A DNA stretch of 64,000 nucleotides from Bolinopsis microptera (lineage: Eukaryota > Ctenophora > Tentaculata > Lobata > Bolinopsidae), in assembly GCF_026151205.1 (NCBI RefSeq), contig NC_087083.1, positions 8,367,460 through 8,431,459 on the forward strand. The letters are read 5' to 3'. A program made the position numbers and the translations under genes. Every line of letters begins with the position of its first letter. Position 1 is the first letter of the stretch. The notes beneath the pieces are model-generated. The model ran no database searches. It had not been told where the DNA came from and worked only from the letters and a program-made list of their open reading frames with translations. Below, piece after piece: positions 1 through 64,000 of the stretch.

Positions 1-1563
1 AAACGGCGGAGAGGGTCAGTACTCACTCGCAGTATGCATCACTCCATCAATGTTGTCCTCTCGGTGACTAGTCTCTTGATTGCATTCTTCTTTAAGGATA
101 ATAGCAAATAGGTTGTGCGAAAAATGACATTGCTGTGTAATATATGGTTCACGGAAAAACAATTTTTAGTTTAAGGGGGAATTTTTAGGTATTTCTTGTC
201 AATTTTGTTGTAGTAAAATATATAAAGGTGTGTTTAGTCCGCATTTGGGGCTTACTTAATAATTGGTAAACATGTGCATGGTATTTTGAAGTCGGGCGAT
301 GCAGCCCTGAGATTTTTTAGTCGCATATTTGGCGCTTACTTATATTACTAACAATTGGCAAATATGTGCATGACTTTTTGAAAAATTCTTGTTAGCATAG
401 TTTTATATTCTGATAAAAAGCGTATTTTAAAATTGTTTGTAACGGATCCCTATTCCAATTAGCAACCAAACCAAACCTAAACCATACCTAAACCACACCT
501 ATACCTATCTCTAGATCAATCGGCCAACTCTCCCAGCTTCAGTATCGCTCTCAACATCACACACCACTCCATTTCACACCTACTTGAACTCTTTAAAACC
601 TTCACACTTCTCATATTCATTTCTGTCTTAGGGTGTTCATTCTTCCGGGCTATACGTTCTAACATTTACGAACCGGTAAAACCACACACTACACAGCTGT
701 ACTTTTTCTTTCAACACTATTTACTTTTTCAACACCATTTACTACACAACACTATTTATCTCATAACTGTTTATTATTATTAACCCTTTTAACCTTTTTT
801 TCTCAAGGCAGGAATATAGGCTAGTAGTTGTACGAGGCTAATACAGAAAACACACAAAGCTTACAGCTTTCGGGCGAAGTATTAGCTAGGTCACGTTAAT
901 AGGTCACGTAATAACTATTTAATATATAATAAATCATACAGGAACTCACAACGTCACGTTATTTTGCGATCTTATTATTTTATTTTATTCCATATCAAAA
1001 TCATCTAGCTCACGTCACACTATCATCTATTAATACTTTAAAAGCTGACACTAAACATGGTGTTAACATCTAGTAAGACGGTCAAATGTGATAAATGCTC
1101 AGTACGAATTCCCAAATCTCGACAGATTCTAATATGCGACATGTGTAGGCAAGTTAAGCATTACAAGTGTAGCTACCTTAGCAAAAATGACGTTGAAAAC
1201 ATAATAAAAACTCCAGGATATAGAATATAGATGGTCTTGTTTTGAGTGTATATCGGGAGTGCTCCCTATTGGCAATGATGTATCTAGTAATACTTCAGGT
1301 TCCAGGAACTCATCATCTCACACAAAATACAAAGTTAGGTGCCATGCCTGTAGTAGCATGTCGTATAAGGCGAATAATCTCAACGAATGTCCCTGGTGCA
1401 ACAATTTGTGCCATAAAAAGTGTATTAATGGCAGCCTCGGTTGTATTCAATGCTGCGCTAAAATGATCCCCGGCTTTGGATTTTATGCTTACGAACTACT
1501 GAACGTTACTACTGTTAATTTACAGTCCAAAATTTTCAACCCATACGACCGTAACAAACTGAT
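1..1563 (+). mobile_element. LINE 5' segment (PHD-finger ORF1 family), copy 1, lacking its 3' part
   Basis: This stretch is near-identical to 20827-22409, including the host-like flank at its left end. From about 1057 it encodes a Cys-rich PHD-like finger, followed from about 1320 by a second Cys/His cluster (a CHAC, CPWC, CHKKC pattern). The family carries these fingers ahead of an EEP endonuclease and reverse transcriptase. A 7-nt insertion near 1222 breaks the frame between the two fingers, so this copy is dead; copy 2 is broken elsewhere. Similarity to copy 2 stops abruptly at about 1563, before the endonuclease. Loss of the 3' half is not the 5' truncation usual for target-primed insertion. 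Rearrangement or segmental duplication is therefore more likely than a fresh insertion. Confidence 0.75.
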
Positions 1564-1767
1564 ACCTTACAAGACTTTTTTGTGGCGGACCAATTTGCGA
1601 CGACCGAAATTTTGGCGGTCCGAAAACATGGCGAAATTGAACAAAAACCGTCACAAATTTCGGACGTCACAGAAAATAAGGGTATTTTTCATCATTTTGT
1701 TTTCTGACACAAAGGAAATTCAAAATTTTCTAAAAATCGGTAAAATCATGTTGAAACAAAATGAAAC

Positions 1768-2163
1768 TTATAAATCGATTTCTTCATCTTCCTCTAAGGG
1801 GTCCGGCTCGACTCTTTCAGTTTCACGCTGTTCTCCAGTGTACTCCCAGGAGTAAGATTCTCGGATAAGCTGCTTCATCTTGTACACGATGTCTCCGAGG
1901 CCTTTGAAAGTAAGTTTCAAATTCAACTTGACTTCCAATCCACCGGAGGGTATAGGGGAACGACGGTGTCTGCTATCCTCAACAACTCCATTAATTTCCC
2001 CACCGTGACAATTGAAATAGTGACAATGTTTACTAACTTCTAACGGAATATGTCCGACGGTTACCAACTGTGGAACAAGCAAACCTCTTCTGTCCTTTAT
2101 CCGCTTCACGGCACACGTATACCTCACTCTTGAAACTATCGCCTTCAGGAAGGGGACTATCAA
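1768..2163 (-). pseudogene. HIRAN-like protein C-terminal fragment
   Basis: The open frame has no ATG at its left limit (the first codon is TTG). It contains a VGHIP motif, then HYFNCHGGEINGVV, then a Gly-Leu-Glu-Val stretch and an acidic C-terminus. This order resembles HIRAN-like proteins that are abundant in cnidarian and other invertebrate genomes, where HIRAN domains are proposed to bind DNA ends. The upstream part of the domain (an RE-x-DN-like segment) seems to lie in another frame, implying a frameshift. No partner gene is visible. Assignment rests on recalled motif patterns only; a transposon-borne HIRAN module is also possible. Confidence 0.45.
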
Positions 2164-2187
2164 AAATCATACAACTATCAACAAACA

Positions 2188-2480
2188 ATTCATGGCAGAT
2201 CTCATTATCCCACCTAGAGCAACGAGAGACCTAACAATACCTACCATGATGCTGGGACGGCACTTCACCGTCACAACTCCTGGAGCAGATAACACGGACT
2301 ATAGAAACTCACTTCAAAACACCATCGGCTGGCTATATCATCACAACTGACAATAATAACACGATCCTTGAAGAAAGATCATTCTAGCTCCCTGATTATT
2401 GCACTGTTTACCAAACAGAGCTCACCGCTATCATTGAAGCTTGCAAATATCTATCTACATATACCAAGGTAATCGTACTG
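2188..2480 (+). pseudogene. RNase H N-terminal fragment of a non-LTR retrotransposon
   Basis: The translation contains a TVYQTELTAIIEACKYL segment, which matches the region of LINE-encoded RNase H domains carrying the catalytic Glu (typical form: vyqaEl-Ai). Stop codons interrupt the preceding sequence. The downstream part of the domain, with the HxG-NE-AD motif, is absent here, but a fragment of that part lies at 8326-8736. It is a degraded retrotransposon piece with no host function implied. Confidence 0.5.
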
Positions 2481-2597
2481 TAGTGCGACACGTACTCTAG
2501 TGCGACACGTACTCTAGTGCGAAGTCCGACAAAAACACCCTCTGTCGCACTAGGGTACGTGTCGCACTACGATCCAGGTAGCGTACTCTACTGCGAC
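2481..2597. repeat. Foldback repeat built from GTGCGACACGTAC units
   Basis: Tandem copies of a 17-bp unit (TAGTGCGACACGTACTC) on the left face an inverted copy at 2545-2569. The arms 2498-2522 and 2545-2569 pair over 25 bp with about one mismatch. A further related unit follows at 2581. This looks like a small MITE or foldback element. Confidence 0.6.
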
Positions 2598-2661
2598 AAA
2601 ATATCCTGACATATTTCCAAGTTCAGGTCACATCCAATCCTTCTTATGGACCATTAATGAT

Positions 2662-2745
2662 TACACAGGATTACACAGGATTACACAGGATTAAAATTAA
2701 ATTATAGATCCATTATCATGGACTGTCATAATTGTTTACAGAAAT
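2662..2745. repeat. Dispersed repeat with three GGATTACACA units, copy 1
   Basis: Three tandem copies of a 10-bp GATTACACAG unit are followed by about 60 bp that recur almost unchanged at about 28602-28690. It is the same repeat family at two sites 26 kb apart. The identity of the full element is unknown. Confidence 0.7.
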
Positions 2746-4176
2746 TAATGAAAACAATCACCTTTGCTTGAAGTCAGGGCCAGGGTTATCCTTAAATCTT
2801 AATTATGACTAATTCGCGAGGTTCTCACCAAATTGATAGTAAAATTGTTTAAGTTTCGTGCATTTGAATTACGCTGACGCATATCTTCGGTGAAGCTATT
2901 TCGCTCTTCGGAGCAGCGAAGGAAATAAGTGCACACACAGTTGACAGCATAGGAGCGCCTTTCTTGAAATTGAATATACTGTGGGGTGTTTGGTTGAATA
3001 TCAAGTGAGCGGTGGCAGTGAATATGGAGGCTCTGGTGATTTTGAGGAATTACAGTTGAGTAAGGAGACAAAATTTCGGCTGCCAGACTTTGGGGTCGGA
3101 GTGATATGATCCACCATATACGTCATCAAGTAATTAACATGCAAGCAGAACATTTTTTTTTAGAACATTTGAATATAATTTGAAACATTACAGAAATGTT
3201 GTACAAATCGCTCAAACACACACACTAGGTCTTAATTCGGTTAAGTTCCAATCGAAAATTAAATGATTCTCAAAATGTAGGTGTCTAATGAAAATGTGAT
3301 ACTGTGTGACAAAGTTAAGAATGTCTTAGTGAAAGAGAGTTAACTGTCGATGAATTCATGTGAGGTACTATCGAAGTTCAAAATGTTGTGATGGGTGACA
3401 TGATAATGACTGATAAGAAAAAGTTTTCATGTCAACTGTGCCATAATCCAGAACAGTGTGATGACTGTCAAAGTGTCGACCACTAGGTACTTGGACGAAC
3501 AAGTGTACCCGAGGTGTTCTGAGATGGCATGCTCGGGAACACGAACGCGCGCTAGTCGCTAGGGCAAAAAAAGAAATGCACAGTAAGCAAGTTAAAAAAA
3601 AGGAAAATTAAAATGCCGCTTGGGCCAAATGCAGTGAGCCAGTAAGGTGCGGTCGTAGGAGCAAGTGGCTCTGAAGACTAAAACTGATGAGACTGATGAG
3701 GCTGATACTGAAAATGAAGACTGAAAGGGGGGAAGCAAAGGAGAAGGAAAGGATGCAGGGGGACAAGAAAAAAGAAACAAGAGTGGAGACAAACCACCTG
3801 CTGAGGTCTGGCTAAAATCAGAATGCAGTGAGCGGCCCGTGTAACAAAATCGTCCGTGGCAGTCTACCCCGTACGCAGACTACGGTCCAAGATTTCAGGC
3901 GCCAGAATACACCTTTTGGTGCAGAGCTGGTCACGACCAGGGTCCTCTCGGATACCCCGTCTCGGAGGTCGGGCCAATGGAGCGATCCATTGCTGTACTA
4001 ACAACCATTGTAACCCTATCACTCTGAAGGCCCCACAGTTCCTACATGGACGCACGGCCGGAAGCCCATGTAGGGACGGAAAGTCCCAAGAGTCGCTCAT
4101 AGCATCCGTCACAGATCCAAAGCAGAAGGAGAAGGAAAGAAAGAACGAGAAAAGCAGAAGAGAGCTGGCTGAAGGA
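2746..4176. other. Non-coding or degraded stretch
   Basis: No convincing gene is seen. A short Cys-containing translation near 3425-3485 (CQLC, then CDDC) could be a decayed zinc knuckle, but stops follow at once. Short open frames at 3592-4248 on both strands are of low complexity or lack recognisable motifs. Confidence 0.4.
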
Positions 4177-4443
4177 CTACTTTCCATCTTCATCACGAAG
4201 GCTGTCTTTGTGCTTGAGGTTCAGACTGTACATTTCTCTGATGGTTGAGCATGAAAGTCTAATCAAGTTCACATCCTGCTCGTTAAGGTTACCGTAAAGA
4301 TCTTCGGTACGAGAGAGAGTGTTGACAATGTTGTTCAGTCCGTTGTCATTGCTGTTTCCCAAGCTTTCACTAGCTCTGGTAAACTTGTCTCTGATAGCCT
4401 TCCCTTGTGGGCAGGAAGTGAGAAAGTGTGTTTCTGTATCCAA
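4177..4443 (-). pseudogene. Possible retroelement ORF2 C-terminal tail
   Basis: This frame, opening at a TTG, contains TETHFLTSCP. It resembles the ET-x-HFL-x-CP motif near the C-terminus of many non-LTR retrotransposon ORF2 proteins. It overlaps the 3' end of the 901-codon ORF in another frame, so the two may have been joined before a frameshift. The usual preceding Cys pair is not seen, and the match is short. Confidence 0.3.
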
Positions 4444-7075
4444 GCTTGTTGGTAAACTGCGTTGGCCGGATACTGTTGTTGGGTAGATATTTTCCGTCCC
4501 AGGTCAGGGATTGCTCGCGATAATCAGAGTCCGTAATAGAGCTGAAGAATAGGAGCCTATAGGATGGCTTGACAGCGTTTATTTGTAAGTCAAAACCCAC
4601 TTCTGACCGTACTTGATAACGTTTCAGAGTATCGCTTGACAGGAAAATAGCCGCTCCGTGATCAGGTGATAGCCGTCCTACATCTACTTTTCCTAGATAT
4701 GATCCAGTGTCGGTCCTTGGAATTATGTCGATTACATTCTGATGTCCAAGGCAGAGAATTGCAAGCGGAGAGTCTTCTTCGATGTAAGAATCGAGATCGG
4801 ATGGGAATACCGATGTTTCTGGGATCTTGGAATTCATCTGAATTCTCTCGATGACGCAACTGTTGAGAAGATTTCCATTAATCAGGTTATTCTGTAGGAT
4901 CTGGTTCATGCATTGGAGTAAGATAGGGATTTCCTTGAAGTCCTTAGTATCGTAAGTGTCCCATGGTTGGAAGGGGTAAAATCTGGAGCTGAACAGGGCA
5001 AGCTCTCGTTGGTGAGGTCCATACTTCCGAAATGGGACGTTACTTTCCGTTGACCACTGAAGAATGTCCGCTGGTTCCTTCATAAACAGGGCTTTCTGGT
5101 AATATATGTCCCTTCTTGGTTCATCTGCGTTACTCTTTAGGTCAGTTGAGATGTAACCCGGAGATGACGACAGATTCCTTATTCGCATGCAGGGATCGAG
5201 ATGGTTTGTGATTATTGGAAGCGAGTTCAGCTTTTTCACGATTGTGACCTCTTCACAAAAACTGAGACTCTTTTCTGTCGGTGTTAGTCTGCGAAGCAAA
5301 TCCTCCTCCGGCTCTTCGTCATAATTGAACTTCAGATCTAGCTTTTCGACTTCTGGTGTTTCCTCGTATAGCTGTTCCGTATTGTTGTCACCCGGATCCT
5401 GTACTTCAGTTGAGCTCTTTCCCGCTATTTCAGTTGAGCTCTTTTCCCGTTGCTGGTCTGCGGCAGTGTCATTCCCAGTCCCGGTGGTGGTTGTAATGAC
5501 TTCGGAGTTAGTAGTAGATAAAGACTGGTTGTCTGTCTCTGGTTCTACCTCTTCATTCTTGTCGTCTTCGTTTAGTGAAGTACAATCAAAAGGGTCGAAC
5601 GATTCTCTCCCCGGTCTTTTTGGATCGTCCTCGTCGTCGTCACTGTCTCCTCCACCATTTGAGCTTTCAGTCTGAGATGAACCATGTTTTCCTTCACTAC
5701 CCAAGTTGGGTTGGCCACCACCTCCGCCGTTGTTCGCCGGTTGTTGGGAGCTGTTGTTCTGCTCTTCCGAGCCATTGTGAGAGTTACCCCTTGAGTTACC
5801 ATGATCTGGAACAGATTTCCCGCCTGGAACTGAAGAAAGAAATGTACAGGAAGAAGCAGGAAAGCTGCTGACTGGAGAACTAGAACAAGCAACAGAAATG
5901 ACGAACGGAGATGGTACACGATGTCCAACACTAAATACTGGTCCACTGTAATTGGTTTTTACCCGGCTTGCGCGGTGAGAAGAAACTTGATCAGCCGTGC
6001 TATCAGTATGAGTATCGAAAAAGGCACGTTCACGTTCGTTCTTGCGGCTAGGTACTGTGCTCGGAGTTTCAGACTTATACTCAAAACGGTAACGCCTGTA
6101 AGATAGCACGAACCAAAATTGGCGCGGATACGCGGCAAGCTCTAGTGGTCGACACTTCAGCAGTTGCTCGAGAATAGCGGTAAAAATGTGACAGTACATG
6201 TTGGTAAGATCGGTGTTAAGGCAAGTGATGTGAAGAAAATATGAGTTGTTCGGGTCGTGAAGTAAATCAAACTGCTCAAGAAAATTGTTGCCTATGTAGA
6301 AAAGTAAATAGTCGACAAGAAGTGGCAGAAAGTGACTCCACAAAAAGCTCCGGGACTCGAGTATCAGCAAAATGAATGATCTAGTCTGTTCGAAAATGTG
6401 AGTTCTAAAAGTCTGGAGCTGGCCAGATAGGCCCGAAAGAGAGCGCGAAGAAGTCCATTTACGTAGTGCTCGACCAAGTAGCAAGATACCAAGCATCGTC
6501 AGGTACATCGAAGTTGACACGAATAGGGCAAAACACGCGAAATCAAACATAAAAATACACACAAAAATGTGCCCCTCGTGTAGCATGGTAATGGCTTGAG
6601 TTAATTGTCCGAATGTTCTAGATCTATGCCAGTGAAAGAGCTTATCAACATCAGTGATAAGGGCCATAGATAAGCTGGCTAATTGTTTAGCTAGTAGGGT
6701 TGTATTCCGTTTCGAATTAGTTAGTTCACTGTCGTGGAAATGTTTTGTGCTCTTCCTTCGATTGCATGTGCCATGAAAATTGTATGGGTCCATGTTACAA
6801 GGGCCTGGTGGCACTAAACTGAGTAAGTCGGAAGATTTAAACATATGTTCGAAATCATTTTCGTTGAGTTCTAATTGTTTGATGTAAAGTTTGATTTGGG
6901 AGTTAACCGTTAACGTCCGATGTGTGAGGAAGCTCGAGGGAAGAAATTCCGAGTAAAATCGTTGAGATTCCGATGTGTCGCCCCTGGTAGACAGTGCTAC
7001 CAGGGCAAGAGTAAGTAGGGTAAGTAGCGACGTTGTTAGCTGATAAGAGAAAGCGATAAAACGACTCAAATTCAA
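4370..7075 (-). CDS. Large unidentified membrane-associated ORF with AlkB-like C-terminal region
   Basis: There are 901 open codons and no ATG near the left limit: the first codon shown is TTG and the frame runs back to a TAA near 7160. If expressed, it needs an upstream exon, a frameshift or non-AUG initiation. A hydrophobic, signal-like segment occupies residues 5-30. Two hydrophobic stretches, about 168-205 and 230-265, look membrane-spanning. Residues about 390-600 are Ser/Gly/Asn/Asp/Glu-rich and probably disordered. The last 170 residues carry a run (LNSC, then PLAILCLG, then AAIFLSSDTLKRYQ, then YRLLFF) whose order resembles AlkB-type 2OG-Fe(II) dioxygenases. The expected metal-binding His positions read Thr and Val, so activity would be lost. 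This reading is tentative. A domesticated or decayed mobile-element or virus-like gene is the likeliest origin. Confidence 0.4.
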   Translation of the reverse strand: MNLSRFIAFSYQLTTSLLTLLTLALVALSTRGDTSESQRFYSEFLPSSFLTHRTLTVNSQIKLYIKQLELNENDFEHMFKSSDLLSLVPPGPCNMDPYNFHGTCNRRKSTKHFHDSELTNSKRNTTLLAKQLASLSMALITDVDKLFHWHRSRTFGQLTQAITMLHEGHIFVCIFMFDFACFALFVSTSMYLTMLGILLLGRALRKWTSSRSLSGLSGQLQTFRTHIFEQTRSFILLILESRSFLWSHFLPLLVDYLLFYIGNNFLEQFDLLHDPNNSYFLHITCLNTDLTNMYCHIFTAILEQLLKCRPLELAAYPRQFWFVLSYRRYRFEYKSETPSTVPSRKNERERAFFDTHTDSTADQVSSHRASRVKTNYSGPVFSVGHRVPSPFVISVACSSSPVSSFPASSCTFLSSVPGGKSVPDHGNSRGNSHNGSEEQNNSSQQPANNGGGGGQPNLGSEGKHGSSQTESSNGGGDSDDDEDDPKRPGRESFDPFDCTSLNEDDKNEEVEPETDNQSLSTTNSEVITTTTGTGNDTAADQQREKSSTEIAGKSSTEVQDPGDNNTEQLYEETPEVEKLDLKFNYDEEPEEDLLRRLTPTEKSLSFCEEVTIVKKLNSLPIITNHLDPCMRIRNLSSSPGYISTDLKSNADEPRRDIYYQKALFMKEPADILQWSTESNVPFRKYGPHQRELALFSSRFYPFQPWDTYDTKDFKEIPILLQCMNQILQNNLINGNLLNSCVIERIQMNSKIPETSVFPSDLDSYIEEDSPLAILCLGHQNVIDIIPRTDTGSYLGKVDVGRLSPDHGAAIFLSSDTLKRYQVRSEVGFDLQINAVKPSYRLLFFSSITDSDYREQSLTWDGKYLPNNSIRPTQFTNKLGYRNTLSHFLPTREGYQRQVYQS

Positions 7076-7260
7076 CTTGCAAATAATATGAAGCTTGTGG
7101 CGTATAATTAGTGATGTGATCCATGGATTGAATATAATTGACTTAGAAATGGGTTAGATCTAAGGTAGAGTTCATATGACAACTCTGTACATAGAAGCTA
7201 CAAATTGAGACAATGTATTGGCTGATTATAAAGTGTTAAATCGATTAATAATATAATACT

Positions 7261-7545
7261 TCAGAATAAAACAAATTGCTCAATATTATTACCAAAGTAC
7301 ATATTTCGCAACAGCGAACAAGTACTCAATCTTTGTTGGGTATGTCGTGTAGAAGGAACAAAGGTCGTACAGAATACTGCTGGAAATCCTCTTCTTTTTG
7401 GAAGGAGTCTTTCCAACAGCAAGCCGATCCAGATGATAATCTGTAACAACCTGTTGCTCCTTGATAGCACGAAAGTATTCTTGAACAGAGGGCTTTGGGC
7501 GATTCACTCGGGTTTTGAAACCTCTGTGGTGGCGAAGGCTATGAT
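7261..7545 (-). pseudogene. Small basic unidentified ORF upstream of the 901-codon ORF
   Basis: Same strand as the large ORF, ending about 190 bp upstream of it. The open frame starts just after a TGA, without an ATG of its own. It encodes a basic segment (GKTPSKKKRIS near the middle) and an aromatic C-terminus. An ATG-started frame from about 7672 ends at that TGA, suggesting a one-base frameshift between the two. No family is recognised. Its position suggests it belongs to the same decayed element as the large ORF. Confidence 0.25.
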
Positions 7546-8130
7546 TCTCATATCTCGGTCAGTCTAAGAGGATAAATTGTTCGTCTCTTCTCGTAGATGT
7601 GCAGCTCGGTATGTTGGGCAGATCCGGAGGCAGAAGCTCTGGCTCGTTGGACGACTTTTCCAAGGGATTCCATATTAGGTAGCGCCTGGTTTACTTGGAG
7701 AAGGTAGGCATGACTGTTGATAGAATGCGATACTACTACCTTCTATCGCCCAATATTTATAGCAGTCAGATCATGTCTACTTCTTAATGTACAGCTATGC
7801 AACAACCACGTCACGGTGACAGTATAAAAGTGTAACGAATGCAAATTTGTAATAATAAAGTTTATTCACGTCACTTATTTCGAAGTGATCTTGCGAATAC
7901 GATTCGTCGGTTCACATCACGTTCTTCGAAGTGATCCACTGATCACAATTCCTTCGGGTCAGCCACGTATGCAGTGTGTGATCCACCGGGTAACTCGTAA
8001 GCAGCATATGATCCTCATTCCTATCACACGCATCGTATGAAGGTATATCTCCGATTGGGATAACAAGTTCATATGCTTGGGCCATATATAAGGTCACGAT
8101 GATTCTACCAAAGCATCGAACAACATCAAC

Positions 8131-8340
8131 ATGTATTCTTCAATCACCTTCATTCCTGGTCGCACTACTGGTTCAAGAAACGTTATCCACGACGGATACC
8201 GCTACTGCCTGGATAAGAAGCGTGACGACAGGACCTACCGGCGATGCACTGAGAAGATCTGCTCCGGACGTCTCAGTCTGATGAACGACACTACTGTGAC
8301 CAGTACGATATACCAACACACACATCATCATAGGGTCTGA
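8131..8340 (+). CDS. FLYWCH-type zinc finger fragment
   Basis: An ATG-started frame of 69 codons. It shows the FLYWCH order: an initial ITFIPGRTTGSR strand, HDGYRYCLDKK, TYRRC (usually YWRC), ICSGRL, then HTHHH at the end, giving the C-C-H-H zinc ligands. FLYWCH fingers occur in MULE-type transposase fusions and in some host transcription factors and bind DNA or protein. The Trp of the YWRC signature is replaced by Arg. The frame ends right where an RNase H fragment begins, so it is probably a module left by a transposon or a rearranged exon. Confidence 0.65.
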   Translation: MYSSITFIPGRTTGSRNVIHDGYRYCLDKKRDDRTYRRCTEKICSGRLSLMNDTTVTSTIYQHTHHHRV

Positions 8341-8736
8341 CAGTCTATCATCTATTCAAGCTCTCTCCACACTTTCAACGCGGAGTAGAACTACAAGAGA
8401 CTGTTACGACTTTCTTAATTCACTCGGATCCAACAACACGCTAGATATACGATGGATTGCAGCACACATCGGATTGTGGGGGAACGAAAAAGCAGATGAG
8501 CTGGCCAAGCTTGGTACAATCAGTGAATCCACTTTGAAGTGTCCAATTCCACAATCCTACATCAAGCGTCAAATCGACAACAAAGTCAACAGACTGAATC
8601 AGGAAACTTGGTTAACTGACGGTCCCAGACACATCAAACTGACACTCGGCCACAAGCATGCCAAAATCATCAAAAACCTCAACACTACACTCAGCAACAA
8701 CAGACAAGATTTGCAGGGTACGATAGATTTAAAGTA
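8326..8736 (+). pseudogene. RNase H C-terminal fragment of a LINE
   Basis: An open translation from 8330 reads SDSLSSIQAL, then WIAAHIGLWGNEKADELAK. These match the DS and the H-x-G-x-GNE-AD motifs of LINE-encoded RNase H, with catalytic Asp and His positions kept. About 80 residues of the following ORF2 tail remain before the frame ends near 8736. No reverse transcriptase is attached. The missing N-terminal part of such a domain is represented by the fragment at 2188-2480. Confidence 0.75.
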
Positions 8737-8737
8737 A

Positions 8738-8830
8738 TTTAGTATGGCTCCTGTCTTGCGGGCCATATATTGCATGTTTCAAGTAATGCTTTAAATTCTT
8801 TCTGTTCGTCCTGTGTCTTTCCCCAACGTC
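8738..8830. repeat. Dispersed repeat, copy at 8.7 kb (second at 18.58 kb)
   Basis: The segment with GGCTCCTGTCTTGCGGGCC and the following 60 bp recurs at about 18573-18662 with scattered changes. It is a short interspersed repeat of unknown family. Confidence 0.65.
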
Positions 8831-11640
8831 TACTACAACGGACAGTACTGTTGTAAAGTTTTATGGTTTTAAGTTAAGACACACATCCCTCATATAAATT
8901 TCTTAAATGTGTGACGGAATTGACCAAGTGGCACCATTTAACAAAAAATGTCGGTAACTATGTAGATAATAGTCATATGACTTTTACACAATTTAAGCTT
9001 TGGTAATCACACTATATAATGACAACACTATATAATGACAAGCACTTTGTAATGACAGCTGATCTTTGGCATTATATTAAGCTTTAACTCCATTCCTTGA
9101 TATAACGCGAAATTTTTCTTCGGAAGCTCTTTTGCAAGTTCGAACAATTTAATGCATAGTAACAAAAATCACGTGATCATTCATCATTGCTGTCCTTTCT
9201 CAATAATCATGCATGAATTGGTGAGCAAGACAACAATAGTATCGTGCTGGATATGAACTGCACGTACAATTTTAAAACTCAATACTTTGATAAATGGAAA
9301 ACATGTGGAATCCATTTATCAAAGTTATAAAACTTTTGATTGTATGCTATGTTCCACGGAACTTATGCTTATTATAGTAGTATAGTACGTTGTTTTTCAT
9401 AAATTGGATCGAGAGCAGTTGAAATTGTAGTACGTTGTTTTTTATTAATTAGTAGAGAGTAGTTGGAATTGTCGTTACCTGGACAATCAGGTTAGCAGTG
9501 TCTGATCTATTCATGACTTAATCTTGAGTAAGTTGACAACAAATGAATATTGATACTACCCGTTTGCAATGCCAATCGGCCAAGATGAAAACGAACCAAC
9601 ACGATTTTCAGAGCTCATACGAATCACAAAATATGATTGGAGGTATTCAGCTTTGCTGACGCGAATTACGTCTTGTCGTTATAATTTAATGAGAGCAATA
9701 CTTTTTTATAGTGCACGACTTAAGACTTTAATAGTAGCTTAAAGTTGACTAAAATCATGCAATAAACGCCGCCGAGATTTATGATTTATAAACTCGACCC
9801 AACTTTACAGTTTACACCGTATGTGATTTATTGGGTCATCAATTTCGAAGAAAACATTTAACTTCCTGTATGTTTTCTTAGATCACTGATCTATTGGGTC
9901 AGAAAATTCGAAGAAAATATTCATATAGGATAGGAATGTGTCGTCGATTATGCTCACAACTTTCCTGCACAGAAAAGCGTATCCCTCGTATGTAGTGAAA
10001 ATCGGGTTTACAAATATTTATCCAATTTGTTGATCGATCACCATAAAACTTTTGGAAAATGTTCAGGAGATCATTTAAAAGAGATTGGATCTCGGCCATA
10101 AATAATGTCGATAACAGTCTACAATATATAATTTTTGGGATGGCTGGCTTTTTTAGCAGATACTTAATCATTAGTCATATTTTTAGTCATTATTAATATT
10201 ATCAATTCAATCATATTTCCGACAAAATTCAGTTAAAAATAACAAATACAATGAAGTTAGATTTTGTCAAAAAGTTTAGAAGTGGAAAAAAGTCACACTC
10301 TATGGGGTACACCCTGTAAAAGATTAGGTACCGGATAATTTCCATAGTGAGCCCACATGGTTATATTTTACTATATGTATTTATATGTAAAGATGATACA
10401 TAATACATATCTGTTACCATTTTACTGACACCACGGCAACCACTTTAACACAACTTTTCACGAAAACCGTGAGAGATATACCATCGAAAATCCTTTGGTT
10501 GGGTCTAATGTATTTATTAGTTTATAAGTATTTCACCATGAGCCTGCATATTGAGCAACTCAGCAACCTGCCTCTGAGTTCTGTGTAGTGTTACTGTTAT
10601 CAGGGAAAGTAGTATTCTCGTACCATTCAACAGACAGAGTGGCATCACAGTCTTAATTGGTCCGTTAAGTTTTCTTGGCTTTAGAAGAGGAGTCAGAAAG
10701 CCTTTTCAAAATGATGAAAAATGTTCGCTGAGCTCAAACGAACGATTTATGAGGGACGCATATCGCATATTGCCCAAAAAAGAGTCGGCTGTGCATATTT
10801 TACGAGCTCATTTGGTATCTGGTCTGGACTAACAGCCTTTCAACTTGGATTTCATACCAGAATATTTGCCTCCTTATAAAATATTTGCATCATCGCGCGC
10901 AGCGCAGCATTGCAAATAAATTATAAAATGGCAAATATTTTGCTAAGAATGGCGCATTTGTTAACGCGGCGAATATTTTCGTAACATGGCAATGTTGCAA
11001 TCTGGGAGGGGGCTATATGAAAATATCCTATGAACTGGAAATTCAAATGTTGGTCAAACACGGCAGCAAGGGGCCCATGTTAACTATGTCATATTTTTTA
11101 ATGTGACAAAGTTTACAACTCACTGCCGGCCGAATTTAAGCGATATCTGATCATCTGATCAAAATATCGTTATGTGACAACTGACAAAATTTGCCTAGAG
11201 GATAAGACGATTATCCTAATCATTATCCTAATATTTACCAATATCCTCAAACTTCAATGAACGTGTCCATAATCCATATAGTCCTGCAGAGTGCAGACTG
11301 CTAACCTATTATTGTCCAGGTCAAGGTAACAACAATTCCATCCGCTGTCTACTTTATGAAAAAACAACGTAGTATAAACATAATTATGATAAAGCATAAG
11401 TTTCCTGTTTATTAATCCTTTTCTTTCATAAATAGATTCCACATATTTTCATAATCTAATATCCGAGCAAGGTAGGTACTTACATGTCTCCTGAATTCTT
11501 GAATGATGTTTCAAATCTTTTCCTAGATCGGAAAACACATACCTTCGCTGTGACACAAGGCAAATTTCCGTTGATTCATAATTATTGGGCATGGCGGAGG
11601 CTGCATTAAATCACATGAGGTCCGTGACTGAATTTGTTAA
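8831..11640. other. Intergenic stretch, no gene recognised
   Basis: AT-rich sequence with short, unsupported open frames. Between 9380 and 9490 there are two diverged copies of a motif (TAGTACGTTGTTTTT plus GAGCAGTTG) that also recurs at 15.5, 18.2 and 18.4 kb. I see nothing else here. Confidence 0.5.
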
Positions 11641-11655
11641 AAATTATTTGGTGAC

Positions 11656-12255
11656 GTGGTCTTCAATCCCAGACAAAAAGGCAAGATAATCACAAAAGAA
11701 AGTGCAACAACTCCTCGCAGCACAGGGAGATCCAAAAGAGCGAGTAACCCAATACAGCGCCAACAGAAAATTGTTCTCCTCTGTGACTTGACCATGCGAA
11801 GCTTTAAACCTGACGAGTTTCCAAAGAGGTACAATGTCTCTGTAATATACAGGCCAAGTTTGAAAGAACTTGACTCGTGCCTCGATTGAACAGTAGAAGA
11901 GATCTCAAACCTCAATCCAGATGCAGTGTACATTCACCTTGGTACTCGGGACATCCTGGAAGGCAACAAGGCTGATATTGTGGTGGGGTCATTAATCAAG
12001 TCTACTGAAAAGAGCCTTAGACAGACCTCTCAACACTGCCAAATATTCATCTCTCACCCCTTTCTCCGCGACCATCCTGGAGAGGAATGGGGTAAGAATA
12101 GTCGACTCATCACAGAGGCAATCAGAAATCTTAAAGATAACAGTGAAAAGGCTGATTTCTGGATGAGATCAAGAGAAAACAGAAACAACAACTTCTACCC
12201 GGGGGATCGGATATCCCACACGACTATCTGTTTGTCCCAGATCAACCTCATCTAA
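11656..12255 (+). pseudogene. LINE ORF1 remnant with SGNH-hydrolase-like fold
   Basis: Two open pieces are separated by an in-frame stop at 11887. The first has a LLCDLTMRSF strand where esterases carry GDS; the second has AVYIHLGTRDI, matching the block III strand (GxND in active enzymes, here GTRD). The catalytic Ser and Asn are therefore replaced. Such esterase-like domains occur in ORF1 proteins of CR1/L2-type LINEs, probably for RNA or membrane association. It directly precedes the EEP ORF. Confidence 0.6.
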
Positions 12256-12427
12256 ATGACAGAGGTATCAGAGTAATCATGGGAAACTTCAAGACAAGTC
12301 TCAATAGTACATTTAGCAGGGACCGTACTTGAATTCTAGTCTCTCATTCTTAGCTCCTCCAAGTCTTCCGAGTTCTCTTCTTCTTTCCTCCTCTCCTCTT
12401 GCCTCTCTCATCTTCTATACCTGACTG

Positions 12428-13780
12428 ATGAACATCGTCAACGGTATAATTTCCTGGAATGTTGCAAACATTCATGGCTTGCTCGGAAACAAAGTTGAGG
12501 ATCCCGAATTTGTCAAAATCATCAGTCCAAATGATATAATCTGCCTCCAAGAAACCGGATGCGAAGTTTCCTATAGTGACATCCGCAAATCAGGTAAAGG
12601 AGGAGGAGTAACCACTTTGGTTAGGAACACAATTGTGGAATATTGCTCTCTGGATAAATGCACACTCACTGCGGACCATACAATGAATATTGTCATTGTT
12701 AAAATCACTGATCCCGACAGCAATCTCAACACCTTTGTTGTCAATAGCTACATCCCACCTACAAATAGCAAACAGAAAAACCGCACTAACTGCTCCGAGG
12801 CAAACTTTGATGCCCTTCAGGAAAAAATAACCAGCATCAAGAATAACCCCAGTGATGAGCTATTACTTCTTGGTGACCTTAATGCCAGGATAGGAGTAGC
12901 TCCAGATTTTCATATGTATGACAGAGTGGACGAATTCGAGCTCTTTCCAGAAACTGGCAGGTCTTCCGACTTCATGGTTATACCTGACGTGGCACCTGTA
13001 TCTCAAAATAGGAACAGCCAGGACAAAATTACCAATAGACATAAAAATCTTTTGCTTGACCTTTGTGGATCACAAAACCTCCTGATCCTTAATGGACGTA
13101 CCATCGGTGACTCTGCTGGAAAATACACATGCTACAAGTGGAACGGAAACAGCGTAGTGGACTACTTCATTGCATCAACATCCTTTCTTCACCGTGTCAA
13201 GAGCCTCTCAGTGGGTGAGCACACTCCGTTCTCCGATCACAATCCAATCTTACTCAGCCTTTGGCATAGACAAAGGGCCCCTCAAAGGAATAGTCAAGCT
13301 CCCACCAGTATCTACGAGGAAGATCCCTTTCGATACAAGATCACAGAAGAGGGTTTAGCCAACTTCACAAAATCATTTGAACAGCCTGAGTTCATTCAAA
13401 GAATCTCCCAACTGACCAAAGATGTCGAATCCACTCCAAAAACCCATGAGGCAGTTGAAGCACTGAATAGGCATATTACAGAACTCATTAACGATGTCGC
13501 TAAAAAAGAGTTCGATATCCCTAAACAAACTAAGAATCCAAAACCTAAGTTCGCCTCATGGTTTGACGGCAAGTGTCACACTGCACGACGCCTTTTCAAA
13601 CGGTCAATAAAAATTGTCGACAATAATCCTGATAACCAGAGAATTAAAACACGGCATCGTGCCAACTCTAGAGGATATCGAAAGATTGTCAATAAGAAAA
13701 GGGATGACTTCTTCAATAGCCTTAACAAGAAGATTAAAAACGGTAAAACTATATCCTGGAGAGATTTCAAGAAGCTTTAG
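12428..13780 (+). CDS. LINE ORF2 N-terminal part: EEP (APE-type) endonuclease
   Basis: An ATG-started frame of 450 codons. Residues 1-280 form the endonuclease-exonuclease-phosphatase domain: ISWNVANIHG, IICLQETG (catalytic Glu), LLLGDLNARIG (Asp/Asn pair), and SDHNPILLSLW near the end (Asp-His pair). The domain nicks target DNA for target-primed reverse transcription. Residues about 290-450 are the basic linker to the RT. A stop at 13780 separates this from the RT region, which continues in frame just beyond, so the element is inactive. ATG 12428 lies right after the ORF1 remnant. Confidence 0.85.
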   Translation: MNIVNGIISWNVANIHGLLGNKVEDPEFVKIISPNDIICLQETGCEVSYSDIRKSGKGGGVTTLVRNTIVEYCSLDKCTLTADHTMNIVIVKITDPDSNLNTFVVNSYIPPTNSKQKNRTNCSEANFDALQEKITSIKNNPSDELLLLGDLNARIGVAPDFHMYDRVDEFELFPETGRSSDFMVIPDVAPVSQNRNSQDKITNRHKNLLLDLCGSQNLLILNGRTIGDSAGKYTCYKWNGNSVVDYFIASTSFLHRVKSLSVGEHTPFSDHNPILLSLWHRQRAPQRNSQAPTSIYEEDPFRYKITEEGLANFTKSFEQPEFIQRISQLTKDVESTPKTHEAVEALNRHITELINDVAKKEFDIPKQTKNPKPKFASWFDGKCHTARRLFKRSIKIVDNNPDNQRIKTRHRANSRGYRKIVNKKRDDFFNSLNKKIKNGKTISWRDFKKL

Positions 13781-14345
13781 AACTACAAGAAGGAAGAAGT
13801 CCAAACTGAAACGGAGCAACTCAACTCTTTCCACCAGTTCTACTCTGAGCTATATTCTGACAATCATCCAACCGTAGACACTCTCACTAAAAGAGCTCTC
13901 CTCGAAGAAGCCAACGCCCTATCCGAGGGATCTGCCCCTAATGAGTCACTGAACAGCCCATTTACATCGGATGAGCTGAACGCTGCGCTAGGCGAACTCA
14001 AATCGGGCAAAGCATCTTCTTTTGACCACATCAGCAACGAAATGCTCCGGGGTCTGAGCATGAATATGAGGTCGCTCCTCCTCAAACTCTTCAATTTGTG
14101 CCTGGAGACAGGAGTCTACCTCTGGAGCAAAAGTGTGATCACACCAATTCACAAAAAAGGGTGCATCAGGAACCCTGACAACTATAGAGCAATAGCAGTC
14201 TGTAGCTGTATCGGAAAACTGCTCTCTACGATGCTGCTATCTCGGCTCGTTAATCACCGCCAAATATCACATCCTGATCCACCCAACCAAGCAGGCTTTA
14301 CCAAAGGAAGTCAATGCAATGACCATATATTTACGCTGATGCTCA
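13781..14345 (+). pseudogene. LINE reverse transcriptase, N-terminal half only
   Basis: Continues the EEP frame after one stop codon. It shows RT motifs 0-2: LKSGKASSFDHISNEML, VITPIHKKG, NYRAIAVCSCIGKLL and NQAGFTKGSQCNDHI. The palm motifs with catalytic Asp residues (A, and the DD of C) are missing, because similarity ends near 14345. Sequence after that has no RT resemblance. Confidence 0.8.
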
Positions 14346-15404
14346 GTCTACCTCTTCATCATCAGTTTGAGTTGCTTCGCCTTGCATTTGAACTTTGCCT
14401 CCACAGTTCACCACGGCACCTCTTTTGGATGCCTCCTGCCGGGCAACACTAGCTCTCAGACACTGGCTAACTTACCGCGCACGAGATTTGAATAACGTTA
14501 CTGTAATGTTCCAAATTATATTTTTAATGTTCAAATGATCTTGCAACCTGTTCTAGATTTGAATGTCCATTCATGCAGTTTGGGCGAACTTCCGTCCTAG
14601 TTTTTTTTTCAAATAATGTAAACTATCATCTTTAAGACCTACTGCAGCCGTCGGAAACGGCTGTATCTTTTATACTTTTGAATCTACGGACACTTAAATA
14701 CCTACAGGCTACAATTGACTGGCAAAGCGTTTATCCCTGAATATATATGTACGTATATATGTATCACGACAATCTATCGTAAAAGTAAAACAGGGGTACC
14801 AGAAAACCAATTTCCCGATACTCCTGAATCTTGAAACATTTTTTGCAGTCGATTTGGTCAACGTCTAGACGCCCTGCAAAATTTGGTAAAGCGAATCGTT
14901 ACCTATAATGAACTAAAATGACCCAATTCCCATAACACAGAAAATGAAATTTGTCGATCCATGCTTCAAACTGTGTATCAAACTGTGAATTGTTATCATT
15001 TTCGTGTAGTTCTTAATCTTACACTGTTTGACAAGCTTGCTTTTCCCATTCCTTCATATCAGTTCCTTTGTCATTTATCAATTACTGTGATAAATGGAAA
15101 GCACATTTACTCCTTGTACACTATAATGCGCCGTGAAGTCGCTGTATTTATATATCAATATGTCCATTGTCTATATCCACAATCAATTTTATTGAGGGCT
15201 GAAATAATTGGAGTGTTCAAGTAAAACTAAATTCAAATGTTCAGAGTTATGGTTAGAGTTATGGTTTATAAGGTTATGGTTATCTCCGATTCTTCGGGTT
15301 TGTGTTTATGTTTTCGATTGGGTTGAGGGTTTATATAAAACCGTTTTATTATCAACCGCTTTTTTATTTTATTTCATTTTTATTTAAAATACCCAATCAA
15401 TTTC
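14346..15404. other. Intergenic stretch, no gene recognised
   Basis: AT-rich DNA with no supported coding frame, RNA gene or clear repeat apart from short simple tracts such as TATATATGTACGTATATAT near 14745. Confidence 0.5.
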
Positions 15405-15590
15405 TCAGGACAAACAATCAAAATCAAATGTCGTAACGCGATTTATTTAATTTCATTTTAAATTGTTGGCACTGAGTTTACTGTTTTATTAGAAATTTCT
15501 TTGAAAGAATAATCAGCAGTTAGAATTATAGTACGTTTTTTTCATCAAGTAGATCAGAGCAGTTGGAATTTGTGTTACCTGGGTGTCTTC
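15405..15590. repeat. Dispersed 180-bp repeat, copy 1 (copy 2 at 18037-18225)
   Basis: About 180 bp starting TTCTCAGGACAAACAATC recur at 18037-18225 with only a few substitutions. The tail with GAGCAGTTGGAATT also occurs near 9415 and 18430. It is a short interspersed repeat family local to this region; the element type is unknown. Confidence 0.75.
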
Positions 15591-15594
15591 CACG

Positions 15595-15780
15595 AACAGT
15601 TTATGGTGTACTTAAGAATGACTTAAGTACAAATTTAAGTACAACCCAATTCGTTTGTCGTCCACGAACTGAGTCTTAAGTACACATTTTTACTTAAGTC
15701 GCATGATTTAAGTTCCTACTTAAATATTTAAGTACGACTTTGGGAGTTAAACTTAGCGTGCACTTAAAGTTGCGTTAGCC
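15595..15780. repeat. MITE-like segment dense in ACTTAAGTA palindromes
   Basis: Within 185 bp the core CTTAAG or TTTAAGTAC occurs about ten times in both orientations, with CCACGAAC occurring twice. The composition fits a small foldback transposable element. Ends and target duplication could not be set. Confidence 0.4.
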
Positions 15781-15826
15781 TCCATATATGGTGCGTGTTG
15801 GAAGCGTAATTGTAATCGATACTTAC

Positions 15827-16480
15827 TTAAGGGCCGGGGGGGTTCACCCTGATTTTTTTGTGAAACTTGTTTTCGAGATAGCAGTTGACCAACAGACTAA
15901 GACCGGTGACCGAACTTTTGAGGGGGTCCCGGACCCCAACCGCCATACGGTGCCCGCGGGGCAGCCACGCCCATATTTGGTCCAAATTAGGCCCAATTTA
16001 GCCAAATAGCCTGAACATGCCCAAGAGGTGAAAAAAGAAAAGTTGGGATTTTCGCCTACCACCAAATTTGTACATTTTACCACTCGCCCAGGTCATCAGA
16101 TATCGCTTCAAAAATTCTTGTGAGTCTAGCTGATGATCATATCCAACTTTATGGAACAGAATTTCTATCAATTCTGAGTTTTAAGGTATGAAATGTGGCC
16201 TCAAACGACTTAGTAAAATTCATCGTAAAAAGGGCCAAAAATGGCAGAATTAAGGCTTAAAATGCTTATTACTCAAAAAGTATCAGTTTTTTTGAAATAC
16301 TTTTTACAGAATCGTAATCAGCTTGATCAGACGAATCTTTTAGTACCAAATGAACTATGTTGTTGAGTGCCATAATTTCGGTGACTTTTCCGCCAAGTGA
16401 CCCTTGAAAACATCATGTACTAGCAGAGTTATATTTTTTTAAAAGAATATTTTAATGGTGTACAGTGTAATTAATATAGT
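15827..16480. repeat. Possible TTAA-flanked, G-tract-tipped element (left end only)
   Basis: At 15827 the string TTAAGGGCCGGGGGGG matches the tip of the 744-bp palindrome at 39641. The following few hundred bases are non-coding and GC-richer than their surroundings. No matching right end was found, so the right limit is arbitrary. Confidence 0.3.
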
Positions 16481-16592
16481 TCAAAAATGTCTCTATTGCC
16501 AAATTGCTTCCAGGCGTTTTGCACGAGCAAAATGTTCAAAAATGTTTGCCTTGATCGGCAAACTTTAACTGTACGGTACTACTATAAGTATA

Positions 16593-16634
16593 GTTTTATA
16601 AATTTCAATACTATAGTATTGAAATTTATAAAAC
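16593..16634. repeat. Perfect 42-bp palindrome
   Basis: The two 21-bp halves are exact reverse complements with no spacer; the centre is CTATAG. It could form a cruciform or be the fused ends of a small transposon. Confidence 0.85.
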
Positions 16635-16924
16635 CTTTGAAAGTCTGACTGTGGCGCACAAAAAAGCATTCCTACACCCCTGAATTATCTGCTATTACAT
16701 GTGAACATTGCGAGGTATCTAGGGGTGGGACAGGAGGAATTATTTTAGTTTTACGGGAAATTGAATAAAAATTGAATCAAGTAATCAAGCTTTCTTGGAA
16801 ACGCGTAGCTCCAGTATAGACATGGGTTTAAGTATAAGTATAACTTACAAGTCATTATCAGGGTACCAACTACCACATCTTACTGCAGGCGGCGCTCAGC
16901 CTGTCATTGATCCGCCTGTCATTC

Positions 16925-17000
16925 CGCGCTCAGCCTGTCATTCCGCCGAATCTCTATATGTTTATGAACATAATAGCCTGGGGTCCCCGACTCCCCAGGT
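16925..17000 (+). repeat. LINE 5'-UTR fragment
   Basis: The segment with CGCTCAGCCTGTCATTCCGC and GCCTGGGGTCCCC matches the reverse complement of about 35035-35115, which lies just upstream of the SGNH ORF1 on the minus strand. This is a detached piece of the same LINE family. Confidence 0.6.
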
Positions 17001-17574
17001 AACCACATCACGATTGAGAAATTTAATTATATCTCCCCACGAATTTTACCTGGTGACCTCGAGGCTTCTCTGTTCATAAACAAATTAAATATATATTGGA
17101 ATAACAATTGATAGGCCGAGCGCCGCCCAGTAACAAGAATTTTGATAGTATTAATTTGTTTATAATTATATGCTCTCTCGTACCACAATTAGAAAGTCTA
17201 TTATTTTACTCTTAGTTCCCAAAAATTATTTCGACAAAAATTTTGGCGGCCCTCTCGTAAATTAATGGCACATATAAATGTTTGCATTGCATTGACACTT
17301 TTATTTGTCACTGACACTATACAATATACATGTAGTTAAACTTAAATTATTTCATGTTCAATTCCATTGGAAATAGTTTTCAACCAAATCCCAAAATTGG
17401 GTAATAATATAAAGTGCATGGAACGTAACAAAAGTTTCCTTTTTCCAAATAAAAGGAAATGATATCAAATTAAATTACCGTTTCTGTACTAAACGCGAAA
17501 TGTTGCCGAGAATGAAATCGGCCGTGAATGAATCAGAATAAGAAAAGCGAACGACCAATATAAACTGAAGTGTT

Positions 17575-17661
17575 TTTCTTTAGTAGTGGAACAGCAATAC
17601 TAAGGTAAATGGTCCGCAGCAGTCCCATTACCTTAGTATTGCTGTTCCACTACTAAAGAAA
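17575..17661. repeat. Perfect 34-bp inverted repeat hairpin with 19-nt loop
   Basis: Arms 17575-17608 and 17628-17661 are exact reverse complements (GTAGTGGAACAGCAATACTA within). The transcript would fold to a perfect stem about the size of a small-RNA precursor. Perfect pairing is more typical of a MITE core or a recent inverted duplication than of a conserved miRNA. Confidence 0.85.
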
Positions 17662-18036
17662 TAATCCCGATAACACTCAACCTCTGCCTGATCCAGAGGA
17701 TATCACCATTTTACCTTCACACAGACATCGAACACTGTAAGAAGATGACGATCAGACCTCATTATTGAAGTGTTTTTCACATTATCTGGCATCCTGAGGA
17801 TAGAAATAGCCGCAGAGATATATGTTTATCTTAGAAACATAGTATGTCCGCAGGCTGGGTTATCGTCAAGGGAAGCATTACTTTACCGTAGATGTTTACT
17901 TAACGGCTAAGAAAGATTCGTAGATTCCTCTACTAGGTTAACTTCCGGTTACCTGATTAAGATTTGCATACCATTGTCGTGACCCTCATACCATCATTTC
18001 GTGACCCCATACCATTGTCGGTCCACTTAGTCACTA

Positions 18037-18225
18037 AGTTCTCAGGACAAACAATCAAAATCAAATGGATCGTAACGCGATTTATTTAGTTTCATTTTAA
18101 ATTGTTGGCACTGAGTTTACTGTTTTATTAGAAATTTCTTTGAAAGAATCATCAGCAGTTGGAATTATAGTACGTTTTTTTTTCATCAAGTAGATCAGAG
18201 CAGTTGGAATTTGTGTTACGTACCT
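18037..18225. repeat. Dispersed 180-bp repeat, copy 2
   Basis: Near-identical to 15405-15590, same orientation. The sequence after it (18420-18480) repeats its tail motif again. Confidence 0.75.
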
Positions 18226-18572
18226 GGAAAGTTGACAGTTAGAATACCACTCTGTAGGACTAGGACTGTATATCTGCAGACTGGTAACCTAATGGTACAG
18301 GTAATAAACACATACCTTTGCTGTGACTCAAGGCAAATCACATACGATCTTTTGATTGTGGAATTCGATTAAAAGGTCCTTTGAGATCCGTGCACCTCTT
18401 AATAAAATAATATTGCTTCTGCGGAACAAGTAGAGAGCAGTTGGAATTTTTGTTACCTGGACAGTGGACAATTAGATTACCACTCTGTAGGACTAGGACT
18501 ATATATCAGTTTGAGTTAATGGATCACGCGTTGCAAGGAACGTAGCCATTTATAAAACTGGCTACGTTGCAG

Positions 18573-18730
18573 GGTAAAATAGATTTTGTATAATTTAGCA
18601 TGCCTCCTGTATTGCGGGCCATATTACATGTTTCAAGTAATGCTTTAAATTCTCTCTGTTTATAAATTTTACCAAAACCCATAATCATGGGTATTGGATA
18701 GGGTGGACCGCTGCCAGTGTCTCTCTTTCC
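18573..18730. repeat. Composite of two dispersed repeats
   Basis: The first part matches 8738-8830. The second part (about 18664-18730), with GTGGACCGCTGCCAGTGTCTC, matches 32267-32325. Confidence 0.6.
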
Positions 18731-19700
18731 CAAACAAAAGGAAACGATATTAATTTGAATAACCGTCCGCAAATGCAAAATGATACCGAGAATGAAATCG
18801 GTCGCTCGCTTTTCCCATTTATTCACGACTTACGAATTGTAATAAGTTTCAATTAATTATATCAATCACATGCTGCAAAAAAACTCTTTGGGTTGCCTTC
18901 GCGTCGATACCTAGTATTTCGGGATAAGGTTGGTAATTAGTGTCCAATTAGCTGATGTTTATTGAATCTTTATTGCCGAGTACGGCTACCCCTATTACAA
19001 TTGACACCATTTGGGTGTCCAAATTTCGGGACCTAAAGTTTTTATTCCGTGGCCAAGTTTTTATTTCTTCATACTTATAATAAGGCCATAAAAGCATTTG
19101 ACCCAGTTTCCATTGTATATCTCTTAACGGTTTTTGCGAAAAGTCGTGTTAAAGTTGATGCCGTGGTGTCAGTAAAATGGCAACAGATACACTTAGTATA
19201 TCGTCTCGCTTTACATATACACTTACAGTAAGATAATCAGTAGTAAGATAATCAATTGAATTTTAAAATACAAATTAGATTTTAATCAATACTAATGCAA
19301 ATCAAAAGATAAACGGAGGTATTAAGTCGTATTCATAGAAAGTTGGAAAATTTTGGTATTTTGGAATTTCGATATTTTGAATTCCAAAATTTTAAAATTG
19401 ATATTCACTATCTTTTAGCAATTACTAGACAGTCTCTAATTTTGAAATATCTCCGACTGTAAAGGTCACAGAAGGATCCAGTTATAGCATTAGCTAGGAT
19501 TTTTATTGTTGTTTATGTTATCTCTGTGACTCATTATACTGTGTTTACAATATACTTGTTAAGCCCTACTCTTGGGAAAGGAGACGGCCGCGGTATATCG
19601 GGGTTTGTGGTGAATCGGATTTTTATTGTAGTTTTATTTTGTATCATTAATTTAGTTATATTCTCTCAAAACAACTTATTCAAGTAGCTGTAGATCAGTC
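18731..19700. other. Upstream region of the Cys-rich gene, no other gene recognised
   Basis: AT-rich sequence. I see no supported coding frame or RNA gene. The proximal promoter of the gene starting at 19708 should lie here, but no confident TATA box or initiator was identified. Confidence 0.4.
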
Positions 19701-19707
19701 CTGACAA

Positions 19708-20238
19708 ATGATGACAGAGTTTACAAAAGCTTTGTTTTTTCTTGCGGTCATCAGTCTGTCAGTCAGTCAGTCAACAACTATAGCACCGTTCGAGGGGGAG
19801 TTAGAACTTAAAGTAGACATGTTGGCCAGAAGTGACGAGTATGAGTGTGATGACTGTGAACTGGTGCTGGACAGGCTAATCCATACCAAGATCACGTTGA
19901 TACCCGGTGACGAATTTGCGGTCGCTGCATACCTCACTATGAACACATTGCACTGTTTTGAAAAATTCAGAATACACCCTACGGGGGATCCTGGACGCTA
20001 CGAAGAATTCCACTGCACAAATTCTGGTTGTGAATGCCCGGATAAACCCTGTGATGAAACCATAACGATGGTAGTATCTGATTTGCAAGACCATAATCCA
20101 GATGAGTACCAAGAGTGCAAGGGGATGCTAGGGACCAATGCGGAGTTCAAAGTTAGAGATGTAGTAGAATATGACATATACGAACTGGCAGTCGCTGGTC
20201 ATGTTGCAGGTACGTGGGCACACTTTGTTCCATGGTAG
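19708..20238 (+). CDS. Small secreted cysteine-rich protein, family unknown
   Basis: A 176-codon single-exon frame. Residues 1-20 (two Met, then KALFFLAVISLSVSQS) form a good signal peptide, so the product should be secreted. Ten Cys residues follow, several in pairs (CDDC, then CECPDKPC), suggesting disulfide bonds. The rest is acidic and ends GTWAHFVPW. An alternative start is the second Met. A polyadenylation signal lies 160 bp downstream at 20399. The last 26 codons plus 3' UTR are tandemly duplicated at 20553-20826, where the copy is preceded by an acceptor-like CTTCTTGCAG. This copy has no intron at that point, which may mean it is a retrocopy or lost the intron. No known domain was recognised. 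Confidence 0.7.
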   Translation: MMTEFTKALFFLAVISLSVSQSTTIAPFEGELELKVDMLARSDEYECDDCELVLDRLIHTKITLIPGDEFAVAAYLTMNTLHCFEKFRIHPTGDPGRYEEFHCTNSGCECPDKPCDETITMVVSDLQDHNPDEYQECKGMLGTNAEFKVRDVVEYDIYELAVAGHVAGTWAHFVPW

Positions 20239-20398
20239 GGAGGGTTAAACTGTGGCAAGCTGATTGATTTATCATTGTCATTTGTCACGTTTTTAAATTC
20301 AAAGCATATTAGTCCCACCTCCCAATTACATATCATTATTTATCCATCCCTCCACATTTTAAACATTTAATATTTAACCTAGTAAAATTATAATGATT

Positions 20399-20404
20399 AA
20401 TAAA
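20399..20404 (+). terminator. Polyadenylation signal AATAAA
   Basis: AATAAA 160 bp after the stop of the secreted Cys-rich gene. It is conserved in the duplicated 3' end near 20786. Confidence 0.6.
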
Positions 20405-20451
20405 TCACATGCTCAGAAATTGCGGAGGGTCAAGAAAACGGCGGAGAGGAT

Positions 20452-20826
20452 CAAGAAAACGGCGGAGAGGGTCAGTACTCACTCGCAGTATGTCATTCCA
20501 TCAATGTTGTCCTCTCGGTGACTAGTCTCCTGATTGCCTTCTTCTTGCAGATGTAGTAGAATATTGGATGTGCGAACTGGTAGTCGTTGGTTATGTTTCA
20601 GGTACGTGGGCACACTTTGTACCATGGTAGGGAGGGTTAAACTGTGGCATGCTGATTGATTTATCATTGTCACGTTTTAAAATTCAAGGCATATTATAGT
20701 CCCACCTCCCAATTACATATCATTATTTATCCATCCCTCCACATTCTAAATATCTAATATTTAACCTAGTCAAATTATATTGATTAATAAATCACATGCT
20801 CAGAAATTGCGGAGGATCAAGAAAAC
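20452..20826 (+). repeat. Tandem duplicate of the Cys-rich gene's intron end, last exon and 3' UTR
   Basis: The unit has a GC-richer stretch (GGCGGAGAGGGTCAGTACTC), an acceptor-like CTTCTTGCAG, 26 codons matching the C-terminus of the gene at 19708 with an intact stop, and the 3' UTR with its AATAAA. The next copy starts at 20827 and has decayed; it runs into the LINE. Another copy of that junction forms the left end of the window. Confidence 0.75.
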
Positions 20827-21892
20827 GGCGGAGAGGGTCAGTACTCACTCGCAGTATGCATCACTCCATCAATGCTGTCCTCTCGGTGACTAGTCTCCTG
20901 ATTGCATTCTTCTTTTAGGATAATAGCAAATAGGTTGTGCGGAAAATGACATTGATGTGTAATATATGGTTCACGGAAAGACAGTTTTTAGTTTAAGGGG
21001 GAATTTTTAGGTATTTCTTGTCAATTTTGTTGTAGTAAAATTAAAACTTGTTTAATATATAAGGGTGTGTTCAGTCCGCATTTGGGGCTTACTTAATAAT
21101 TGGTAAACATGTGCATGGTATTTTGAAGTCGGGCGATGCAGCCCTGAGATTTTTTAGTCGCATATTTGGCGCTTACTTATATTACTAACAATTAGCAAAT
21201 ATGTGCATGAATTTTTGAAAAATTCTTGTTAGCGTAGTTTTATATTCTCATCAAAAGCGTATTTTAAAATTGTTTGCAACGGATCCCTATTCCAATTAGC
21301 AACCAAACCAAACCTAAACCATACCTAAACCACACCTATACCTATCTCTAGATCAATCGGCCAACTCTCCCAGCTTCAGTATCGCTCTCAACACACCACT
21401 CCATTTCACACCTACTTGAACTCTTTAAAACCTTCACACTTCTCACATTCATTTCTGTCTTAGGGTGTTCATTCTTCCGGGCTATACGTTCTAACATTTA
21501 CGAACCGGTAAAACCGCACAGCTGTACTTTTTCTTTCAACACTATTTACTTTTTCAACACCATTTACTACACAGCACTATTTATCTCATAACTGTTTATT
21601 ATTATTAACCCTTTTAACCTTCTTTTTCTTTTTTTTTCTCAAGGCAGGAATATAGGGTAGTAGTTGTACGAGGCTAATACAGAAAACACACAAAGCTTAC
21701 AGCTTTCGGGCGAAGTATTAGCTAGGTCACGTTAATAGGTCACGTAATAACTATTTAATATATAATATATCATACAGGAACTCACAACGTCACGTTATTT
21801 TGCGATCTTACTATTTTATTTTATTCCATATCAAAATCATCTAGCTCACGTCACACTATCATCTATTAATACTTTAAAAGCTGACACTAAAC

Positions 21893-22300
21893 ATGGTGCT
21901 AACATATAGTAAGACGTTCAAATGTGATAAATGCTCAGTACGAATTCCCAAATCTCGACAGAATCTAATATGCGACATGTGTAGGCAAGTTAAGCACTAC
22001 AAGTGTAGCTACCTTAGCAAAAATGACGTTGAAAACATAATAAAAACTCCAGGATATAGATGGTCTTGTTTTGAGTGTATATCGGGAGTGCTCCCTATCG
22101 GCAATGATGCATCTAGTAATACTTCAGGTTCCAGGAACTCATCATCTCACACAAAATACAAAGTTAGGTGCCATGCCTGCAGTATAGTAGCATGTCGTAT
22201 AAGGCGAATAATCTCAACGAATGTCCCTGGTACAACAATTTGTGCCATAGAAAGTGTTTTAATGGTAGCCTCTACTCGGTTGTCTTCAATGCTGCGCTAA
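21893..22300 (+). pseudogene. LINE ORF1-type PHD finger
   Basis: ATG at 21893. Residues 9-63 have CDKC, CDMC, a KHYKC step and WSCFEC at the end, giving the C4HC3 pattern of a PHD finger. PHD fingers in LINE proteins are thought to bind chromatin or nucleic acid. A frameshift near 22185 destroys the second zinc cluster, which is intact in copy 1 (about 1345-1465). The frame therefore ends early. Confidence 0.7.
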
Positions 22301-22514
22301 AATGATCCCCGGCTTTGGATTTTATGCTTACGAAGTACGAACTACTGAATGTTACTACTGTTAATTTACAGCCCAAAATTTTCAATCCATACGACCGTAA
22401 CAAACTGATAAATAATATAGGGGAACAGATTAGGAGTTCCGAGGAAAACAGTGAACTTTGGGATGAACTATCGGATAAACTAATTAGGTGCACATACCAA
22501 TTTCCTAAACAGAT

Positions 22515-23240
22515 CCTGTGGCCTGGTGATGACGAGCTTGGAATCCTTTCCTTGAATATTCGCTCTATTCACAAAAATTTAGATCAAATTATCGACGACA
22601 TTACCAGTTATGCGAAGTATGACGTTATCAGCCTTAATGAAACCTATTGCAACATAACTAAACTCGCTAACGGTCTGGATGATTTAATTATTGATGGTTT
22701 TCATCCCCCAATCTACCAAGCCCCAATCAGAAAATCTTGCAAAGGAGGAGGCCTACTTACATATGTCAACAAACGGGTATGTAGCTCCTCAGATGATATC
22801 GAAAACTTAACTATGGATCAAGACCCGAGTTTGTATATGGCGAATTCCTGATCACTAAGATCCGATCATGTAAAAAGCTAAATAACACAGTTTTGTTAGT
22901 CAGTGTTTACAGATCACCGTCCAGCAATTCTTCTAAGTTTATCGAAAGTTTCGACGAGATCCTATCAAAATTAAGATCTCACGGGAGAAAACAGACTATT
23001 CTAGCGGGTGACTTTAACATTGATTTAATAAAGCACGAATGTGACGAAAAATCCCAAAATCTTATTGACATTGCCGCTTCCTAGTTCCTACGGTTTCACA
23101 CAGGTTATATCCCGACCTACCCGCATAACTGACCACCTAGTGCCACCCTGATTGATCATGTTTATACCAACAAAGTTGAAAAAATTATAAGCGTATTGGC
23201 ACTCGACTTATCTGATCATTTGGGTACATATGTACGCCTA
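22515..23240 (+). pseudogene. LINE EEP endonuclease, frameshifted
   Basis: The pieces carry LGILSLNIRSIHKNL, VISLNETYC (catalytic Glu), KGGGLLTYV, ILAGDFNIDL and LDLSDHLGTYV (Asp-His). All conserved EEP blocks are present but spread over three frames, with stops near 22851 and 23084. Confidence 0.8.
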
Positions 23241-23630
23241 ACGCCTTTCCCTCGCTCCATCTTTCGACCGAGCTGCACGACCTTCTGGACCCAAGCTTGG
23301 TAAATGTACTCAGACCTATGAAAAACATGAATATAGGATGTTTAATGAGGCTAATAACGAAACATTTAAAAGGTTGATACATGATGAATTGCATGGGAGC
23401 TTGATGGTTTATGTGCAGAAACGCGTTACGAAAAATTTTGTGAAATTTACACTGACCATTACAACACCGCCTATCCCCTTAACACTAAACGAACTCGCAG
23501 AAATCATGAAAGGGTTGACCCAAAGCCCTGGATCATACCATGACTTGAGGACTCCTTTAATCGTAAAAATATACTTTACTTAGATTATGTCAAAGAACCC
23601 ACTATTCAGAATAAAACTAAGTATGATAAG

Positions 23631-25562
23631 ATGAAAAAGTTCTGCGAAAAGCACAAGAATAATGCAAAAGGCAGGTATTACAAAAAGTATTTCGATGAGC
23701 ACAGCGATATAAACTCTCGCAAGCAGTGGCAGATGATCAACAGTGTTCTTAATAGAACCAAAAAGAATACTGGGATCAATAAACTCGTAGATGAAAACGG
23801 CAACGTAGCTTCTAACTCGTCAGAAATAGCAGAGAAATTCAACGATTACTTTTCCAATATCGCGAGTGATCTCAAGGCGAAAATTGAAACTCGTGATGAC
23901 GATAGAAGCTACGAGGCCTTCTTAAACGACCCCGTCCCCCTCTCTATTTTTATTAGACCAGCTAGTAACTCGGAAATTTATGATATTGTCAAAAAGTTAA
24001 AAAACAAAAGTACCAAAGATACTAAAATCTTTGCACTCAAACTAGCAACTGAAGATGTTAAATTTGTTAATGCACTTACTGGAACAATCTCACAGTCGCT
24101 AGAAGAGGGAGTGTTTTTCCACAGGCACTTAAACTTGCTAGAATTGTTCCTATACACAAAAACGGCTCAAAATCAACCGTCTCTAATTATCGTCCAATCT
24201 CATTACTGGCAGCATTTTCCAAAATTTACGAAAAAGTTATGCACGCTAGACTTGTAGAATTCTTGAATCAAAATTCAAGTTTATACGAACGACAGTATGG
24301 ATTAACTTTAAGGGCCGGTAGATCTTGTGAACATGCACTTTTGGATGCTCAACACACCCTTATTAACTCAATGCATAAAAAGCAAATTTCTCTTCTCCTC
24401 CTCATCGACTTTTCTAAGGCCTTCGATATGGTACTAGATCACGATATATTTCTAAACAAGCTTAATCATTACGGTATAAGAGGTATCGCTAATAAATGGT
24501 TTAAGTCATACCTTACAAATAGAAAACAATATGTTAGTATTAATGGTATTGACTCCTCGTGCAGGGATATGAAGTATGGAGTACCGCAAGGCAGCATCCT
24601 AGGTCCTCTACTCTTTGTCCTATACATTAATGACTTACCTGGCATGGCATAAGCACACTGGCAAAGTTCATTTTATAAATATATGCAGATGATGCCAATA
24701 TTATCATATCCGGTAACAACGTATATGAGATTGAAGATCAACTAAATGTGCTGTCCCAATCTTTGGTAAAATGGGTTGATGTCAATGGATTACTTATTAA
24801 TCTCAAAAAAACTAATTATATGATATTTTCCCGACAAAAGGTACCTAATCTTTCCCCAATTATCATAAACAACGTGAATATTCTGCGCTTGAGCGAAGCT
24901 AAGTTCTTAGGTGTGATTCTTGATGAAAAATTAAGTTGGTCATCTCATTTATCAAATTAAAAGCTTTAAAGTGTAAAATGGCCCGTTATGTTGGTATACT
25001 GTACAAAATTAAATCATACATTCCCTTAGAAGTTAGAATTCAAATCTACCACAGTTTTATTCAGTCACACCTAAACTATTGCTCCTTGGTCTGGGGCTTC
25101 ACGTCCAAAACCGAAATTGAATGCTTATTCCGTCAACAAAAGAAAGGTATTACTATTAGAGCTGCAATGCCAGGATTTGTGAATTATTTTTATAAAGATA
25201 ATACACTTCCTACTGGCACCAAATCTTTTTTCAGCAGCCATTCTATCTTAACCATACACAGCATAACCTTATCTAATTCACTCATTTTCATGAATAAAAT
25301 TTTCTATTTCCCTAATCAGCTCCCTCCGCCCGTCGCAAACTATTCTCGAAACTCAGAAGTTATCACTGAGGCTAACTATGAATGGTTCAATGACTGCAAT
25401 ACTGCCACACATAGGAATTCAATATTCTTCAACGGCCCACTCCTATTTGTAGACGCATCATTAGACGAAGTTTTCAATTCAGTGTCATGCCAATCGCTGA
25501 AGGCTTTCAAATCACAATGCAAGAGAACAGTACTGAAGCTGCAGAAGGGGGTGATAATGTAA
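23631..25562 (+). pseudogene. LINE reverse transcriptase, frameshifted
   Basis: Motifs in order: QYGLTLRAGRSCEHALL, LLIDFSKAFDM (motif A Asp), YGVPQGSILGPLLFVLYIND (motif B), a YADD-like site near 24685 in a shifted frame, then thumb and C-terminal domains up to 25562. Stops near 24257, 24652 and 24958 separate the pieces. Overall RT order and length are normal. Confidence 0.85.
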
Positions 25563-26411
25563 ATGAGTGGTCCACGAGTAAATTCCTCATCCACGAAATC
25601 AGCGGCCTCCGTAGGTCCAGTAGAAATAAAAATTCGTAATTGGTTTTGCTGCTAATTGGGGGTAATTCCAGCGTCCAGATTTGAGTTTCTAATTTGTTTT
25701 TAAATTCCTATCAGTGAAATTAATTTGAAACCAAAACCCATTCTAAATGTGATTTGTGAACAAAACTTTTGCTTGAATTTTATTTAATTACATTTTTTTT
25801 CAATTTGCGGCGTGCCAATAAAATAACGACTTCGTATTCGCATTTATTGCAGTTTGTTACGATTTATTTCATTTGACCTCACTTTCTATTTAGTTTTGAT
25901 ATATTTTCTAATAGGTATGTTTTTTCAGGAGTGCCCACTGGGGTTTTATTATGATTATGATGTAGTTAATAAATTTTAATTAGTCCATTAGAGACAATCC
26001 CCTCACGAGGGGCTTTCAATCAATTCAATCATTGCATGACAGTATAATACTAAATGTCATATTTAAAAAAATTGGTATTCATGTATACCAACTGTAAGTT
26101 ACAGTTACACATATATTTTATATTAAAATTAGCATTAGCAATAGCTATACTAATTGGGAATACCTTAAGAACGACAAATTTAGTCTACCACAAATTTAGT
26201 CAAACTTTTGACTAAAATTGTTGTAAACCAAATTTCATGAGACTAAATTTTTCGGCGACTAATTTTAAAGCAGACCAAAATTTCAGTAGAGCAAATATGA
26301 CATGAATATTATTAAGCTAACATTGTTTATAATCAGTATATGACATCTGCATCACCGTTGTGATGTCACAAAACCCTACCAAAGTCCTATTGCACTTAAA
26401 GGGTTAGAGCT

Positions 26412-27714
26412 CAGAGGCACATATTAGGTGCGATGGGTGCGGGATCGCACAATTTACCGTTTTCCGCACATTTCCGCACATTTTGTAATTTTCTGCATAT
26501 TTCCGCATAATCTAGCATTTTCTGCGTAATTTCGCATAATTTTGAAATTTTCGCGTTAAGATTTTCGAGTGTAAAAACCAAAATATGTTAAAAGTCGGGC
26601 CCTTTTAGGGCCGTGACTCAGGCCCTTTTAGGACCGTGACTCAGGCCCTTTCGGGACCGTGACCCACTGACCCAGGCCCTTTTGGAACTCATACCTAGGC
26701 CACGTGACCCAGTTACCACGTGACCCAGGCCCTTTCGGGACCCTGACCCAGGCCCTTTCGGGACCGTGACCCAGGCCCTTTCGGGACCCTGACCCAGGCC
26801 CTTTCGGGACCGTGACCCAGGCCCTTTTGGAACTCATACCTAGGCCACGTGACCCAGTTACCACGTGACCCAGGCCCTTTCGGGACCCTGACCCAGGCCC
26901 TTTCGGGACTGTGACCCAGGCCCTTTCGGGACCGTGACCCAGGCCCTTTCGGGACCGTGACCCAGGCCCTTTCGGGACCGTTACCCAGGCCCTTTCGGGA
27001 CCGTGACCCAGGCCGTTATGGAACTCATGCCTAGGCCACGTGACCCGGTTACCACGTGACCCAGGCCCTTTCGGGACCATGACCCAGGCCCTTTCGGGAC
27101 CGTTACCCAGGCCCTTTCGGGACCGTGACCCAGGCCCTTTCGGGACCGTGACCCAGGCCGTTATGGAACCCTCGTCGTTACCGTACTTCGATCATACCTG
27201 CAGCCCTTTTTATCGGGTAATGAGCTCTATTCTTTGTAGCGTTGGCTTTATAGTGGGCTTAATGGATCTTGGATCAAATGGTTTACAAGTACTGACGATC
27301 AATGCCAACAAGCGTGTCACATATTTGCGATCACACATGGGATCTGATCGACTCTATCAAGAGGCGTCTTCAAATAACTGTCTCCTGATCTCTACCAGAT
27401 CAGGTCACTGTTCTCAGATAACTGAATCTCAATATAGGTTCAATCATGGTCTTAGTAAAGAACTACACCCTCAGTAACACATAAACAGACCTATTTTTGA
27501 TAAGAGCGGCGGTTATACAACTTAGAATTTACAAAGTTCTTCAGAAAATGCAAAAGAAAACCGCACAATTCCCGCACAAATTTCGAAAAAATCGTCGCAC
27601 ATTTGCCTCATAATTGGTAAAAATTTACCGCACCTTACCGCACATTTTACCTTTATAGTCGGGTGCGGTACCGCATAATTTCGATTTTTTTACCGCACCT
27701 AATATGTGCCTCTG
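26412..27714. mobile_element. hAT-like non-autonomous transposon carrying a minisatellite
   Basis: Its ends are inverted: CAGAGGCACATATTAGGTGC at the left and the reverse complement at the right end. It is flanked by a perfect 8-bp duplication, TTAGAGCT (26404-26411 and 27715-27722). Ends beginning CAG with 8-bp target duplications are typical of hAT transposons. Subterminal regions are rich in CCGCACA/TGCGG motifs, which may bind a transposase. No transposase is encoded; the interior is mainly the minisatellite at 26600-27165. Confidence 0.85.
26600..27165. repeat. GC-rich minisatellite, about 23-bp unit
   Basis: More than 20 copies of GACCCAGGCCCTTTCGGGAC plus CGT. Interspersed at least three times is a variant block with CCTAGGCCACGTGACCCAG, giving a higher-order pattern. 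Long open frames on both strands here are repeat translations, not genes. Confidence 0.95.
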
Positions 27715-28139
27715 TTAGAGCTCCTCTTGGACATTACATTTTTAATCGATCCATCCCAATGCATGCTCTGTTGAAACGGCTGAAGTATCATATCGACATA
27801 AACTACGTCGTACCGACAAAAATGGTAAAGTCGAAAAAGGGTGAAATAGAAACTGAACAGTGTACTGAAGAACTTAGTGATACAGAGTCACAAACTCTGG
27901 ATCTGATGTTGTTGAAATTCCTGAGTAATGCATTGCAGTTTAATCTGTAATGCTCAGACGGGGTAGACTAAATTTGTCGTTCTTAAGGTAAATGGAATGG
28001 AAAATGGTCTCGAAAAGTCGAAAAATGTAATTAAACATTTTTAGATTAAAAATTTGCGAAATTTGTGACTAAAATTATGGTAACCAAAATTATCGTAACC
28101 AAATTTATTGTGAACTAAATTTATTGGCCATAAGGTATT

Positions 28140-29190
28140 GAAATTTGTACAACTTTTTATGAATTCATCTTACTATACTAACAAAATTACACTATTAAAA
28201 TTATTTTTCTCATCAAATTACTTCGATTCTCGATGCATAAGGAGGGTCAGGGTTTGCTCTAACCATGCATAGCCCTTGCAGTATTCCGCGCCCGCCATCC
28301 GCTTAAAATTGGACAATATAGGTAACTTTCTCCATAATTAACGTTAATATGACTTGATTAACCGGTAATCGAATTTCCTCGTATTATACCGACATATCAA
28401 TATCGGGACAGTTAATCAAAGATTTCTTTATTTATCAATGTGTTAATAAGCACCTTAGTACTCGGCAATAAAGATAAACTTCACGACAATCTTCTTAAAG
28501 GTCTAAATTGTGATAAAGGCTAGTTTTTAAGTTGGAAATCAAAAAGGTGCACACGAGAGGACAAGTCCAAATTGATAAAAAATTGTTAAAATCACTGGAG
28601 GGATTACACAGGATTACACAGGATTACACAGGATTAAAGTTAAATTATAGATCCATTATCATGGACCGTCATAATTGTTTGCAGAACACTCATCTTTGGG
28701 GATTTGTTCTTTGGCGGATTTGTTTTAAAACATATAACTCAGCTAGGAATGATGTTGTGAAGGGGTGATTATATCTAGGTAAACTATAGGTAAAAATATA
28801 ATATTAAATATAAGCTAAAATGTACTAATCTTTGTATTCTAAATGGGGAAAAGAAGAAACATTGTCAGTCAGTCGAGAAAATTGTCAGTCAGGCTATATG
28901 GCAGCTTTGTAGATGTTGTGACAATGCTAGTAGTGGTCCCAGGCTTGCGACTGGAATTGCGGTGTTTAATCGATTTAACGGTATACCAACGATCCACCTC
29001 CCACATGTTGTTTGGTACTTAGCATTATATATATGATGGAGTGGTGTCAATGATGAGGAGTGTGTGATGTGCAAGGATGGAGCGGAGAGGATGGATGATG
29101 ACGATGATGATGATGGGGAAATGTTTTAAGTTTACATTACAATAACATTCAAATTAAAAACTATAAGGCTTCTGAGGTAGATGAAAAGGA
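28140..29190. other. Intergenic stretch, one dispersed repeat
   Basis: Contains the second copy (about 28602-28690) of the GATTACACA repeat seen at 2662. A GATGATGAC-type simple repeat lies near 29090-29120. No gene recognised. Confidence 0.5.
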
Positions 29191-29407
29191 AATGCCTTAT
29201 GGTCTGGTCTTTAGGGATGAAGCAATCTTAGGAAGGATGGGGTCACAAAGTGAGCTAAATTTGGGGGCACGGTCAGTTCGGTTCATGGAGAGTTGTCTTA
29301 TCTGTATGGCGGCGCGTTCTGTCAGGTCAAGTTGAGATCGTGTTGTAAGGGATTTGAGGACTTCTATGTTGTTCCAGGAGATGGAATGTCCAGTGGTCAG
29401 GGCATGA

Positions 29408-29562
29408 CAGGGACAAAAGGATTTCGCGATTATTTTGGCCAAAAATCGCGATACCGCGATTTTTAACAGACTATACATTAATTTTAAACTATACATAAAT
29501 TTTGTCGCAAATAATGGAAAAAATCGCGATTCCGTACATGCCGCGATTTCCTTTTGTCCCTG
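29408..29562. mobile_element. 155-bp hAT MITE with 8-bp target duplication
   Basis: Ends CAGGGACAAAAGG and CCTTTTGTCCCTG, flanked by GGGCATGA at 29400-29407 and 29563-29570. The interior repeats an ATCGCGAT motif. CAGGG ends plus an exact 8-bp duplication identify a hAT-type MITE inserted in the Penelope/LINE composite. Confidence 0.92.
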
Positions 29563-29574
29563 GGGCATGATGGG

Positions 29575-30790
29575 CGGGGGCGTATTTTTATTACTGTATG
29601 TGTTTTAAGAGTACTTAGCTTCAGCCCGTTGTCGGTGCACCAGTTCATGATGGCTCCAAGACGTTTCTGCGTCATCTCTCTGAGATGATTGGCATCGAAG
29701 CCCTGGTTTCCGCATTTTGCCGGTCCCTCTAACGTGGCTAGTAAAGCAAGATCGTCCGCGAACCCTTGCAGGTCACATGGTATCCTGTCTCTGGTGTACG
29801 ACAGGAGACTGTCCACTACCAGGTTCCATAAGAATGGAGACAGGATCCCACCTTGCGGACACCCTTTTCTTATAACAATGGATTTCCTGCATCCGTTTAA
29901 TTCCACGTTCGTGGTTCTATTGCGGAGTTGGGACATAATCCATTTGTTGACTGAAGACGACTCACATTTCCGGTTCAGGGCCTTCTCTATAGATTTGAAT
30001 GCCACATTGTCGAAGGCCCCTTCGACATCTCAGAAGGTTCCTTGAGCCATACCGGAGCTTATGATTGTCCGTTCTATTTTGTGTACTTTTTTGTGTAAGG
30101 CTGTCTCAGTGGAGGCACCTTTTACAAAACCGTATTTTTTAAAATTAAGTTTTGAGTATATCTTAAAGTCTTCCTCCATATGCCATAGCACTATACGGTC
30201 CATCCACTTGAGTGGTACTGGAGCCATAGTGATGGTTCTGTAGTATTTAGGGTTGTAATAGTCAGTTTGCCCTCAAATTCTAGTACTGACTTCTCAACTC
30301 TACCTTTGGAAAAGATAGTGTTGGATGTCCAGTTGCTGGTTAAATTTGGCGGAATTTCTTCTGCCATATTTTGGTCCTGTTGAATACCTGGTGTCGTGGC
30401 GAAATGGGCGTCCACCATGACTGCCAGGGTTTCAGCTGGGGATTCGGTGAGGACACCATCAGGCTTCCTCACTGTCCCCAATGACCAATCGGGTATTTTT
30501 GTTGTTTTTTATTATCGTAGATATTCTCTTTGAGCATGACTTTGCTTCCATGTTCTTACAGAATTCCTTGAATTTAGATGTTTTAGTACGTCCTACCAGT
30601 CTGTTGTACTCCGCTTGATGTGAGCGTAGTTCAGACCAGTCTTTGTCGGACTTGGTCGACCGAGCTTATCTAAGGCGAAACCGGATACCGGCGTTCGCCT
30701 CTCTAACTTCCGCGGTTTCCCACAGAGGAGTACGAATCTTGTTAGATACATACCTCTCCGTACATGCGGAGTTATAGGCTCGGTTGACGT
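29575..30790 (-). pseudogene. LINE reverse transcriptase fragment inserted in the Penelope-like element
   Basis: Minus-strand pieces: linker region near 30480-30760; APVPLKWMDRIVLWHMEE with KYGFVKGASTETALH (motifs 1-2, 30030-30227); then IRKGCPQGGILSPFLW and GFADDLALLA (catalytic DD) at 29580-30005. The GCPQGG-LSP form fits Jockey/R1/I-type LINEs, unlike the CR1-like copies elsewhere in the window. It is truncated at both ends and frameshifted. Confidence 0.8.
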
Positions 30791-32327
30791 TATCAGCCGA
30801 GCCCTGGTGAGGGATAGGATAACAGCGTTCTTGGAGGAGTTGGTAGTGCAGGAGGAATACTTGGTGCAGAGGTTCAGGTTGGCGTGGGTGGGTTTTATGT
30901 AAACTGAAGTGGACTTGTCAGGGTGGATGAGGACGTTGAGGAAAGGGATGGTTTCGTAATCAGTTGGAAGAAGGGTGTTCTTGGGTGAATTTGAGGTCTT
31001 CGGTGAGGGAGTTGAGGAAGGTGAGGAAGTATTTTGCGTGCTGTCTGTCTCTGAAAGATCCGAGGCCATCGTCAACAAAGTGGGAGTAGGTATGAGGGGG
31101 TCAGGACATGAGGAGAGGGCTAGGGATTCTATTTCGGCAAGGCGTATTTCTACTAGTTCTAAGATGAGGTGGAGCTTATGGTGCCACCTTCGTCAATCGT
31201 CTTGGGAGTAAAAGGAGCCGTTGAAGTCGAGGTAGGAGTTGTCAAGGCACAAGTTGATGAGGGATCCTATGGTGGTGGTGGTGAGGTTGGAGGGGAGGAG
31301 AGTGGGGCTTTGTTCGTAGGACGTGATGGCTGTTTTAAGGGCCATGCGCATATCACAGGAGGTGTAGAGGGATTGGGAGGAGCCTAGGGAGTAGTGATAG
31401 GAATAGGAGGGGTTGAGGGAGGAGCCAAAGCGGTGCTTGAAGTCCGAGGAGTCTTTGAGGCGCGCGTAGGGGGTTTTGGGCTAAGGGTTTGATGACTGTG
31501 GCAAGGACTTTGTGTGTTGTGGAGCGCTTGAAGGGTTGTGTTGTAAAAGCTAACTAAGGGACGGATGGGTGCGCCAGGTTTATGAATTTTAGGTTGTCCG
31601 TAGAGTTGAGGCCATCTAGGGTGGAGCCGGAGGTGGTCTGTCGTGATCATTTTGTCGTTGTGAAGTTTCTTGAGAACTTTGTGCAGTTTGGAGGTGACGG
31701 ATTGTGTGAAGTCTTTGTTCAATAGGGTGTAACTACCTGATTTCATGTGGTCATTAATTTTATTTCTGTATTGTTCGTCGGTTAACACCAAATCATTGAA
31801 AATTGCTATTTTCCCAATTTTTATCAACTTTGGAGTCCCGTTGTGAAGTTCTTTTTGAAATCTTTTGAAACTTTGCATGCTTATCAAACAATATATAAAA
31901 TACCACTATGCAAAAATTTACGGTGATTCGATATTCAATATTGTATACGCACGCAACGTCCGCTTAAATTTTGCACGTGCGAAAGGTGAGAATTTTGCTC
32001 ATTCGTGATTTCGAATATATTCTGCTTTTCCACGACATTTAAATAGAATTATATATGAATTTAATGCCAACTTGAATGAGTAAAAAAAGCCATATTCAGT
32101 CATTTATCGACAAATATGCCTATAAAAACACAAGGAAATGTTTTCAAAGGTTAAATTTCGAAATCATTGAAATTACCTCCTTATTAATGAAGTTATGAGT
32201 TTACATTTCGACTTTGTAAATTACCCTGACATTATAAATATAATCAAAAAGAAATGATATTTGTTCAAAACCCATTATTATGGGTAGAGTGGACCGCTGC
32301 CAGTGTCTCCTCAGCTCTCTCAAATAA

Positions 32328-33750
32328 AATAAAGTTAAATACAATTTTTTAAACATTTAAGTTAAATACAATTTTTATTTTCCACAGAACACAAAAAAAT
32401 CAATACATATTGGATTATAAATATTCTATAATTCCATTAATAATCATTAAAAGTTGCTTTGTCATTTATAAAATCAAAAACAAAAAGCCGTACGCTGAAC
32501 GCGCGCGGCATTTTTTCTGCAGCTGCCTAGCTTGTAGCCGCTAACATCAAAGCCGCCGCGCGCGCCCAGTGCTTGGGTGCATTCTCATTGACAATTAAAC
32601 TTGGTCAAAGATATTTATATACAATTCCTAAATTAAATCAAATTATATTCAATAATCATGTTAATATGAGTATTCAACACTACTCGACAACAAATATTTG
32701 CCGGCCCATCGATGATTCAGTCGCCGAAACAAAAATCAAATGTTTGCTTTTTCGTTTCGGGAACTGTTTGAACTCAGTACTATATCCGACTAATCATACT
32801 TTATAATGGTTAAAAAACAAAGTAAAAAGATTTTCCTCGATGGACCGGCATTCGCAACCGCGAAACGTTTTGAGTACGACAAACGATGACACCACCACCA
32901 GCCCTTAATCGATAAGTCCATGGGTGACGGGATAAAGTTAAAGTAAGATGTGTAATTTCATATTGCCTATCACCTATCACCTAAATTACTTTGCATATAC
33001 TGCTTCTAGTTACACGATAGCGATCTTAGTTCCCAATAACGTTTAAGTAAAATACAATTTTTTAAGTAAAATACAATTTTTATTTTCCACAGAAGAATCA
33101 ATACATATTGAATTATAAATATCCGATAATTCCATTAATAATCATTAAAAGTTGCTTTTTCATTTGTAAAATCAAAAACGAAAAGCCGTACGCTGAACTG
33201 TGAACGCGCGCGGCGTTTTTTCTGCAGCTGCCTAGCTTCAAGCTTGTAGCCGCTAACATCAAAGCCGCCGCGCGCGCCCAGTGCTGGGGTGCATTCTCAT
33301 TAACAATTAAACTTGGTCAAAGATAGTTATATACAATTCCTAAATTAAATCAATAATCATGTTAATATGAGTATTCAACACTACTCGACAACAAATATTT
33401 GCCGGCCCATCAACGATTCAGTCGCCGAATCAAAAATCAAATGTTTGCTTTTTCGTTTCGGGGACTGTTTGAACTCAGTACTATATCCGACTAATCATAC
33501 TTTATAATGGTTAAAATACAAAGTAAAAAGATTTTCCTCGATGGGCCGGCATTCGCAACCGCGAAACGTTTTGAATACGACGAACGATGACACCACCACC
33601 AGCCGTTAATTAATAAGTCCATGGGTGACGGGATAAAGTTAAAGTAAGATGTGTAATTTCATATTGCCTATCACCTATCACCTATCACAAAAGTTACTTT
33701 GCATATACTGCTTCTAGTTACATGATAGCGATCTCAGTTCCCAATAACGT
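32328..33750. repeat. Two-copy tandem duplication, about 710-bp unit
   Basis: The unit at about 32328-33040 recurs at about 33044-33750 with high identity. Each holds a GC-rich island (GAACGCGCGCGGC, then GCCGCCGCGCGCGCCCAG) in AT-rich DNA, and CACCTATCAC tandems near its end. No coding frame is shared intact by both copies. Function unknown. Confidence 0.85.
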
Positions 33751-34290
33751 GTGACCCAACAGAAGGGATTGTGGAAGGACACGTACATTTTTCATTAACA
33801 CGTGCCCTGATTACCCCCTCCGTTGAGCTACTATACGGGGAACGATGACCGCCAGTCTGTAGTCAGATCGTTAATAAATTTTACTTTAAAATTGGTTGCC
33901 GGGTGATGGTGTCAGTGAGAGACGTTAGGTTAGGTGAACATTGGTACAAAAATATAATAATATAGCAGTTTATCTCAAAAGTTAAAATCACTATTTGTTA
34001 AAGTATACAAACAGTTCTATTCAAAAGAACAAAGTCCGAGAGCAGAGATAAGAGAAGATTTGGAGACTATACACGCATATGTGGGGTTTAAATTAGGTAT
34101 TAGTAATTTTAGGGTTCGACCGAAAATGTTGGTCGGTTGGTTAATAGGGAGCAGTCACTGTCATTAGAATTATCAGATTAGGAGCAACAATTAGAATCAA
34201 ATTGGACATATTGTGTATTGTGGCCCAGAAATCAGTGAAACCTAGAATGGCGGTAAAATGCTAGCGCGCCTTGTTATGCGCGTTAACATA

Positions 34291-35070
34291 CTAGCTGCTG
34301 AAAATAAAGAAGTATATCCATGATAATGACGTCGTCTGCTGAGATGCAGCCGAGTCTTTAGCCACATTGCTGTATAGTCTTCCATTCACTCTACCAGAGC
34401 GTCTTCTCTTGTCTTTTCCACCATTTAGTCTAAGAAATATTGATTGTTTAATTATCCCTGCAAGAACTCTAGCCCCAGTCCTATTTAGGTGCAGCATGTC
34501 GGGTTGCCCATGCCTGTCAAACTGCTTAGACAGTTCCCAGGCAAGGACATTGTTCTGTGCAAACTGCATAAAACCACCAACAAGCTGAACACCCTTACAG
34601 GTCTGAGGCAAGTCGAAGTGAATAGCCCTGTTAAATGTATCAACCTTTTCGTTCAGTAACATATCCTTAGTGGGTAATAATCTACAGACAGATACAGAAG
34701 TGTTAGGGCTAAGTTTCTGTATCTGTTTAACTTTCAGCTTTAGTTTCTGGTAAATATCAACAATATCAGACTGACTCTTGACATCAGGCTGCTTCACATC
34801 GTTGATCCCGCACAACAAAACAACATTAGCGTAACCCATGCAGGATTTGGGATCAATGTTAATTATGTTATTAATGTCATCAATTCTGGGTGACCAGAAT
34901 TTCCGTCCTGGCATAAGCTCGCCAAACGTGCTCCTCTTGCAAGATCCGAAGTGTAACATACCTGTGTTCGAGTCGCCCATAATACATGTGGAGTTTTTGT
35001 TTCTCCAATCTACAGATCTAAAAGTTAAGCTATTTACCTGGGGACCCCAGGCTATTATGTTCATTAACAT
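34291..35070 (-). CDS. LINE ORF1: SGNH/GDSL esterase-type protein with intact catalytic residues
   Basis: ATG at 35070, 259 codons, uninterrupted. Block I CIMGDSNTG (Ser34), block III VVLLCGINDV (Gly88, Asn90) and block V DMLHLN (Asp191, His194) give a full SGNH triad plus oxyanion residues. Such esterase domains occur in ORF1 proteins of CR1/L2-type LINEs. The tail after residue 215 is basic (GGKDKRRRSGR). The preceding 50 bp match the LINE fragment at 16925-17000. No ORF2 follows on this strand below 34291, so the copy lost its 3' part. A domesticated host esterase is possible but less likely. Confidence 0.8.
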   Translation of the reverse strand: MLMNIIAWGPQVNSLTFRSVDWRNKNSTCIMGDSNTGMLHFGSCKRSTFGELMPGRKFWSPRIDDINNIINIDPKSCMGYANVVLLCGINDVKQPDVKSQSDIVDIYQKLKLKVKQIQKLSPNTSVSVCRLLPTKDMLLNEKVDTFNRAIHFDLPQTCKGVQLVGGFMQFAQNNVLAWELSKQFDRHGQPDMLHLNRTGARVLAGIIKQSIFLRLNGGKDKRRRSGRVNGRLYSNVAKDSAASQQTTSLSWIYFFIFSS

Positions 35071-35125
35071 AGAATAGAGATTAGGCGGAATGACAGGCTG
35101 AGCGCGGCCCAGTAACCTTCCTAAT

Positions 35126-36086
35126 GCTATTCCAAGGTCTCTCCATCACTAATGATGTACTGCATGTTGGGAAATTTTTCTATTTCTCTTGTTACCTCAT
35201 CTGAATAGGGACCCACTCCATCATCATTATATACAATGATAAGAAGATCATAAACCATAAAATTCTCTGATAGATTGAGCTAATGGTAACTCAAGATGAG
35301 GACGTATTGCTGTTTTAGAGATCACGTTAAACACTCTGACATGCTATAACATCTGGTTACTTGTTTAGAAGATATTATATTCACAGGAGCTACTCTTCTG
35401 TTTATGCCACATGCTGTAAAATCTCTGCTTTTTTCACGTTGTGGTAGTAAAAGATGTTTTCTTCTAAATAAATAAACAAATAAATAAAGTCAATTTTTAC
35501 AGCACAGCAATATATATCTAAATATCAGATCCTCTGTAATCATAATGTATAAAAAAAGGAGCTTTTCTCTGTGCTGAAGGATGAATCAAGGCAGATCATG
35601 GTTCTGTTAGCAGGCCACCCTAGTTATGGACAATACATATATATATAAAATAATTAAATTATAATTTTAAAATTGTGTCAAGATTGAACTAAAACATAAC
35701 TCAGGGTAAAATAGACGTATTCCCTTTGTCAAATTAACTATTTACAATACTAAACTTAAACGAACTCCGGGTAAAATAAACGTAATCCCTTTGTCAAACT
35801 TGCTATTTACAATAAGTTAATAAATTAATACGGTTGAAAATTATGTCATATTAAATAACAATGTAGCATCAATATAATTGATACAAATGAGGAGCATACA
35901 TAGCAGTGAGAATTGCACATAACAAGAGGACTGGAGGTATGGAGCAATAATGATTGACAGTGCACCTTTCCACTGATGTTCCTAATTTCCTGTAATAGCT
36001 TAATAGGCATGGAAATACTTTGATTGCAGGGGATGGATTGGATTCACTTATGTACTGAGATAACTTAACCGAAATAACATAACTGC
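35126..36086 (-). other. LINE A 3' UTR and spacer
   Basis: Non-coding. Between 35690 and 35815 two tandem units share GGTAAAATA and CCCTTTGTCAAA. The LINE A 3' end probably lies in this stretch, but no tail or target duplication could be fixed. Confidence 0.4.
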
Positions 36087-39000
36087 CTAGATACATTGGC
36101 TAGTGTTGGGTGGGATCATGAATTTATCGTAAGAGTTATCCCCTTGGTAATTCTCATCAGTTAGCACCATATTCATAAGAGTTTCTTTGTATAACTTAGA
36201 AAATTTCTTAACGTCGTCACACTCTCTAAGGGACTTTGGTAATATGTTCCAGGCCTTAGTTCCTAGATAGTTAAACTCCTTGTGAGATCTTGATTTAGGA
36301 GTATAAAGATTGCAGTTTTCTGCCTCACGTGATCCACCAGAAATATACGAGAATTTCCCGATAAAATGCTTTGGACATGTTTCATTGATTATACGGTACA
36401 TATATGCGCTAAGATGAACCTGTCGTCTCAAATGGAGAGGAAGCCATCCCATATTTTTGTATACATTAACCGACCTCTCTCTGATGTTTACATCTAGGGC
36501 TATTTTAGCAACCTTTTTGTACATGATATCTAACTCTCCTAGTCGTTTTTTATATGTTCTTGACCAGATGGTGTCTAAGTAGTCAAAATGTGGCAACATA
36601 AGTGCATTAGCAAACATCTTCCTGAACTTAAGAGGGAGAAGTTTTTTTGATCTATACATAGCACCAATTCTTTTGGATATCTTTTTCTTAATGTTATCAA
36701 TATGTTCATTAAATGTCAATCTGCTGTCAACTATAAGTCCAAGGTACTTATGGGATTTAGTTTCACAGATTACCAAAGTAAGGTCATCACAAATTTCAAC
36801 AAGGATGGCATCAAGGTTAGGCTTAGAGTCAAGGATCATTAGTTTAGTTTTTTCATTATTCAGGGATAGTTTATTAGCCTGAAGCCATCTGATAACTAAT
36901 TTCAACTCTTGTTTGATGTTACCATAGTTTCCTCTAGATATATTGTCAAAATATAATGCACCGTCATCAGCAAATAGATAAGGTTTAGAAAATAGGCATG
37001 CATTAGGCAGGTCATTGATAAAAATGCTGAATAGAATTGGTCCTAATATACTTCCTTGAGGCACTCCAGAGTTCAATGAATGTAAACTGCTTATCCTACT
37101 CCCAACTCTAGTTTGCTGTAATCTATCTGTGAGGAAGCTCCTAAACCAGCTCAATGCAGTATCTTTTATTCCATAATGCTTCAGCTTTTGAATGAGAATA
37201 TCATGGTTAACAGTATCAAATGCCTTTCTGATGTCCAGGAAGATAATTGCAGGATGCTTGGCACTGTTCTTAGCAGTAAATATACGATCAAACAGATCTA
37301 ACATGAGATAAGTTGTAGAGTGATCTTTACGGAAACCATATTGATGCTCTGAAAGTATTCCCTTTTCATCAAGATATTGAGTCAGTTGGGAGTTCACACA
37401 AAATTCGATGCACTTTCCAAGAATCGGTAAAATTGAGATTGGTCGATAATTACTAGGATTCTCAGTATCACCATCCTTATGGATTGGGGTGACTTTTGCA
37501 ACCTTGCAGCTGTTTGGCATGATGCCACTGGATAAACTCAAATTTACAAGATGTGTTAATGGAGCAATAAATGCAGGTAAAATTTGTCTAAACACTCTCA
37601 ATGGTATATGATCATTAGTGGATTTGCTACAAGGGATACTTGCCACATAGTCTAAGATATTGGACTCAGTTATTTCAGTAAAGCTATTCAAGCTGGTCTC
37701 GTTGTCAATCTGCTCATTTTGTAGATAAGATAGAAATTCATTTTCATTTTCCAGCTGCACTTCTGCTTGGATCTTTGGACCTATTTCAGCAAAATATTTA
37801 TTGGTGGTTTCAGCATCAAGATTGTTATTGATATTGTTAGCTTTAACAGGCAGATTTGATGCTGTCTTTATCGTTTTCCATACACCCTTTAGATCATTCA
37901 TGGCACACTTGGCTTTCAGTTCTGTTGCTAAGTTAGTCTTCCTATTAATTCTAGACAAATAGGTTGAATAGTTTCTCTGCCGTTTATATGCCATCCATAA
38001 TGAGTCACATTTATTACAGTGTATATTACCATTTGGATGTATACGTCTGTTCTTGTTGTGTGTTAAAAATTTACGGTAAAGTTTCCCTTTCAATTTCTTA
38101 CTTTCTAAAAATTCTGGAGATGGCTTATGGATGTAATCACTATGGCACTTAATTTGTTTAATTGGACAGAAGTGATCATAGTAGTGATCAATATGTTCGT
38201 TTAAACCATCAACTGCATCATTCAGACTAGTTGAATCTATTATTGGTCTATAATCACAAGTTTCCAAAAATTCTTTAAGAGCAGTAACATTCATTTTGCT
38301 GTGATCTCTTATTAGTAACTTCTTGAATTTTGAGGCCTTATGCACATTGAAATCGACAATGAACTTTACGACCTGATGATCTCCTATACAATCATCAAGG
38401 ACTTTGCAGTCAAGAAACTTGGAGTAAGTGTTTGTTATGACAACATCGATTGTGGTCTTTGTGATTCTGTTTCCTAGTTTAGCAATGCGGGTAATATCCT
38501 GAACTACCTGTACCATTCCAAACATTTTCATTGTAATGTCTAATTTCTTATAGTTCATACTGCTGATGTTGTTTTGGTCTACATTTACATCACCCAGCCA
38601 AATAACATTCTTACTTCCTATACTCATCATGCAGTCTGTCATATAATCTAAAAATTTGTCAAGAGGACTAAACAACTCAGATCTGTAGAAACAGCAGATG
38701 AAAATATTGCAATCAGTAAGATGGATCCAAATAGCCTCGATTTGGTCATATTGCAAAACTAAGTTTAGTTGAATCATTTTAAACTTTATGTGCTCACTGA
38801 TGAGAATGCCACATCCCCCATGACCGTTGTCGTTAGGACGGTCTTTGCGGATAAAAGTAAAATTCTTGGGTAGGTTTAGACTGGCTGAGTCAATATCCGA
38901 CTTAAGATTTGTTTCATTCAGGCATAAAACATCTAATTTCTCTTTCCAGATTAGATCTTGGATTTCAAGACATTTTGGCATACCTGTTAGTCCTCCCTGC

Positions 39001-39107
39001 ATGTTGCAATGTCCCACTGCAAGCTTTTTGGCATGGTATGAAACTGTGATTTTACTAATGCACGGGTTAATGCAAGAACTGCTGTGAGAGCATGAAAATT
39101 TTTCCAA
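36087..39107 (-). CDS. LINE A ORF2: EEP endonuclease plus reverse transcriptase, uninterrupted
   Basis: There are 1006 open codons; the left limit is a TTG after a TAG, and no ATG precedes the conserved LAVGHCNMQGG strand. Translation may therefore depend on the upstream ORF1 (readthrough or reinitiation), or the start was lost. EEP domain, residues about 30-270: VLCLNETNL, VIWLGDVNVD near 172, and GDHQVVKFI. RT, about 535-800: PIHKDGD, NYRPISILPILGKCIEF, YGFRKDHSTTYL, IFLDIRKAFDTV (motif A), SGVPQGSILGP (motif B), YLFADDGALYF near 711 (catalytic Asp pair). The C-terminal domain follows. All catalytic residues look intact, making this the youngest-looking LINE in the window. CR1/L2-like by domain order. 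Confidence 0.9.
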   Translation of the reverse strand: MEKFSCSHSSSCINPCISKITVSYHAKKLAVGHCNMQGGLTGMPKCLEIQDLIWKEKLDVLCLNETNLKSDIDSASLNLPKNFTFIRKDRPNDNGHGGCGILISEHIKFKMIQLNLVLQYDQIEAIWIHLTDCNIFICCFYRSELFSPLDKFLDYMTDCMMSIGSKNVIWLGDVNVDQNNISSMNYKKLDITMKMFGMVQVVQDITRIAKLGNRITKTTIDVVITNTYSKFLDCKVLDDCIGDHQVVKFIVDFNVHKASKFKKLLIRDHSKMNVTALKEFLETCDYRPIIDSTSLNDAVDGLNEHIDHYYDHFCPIKQIKCHSDYIHKPSPEFLESKKLKGKLYRKFLTHNKNRRIHPNGNIHCNKCDSLWMAYKRQRNYSTYLSRINRKTNLATELKAKCAMNDLKGVWKTIKTASNLPVKANNINNNLDAETTNKYFAEIGPKIQAEVQLENENEFLSYLQNEQIDNETSLNSFTEITESNILDYVASIPCSKSTNDHIPLRVFRQILPAFIAPLTHLVNLSLSSGIMPNSCKVAKVTPIHKDGDTENPSNYRPISILPILGKCIEFCVNSQLTQYLDEKGILSEHQYGFRKDHSTTYLMLDLFDRIFTAKNSAKHPAIIFLDIRKAFDTVNHDILIQKLKHYGIKDTALSWFRSFLTDRLQQTRVGSRISSLHSLNSGVPQGSILGPILFSIFINDLPNACLFSKPYLFADDGALYFDNISRGNYGNIKQELKLVIRWLQANKLSLNNEKTKLMILDSKPNLDAILVEICDDLTLVICETKSHKYLGLIVDSRLTFNEHIDNIKKKISKRIGAMYRSKKLLPLKFRKMFANALMLPHFDYLDTIWSRTYKKRLGELDIMYKKVAKIALDVNIRERSVNVYKNMGWLPLHLRRQVHLSAYMYRIINETCPKHFIGKFSYISGGSREAENCNLYTPKSRSHKEFNYLGTKAWNILPKSLRECDDVKKFSKLYKETLMNMVLTDENYQGDNSYDKFMIPPNTSQCI

Positions 39108-39266
39108 TTTATGCTGCTATAAACTTGTCAGAATAAGATAAATTGCAGAACTGGCAAATTTGTATGAGATAATAACAAAACTTTCTAAAACTTCAATAAA
39201 CATGAGGAACAATGTGTAATTATCCCTTATCTAGATGAAATAAATGTTAACAATCTTTCTGAAAAT

Positions 39267-39570
39267 TCAAACTTGCTTATGGGCCCAATACTTCAGAAAT
39301 TTAGCAAGTCGAATAACACCGCTTGTATTGAGGTGACAGTTATCAGATATTTTTGCAGATGGTCTGGCAAAATAAAATTCTTTCCTGAATCCTCTTCTAT
39401 TATAGTTAAATAAATTATGGGTGCTAATGTAATTAAAACAAGAATCTTTGCTACACATATCCTTAATAACCTTATTCAGCTCTGCCACAACATCATTGCG
39501 GCCTTTTGTACTCCTGGGAAGAAGTTTGTTTCCTCTATCAAATTCAGACTCGGTCCATCTTTATCGCAGT
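39267..39570 (-). pseudogene. LINE A ORF1 C-terminal part (SGNH-type)
   Basis: The minus-strand frame ends 160 bp upstream of ORF2. It includes FDRGNKLLPRSTKGRNDVV and DNCHLNTSGVIRLAKFL, the Asp-x-x-His block V of SGNH hydrolases. Upstream sequence is cut by the palindromic element at 39641, so the N-terminal half is separated or lost. Confidence 0.6.
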
Positions 39571-39640
39571 GAGTCAAACCGACTATGTTACCTAGTTTTA
39601 GACTGAGTTCGGGTATTTGTCTTTCTTATTAATATATTAA

Positions 39641-40384
39641 GGGGGCCGGGGGGGGGGGGGGGGGGGGGGGGTCTTCATCAAAATTCTCTCGAAATTGATT
39701 TTATAGTTGTTTCTGATAGAGGGGAGTGATATCTATCAGCTGCTTTTGGTCCCATGGAAAAATATTGTTCCTAGCCAAAATTATCGCCAGTCAAAGGTCA
39801 GCGCTTATGTGTAATTGTATTGCGCGAGCGATTTTCAATCGTGCGCCCTGAAAATCGAGTCTAAAAATCTATCTTCTCCTACATTTTTTGAGCAATCACC
39901 CTGAAACTTTCAGGATATGTTCTATAGGTCATTTAAAAGATATCTGTCGAGCCGAATTTTGAGATAGGCCTTAGAAGATTTTTTATTCAATTTTGAAAAT
40001 CTTGGACCTCATTTTTTTACGATTTTTCCAGGTCCAAGATTTTCAAAATTGAATAAAAAATCTTCTAAGGCCTATCTCAAAATTCGGCTCGACAGATATC
40101 TTCTAAATGATCCCTAGAACATATCCTGAAAGTTTCAGGGTGATTGCTCAAAAAATGTAGGAGAAGATAGATTTTTAGACTCGATTTTCAGGGCGCACGA
40201 TTGAAAATCGCTCGCGCAATACAATTACACATAAGCGCTGACCTTTGACTGGCGATAATTTTGGCTAGGAACAATATTTTTCCATGGGACCAAAAGCAGC
40301 TAATAGATATCACTCCCCTCTATCAGAAACAACTATAAAATCAATTTCGAGAGAATTTTGATGAAGACCCCCCCCCCGGCCCCC
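39641..40384. mobile_element. 744-bp near-perfect palindromic element with G/C-tract tips and TTAA flanks
   Basis: Arms of about 370 bp run from 39641 and from 40384 to a roughly 20-nt loop near 40010-40029, with few mismatches. The left tip is GGGGGCC followed by a 24-G run; the right tip mirrors it with a shorter C run. TTAA stands at both outer edges (39637-39640, 40385-40388), which fits a TTAA target duplication as in piggyBac-like elements. No coding capacity. It appears to interrupt LINE A between its 5' region and ORF1 C-terminus. Confidence 0.85.
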
Positions 40385-40897
40385 TTAATAATAAGCATGT
40401 AATTTTTGACTGCTTCATCTCCTCATGCAAGTACAGATCTAAAACATTAGAATTAGAATTAGAATTAGAATCAAATTTACACAGCAATACAATAAGAATA
40501 AAAAATAATTTAAGAAGCTTCAATCTGCTGTGCAGGACATTCAAGTCAGTCGAAAACTGTTAGCAGAACACCCTTCTAGGGACATAAGGATATAGTATGT
40601 AAAACATAATGAGTAATAAATTAATGAGTGATAAAATAAGATATGATTTAACAGTGAACTGTGAGCATGAAGGTAACAATTAAGATTACATAGATGCCCA
40701 CTTTGGGATTACTTTAGTAATGTTATTTACAGTTATATACAGAGAAGTATAGAACAATAATAGATTGGCAATGATAACAAATGGGAACGAGTAAAGGAGA
40801 TGTTTAAAGTTCTATACTTCTGGAAATAGGTCATATATAACGCAGGGGGCCTTTCCACCCGACAAAAACTCCAGCACCATAAAATTTGTTTCAGTTG
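40385..40897 (-). other. LINE B 3' UTR / LINE A 5' region
   Basis: Non-coding on both strands apart from a short minus frame at 40390-40544. It includes a GAATTA simple repeat near 40450-40470. The junction between the end of LINE B and the start of LINE A lies here but could not be placed. Confidence 0.35.
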
Positions 40898-42337
40898 TCA
40901 CATAGCTAGAGTGTAGAAATAGTCGAAACTATTGTTTATTTCATAGGATGAGACTCCTTGAATTACATCTGACATAAATTTAGATTTCACACATTGTGAG
41001 AATTTTACACTACATTCTATAGTCCTTATGTTCTCTGGAATTGTATTCCAACATTTTGCACCTAAATATGTAAAGGTTTTGTGTGTTCTGGATTTGTGAA
41101 TATAAAGGTTGCACCTCTCAGCATCACGTGATCCTCCGGATACATAAGAAAATTTATCTGTGAATGATGATGGTGCAGCCTCATTAAGAATTTTATACAT
41201 ATACGTTGATAGATGGAGTTGTCTTCTTAAGTGTAAGGGTAACCACTTCATATTTCGATATACATTTACTGATGGTTCCTGCCAATGAACATCCAGAGCA
41301 ATTTTTGCTACTTTCTTGTATAATATATCAAGAGAATTAAGTTTGGTTTTGGCAGCCCTACACCATATTATATCCAGGTAGTCAAATTGGGGGAGCATAA
41401 GAGCATTTACAAACATTTTTCTATATTTCAGTGGAAGAAGATTTTTCGACCTGTATAATGCCCCTATTCTTTTAGCAATTTTTGATTTCACATAATCAAT
41501 ATGGTCTTGAAAGTTCAATAAATTGTCTATCATGAGACCTAAATATTTTTGAGATTTAGTTTCTTCTATAAATAGGCATTCTTTTTCCAAATCCAGAGGG
41601 ATGGACAACGTGTCCAGATTAGGTGATCTATCAAATACAATGAATGAAGATTTTGCAGCATTTAGCCTCAGCTTGTTGATTCTAAGCCATTCGTACACAA
41701 TTTTCATATCCTTAATTACATTCTCATATATGCCTCGGGAAATGTTATCAAAATATAGTGCACTGTCATCTGCAAATAAGTAAACAGTAGATTGTGTGCA
41801 ATTTCTACTGAGATCATTTATGAATAAACTAAATAGAATTGGTCCTAATATGCTACCCTGTGGCACACCTGTTTTAACAGGGAGTGATGTGCTTACATTA
41901 CCACGTATTTTGGTGTGCTGCTTTCTGTCCCCAAGGTAGCTTTTGAACCACTTTATGACAAAGCCATCAACTCCATAATACTTAAGTTTTTTTAATAAAA
42001 TATTATGGCTTACTGTGTCAAAGGCCTTTTTAATATCTAAGAATACAATTGCAGGTTTCTTCTGTGATTCCTTAGTCGTAAATATTTTATCAAATAGATT
42101 AAGCATTAGAAAAGTGGTGGAATGATCTTTTCTAAATCCATACTGATGGTTGGTAAGCAGTTTATTGGTTTCAACATACTCTGTAAGCTGTTGGTTAACA
42201 AAATATTCTATGCATTTTCCAAGTAGGGGGAGTATGGATATTGGCCGGTAGTTATTTGGATCATTAGGGTCACCAGTTTTAAGAATTGGAGTGACTGGTG
42301 CAATTTTACATGCCAACGGCATTGTTCCACTAAACAT
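40898..42337 (-). CDS. LINE B reverse transcriptase, 5'-truncated but open
   Basis: There are 479 codons, clearly related to the RT half of LINE A: PVTPILKTGD, NYRPISILPLLGKCIEY, YGFRKDHSTTFLML, IVFLDIKKAFDTV, TGVPQGSILGP and YLFADDSALYF (Asp pair near residue 186). It then has the same thumb and C-terminal domain (GGSRDAERCNLY). It starts inside the RT N-terminal region, so the endonuclease and ORF1 are missing, as expected for TPRT 5' truncation. No stop interrupts the remaining frame, so it is fairly young. Confidence 0.9.
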   Translation of the reverse strand: MFSGTMPLACKIAPVTPILKTGDPNDPNNYRPISILPLLGKCIEYFVNQQLTEYVETNKLLTNHQYGFRKDHSTTFLMLNLFDKIFTTKESQKKPAIVFLDIKKAFDTVSHNILLKKLKYYGVDGFVIKWFKSYLGDRKQHTKIRGNVSTSLPVKTGVPQGSILGPILFSLFINDLSRNCTQSTVYLFADDSALYFDNISRGIYENVIKDMKIVYEWLRINKLRLNAAKSSFIVFDRSPNLDTLSIPLDLEKECLFIEETKSQKYLGLMIDNLLNFQDHIDYVKSKIAKRIGALYRSKNLLPLKYRKMFVNALMLPQFDYLDIIWCRAAKTKLNSLDILYKKVAKIALDVHWQEPSVNVYRNMKWLPLHLRRQLHLSTYMYKILNEAAPSSFTDKFSYVSGGSRDAERCNLYIHKSRTHKTFTYLGAKCWNTIPENIRTIECSVKFSQCVKSKFMSDVIQGVSSYEINNSFDYFYTLAM

Positions 42338-42833
42338 ACTTCAATTATCTGCGAACTCAGTCATGCGATAACACGACTTATTAGTGTTAATAATATTGTG
42401 AGAGAACCGGCTCATTAGGTAACAACTCATTATTCTATTATATCATTCAAATATCAATGTTATTGTAAATCTATATTGTTTACCAATTATAAGAATAATG
42501 ATTTATAGATAGGTTACTCCTCATTAAACCATTGTTCATCGTCTTCATTTGTTTGCGTCGATGTCAAAAGCTTGCACAATATGCATATTTCTATGTTTGC
42601 ATATTCCTAATAAAGTCGTTAGTGGGATTTGTGGTGACGAGTGCTCCTCAATAAGCTCCACTCTTTTGCACCGGAACATGCCATCTTTTATTTCAGGCTA
42701 TGAAAATCTCATTATCAGTCAAAAAAGATTTTTCATACTGTAGTAAACCGTACGGTTCTGAGAATTGATAATAGTTGGTATGCTACAAGGACAGCATTTC
42801 CTATAAAGAAAAACTAACAATTTATAATACTAT

Positions 42834-43595
42834 AATACCTCCGCTACTGAGTGCTAAGCGCGAAGTAGCGGAGGTATTGTATTTTATAATACATTCCGGT
42901 TCCAATTGGGAGGGGTGTAATGTGATACGTGCGCATGATACCTAATAATAATAATAATAAGTTTTAATACTTTCAACACTACTATATAACAAATAATTTG
43001 AGTGCTATGTAACCTGGCAGTAACGTTGTAAAGGACTTTGAGGGGGTCTGTAGTCCCCCCGCATAGTATGTTTGTGTTTCACTGATTTGTAAACTGAAGA
43101 CGTAAATATAGAACGCCAGTGTTATTTGTTTTGAAACTTGCCGCCAGCTAGTCTGAGTCTATGCTAATAATACCTTCGCTTCCCTTGCGGGATATATCTG
43201 CAAATTATCAGCTCTCGGTGTCCCCGAGTTTTAGTGGATATAATTCCCCGAAGGTATTATAATATAATAATGCCTTCGGCTCTTCGGTTTCCGCTTGATA
43301 ATTCCCGACAGCTTGCTGGAGGGAATTTGCGGCCCGAAGAACCGGAGGTATTATGTATTATAATAATTTCCGGTTCCGATTAGGAAGGGGTGTAATCCGA
43401 TACGTGCGCATGATACCATATAGTGTCTAATATATAGAACGCCAGTGTTATTTGTTTTACAACTTGCCGCCAGCCAGTCTGAGGTCTATGCTGATAATAC
43501 TTTCGCTTCCCTTGCGGGACATATCGGCAAATTATCAGCTCTCAGTGTCCGAGACTTTTAGTGGATATAATTCCCGGAAGGTATTATAAATAAGA
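42834..43595. repeat. MITE-like cluster with AATACCTCCG/CGGAGGTATT ends
   Basis: A hairpin at 42834-42878 has 15-bp perfect arms. Two related units follow at about 42888-43255 and 43370-43595. They share TCCGGTTCC-AATTGG-like starts, GATACGTGCGCATGATACC, GAACGCCAGTGTTATTTGTT, and an end matching CGAAGGTATTATAA. It is a tandem or composite array of a foldback element. Confidence 0.7.
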
Positions 43596-43659
43596 ATACT
43601 TTCTAAGTATCCAGATTATATAAGCACTGTTTATCGATCCTAATATTTCTAGCAGAGAT

Positions 43660-43771
43660 ATGGAGTTTGCAGATATTTTCCTCTGGGTAGCAGTGTTTAG
43701 TTTGAATATAGTACCTGTTGCAGCATTCGATACTGGAGATGGACTAGCTCTACTCCTTGGCTTGGTTCTTG
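43660..43771 (+). CDS. Possible first exon encoding a signal peptide
   Basis: ATG at 43660 opens a hydrophobic leader (FLWVAVFSLNIVPVAAF), then DTGDGLALLLGLVLG, and reaches a GTCAGT donor-like site at 43772. The pattern fits the first exon of a secreted or membrane protein. No second exon was recognised before the phosphorylase gene. Could be a fragment. Confidence 0.3.
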
Positions 43772-43779
43772 GTCAGTAT

Positions 43780-45970
43780 GTTCATAATATGTAAATTTAA
43801 TTTGTATATTCCTAATATAGTAATAAGTTGGTGGGGACTGCAAAAAAACAGTGCTCAAACTTGCACTCCCACAATGTTTACCACCGGATCCATACCCTTA
43901 CTAAGATAACAGAGCCAACTAACTCATTAAACCTGAGTTACTAGTGAGTGTAATGAAATTCTAAGTTGACAATACCAGAATCCAGATGGTTGATCTTGTC
44001 TTTGAATTTACATCCCTAGTACTATACTATTAGTGCTTTTCATGCAACAAGTAAAACAAATCCTTTATGTCATGTTTCCAGGGTTTGGACTGGAATTGCC
44101 CGCTTAAAGAACCTCCATCGCGTTACATTACATAATTTTCTGAAACATATATTACATTTACAATAAATTATGCAATATCACAACATTACAATCAACAAAA
44201 TAAATTTAATCGCAGAATCTCAAATGCAAATAATCGTAAATTAAACACAAAAAACAAATTAAACATGCAATAAATGAATATACGAATGCGCATCTTTTGT
44301 CAACTTACTCCTTCATAAAATTAATTTTTGACAAAAAATTTTTTTAGACGGTAAAATAATGGTTACTAATTTATAAGTCACAAATAATAAATCAATACAA
44401 ATTAATCACAAATACTAGAATAATTAATAGATATTAGGTAACTTATATAACTGAAAAACGATATATGTCGATACAAATTACAAAATAATATTAGGTGATT
44501 GAAACATTTCAATAAATTCATCATAAATATCACTACCATATTTACCCCAAATATTTAATCTTGATTTATAAAACTTGACAAACTTGTTGCGCAAAGCAGC
44601 TAACTTAAATCCTTGCGCAACCAATTTACCTAAAAGTTCGGTAACACAATTTTTGAAACCCTTAAGTGTCGAATTAATTCTATGATTAAACTTCAATACA
44701 CGGTAGTATTATTACAAGTATTAATTTTAATCTCATGATATCACAGGAGCGCTCGGGGTTCTCGCTTGTATTGGAGCATATTCTCGCAGACAGATTTACT
44801 CTTGAGCTGGGTCAGAACAACTCACACTGAGTGTTGGGAGTGTGTTGAGATAAGGGTTTGAAATGTGTTCTAGCCACCATATTATATTATGGATCATTAG
44901 AAAATAGAAACTTGAAAATCAAGGCTCAGTGCTGAGATGTAGCTTTTTAAAATGTTTCAACTTCTCCTCAGTGTTATTGGGTAGTTGGGTGACCTTCAAC
45001 ATTGACTTCAGATCTTTTGTGAATTTTTCACAATACGACTATTTAATTCTATATATTTTGTTTTGAAATTTTATAAATTTTTTGTGCTCTTTTTTTGAGA
45101 TAAAAGCCTACCAAGCAGTAGAGCGAAATCATTGTGCCCCAGTCATGATAACATGGTACATGATACATGTAACATGGTACTATCATGATAACATTGTACT
45201 GAATAATATACAAAGGGGTGGCCATATTCCGGGCCTTAAATAGCTTAACAACCCAATCTCAAACTTTGTCACCTGGTACTCTAAACTAGTTTAGACTCAC
45301 ATCTTATGGCCTTATGCAATGCCTGTTAAGCACAATACCATCTCAATGTTGAGCTATTTTTGGCCCGGCCCACACTGTGACTTTGAGTATGTGCTTTTGA
45401 ATCGTTTTAATATTCGCATGTAATAAAGTAATAATATTATGAAATGCATAAAATTGTGGCTAAGTTAAGCAATACTTTTATATATAACGATAAGTTGCAG
45501 TAATTTAGTCACGATTTTCTGTTATCTTGTCGAATTTTGTGTCTTATCACCATCTTATATATTCTAACCGGTTTGTTAAGTGCACTTCTAAATATAATAT
45601 GCGTATCTAATGTGAATATTATGCACATTAAATTATGGTTTTATTATGCAAAAATATGACTGCCTTGTGCGAGTTATAATCTAATTTCAGTCAATGACTC
45701 TGTTGCAGAATTTTTCTGTCTGCTGTTTCAGTTTTCATTCAATCGAAACTGTTATTTTTCAAAATGAAGGTTTTATTATTAGAGTTAGATATCGAGGTTG
45801 TTTAAATGTTAAAAGAAAGAAAGAATATAATAACACAATATTTGCAAACTTAGAAAACGGCTGACTTGTATCAATTTTATACCCGGAGATCATGCAAATT
45901 ACCTAACTTATTGTCTTCTTATTCCATTTATTAATCTAAAAACTTCAAATTCGATGTTCTGTTGAATTTC
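43780..45970. other. Intergenic stretch upstream of glycogen phosphorylase
   Basis: Strongly AT-rich. A minus-strand frame at 44478-44696 (72 codons from TTG) encodes a basic, helical segment with no recognised motif. ACATGGTA/CATGATAAC repeats lie near 45150-45200. I see no other gene. Confidence 0.4.
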
Positions 45971-45980
45971 AAACACTCAT

Positions 45981-46343
45981 ATCACACAGTATGACGTCAT
46001 CATATCACACAGTATGACGTCATCATATCACACAGTATGACGTCATCATATCACACAGTATGACGTCATCATATCACACAGTATGACGTCATCATATCAC
46101 ACAGTATGACGTCATCATATCACACAGTATGACGTCATCATATCACACAGTATGACGTCATCATATCACACAGTATGACGTCATCATATCACACAGTATG
46201 ACGTCATCATATCACACAGTATGACGTCATCATATAACACAGTATGACGTCATCATATCACACAGTATGACGTCATCATAGCACACAGTATGACGTCATC
46301 ATATAACACAGTATGACGTCATCATATCACACAGTATGACGTC
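45981..46343 (+). repeat. 23-bp CRE minisatellite, 16 units, ending on the phosphorylase start codon
   Basis: ATGACGTCA occurs 16 times at exactly 23-bp spacing from 45991 to 46336. The unit is ATGACGTCATCATATCACAC plus AGT. Every copy holds TGACGTCA, the full CRE palindrome bound by CREB/ATF-type bZIP factors. Three units carry small variants (ATAACAC twice, ATAGCACAC once). The 16th ATG is the initiator of glycogen phosphorylase. The array may act as promoter, 5' UTR or both. Confidence 0.97.
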
Positions 46344-49300
46344 AGAGGAAAGCGATTTCTTGCGGAGGAAACAGATCTCTTTAAGGGGACTTCCTGAGAT
46401 TGACAGTGTAAAGGAAGTCATCAATAACTTCAACAGGTTCTCCTTTAATATTACACTTAGTTGCTAAACTTATTTGCTTAATTAACTTGATTTTTACCAT
46501 AGTTGATTAATCGATTTGATAATTAATTTATCAATTAACCAGGCACTTGCACTACACATGCGCAAAAGACCGCAATGTTGCGACCAACAAGGATTTCTAC
46601 TTTGCTCTGGCAAACACTATCATGGACAAACTGATTGGAAAATGGATCAGAACTCAACAAAGTAAACAAACAATTAGTGTATCAATTATATCAACCATAT
46701 TTATTATGTTTTATTTAACAAGATTTGTTACAAAGCTTTTTCGAGGCTTCTTCAAAAAATACCCTTTTTTCACATTAAACAAGAAGCCGCTTCTTGTTAA
46801 ATGTGAAAAAATGGTATTTTTTTAAAAGGATGTCTTGAATTGAACATTATTATATGATATAAGTTATCTCACGTGATATTACGTTACTTGTCATTTAGTC
46901 ACATGATGGTATGACGTCACGTGGTATGACGTCACGTGTAACTGTGTAATGTGGTATATAATGACGTCACACTGCAGGTTACCACAAACAGAGTGTAAAG
47001 AGAGTGTATTATCTCTCTCTGGAATTCATGATGGGGCGGACTCTTAGTAACACTATGATAAATCTCATGCTCGAGGTATAGTATGTATAAATAATATAGT
47101 ACATACATGATTTTCTTTTCTTCTCATGCTCGAGGTATTTTACTATAGTAATACTACTAATTATATGTAATATGTAAAATTGTCATTTACTTTTTATTCT
47201 TTTAGTGAATATTCTTGTGGTGGGTCCTTTTAAAAGGACTACACAACTATTAGTGGTATGTAATGCCACACCGTGACGTCACACCACGTGACGTGACTTC
47301 ATACCACGTGACACACTCACTAACGTGACGTCACGCTGCAGGGTGCGTGTGACGAGGCGCTGTACCAGCTAGGACTTGACATTGAGGAGTTGGAGAGCGA
47401 GGAACCTGATGCTGGTCTTGGTAATGGTGGTCTAGGCCGGCTAGCTGGTTAGTGCTTACTTTATAAGCTGGACAAATACTTTATTAATTAGATATGTATT
47501 TTATTTGAGGCACACAAGTTTAGGAATTAGGTTTCTACCTGGTTCTGAGAGTTTAACCTCTCAGAACCATTTGGGATCAGATATCTGAGTTAAAGGTTTC
47601 ACTATACATTATAATACACTGTACATGATAATACTAAATTTGTTGTAACTCATCCCCAATATTTTGTTTCCTTTCTGCCATATAACTTGCCCTCTCGTCA
47701 CTCAATCCTCCGCAATGAACATATTTGATGATACAGGTCAATTTATTTAACAATTCTCACCTGGAAAAACATCCGGGCCATTATCAGTTGAGTATACTCG
47801 ATAATACAAAGAAGCCGTGTCTTCTGAGCTAAATCTGAACCGGTGTAACTTATGAAGGATGTTGACTGATATGTTGTCATCGCAAGTGGCCTGATTACAT
47901 TGAACATGTATTGTTGACGGCAAGCTCCCCTTTTTGAAAGTCCACTCCAGCTCTCCAGAGGTCATTTCTGTGTAACCATTCTGCTTGATCGTTCCTTGGT
48001 ACTTGATTGTGAAATCCAAAATTGCGTTGCCAGCCCTGGCCCTTGGGGTGTAATTTATTTCAATTCTCTAAATGTTTTCTCCGTTACACTTAGTTGAACA
48101 GAACTCAATTACAAGGTGTCTAACACCAGGAGAGTTCAGTTGCAGTTCAGTCTTCACTTCAACAGTACTCTTAGCTGAATTGAGACTAATAATAGAGCTG
48201 TTATTGACAGGTTTCCAGCCACTTCCACCACCTCTAGGTTCAGAGAGCACCAGCATTGCTAGTAGCACGAGCAGGAGAATCTTCATGTTCTATTCCAGAA
48301 ACTAACAAACAAAATATAGCACGAAACTTATCGCGACCGTCTTATTACCAGCCACTAGGAGACGAAATAATAGTCCCAGCTGCCTGTAGTTTAATCTTAA
48401 TCAGAATACCCTGTGCTATTTCTAAATTACAGTTTAATAAGCTCTCCGCAGCTGTCTTTCTATCCTTGTTTAAGTCAGTGCGTAAATAATTGTACTGATT
48501 CTCGGTCCTCCTAATTACCATTCCTAGTTTGCAGATTTTAATGAGTTTCATCTTAAAAAGTCAGGTTGTTAACCACCTACAGCTGCTCCACCAACATTAG
48601 CTGCGAGAATTTAGCGTCACGACCGAAACAAGGAATTAAAACACTGATATTCCTTGGGGTAAATCAAAGCTTATAAAATGAATTTCTACTAGAATCTTAG
48701 AATAGATGTAATAAACCTTCCGAAATTCAAGTTTCTTTTTGTTCATGTCATGTGGTCTGATCAGGATCGCTGACGTACCATAGAATTTACAATGTAGTAA
48801 CTACAATACAATATTAGTAGTTTTGGTGTTCTTTAAATACTTGTCACCTATGCAATGTTTGAGACAATAACCAGAAACGATTTTCTAAGATGATCTTAAA
48901 GGAACAGCTGTGGGTCGATTACGACTAGAATGTTTGAGAATTTGGAGCATAGTAAAGGTTGTAAAATGGTGATTAGAACGAAAATGACCAAGAATTAGTA
49001 GTTTTTAAGCAGTAAGGACTCAGGATCGCGATCGGTAAGTACGCACTAGGTCCGAAAATTGGCACACCTGTTCAGTGTTCCTGCTAAGAACCAATGAAAC
49101 TTCAGCTCAGGTTTGAGCAGTCTGATTGGGGGTAGAGCAGATGGGATAAGTTCGTTGAAGAGATGAAGATTTCCTGATGGCTTTAAAAAAGAGATCGCAT
49201 TGTGCTTCGTGCTATATTTTGTTTGTTAGTTTCTGGAATAGAACATGAAGATTCTCCTGCTCGTGCTACTAGCAATGCTGGTGCTCTCTGAACCTAGAGG

Positions 49301-52300
49301 TGGTGGAAGTGGCTGGAAACCTGTCAATAACAGCTCTATTATTAGTCTCAATTCAGCTAAGAGTACTGTTGAAGTGAAGACTGAACTGCAACTGAACTCT
49401 CCTGGTGTTAGACACCTCGTGATTGAGTTCTGTTCAACTGAGTGTAACGAAGAAAATATTCAGACAATTGAAATAAATTACACCCCAAGGGCTGGCAACG
49501 CAATTTTGGATTTCACAATCAAGCACCAAGGAACGCGAACGATCAAGGTGAATGGTTATACAGAAATGACCTCTGGAGAGCTGGTGTGGACTTTAAAAAA
49601 GGGGATCTTGCTGTCAACAATACATGTTCAATGTAATCAGGCCACTTGCGATGACAACATATCAGTCAAAAACCTTTGACAAGATAGACCGGTTCAGATT
49701 TGGCTCAGAAGACACGGCTTCTTTGTACTATCGAGTATATTCAACCAATAAAGGTCCAGATGTTTTTCCAGGTTGGAATTAATCACGTAAATGTCTCATG
49801 TTTTTTTCCCTTTTTGTCTCAATTTTTTATTAAGAGGGTTTGGGTGTGAAGAGGGAAAGTTGTGCAATGTGCGGGTGAGATTTGAACAGATGTGGAAAAC
49901 GTAAAGTGGGAGGAATCCTGTGATCAGTATAATAAGAAACCTGTAACTCAGATATCTAATATATAATGATATGTAATATATTATAATATTCACATATTAT
50001 TTTACGAACGAAGGAGTTAAAAAAAAGGTAGCCATTTGAAGGTATTGTGACGTTTTGGGATTTATTTTAATAATGTGACCTTAGTAAACAGCTGAATTTT
50101 GAACATTTCTTAACTTTGCCTCCTTGAAAATCGTTAGTTGAATCATTGAAATTAGTTTTATTACTTTAGATAATTGAGTTAAATTAAAAATTCTGATCCA
50201 GTAAATCGTGTCCAATATTATTTTTTGTAATCTACTCACCTTTATCAGCGTGTTTCCTGGACTCGCTGGCTACGCTCGGTTACCCTGCGTATGGGTACGG
50301 TATACGGTACGAACATGGGCTCTTCAACCAAGCCATCGTCAACTGTAACCAGGTAAGTTACGAGCTGTGACGTCATGTCACGTGGTGTGACGTCATATCA
50401 TGTAGTGTGACGTCATATCACGTGATGTAAATCATTAGTTAACTACGTTTAATGATAGGATAAGATTAGTAACCATATATTAATAACCAGTAAAAAGTAA
50501 TTTATCATTTAGAGATTCAGTAATTACTAACAAGTTAATTACCATGATATGTATTATAGTAATTATAATATTAATAATTAGTTAGTAATTAGTAACATCC
50601 CCCTCCCCAGATAGAGAAACCAGACAGTTGGTTAACGTACGGTAATTAGTAACAATTAGTAATAAGTAACTTATTGACACCCCCTCCCCAGATAGAGAAA
50701 CCAGACAGTTGGTTAACGTACGGTAACCCCTGGGAGAAGGCTAGACCTGAATACACAATACCTGTTAAGTTCTACGGGCACACTCAGAGAACGGGGGATC
50801 AAGTGGAATGGGTAATTATCTAATAATTTACTAATAATTGATTAATAATTAATGAATAATTAATTAAAAATAATTAGTAATTAGTTATTATTGATTGATC
50901 AAAAGGGATCCGATGTTAATTGTTTACTGTTTTAGAGTAAGATCGTACGTGGTGTTTAGCCTGCCTTTCTGTTTAACTGTCTATTTTCACGATATACGAT
51001 ACTAGCACTACCATCAAAAATACCCCCTAAACCAAAAACAAACACAGCAGTTAAACAGTTAGACTACCATTTTTCCAACATTGTCTCCAACATGTCTCAT
51101 AGATAATGTTGCCTATTGTACTGTTCTGTCTGATCCGCTACACGACCACTAGCCACCTTAAATACCTCTCTGATAGTGATACACTGGACCACTTAGGACG
51201 GCTTGGTTTCCTTTCTAAATACGTACAAGATGTCACGTTTGAAGAGAGAAGTATGGATGATTTGAAGTCGAAGAAGCACGCTAAACGGAGACCCGGTGAA
51301 GACGAGGATATAACGGAGACCTGGTTGAGACCTGGTGGTGTTCACACCAGACGGAGACCTGGTAGCTTGCACACACGACCTGGTGGGGTGGTTGTGTTTC
51401 CTAGAAGTCTCATACTTCAGGAGTTGGAGAATAGCAGGACTGTTCTCAACTACTTGGATGATTTTGGGTACCTTGATGGTTACGCCAGTCTAAAATCTAA
51501 AGTAAAAGATGAGGGATCACATCAGGATGATCTGACTATGATGAGTACTGAAGATCTTGAAGGAGCTTTGACGCTGTTCCAGTCCATGAATTCTTTGTAT
51601 CCGACAGGAAATGTTGATGAAGAAGTCCTAGCACAGATGAAAATCCCACGGTGTGGGGTTCCAGACATTGATCCCTACGATCCAGGAGCACTTGCTCAAC
51701 TCGGACTGGAAACAATACAGGGTACCAACGGGCTGAAAGGCGGATGGAAGACCTCTCTGTTTAATATTAAACCGGAAGACTTTGTTGCATTCAACAAAAG
51801 ATACGAGATTTCTGATGAAAAATGGCTGAAAAACAAGCTGTCTTTTCACATAGAGAGCATCAGTGACACGCTAGACAAACACACTCAAAATGAGATAGTC
51901 CAGGCTTTTGAAGTGTGGACTCAAAGCGTAGAACTCTTTCTCTACGAGGTAAAAGACAAAAAGATAGCAGATATAAGGATACAGTTCCTGGAAAAGGACC
52001 ATGGTGATAAATATCCATTTGACGGGCCTATGGGGGTCCTTGCACATGCTTTCTACCCTCGTAGTGGAGAAATCCACTTCGACAATGACGAGGAATTCAC
52101 CCGTTTATCCGACAGAGGGGTTAACCTAAGATACACAGCAAGCCACGAGTTCGGGCATACTTTGGGGTTAAAACATTCCGTCAAGAAAGGCTCCCTAATG
52201 TCTCCTTATCATCCTGGCTACACAAAAGAAATTCGCCTACAACACGATGATTTGGAGGGGATCTCTAAGATATTCAAGCTTGGAAAAGGTGCCGTGTTTA

Positions 52301-55300
52301 CTGCTGAGACATTTGAGGCGATGGAGTACCAAAGGTTTCAACAGAATGAATTTGTTGGCTCGCAAGATAATAAACCTCTTGCTATGAACTCGCCATGTAT
52401 TGGAGTAATAGATGCAGTAATCCAACACCCTCGCAAGAAAACTCTCTTTTTCTTCACCAAAGACATATACTACAAGGTAGAAAGAGATAAACTAGGTGAG
52501 ATAGGTGTGGTTGAAGGTTACCCAAAGTACATATCGGAAGGGTGGGATGGGTTGGAAAACAACATTGACGCTGCTTACGTTAACGCTACTATATCTGCAG
52601 CGTTCTTCTTTAAAGGGGAACAGTACTGGAAGTATGATTTTATCCAGGAGAAAATGTACCCTGGTTTCCCGAAAGCGACCATGCCGTTAGTCTCAAAACA
52701 TCTTAAAGCAACCATGATGTCCGGTAACACCGCTTACTTCTTCTCCGGAGATAAAATACTGAAATACGAAAGTTCAACAAACACGGTACAAACATTCACT
52801 GATAAGCACGTGGAATCTGACGCAGCATTTCCCCTCTTTGTGAAGGGCTACTTTGGAACCACGTACGGGTCCACTTACTCCATCTACCGAGTAAAGAACA
52901 TGGAAGCAGTCCGTGTGTATCACGGCCGACCCCTTTCCTGGGACTATGGGTTACCCATGTGTGTGGATCATCTCATGCACAATCGAGTTCTCAATCCTAA
53001 GATGAAACCGTTCTGTAACGCATATGCTTTGCTGGCTTTTACTGATTACAATTTGGATATCCCGACCGAGTGCTATGGTTTGGTGAGGCCATTCCCAGCG
53101 TTCCCGCTGGAAGCGATACATGATCTGGAGATACAGGAAGAGATACAGGGCCTCGAGACTATTGAACTTTGATAATGCGGTGAAGTTGAGTGCAGGATTT
53201 GGACTGATGTGAAAATATATGTTGTTATTTAAAGATTTAACCTGATCTTTGTTTTGAAGTTGACATAGATAACTTTAATAAAGTTTATGTATTTTAATTT
53301 GTTAGTTGAAACAATAAAATCGTAAATTCTTTTTCATTAGTTCTTCGATTAGTATTGAGCATAATTCTGCGAACAAGCCGTCTCTATTTACCATTCACCC
53401 GCAAGTAAACATAAATATCACAATGTTATAGTAATATTACTTTATAATATAAGGCATAATTTTCATGTAATGTGCGAGATCTCCCCGCTCTCAGCCAGTA
53501 ACCACGTACACATAAAGTTAATATTAATACACGTTAATGATACTAGGGGGGGGGGGGGGCAACGCCCCAAAAAGCCTTTTTGGGGCCTTTTGGGGCCTTT
53601 TGACCCTGACCACTATTTGATAGTGTTTATGGACCATAATCGCCATGTAAATACACTCAAATAAACATAAAAGTACTGTGCAAGTAGTCAGATAATATCA
53701 TTAAAGCACTTAGCATATATCAAACTTGATGAAATTGAAGTTAATTCTAGGGCCCCAAAAGGCCCTATACATACTGAAATCCAAAAAGGGCCCTAGAAAT
53801 CGGGGCTTTTTGGGGCCTTTTGGGGCCTTGTGACCCTGACCACTATTTGATAGTGTTTATGGACCATAATCTCCATGTAAATACACTCAAATAAACATAA
53901 AAGTACTGTGCAAGTAGTCAGATAATATCATTAAAGCACTTATATTATTATTAGCATATATCAAACTTGATGAAATTGAAGTTAATTCTAGGGCCCCAAA
54001 AGGCCCTACACATATCGAAAATCCAAAAAGGGCCCTAGAAATCGGGGCCTTTTGGGGCGTTGCCCCCCCCCCCCCCCCCCCATACTACTTTCAATTCTCT
54101 CGTCCCATGTCTCGCCTAATGTCTCAATGTCTATTTATAGCATTATTTAGTCGAGTTTAACATCAGAACACCGTTCAACCACTCGCTTTTTCTTTATTCA
54201 TTGGGAATTGGGAATTTTCATTCTAATAATAATCAAAGTTAATTATATGATTGAATTAAGTAATGCACTTACCGGAACTGACAGAGCTGTTCTAGTGTTC
54301 TAAATACCAAATATTACAATTAAATATAATTTGCATAATTAGCATATTTATTACTAATTAGCATATTAATTACTAACACACAGGTGGACTACACGACAGT
54401 AATAGCGATGCCCTACGATACCCCTATACCTGGTTACAAGACAAACACAGTTAACACTCTCAGGCTGTGGTCTGCTAAATCTCCTAAAGACTTCGATCTT
54501 TCTTACTGTGAGTAGTGCTATCTGGTTGGTTGGTTTACGTCACGTGACTAGAATACTGATCTCTGGTTGGTTGGTTTACGTCACGTGACGAGAATACTGA
54601 TCTCTGATTGGTTGGTTTACGTCACGTGACGAGAATACTGATCTCTGATTGGTTGGTTTACGTCACGTGACTAGAATACTGATCTCTGGTTGGTTAGTTA
54701 GCCTAGAAACTGTTTTTTCTTCTTGAGAGCTTGAGGGGTCGCATTCTCGCAGCAGGCAAGAATGTAACTACGAATTGTAGCTTTGTAGGGCAAGAACGTT
54801 CCAGTTCTTGGCAGAAGTTATCTATTCCAGAAGTTCTTTGCACTTTCCAGAAGTTGTTTGTTCTAGAACTTATTATGATAATAAATTATAAGTGTATGTA
54901 ATCCAGTTTAAATATTATAAGTGTACAATTAGTACATTAGAAGCTTCCATCTCACAATCAAGAGATTATCAGGTACCCTAGATAATAAATTCCAGAAACC
55001 TTTTTCTTCCCATCCCGGAAAGTTCCATCTCGGCAAATCCGAGCTGGATTGTTCTGGACTAACTAATAATACTTATTGCAACTAGCTGTGTTATGTGTAT
55101 TATGTAACTGATTTGTTATTTATTACACGAGAATCTCCTCGTCGTATTTTATCCTTATCGACTCAATAATACACAGATTAAGCAGTATACATGTAACTTT
55201 AATAACAGTTAAAGTAAGAAAGTAAGCTTCTTAGCGTTCTCTGATTGGTTAGTTTGTGTCACGTGACTAAAATACAGCTCTCTGATTGGTTGGTTACAAT

Positions 55301-58300
55301 AGTTCTCCTCTTCGCGTCCAAGAGTAGTCATTCTCTTGTATTGAATGTCAAGTTTATCACTTTATTGTGTCTAACATTCATAACTAATTTCACTGATTTG
55401 TAACTAATTTATATCTAATTTCACTAATCAATAACTAATTACAGTTAACCACGGTAACTACATAGACGCCGTCCTGGACCGGAACATCGCTGAGAATATA
55501 AGTAGAGTACTTTATCCTAACGACAACTTCTTCGAGGGTACGGTTCTCCTCTTAGTTTTTAAACATTTTATTTAATATATTATTGTGAACTAGAACTTTA
55601 TCTAAAAGAACACCATTCATTATAGTTCATTATAGTTCATTAAATCACTACGAATCAAATTACATTGGTTCGGTAGCTGCAGGATGATAATATAATTTGA
55701 TGATTTTGAAGCCAACATATATTTTCCTGGCAAATTGCTATATCAAAAAAATAAGATATCAATGACAACTATAATATGATAACGGAATTAATAATCAATT
55801 AATTATCAGGTAATTATCAATTAATCACCTTGATCATTATCTGATAAACAAAGATTCACCTAATTGAAATTCTAGCCAATGCAATGATTGCAAGTATATA
55901 AGCAATTAATTACTAATTAATTACTAATAATTGCAGGTAAGGAGTTGAGACTGAAGCAGGAGTATTTCATGGTCGCAGCTACTCTAGTTGACATTATCAG
56001 AAGATTTAAAGTTAACAAAGCTTCTATTCCCGAGTCAAAAGAAGAACTTTACTTGGATTTTTCTGAGAAGGTGATTATTAAAGATAAGAAATTTACTTTA
56101 AATTTAAATATCGTAATATATAAGGTAAAGATTTCAGAAAAAAAGTATGTTAAATATGTTAATTATATTAATTATGTAACATGTGACAGGTAGCGATACA
56201 GTTGAATGACACTCATCCCTCGCTGGCTGTACCTGAGCTTATGAGAATACTTATAGACGAGGAGGGACTCAGCTGGGACTCGGTTAGTTTATTTTATATC
56301 ACGTGTCGACAACGTGTCAACAACGTGTCAACAACGTGTCAACAACATGCAAACAACGTGTCAACAACGTGTCAAAACGTTTATTATCGAAAATGAAATT
56401 TAGCAGGAAACAATCCTCTAACTTGAGAAACAAGAGTTGACAAAAAAAACTGAAACTTTTATCATTACACATGATCTGTCCCAGGCTTGGAAAGTATGTA
56501 AAGGAACGTTCGCCTACACAAACCACACGATCCTACCAGAAGCGCTGGAACGGTGGCCAGTTACAATGCTGGATCACGTGCTACCTCGTCATTTGGAGAT
56601 TATCTACCTTATCAACCATTATCATCTGGAGGTATAGTTGTTATTGGTGGTTTATTATTCAGTAGTTGGAGGTTAATTATACATTAATTATTGATACGTA
56701 TGCTGGTATGCATAGTGTTAGCCAGTTATTATCATTTTATGTAATTGTACATAATATTATTACATTATGTTCAAATTCAAATGGACAAGTGGAACTGGTC
56801 GCGCTTTAAATTTTTATATTTTCCTTATCATTAAACTACTATTACATATTATTATTGAAGTATTGTTCGTTGCAGGAAGTGAGAGCTAAATTCCCTGGCG
56901 ATAATGAGAGGATTAGTAGAATGTCAATTGTTGAAGAAAATGGTGATTAATTAATTTGTTTATCTATTTAAGTCAAATAACATATGCCCCGCTTACTAGT
57001 TTAGCTCTTTCTAGTCCCCTGCTACACGGCATGTAAACAGGGATTGGCTAGTTAGAGGCGGTCCGTGTAGGCCTTACACTGTGCTTTCAGCAATACTCAT
57101 AAACATAAAGGTGACGAAATGGATCAAAATGAAATTGATCAAAATGAAATGGATGAAGATTTACCATAATTTGATAACTTACCTAACATGCCCTGGCTTT
57201 GGAGTAGGAAAGATTTGCACTTATTTATTAACAAATAAATTAATATGTCAAGAAACTAATCAGTGACCGATTAACTAATTATCCAATTAACCTCAGGAGA
57301 AAAGAGGATAAACATGGCTTACTTGTCGGTGGTTAGCTGTCACACTGTTAACGGGGTGGCGGCGATCCACAGTGGGCTCCTCGTTACATCTCTGTGAGTA
57401 TACTGGACTGTATTGTGGACCAAATAGTAGATCAAATAGTAGATCAAATAGTGGACCAAATAGTGGACCAAATAACGGACCGAATGATATAAAAAATTGT
57501 GGACCAAATATTGGATTAAATATTGGATTAAATATTGGACCAAATGAGTTTAGTTAAGTTCATACCAGCTCTATTCACTAGCACAAACACGCTTCACAGA
57601 CACTCTCCTCCTTATCTGCTCTTGCTTTAATTTGTCAATGAATTGTTGAAACATCGTCATCAGTCACAACAACGACATTTGGTAACATTTAGTCTAACGG
57701 AAATGTTATGTTCTTATGAATCAGCAGACCGTAAAAAGCAGTCAAGAAGAGAATAGGTGCTTTCTGAATTAGCTAATAACCTAAGAATGTTTCCTTGATA
57801 TGGATAGTTTTCGTTAATTAATTGTAAAGACTAAACACTTTTCGGGCCCAGAATCTTGTCCCGATAAGAGGTTATTTTAGTTAGTTGTTAGAAAAGATCA
57901 GTATTTAATCTGTGTATTAATCCTCCGGTGTATTCGACATAACTCATCCTGAAAAGGAGAATATGAAGTTTTCATTACTAATTACTAAAGAGATTCAATC
58001 AGAGTTGATAATGTTTTGAATAAACTACGTAGCTAATCCATTCAAATTTTAAGAATTAACATTCTTAAAATTAAATTCCCCCGATTTTAATCTCCTAACC
58101 CCACCAGATTTAAAGATTTCTACGAGCTGACACCTGGAAAGTTCCAGAACAAAACGAACGGAATCACACCGAGGAGATGGCTAGTCCAGTGTAACCCCTC
58201 TCTTTCTCATCTAATTACAGAGAAAATAGGTACAGAGTGTGTGTACTTGGGTTACTAATTCCTGAACACATGAACACATGAACATGTATCACTTTCGTTA

Positions 58301-61300
58301 CTTTCTTCATACATACACGTATGTAGTTTATTATATGTGATACTGGCTTTTAGTGATTTCCATTTCTGTTCTGTTCTGGCTCTGATTTATCGCATAACTT
58401 GTCAGGTGACGCCTGGCCGACCAATTTATATCAGCTGGAAAAACTCAAGGAATTTGTTACAGACAAAACATTCTTACAAGAGGTTAGCTTTATTTACAAT
58501 TTCTGAATTGACATTGGTGTGTGTTTGAGTGTGATCCTCCTCGAGTACTCGAAAGTTTGATTCGTCACCAGTATTCTACATTTTCTTATATATTTTTGGA
58601 CTTGCTTTTGTTGACAAATTTGCCGCTATCAACTTTCGAGAAGATTCTCGAGGATTCTCAGGGATTCTACATTGAGAATTTAAACGGGATCAATAGAAAT
58701 TTACCCAAGAAAAATAATTTAAACTATTTGAGAATTGAAAGTAGTTGATATAAACACGTTTTACTTCAAGGTATTCAAGACAAAACAAGGAAACAAGAGG
58801 AGGCTAGCCCAATATGTAGCTGACAACTATGGCATAACTCTGAATACAGGGAGCATGTTTGATATCCAGGTAAAAACCACCGTATTATTGTTAAATATGT
58901 AGCTAACAACTATGGGATAACTCTGAATACAGGGAGCATGTTTGATATCCAGGTAAAAACCACCGTATTATTGTTAAATATGTAGCTGACAACTATGGGA
59001 TAACTCTGAATACAGGGAGCATGTTTGATATCCAGGTAAAAACCACCGTATTATTGTTAAATATGTAGCTAACAACTATGGGATAACTCTGAATACAGGG
59101 AGCATGTTTGATATCCAGGTAAAAACCACCGTATTATTGTTAAATATGTAGCTGACAACTATGGGATAACTCTGAATACAGGGAGCATGTTTGATATCCA
59201 GGTAAAAACCACCGTATTATTGTTAAATATGTAGCTAACAACTATGGGATAACTCTGAATACAGGGAGCATGTTTGATATCCAGGTAAAAACCACCGTAT
59301 TATTGTTAAATATGTAGCTGACAACTATGGGATAACTCTGAATACAGGAAGCATGTTTGATATCCAGGTAAAAACCACCGTATTATTGTTAATTCGTTAC
59401 GTGATATGACCTGATGTTATGTCCTATAATATCCCAGCTGCTACCAGCTACATTGCCAGCCGGCATGATTATCCTCGAACACGGATTTTGAGTAGTGTCT
59501 TGACGGCGGGCGCGAACGCCATATCATTTCTGTGCAGAACACGCCGCGCAAAACGCGCATTATATAGTCCGATCTGCGCGCATGTCATAATAATCATACC
59601 GAAGTACGTGAGTACGCTGGTACGTGACAATAAGAATTAGAGTCCCATGATTCGGGATTCAAAGGTTGTGAACTATATGAATCTTGTTCCAAAAGGAGGC
59701 TTAAACGCTTGTTACGGAAGACGATGCACGAGAACTAGCGATCAACACATCACAATTCACCAATCTGTATTATACTATTCTAGTCACGTGATAACACCCA
59801 ATCAATCTCCTTGCAGGTAAAGAGAATCCACGAGTACAAGCGTCAAACCCTCAACCTACTCCACGTCATTACCCTCTACAACCGGATTAAGAGTAATCCT
59901 AACTTGGAGTTCGTTCCTCGAACTATTTTCTTCGGCGGCAAGGTTAGCATAAAATACTTCTACGTTATTTAACTTTTTCATTGTCACGCGTCAACCACCA
60001 GAAACCACATCTTTTTATCGGCTATTACTAAACATCCAGATAATCATCAATCAGTCAAAAATGAACCCCAACTATTTCAGGCAGCTCCAGGATACCAAAC
60101 AGCTAAACAGATAGTATCACTGATCTGCCACCTTGCAAATGTGGTTAACAATGATCCAATCATCGGAGACAAGCTCAAAGTAGTGTTCCTCGCTAACTAC
60201 AGGGTACGTTATAACAATGCTAACAATTTTATTACAATGTTATAACATTTGAGGTGGTGGTTTGATTGACTAACCCTACAATCCAACAAAATGAACGATG
60301 AATTGTTTCTCAGCGATAAGATAAGTAACATACATAAATAAAGCTCGTGGAAATTATTTCTATAACCTAATTCTAATATTCCTTAGTGCTCTCTAGCAGA
60401 GATTATAATGCCAGCAGCCGATCTTTCGGAGCAGACTAGTTTGGCTGGGACAGAAGCGTCCGGAACAGGAAACATGAAGTTCATGGTGAGTAGCATCTCG
60501 CTTCTTTGTGAGAGTTGTTTCTATGCTATGATATAAGGTCGTCCAAACGTGGCCTCGAATGAATCCAAATCGGAGACACTTTTTCCTATGCTCTACAGAT
60601 AATCCTAACCAAGCGTATTTTCGCCCTTTAGTTGAACGGGGCGCTGACTATAGGAACTCTGGACGGGGCTAATGTTGAGATGGCAGAGGAGATGGGAGAA
60701 GATAATATATTTATCTTTGGTATGAAGGTGGACGAGGTGCAACAACTCTGGGATCAAGGGTAGGTCTCTAATTTAAAGATGCTAGAACTTCCGTCGCGAA
60801 AGCTGGTTCATCGTGGTTTTAGGGTCGGGTAAATATTCCACAGCCAAACAATTTGTTTGCAAGCTGCAAAGGTAGAGTGAGCACATACTCACAGTACGTA
60901 AGATACAATACCACCAGAATCTAAAAGCAACAACCCCCGTACAGATATGAAACACGACGTTACCTAGCCCGTCTGCCGGAGCTGCAGCTGGCACTGTCCC
61001 AAATAAGTACAGGGTACTTTAACCCTGCTGAACCGCACAAGTTCAGGGACTTTGCGGAACAGCTTATCTCCAATGACAGGTACTTTTATTAGATAATGAC
61101 AGGTACTTTTATTAGATAATGACAGGTACTTTATTAGATAATGACAGGTACTTTATTAGATAGTGGTGGGAGAATTGATATCACCAAAAAGGGTATCAAT
61201 CCTTTTAATTTTCTGCCGTATATTTATTGAAGAGCTCTACAAACAAATTACGTACTTTGTCGGTAGCTAATTGGTTAACAATAACTAATTAAGTGATTAA

Positions 61301-61751
61301 AACTAATTAAATACAGGTTCTGTGTGATAGCGGACTACGAGAGCTACCTGAAAGTCCAGGAGGAAGTTAGTGAGCTCTACATGGACTGGATCAAGTGGAC
61401 TGAGAAATGTCTTTACAACATTGCTAGTGCGGGAAAGTTCTCCAGCGATAGAACCATCAAGTCAGTTGCTACGTTAATTAATTAATAATTGATTAATTGG
61501 TTTTTGATTTAGTTGTTTTTAAAATTTGTTTTATTGCTTTTGTTTACTGTTGACCAGATGATAACAGTTAACTTGTTCACCACCGTCGCTAGGTATTTTA
61601 AGTACATTAATCATAATTAATAACTAATTAATAACTAATTGTAACATAATTAATAACTAATTAAATAATTAATTGTAACTTCAGGCAGTATGCTGATGAG
61701 ATATGGGACATAAAGCCAGTAGAAGTAGACCTCAACCCTCCTAAAGAATAG
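46336..61751 (+). CDS. pyg: Glycogen phosphorylase, 23 exons, complete
   Basis: Cytosolic PLP enzyme releasing glucose-1-phosphate from glycogen. Exons: 46336-46436, 46543-46661, 46978-47075, 47342-47447, 50249-50352, 50692-50811, 54384-54507, 55445-55537, 55937-56070, 56190-56282, 56485-56631, 56876-56942, 57297-57393, 58108-58229, 58406-58482, 58771-58869, 59817-59942, 60081-60203, 60387-60485, 60632-60759, 60945-61079, 61317-61460, 61685-61751. All introns are GT-AG; the total is 2523 nt, or 840 residues (muscle enzyme 842). Ser15 in RKQISLRGL is the phosphorylase-kinase site; Lys681 in GTGNMKFM binds PLP. Asp43, Trp68 and RR of IIRRFK (AMP site) are kept, but the adenine-stacking Tyr76 is His. 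Initiator and N-terminal length match the mammalian protein exactly. Introns 4 and 6 contain other genes. Tandem repeats abut several exon edges. Confidence 0.97.
46754..46823. repeat. Hairpin in phosphorylase intron 2
   Basis: Arms of about 33 bp around a CCGC loop pair with two mismatches (CACATTAAACAAGAAG against CTTCTTGTTAAATGTG). It may be a MITE remnant or fold in the pre-mRNA. Confidence 0.8.
46905..46977 (+). promoter_or_regulatory. CRE/E-box cluster at the exon 3 acceptor
   Basis: Three TGACGTCAC sites, two of them running into CACGTG (TGACGTCACGTG), lie in the last 70 bp of intron 2. The final one is joined to the acceptor as TGACGTCACACTGCAG. Whether these bind bZIP or bHLH factors or only reflect repeat spread is not known. 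Confidence 0.6.
47265..47341 (+). promoter_or_regulatory. CRE/E-box cluster at the exon 4 acceptor
   Basis: The last 75 bp of intron 3 hold two TGACGTCAC and several CCACGTGAC motifs. The acceptor itself reads TGACGTCACGCTGCAG, nearly the same string as at exon 3. Confidence 0.6.
47747..48286 (-). pseudogene. Secreted protein gene, inverted copy 1, in-frame nonsense
   Basis: ATG at 48286, inside phosphorylase intron 4 on the opposite strand. It encodes a signal peptide ([15 protein letters not shown]) and a beta-rich region of unknown family with four Cys (CSTKC, then CNQATC). A single TAG at 48068-48070 replaces the Gln codon found in copy 2. After it the same frame stays open to a stop at 47747, giving about 179 residues if the stop is ignored. 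The C-terminal part ([14 protein letters not shown]) is intact only in this copy. No known domain recognised. Confidence 0.75.
49245..49679 (+). CDS. Secreted protein gene, inverted copy 2, C-terminally frameshifted
   Basis: ATG at 49245, 144 codons, inside phosphorylase intron 4 and head-to-head with copy 1. It has the same signal peptide and nearly the same sequence, with Gln where copy 1 has a stop. One extra base near 49660-49670, compared with copy 1, ends the frame early; the rest of the C-terminus lies in the next frame up to about 49780. About 40 bp upstream of each ATG (with TATAGCACGAA in copy 1 orientation) are also shared. May still make a truncated secreted product. Family unknown. 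Confidence 0.65.
   Translation: MKILLLVLLAMLVLSEPRGGGSGWKPVNNSSIISLNSAKSTVEVKTELQLNSPGVRHLVIEFCSTECNEENIQTIEINYTPRAGNAILDFTIKHQGTRTIKVNGYTEMTSGELVWTLKKGILLSTIHVQCNQATCDDNISVKNL
50353..50440 (+). promoter_or_regulatory. CRE/E-box triplets just after the exon 5 donor
   Basis: Three GTGTGACGTCAT-like units, with CACGTGGTG and CACGTGATG variants, at about 22-bp spacing, start 13 bp after the donor. Same motif family as the promoter array. Confidence 0.6.
50596..50650 (+). repeat. Duplicate of the exon 6 acceptor and first 31-38 exon bases
   Basis: 50596-50649 copies 50677-50730 at an 81-bp offset: a CCCTCCCCAG acceptor followed by codons for [12 protein letters not shown], then TAG in frame. 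A donor-like GTAATT follows ACG at 50642. It could act as a 31-nt decoy exon or a poison alternative acceptor. Confidence 0.85.
51106..53172 (+). CDS. Matrix metalloproteinase with hemopexin domain, intronless, nested in phosphorylase intron 6
   Basis: 688 codons, ATG 51106, with a weak signal peptide at residues 1-16. A first prodomain-like helix ([12 protein letters not shown]) is followed by a basic, Pro/Gly-rich insert at about 50-97 with RRPG/RPGG repeats, then a second helix pair ([12 protein letters not shown]). Cysteine switch PRCGVPD at 181-187. Catalytic zinc motif [11 protein letters not shown] (His347, Glu348, His351, His357) and Met-turn at Met365 ([10 protein letters not shown]). 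Structural zinc ligands likely include His314 and His324. Hemopexin-type repeats run from Cys431 to about 640 ([37 protein letters not shown]). No transmembrane anchor. Expected to cleave extracellular matrix as a secreted zymogen. Lack of introns in an intron-rich genome suggests a retrocopy. Same strand as the host gene. Confidence 0.93.
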   Translation: MLPIVLFCLIRYTTTSHLKYLSDSDTLDHLGRLGFLSKYVQDVTFEERSMDDLKSKKHAKRRPGEDEDITETWLRPGGVHTRRRPGSLHTRPGGVVVFPRSLILQELENSRTVLNYLDDFGYLDGYASLKSKVKDEGSHQDDLTMMSTEDLEGALTLFQSMNSLYPTGNVDEEVLAQMKIPRCGVPDIDPYDPGALAQLGLETIQGTNGLKGGWKTSLFNIKPEDFVAFNKRYEISDEKWLKNKLSFHIESISDTLDKHTQNEIVQAFEVWTQSVELFLYEVKDKKIADIRIQFLEKDHGDKYPFDGPMGVLAHAFYPRSGEIHFDNDEEFTRLSDRGVNLRYTASHEFGHTLGLKHSVKKGSLMSPYHPGYTKEIRLQHDDLEGISKIFKLGKGAVFTAETFEAMEYQRFQQNEFVGSQDNKPLAMNSPCIGVIDAVIQHPRKKTLFFFTKDIYYKVERDKLGEIGVVEGYPKYISEGWDGLENNIDAAYVNATISAAFFFKGEQYWKYDFIQEKMYPGFPKATMPLVSKHLKATMMSGNTAYFFSGDKILKYESSTNTVQTFTDKHVESDAAFPLFVKGYFGTTYGSTYSIYRVKNMEAVRVYHGRPLSWDYGLPMCVDHLMHNRVLNPKMKPFCNAYALLAFTDYNLDIPTECYGLVRPFPAFPLEAIHDLEIQEEIQGLETIEL
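53277..53282 (+). terminator. Polyadenylation signal of the nested metalloproteinase
   Basis: AATAAA 104 bp after the stop codon; a second, AATAAA within ACAATAAAATCG, follows at about 53314. An own signal inside an intron supports independent transcription. Confidence 0.65.
53546..54081. mobile_element. G-tract-tipped non-autonomous element with 6-bp target duplication
   Basis: The left tip is a 14-G run then CAACGCCCC; the right tip is GGGGCGTTG then a 19-C run. ATACTA flanks both sides (53540-53545, 54082-54087). Inside, a unit of about 230 bp (GACCCTGACCACTATTTGAT at 53602 and 53832) is tandemly doubled. The interior is rich in GGGGCCTTTT. No coding capacity. It sits in phosphorylase intron 6, after the metalloproteinase. 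Confidence 0.85.
54508..54690 (+). repeat. 41-bp tandem repeat, four units, just after the exon 7 donor
   Basis: CACGTGAC recurs at 54541, 54582, 54623 and 54664. Each unit has GGTTGGTTTACGTCACGTGA, combining CRE-like, E-box and inverted CCAAT-like strings. A related unit lies near 55240. Confidence 0.9.
56300..56380 (+). repeat. 11-bp tandem repeat after the exon 10 donor
   Basis: About seven copies of ACGTGTCAACA, starting 18 bp into intron 10. Confidence 0.9.
57413..57545 (+). repeat. 12-bp tandem repeat after the exon 13 donor
   Basis: About ten copies of variants of GTGGACCAAATA, starting 20 bp into intron 13. Long open frames here are repeat translations. Confidence 0.85.
58812..59392 (+). 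repeat. 83-bp repeat, seven copies, duplicating the exon 16 donor
   Basis: GATATCCAGGTAAAAACC recurs at 58861, 58944, 59027, 59110, 59193, 59276 and 59359. Each unit has the last 55-60 bases of exon 16 and about 25 bases of intron. Copies alternate GCTGAC and GCTAAC, so growth was probably by a 166-bp dimer. Only the first donor keeps the phosphorylase frame; reading on meets TAG after ten codons. Confidence 0.95.
61072..61170 (+). repeat. 22-23-bp repeat, four copies, duplicating the exon 21 donor
   Basis: AATGACAGGTACTTT recurs with donors at 61080, 61103, 61126 and 61148. Only the first fits the frame; reading past it gives Tyr-Phe-Tyr-stop. Confidence 0.92.
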
Positions 61752-63750
61752 ATAACGTTTTACTTTATTACTAAGGGCCAGGGGGAGGGCGACTAAAGAA
61801 CACTACGAATGAGTGAATAGTGGTTAAACTGACTTCTCTAGTTCACGTTTTAATTTATCACACGAATATCCTAATGAGTAATGAAGGAGCAAGCTAGGAG
61901 GGAGGGTGTCTTTAGTAGTCAGGAGAAGTGTTAAGTTAATATGTGAACGGTCCTTAGGGTACTGGTAGAAGAGGGAACCTCTCTGACTTCATGTATATGT
62001 TTTAATGATTATATTTTGTAAAACTTTTGGCAGGAGAGGTTGAGACATTGGATTACACCGGATTAATACATTTGTAAACTTAGTATTGGATATGATTTTG
62101 AAAATTAATTTATTATTATCGTACAAATTTGTAGAGAATTATAGTTATACCTATTAAAAGTAGCAGCAAATTGCACTATTTTCATAAGTTTATCATGATT
62201 TACTACTTTACTAGTACTACTACTGTATTCGTATTTTTTTGGAAAATGTACTCAAATTTTGCATGATTAAGTGCATGATGTTTTTATTGTTTGACATATG
62301 TAGTGTGTTTGAATGATTTTATTGTTAAAATTGAATTAACACTTGCTGAATTTCTTAGAAAATAATTCAATTTTTAATGAAAACTTAAATAAGTTTTTTA
62401 ATGACAGATTTATTACAAAAATGTTATCAGTTATGTCAGGAAATTTGCTGATGTTCGATTTATTCGATGCTTCGATGTTCATTTCTACATGTTTATTGTT
62501 TCATAATTTATTCTTCCATCTTCAAATTTTCATAATTAAATATTCGTTTCAATATATTCATTAGTTTCTGTAATGATCATTTGTGTACTTTAAATCTATA
62601 AAGTTGAACAACGAGTTTCATTTCTCTCAGGGTCCAATAGAAGGTTGAGAAGGCTCGAGATCGTAAATTTCAAAACAGAATTTATACTTCAATATTACCT
62701 ACTCAAAAGAATTTATAAATTGTGCTCACAGCAAAATCTAAAGCCCATCGTACTCGAGTCCTATTAGTTAAACGAAGCACAAATTCTTCATCAAGATCAA
62801 GTGTTTATTTACGAGCAGCCTTAAGTTCTATCGTTATTATTCCTTGATCATTATCCCCTGGTTCAATGGTTCATATATATATTCAAGTACCTGATCCAGG
62901 TAACATGTTATTACTATAAGTATAATTATGAGTGTGACCGATAATAGTAGTAGTAGGTACACTGATATCATAGTATCCACACTAACAACTACTATAATAA
63001 GCCACAGCTATAACGAGAGAGAGCCGCCGTATGTGTGCATGTATTTTACAATGCTAATGTTAGGGAGAGAGTCCATTAGAGCGGGCTAGCTACTACTAAT
63101 ACACCCTAGACCTCCATGTCCTCAACCTCCTTGTTCTCTGCTCTCTCTCTCTCTCTGCTCATCTCTCTGTTTAATACTGACACTCACTCTCTGTTACTGC
63201 CATCTATCTTGTGATTTCAGTTTCTGAATCCCTGTTATGCTATGGCACCAATGTAATTATGGTTCTACCACCGTGTTTTGGATCAGACGAAATAAATTTT
63301 ACAATGATGTTTTACATAATGTTTCTCACTCCAGCTACAGTCTGGTAGTGTTGAGTATCATGAATATTTTTCTAGCTTTCATATTCCATGTCTTTTGCCT
63401 CATAGGAGATATTGTGGTCTTTTGTAAATGTAACTGTAATACAATATACATTGATGTAAAGTTTATTTTAATTTTTAAGTAGACAATTTTCCTGTTAGTG
63501 TTAGTGTAATATAATGAACGCTAGGAGCTGGCATCGAATGTTAAGTCTCCGATTTTGATAAATTTGGTACCAAAAGTTACCACCAAGTGTGAACAATACA
63601 AATTCACTTGCATAAAAGTAACGTAACGGTTCACTTGTTAAGTTTAAACCCGGAAGTTGATAATCAGTTTTACGTTAATGGTTTAGAATTATAATAATGA
63701 ATAATGAATGTTAATTCTTATTCAGTTAATCAGAAGCCAAGAGAAATGTA
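61752..63750. other. 3' UTR and intergenic stretch after phosphorylase
   Basis: No clear AATAAA close to the stop. Simple repeats such as CTCTCTCTCT occur near 63145. No further gene recognised before 63754. Confidence 0.4.
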
Positions 63751-63753
63751 AAA

Positions 63754-63790
63754 ATGATATTGTTCCTATGTCTCGCTCTCCCACTAGCCG
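63754..63790 (+). CDS. Possible first exon (signal peptide) of the next gene
   Basis: ATG then ILFLCLALPLAG, a compact signal peptide, ending at a GTTAGT donor-like site at 63791. This fits a short first exon continuing beyond the window. Too short to be certain. Confidence 0.35.
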
Positions 63791-64000
63791 GTTAGTTTGT
63801 TCTTAAATTTAGAACTTTTACTTTTTAATGTTAATCCCTTTTAAGGATTTGGTGGGCAAGGTGAACCGTAACAGTGATCCTAAGATTTTATTGTTCGTTA
63901 CTGAAAGTGAAAGTGTAACTAATTGAAAATGCAAAGCTCTACCAGTATCTAAATCTATAACTGTATAAGAGAGTTAGAATTAACCCAAATATCAGGGACA

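Follow-up and report, generated by a model that had tools for sequence, protein, structure and literature searches.

Minisatellites at the starts or in the promoters of genes are known from the insulin VNTR and the MAOA promoter VNTR. Tandem CREs occur in the 21-bp repeats of HTLV-1, where three CRE-bearing copies have a demonstrated promoter function. Ctenophores add a spliced leader to many of their mRNAs. In a study of Hormiphora, the leader was reported on 56% of Iso-Seq reads (PMC8527503). The fission yeast M26 site is the CRE-like heptamer 5'-ATGACGT-3', which is bound by the bZIP factor Atf1 (PMC9775316).

The window analyzed here is a 64,000-nucleotide stretch of the genome of the ctenophore Bolinopsis microptera, located on contig C12 of a 264.65-Mb assembly of 232 contigs, which was the genome searched throughout. 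Tandem Repeats Finder (TRF) identified in the window an array with a period of 23 bp, 16.0 copies, and 98% matches (45977–46344, plus strand; consensus TCATATCACACAGTATGACGTCA). The array is a minisatellite, formed by head-to-tail units within the range of about 10–100 bp that share a high identity. An earlier note had recognized the 16 units and their exact 23-bp spacing, with limits of 45981–46343 that are a few bases off. It had also described a perfect CRE palindrome TGACGTCA in each unit and the initiator ATG of glycogen phosphorylase in the last one. Both hold: TGACGTCA recurs in 16 of 16 units, at intervals of exactly 23 bp between 45992 and 46337, and the initiator codon occupies positions 46336–46338. 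The window contains 24 copies of TGACGTCA, whereas 100 shuffles contained 0.73 on average and never more than three. The eight copies outside the array all belong to the phosphorylase gene, in its introns 2, 3, and 5.

The array shares with the insulin and MAOA VNTRs the head-to-tail units of tens of bases at a 5' end and the motifs resembling those of transcription factors. Unlike these promoter VNTRs, its last unit carries the initiator codon of the gene and a candidate splice acceptor. With the repeats of HTLV-1 it has in common that CRE-bearing units are arranged in tandem close to a start site; however, HTLV-1 has three functional copies, whereas the 16 units of the phosphorylase array are known from sequence alone. 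The array shares with ade6-M26 the heptamer ATGACGT, a CRE-like element bound by an ATF/CREB protein, but M26 is a single site recognized as a hotspot by genetics (PMC9775316), and the array matches it in sequence only. A literature search, in which subscription journals were thinly covered, returned no title on the phosphorylase array or on CRE minisatellites of ctenophores.

The glycogen phosphorylase gene (46336–61751, plus strand) was delineated by spliced alignment, using a rabbit PYGM sequence as a guide, and by searches of Pfam and the PDB. The alignment from the ATG of the last unit contains 23 exons encoding 840 amino acids and ends with a TAG stop codon at 61749–61751. The encoded protein matches Pfam family PF00343 with 1084.9 bits and the human brain form of the enzyme in the PDB with 1243.7 bits. 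A phmmer search of the PDB aligned residues 6–838 to residues 6–838 of human muscle phosphorylase (1z8d); therefore, the mammalian numbering applies to both the initiator and the RRKQIS phosphorylation site. The start position is as in mammals, as the earlier note had proposed, with residues M1 to Q13 preceding I14-S15. Exon 1 (46336–46436) begins with nine bases, ATGACGTCA, that belong to the last unit of the array, and it contains no second methionine codon. Followed upstream from the ATG, the same frame stays open for 14 codons, which include no further ATG, until it meets a TGA at 46291. Translation must therefore start in the last unit, unless an upstream coding exon is spliced in.

The eight CREs outside the array are distributed over three introns of the gene. 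Intron 2 contains three copies of TGACGTCA (46912–46969) and intron 3 contains two (47274–47333); in both introns, the last copy is positioned 8 bp before the following exon. The sequence TGACGTCAC(A/G)CTGCAG at 46962–46977 and 47326–47341 places a CRE immediately ahead of the 3' splice site of both exon 3 and exon 4. The remaining three copies form part of a 20-bp repeat in intron 5 (50368–50415), identified by TRF and motif search. The introns also accommodate other genes. Intron 4 holds an inverted pair of a small secreted-protein-like gene, at 47747–48286 on the minus strand and 49245–49679 on the plus strand; the plus copy has no Pfam match, and the frame of the minus copy looks interrupted. 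An intronless gene of a matrixin-hemopexin metalloprotease (PF00413, PF00045; 51106–53169) is nested in intron 6 on the same strand as the phosphorylase gene. Intronless genes are also frequent in an expanded family of ionotropic glutamate receptors elsewhere in the genome, where Pfam PF10613 has 32 matches, ten of them within open frames exceeding 900 codons. In a PDB search with a glutamate-receptor frame, mammalian-type kainate receptor entries took the first ten places and ML032222a of Mnemiopsis the eleventh.

The units of the array have the structure CACACAG-T-ATG-ACGTCA, and thus copy the junction at the phosphorylase start, where an AG is located one nucleotide before the start codon. 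When the linkers are written from each ATG, 12 of 15 are identical, including those of units 1–10, and the variants are found in units 11, 13, and 14. The probability of all three variants falling within the last five of 15 linkers is 0.02. This confinement suggests that the array has grown recently on its 5' side, away from the gene. The array is better read as a repeated duplication of the start junction of the gene than as a purpose-built cAMP switch. We consider it probable, with some confidence, that a recent minisatellite expansion took in the start junction, and that its effects, if any, are on RNA processing or translation. The duplicated stretch would have run from the candidate acceptor CACACAG through a single base and the start codon to the codons ACG TCA. 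Its tandem duplication would have given rise to a minisatellite with a 23-bp period, and new units, for the most part recent and added at the end distal to the gene, would have brought the number of copies to 16. Because the sequence that follows the last copy is all coding, this copy would have remained the functional start. Each unit would carry TGACGTCA because the palindrome belongs to the opening codons of the protein, where A-TGACGTCA encodes Met-Thr-Ser. In the mRNA, the leader would probably be spliced to an acceptor within the array and be followed by a T and the ATG, and the other units, if active at all, would be decoy acceptors and decoy start codons. We infer that such an expansion was close to selectively neutral; the over-representation of CRE clusters in the phosphorylase gene, described below, is an argument against neutrality, which does not itself predict it.

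The array could alternatively be an assembly artefact, in its existence or in its copy number, since near-identical short repeats are hard to count. However, its 368 bp are shorter than long reads, it contains three internal variants, and its flanks are single-copy, which makes an artefact barely credible. In an exact search of the genome, a 31-mer of the unit was found 12 times, every time inside the array. The 2-kb region around the array has one full-length match in the assembly, and a second haplotype copy was therefore not found. The 2-kb query gave 94 matches in the genome, with 40 of 95 candidates scored. Nine partial matches (L010–L018) were cut out and inspected for a paralogous origin of the array, and shared ancestry with the phosphorylase unit was not found in them: one (L015) is the inverted repeat of the phosphorylase gene itself, in intron 2, and the other eight represent five distinct arrays with 18-, 21-, or 22-bp units that are built on the CRE and have little else in common.

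A 29-nucleotide part of the Hormiphora leader (PMC8527503) matched three places in the Bolinopsis genome with three mismatches. When one of these places was in turn searched against the genome with up to three mismatches allowed, 1,521 matches were obtained, and none with the reversed control. The main variant of the leader is present in 236 exact copies followed by GT. Among the first 100 of these 236 copies listed, 35 are positioned within 22 kb on the minus strand of contig C3 (13511056–13533420), where 32 of 34 steps between copies measure 589–592 bp; by its form, this is likely a tandem cluster of leader-RNA genes. Bolinopsis is therefore treated here as a ctenophore with leader trans-splicing. 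The similarities to Hormiphora (PMC8527503) are the leader ending in AATTTGAG, the many genomic copies, and the AG before a share of the starts. The difference is that the phosphorylase gene has its acceptor-plus-ATG junction repeated 16 times, and that this junction is a presumed rather than an observed site of splicing. Within the window, a perfect 43-base copy of the leader is located 3.3 kb upstream of the phosphorylase gene (42960–43002, plus strand), with no GT after its final GAG. Of the 26 leader copies on contig C1 that were listed as identical to the main variant, only one (near 946,660) is in the list of GT-followed copies, and many leader copies may therefore have arisen by retrocopying of RNAs that carried the leader. 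Two further copies with a following GT were observed at L041:8551–8593 and L049:1193–1238, just upstream of open frames of 453 and 413 amino acids. These frames have, as judged by eye, the CCHC spacing of zinc knuckles, like the first frames of LINE-type elements, and, to judge by their sequences, diverged LINE-like elements appear to carry the leader of the host at the 5' end.

The candidate 3' splice (trans-splice) acceptor CACACAG of the phosphorylase start is located at 46328–46334, one base before the ATG, and ACACAG is present in each unit. The AG before the phosphorylase ATG is weak evidence alone, because 21.3% of 3,251 control ATGs have a YAG within six nucleotides. Among 20 starts of signal-peptide-like frames, which a crude rule based on hydrophobicity selected out of 92 candidates, 11 have a YAG within six nucleotides of the ATG and nine do not. 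The nominal P value of 0.001 for this excess over the control ATGs is too small, because the starts are not independent. Two pairs of related receptors are among the 11, as are three frames that are doubtful or of low complexity, and a reading of the list leaves about six independent and credible YAG starts. The excess is therefore suggestive only as support for a start junction. Acceptors were scored with a model built from the phosphorylase gene's own 22 acceptors. The candidate at the left edge of the array (45970–45989), which includes the single-copy flank, is the best-scoring of the 16: with 6.5 bits, the acceptor of unit 1 exceeds 99% of 672 decoy AGs and equals the median of the 22 real acceptors. 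The acceptors of units 2–16 scored mostly 0.2 bits in the 20-base model and as little as -3.2, and are at or below the 66th percentile of decoys. The acceptor of unit 16 is below 95% of real acceptors in the 20-base model, but in 6- to 14-base models it reaches the 80–92nd percentile of decoys and the 23–36th percentile of real acceptors. The scores point both ways, the weak values of units 2–16 being a point against the start-junction reading; the phosphorylase start may alternatively be unspliced and promoter-proximal.

Minisatellites are abundant in the genome of Bolinopsis. In twenty 10-kb stretches at preset coordinates, repeats with units of 9–100 bp occupy 25,660 of 199,900 bases (about 13%), a share driven in part by a few kilobase-long arrays. 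Minisatellites form 5.8% of the window, for which 51 TRF rows were merged by hand to 43, and 13.6% of the phosphorylase gene (45977–61751; 22 arrays). Three of the 46 exon edges of the phosphorylase gene are overlapped by arrays, compared with 6.2 expected (P of three or fewer, 0.11). The 83-bp unit repeated seven times at 58811–59392 comprises the last 59 bases of exon 16, the donor, and the first 24 bases of the intron, and thus places seven copies of one 5' splice site in a row. A 23-bp unit repeated four times extends over the donor of exon 21 (AATGACAG/GTACTTTTATTAGAT; 61072–61162), which provides four copies of this splice site. In addition, the acceptor of exon 6 and the first bases of the exon (CCCCTCCCCAG/ATAGAGAAACC...) occur twice, at 50611 and 50692, 81 bp apart, the extra copy being the upstream one. 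Because there are three such arrays, no more than expected by chance, in addition to the doubled acceptor of exon 6, edge-spanning repeats are a habit of the phosphorylase gene and not a mark of the CRE array.

CRE repeats are also not particular to this locus. Close pairs of TGACGTCA, with gaps of 4–32 bp, number 6,034 genome-wide, compared with 400 for the reversed pattern. The E-box TCACGTGA forms 5,604 close pairs, compared with 388 reversed, and the look-alike palindrome AGACGTCT forms five, compared with 112 reversed. Palindromes of both the bZIP type (TGACGTCA) and the bHLH type (TCACGTGA) are thus favored in tandem arrays. Given the minisatellite share of about 13% and the excess of TGACGTCA pairs, CRE repeats are ordinary in this genome. 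The excess of TGACGTCA resides in the close pairs. Single sites are 3.4-fold above the first-order expectation in the sample and rank 30th among 256 palindromes, and a TGACGTCA unit was found in none of the 121 sampled minisatellite rows, so that CRE arrays are a small fraction of all minisatellites. The tethering motif of ctenophore loop anchors is described as GC-rich with two CpGs (PMC12221973). In the first 3.0 Mb of contig C1, the 63 listed plus-strand places with TGACGTCA pairs, joined when 200 bp or less apart, form 26 clusters, or about 8.7 per Mb, which extrapolates to about 2,300 clusters genome-wide. The clusters are clumped, since eight of the 26 have a neighbor within 4 kb compared with 1.7 expected; this clumping is somewhat overstated, because two of the neighboring pairs, with distances below 330 bp, may each be one interrupted array. 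At this rate, 0.13 clusters are expected in the 15.4 kb of the phosphorylase gene, and the probability of two or more clusters in addition to the start array is 0.008. The excess in the phosphorylase gene is a point in favor of regulation, which the general clumping weakens but does not remove.

The earlier note had regarded the array as a possible cAMP regulatory module. The anatomy of the array on which this was based is confirmed; the interpretation as a module is only partly supported. As a cAMP-responsive promoter or enhancer, the array would recruit CREB/ATF dimers to its 16 CREs, adjacent to the transcription start, and thereby increase transcription of the phosphorylase gene. Full CRE palindromes in 16 of 16 units and the eight further CREs in introns 2, 3, and 5, with their excess of clusters over the genome rate, are consistent with such a function. 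The genome also contains a match to pKID, the kinase-inducible domain of CREB, on contig C3 (2086273–2086356) with 43.9 bits against a cut-off of 25, covering model positions 13–40 of 41; a CREB-type factor is indicated by this one match to the kinase-inducible part. However, about 2,300 CRE clusters, clumped in general, are spread over the genome, and the edge-spanning arrays of the phosphorylase gene are no commoner than chance. The 23-bp step corresponds to 2.19 helical turns, so that the spacing is not helically phased and neighboring CREs face different sides of the helix. Furthermore, the control of glycogen phosphorylase by cAMP is classically post-translational, acting via the Ser14/15 site, and the context of this site is conserved in the Bolinopsis enzyme. 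If the mRNA is trans-spliced, the array is a transcribed outron and not a promoter. Control of the phosphorylase gene through cAMP and the CREs is therefore a live but minority reading, possible but unproven, and on balance we consider it unlikely.

The sequence of the units also permits effects on the RNA. Units 1–15 (45991–46335) contain decoy starts, of which 14 open 8-codon frames whose stop codon overlaps the next ATG (ATGA). Twelve of these frames share one peptide and two read MTSSYNTV-stop; the frame of unit 13 is MTSS-stop and ends after four codons. The 15 decoy starts, together with hairpins formed by the palindromes, could set the level of translation or the choice of splice site. 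The segment 45940–46436 is predicted to fold 5.7 standard deviations below shuffled sequences (z -5.7), with palindromes of different units pairing with each other. However, any array of self-complementary palindromes folds well, and the 91-nucleotide stretch at the true start has an ordinary predicted fold (z -1.15). Tuning of this kind is decidedly unlikely. We regard as very unlikely an arrangement in which the array is a copy-number dial, each unit being a trans-splice acceptor, a start codon, and, in 14 of 15 cases, an 8-codon frame, so that the unit that receives the leader and the number of units in an allele would set the amount of phosphorylase. The growth of the array might alternatively have been driven by recombination, if the CRE/ATF motif promotes unequal exchange and minisatellite expansion in the manner of the M26 hotspot. 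The heptamer ATGACGT is present in 16 of 16 units, and ATGACGTCAT, which has the M26 heptamer on both strands, in 15 of 16; CRE pairs are also far more frequent than those of look-alike palindromes. By contrast, genome-wide pairs of ATGACGTCAT number 249 (control 40; 14 of the 249 should be this array), fewer than the 1,281 pairs of GTGACGTCAC (control 1), and amplification thus does not follow the M26 flank rather than any CRE. Pairs of the E-box TCACGTGA are nearly as common as CRE pairs. In addition, PMC9775316 reports that a TGACGTCA in ade6 was not bound by Atf1-Pcr1 and did not raise recombination. A recombination driver is accordingly highly improbable.

Expansion of the start junction by tandem duplication, which we favor, indicates that a gene can survive the incorporation of its start codon and a candidate splice junction into a tandem repeat. 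The phosphorylase array exemplifies this in a repeat-dense genome whose mRNAs presumably receive a common leader. If the length of the allele changes the choice of leader acceptor or translation, the locus would provide a simple natural system for the length-dependent control of a central metabolic enzyme. The excess of palindrome pairs in the background matters more broadly: because close pairs of both TGACGTCA and TCACGTGA are in strong excess, interpreting a CRE array of this genome as a cAMP switch requires a genome-wide control.
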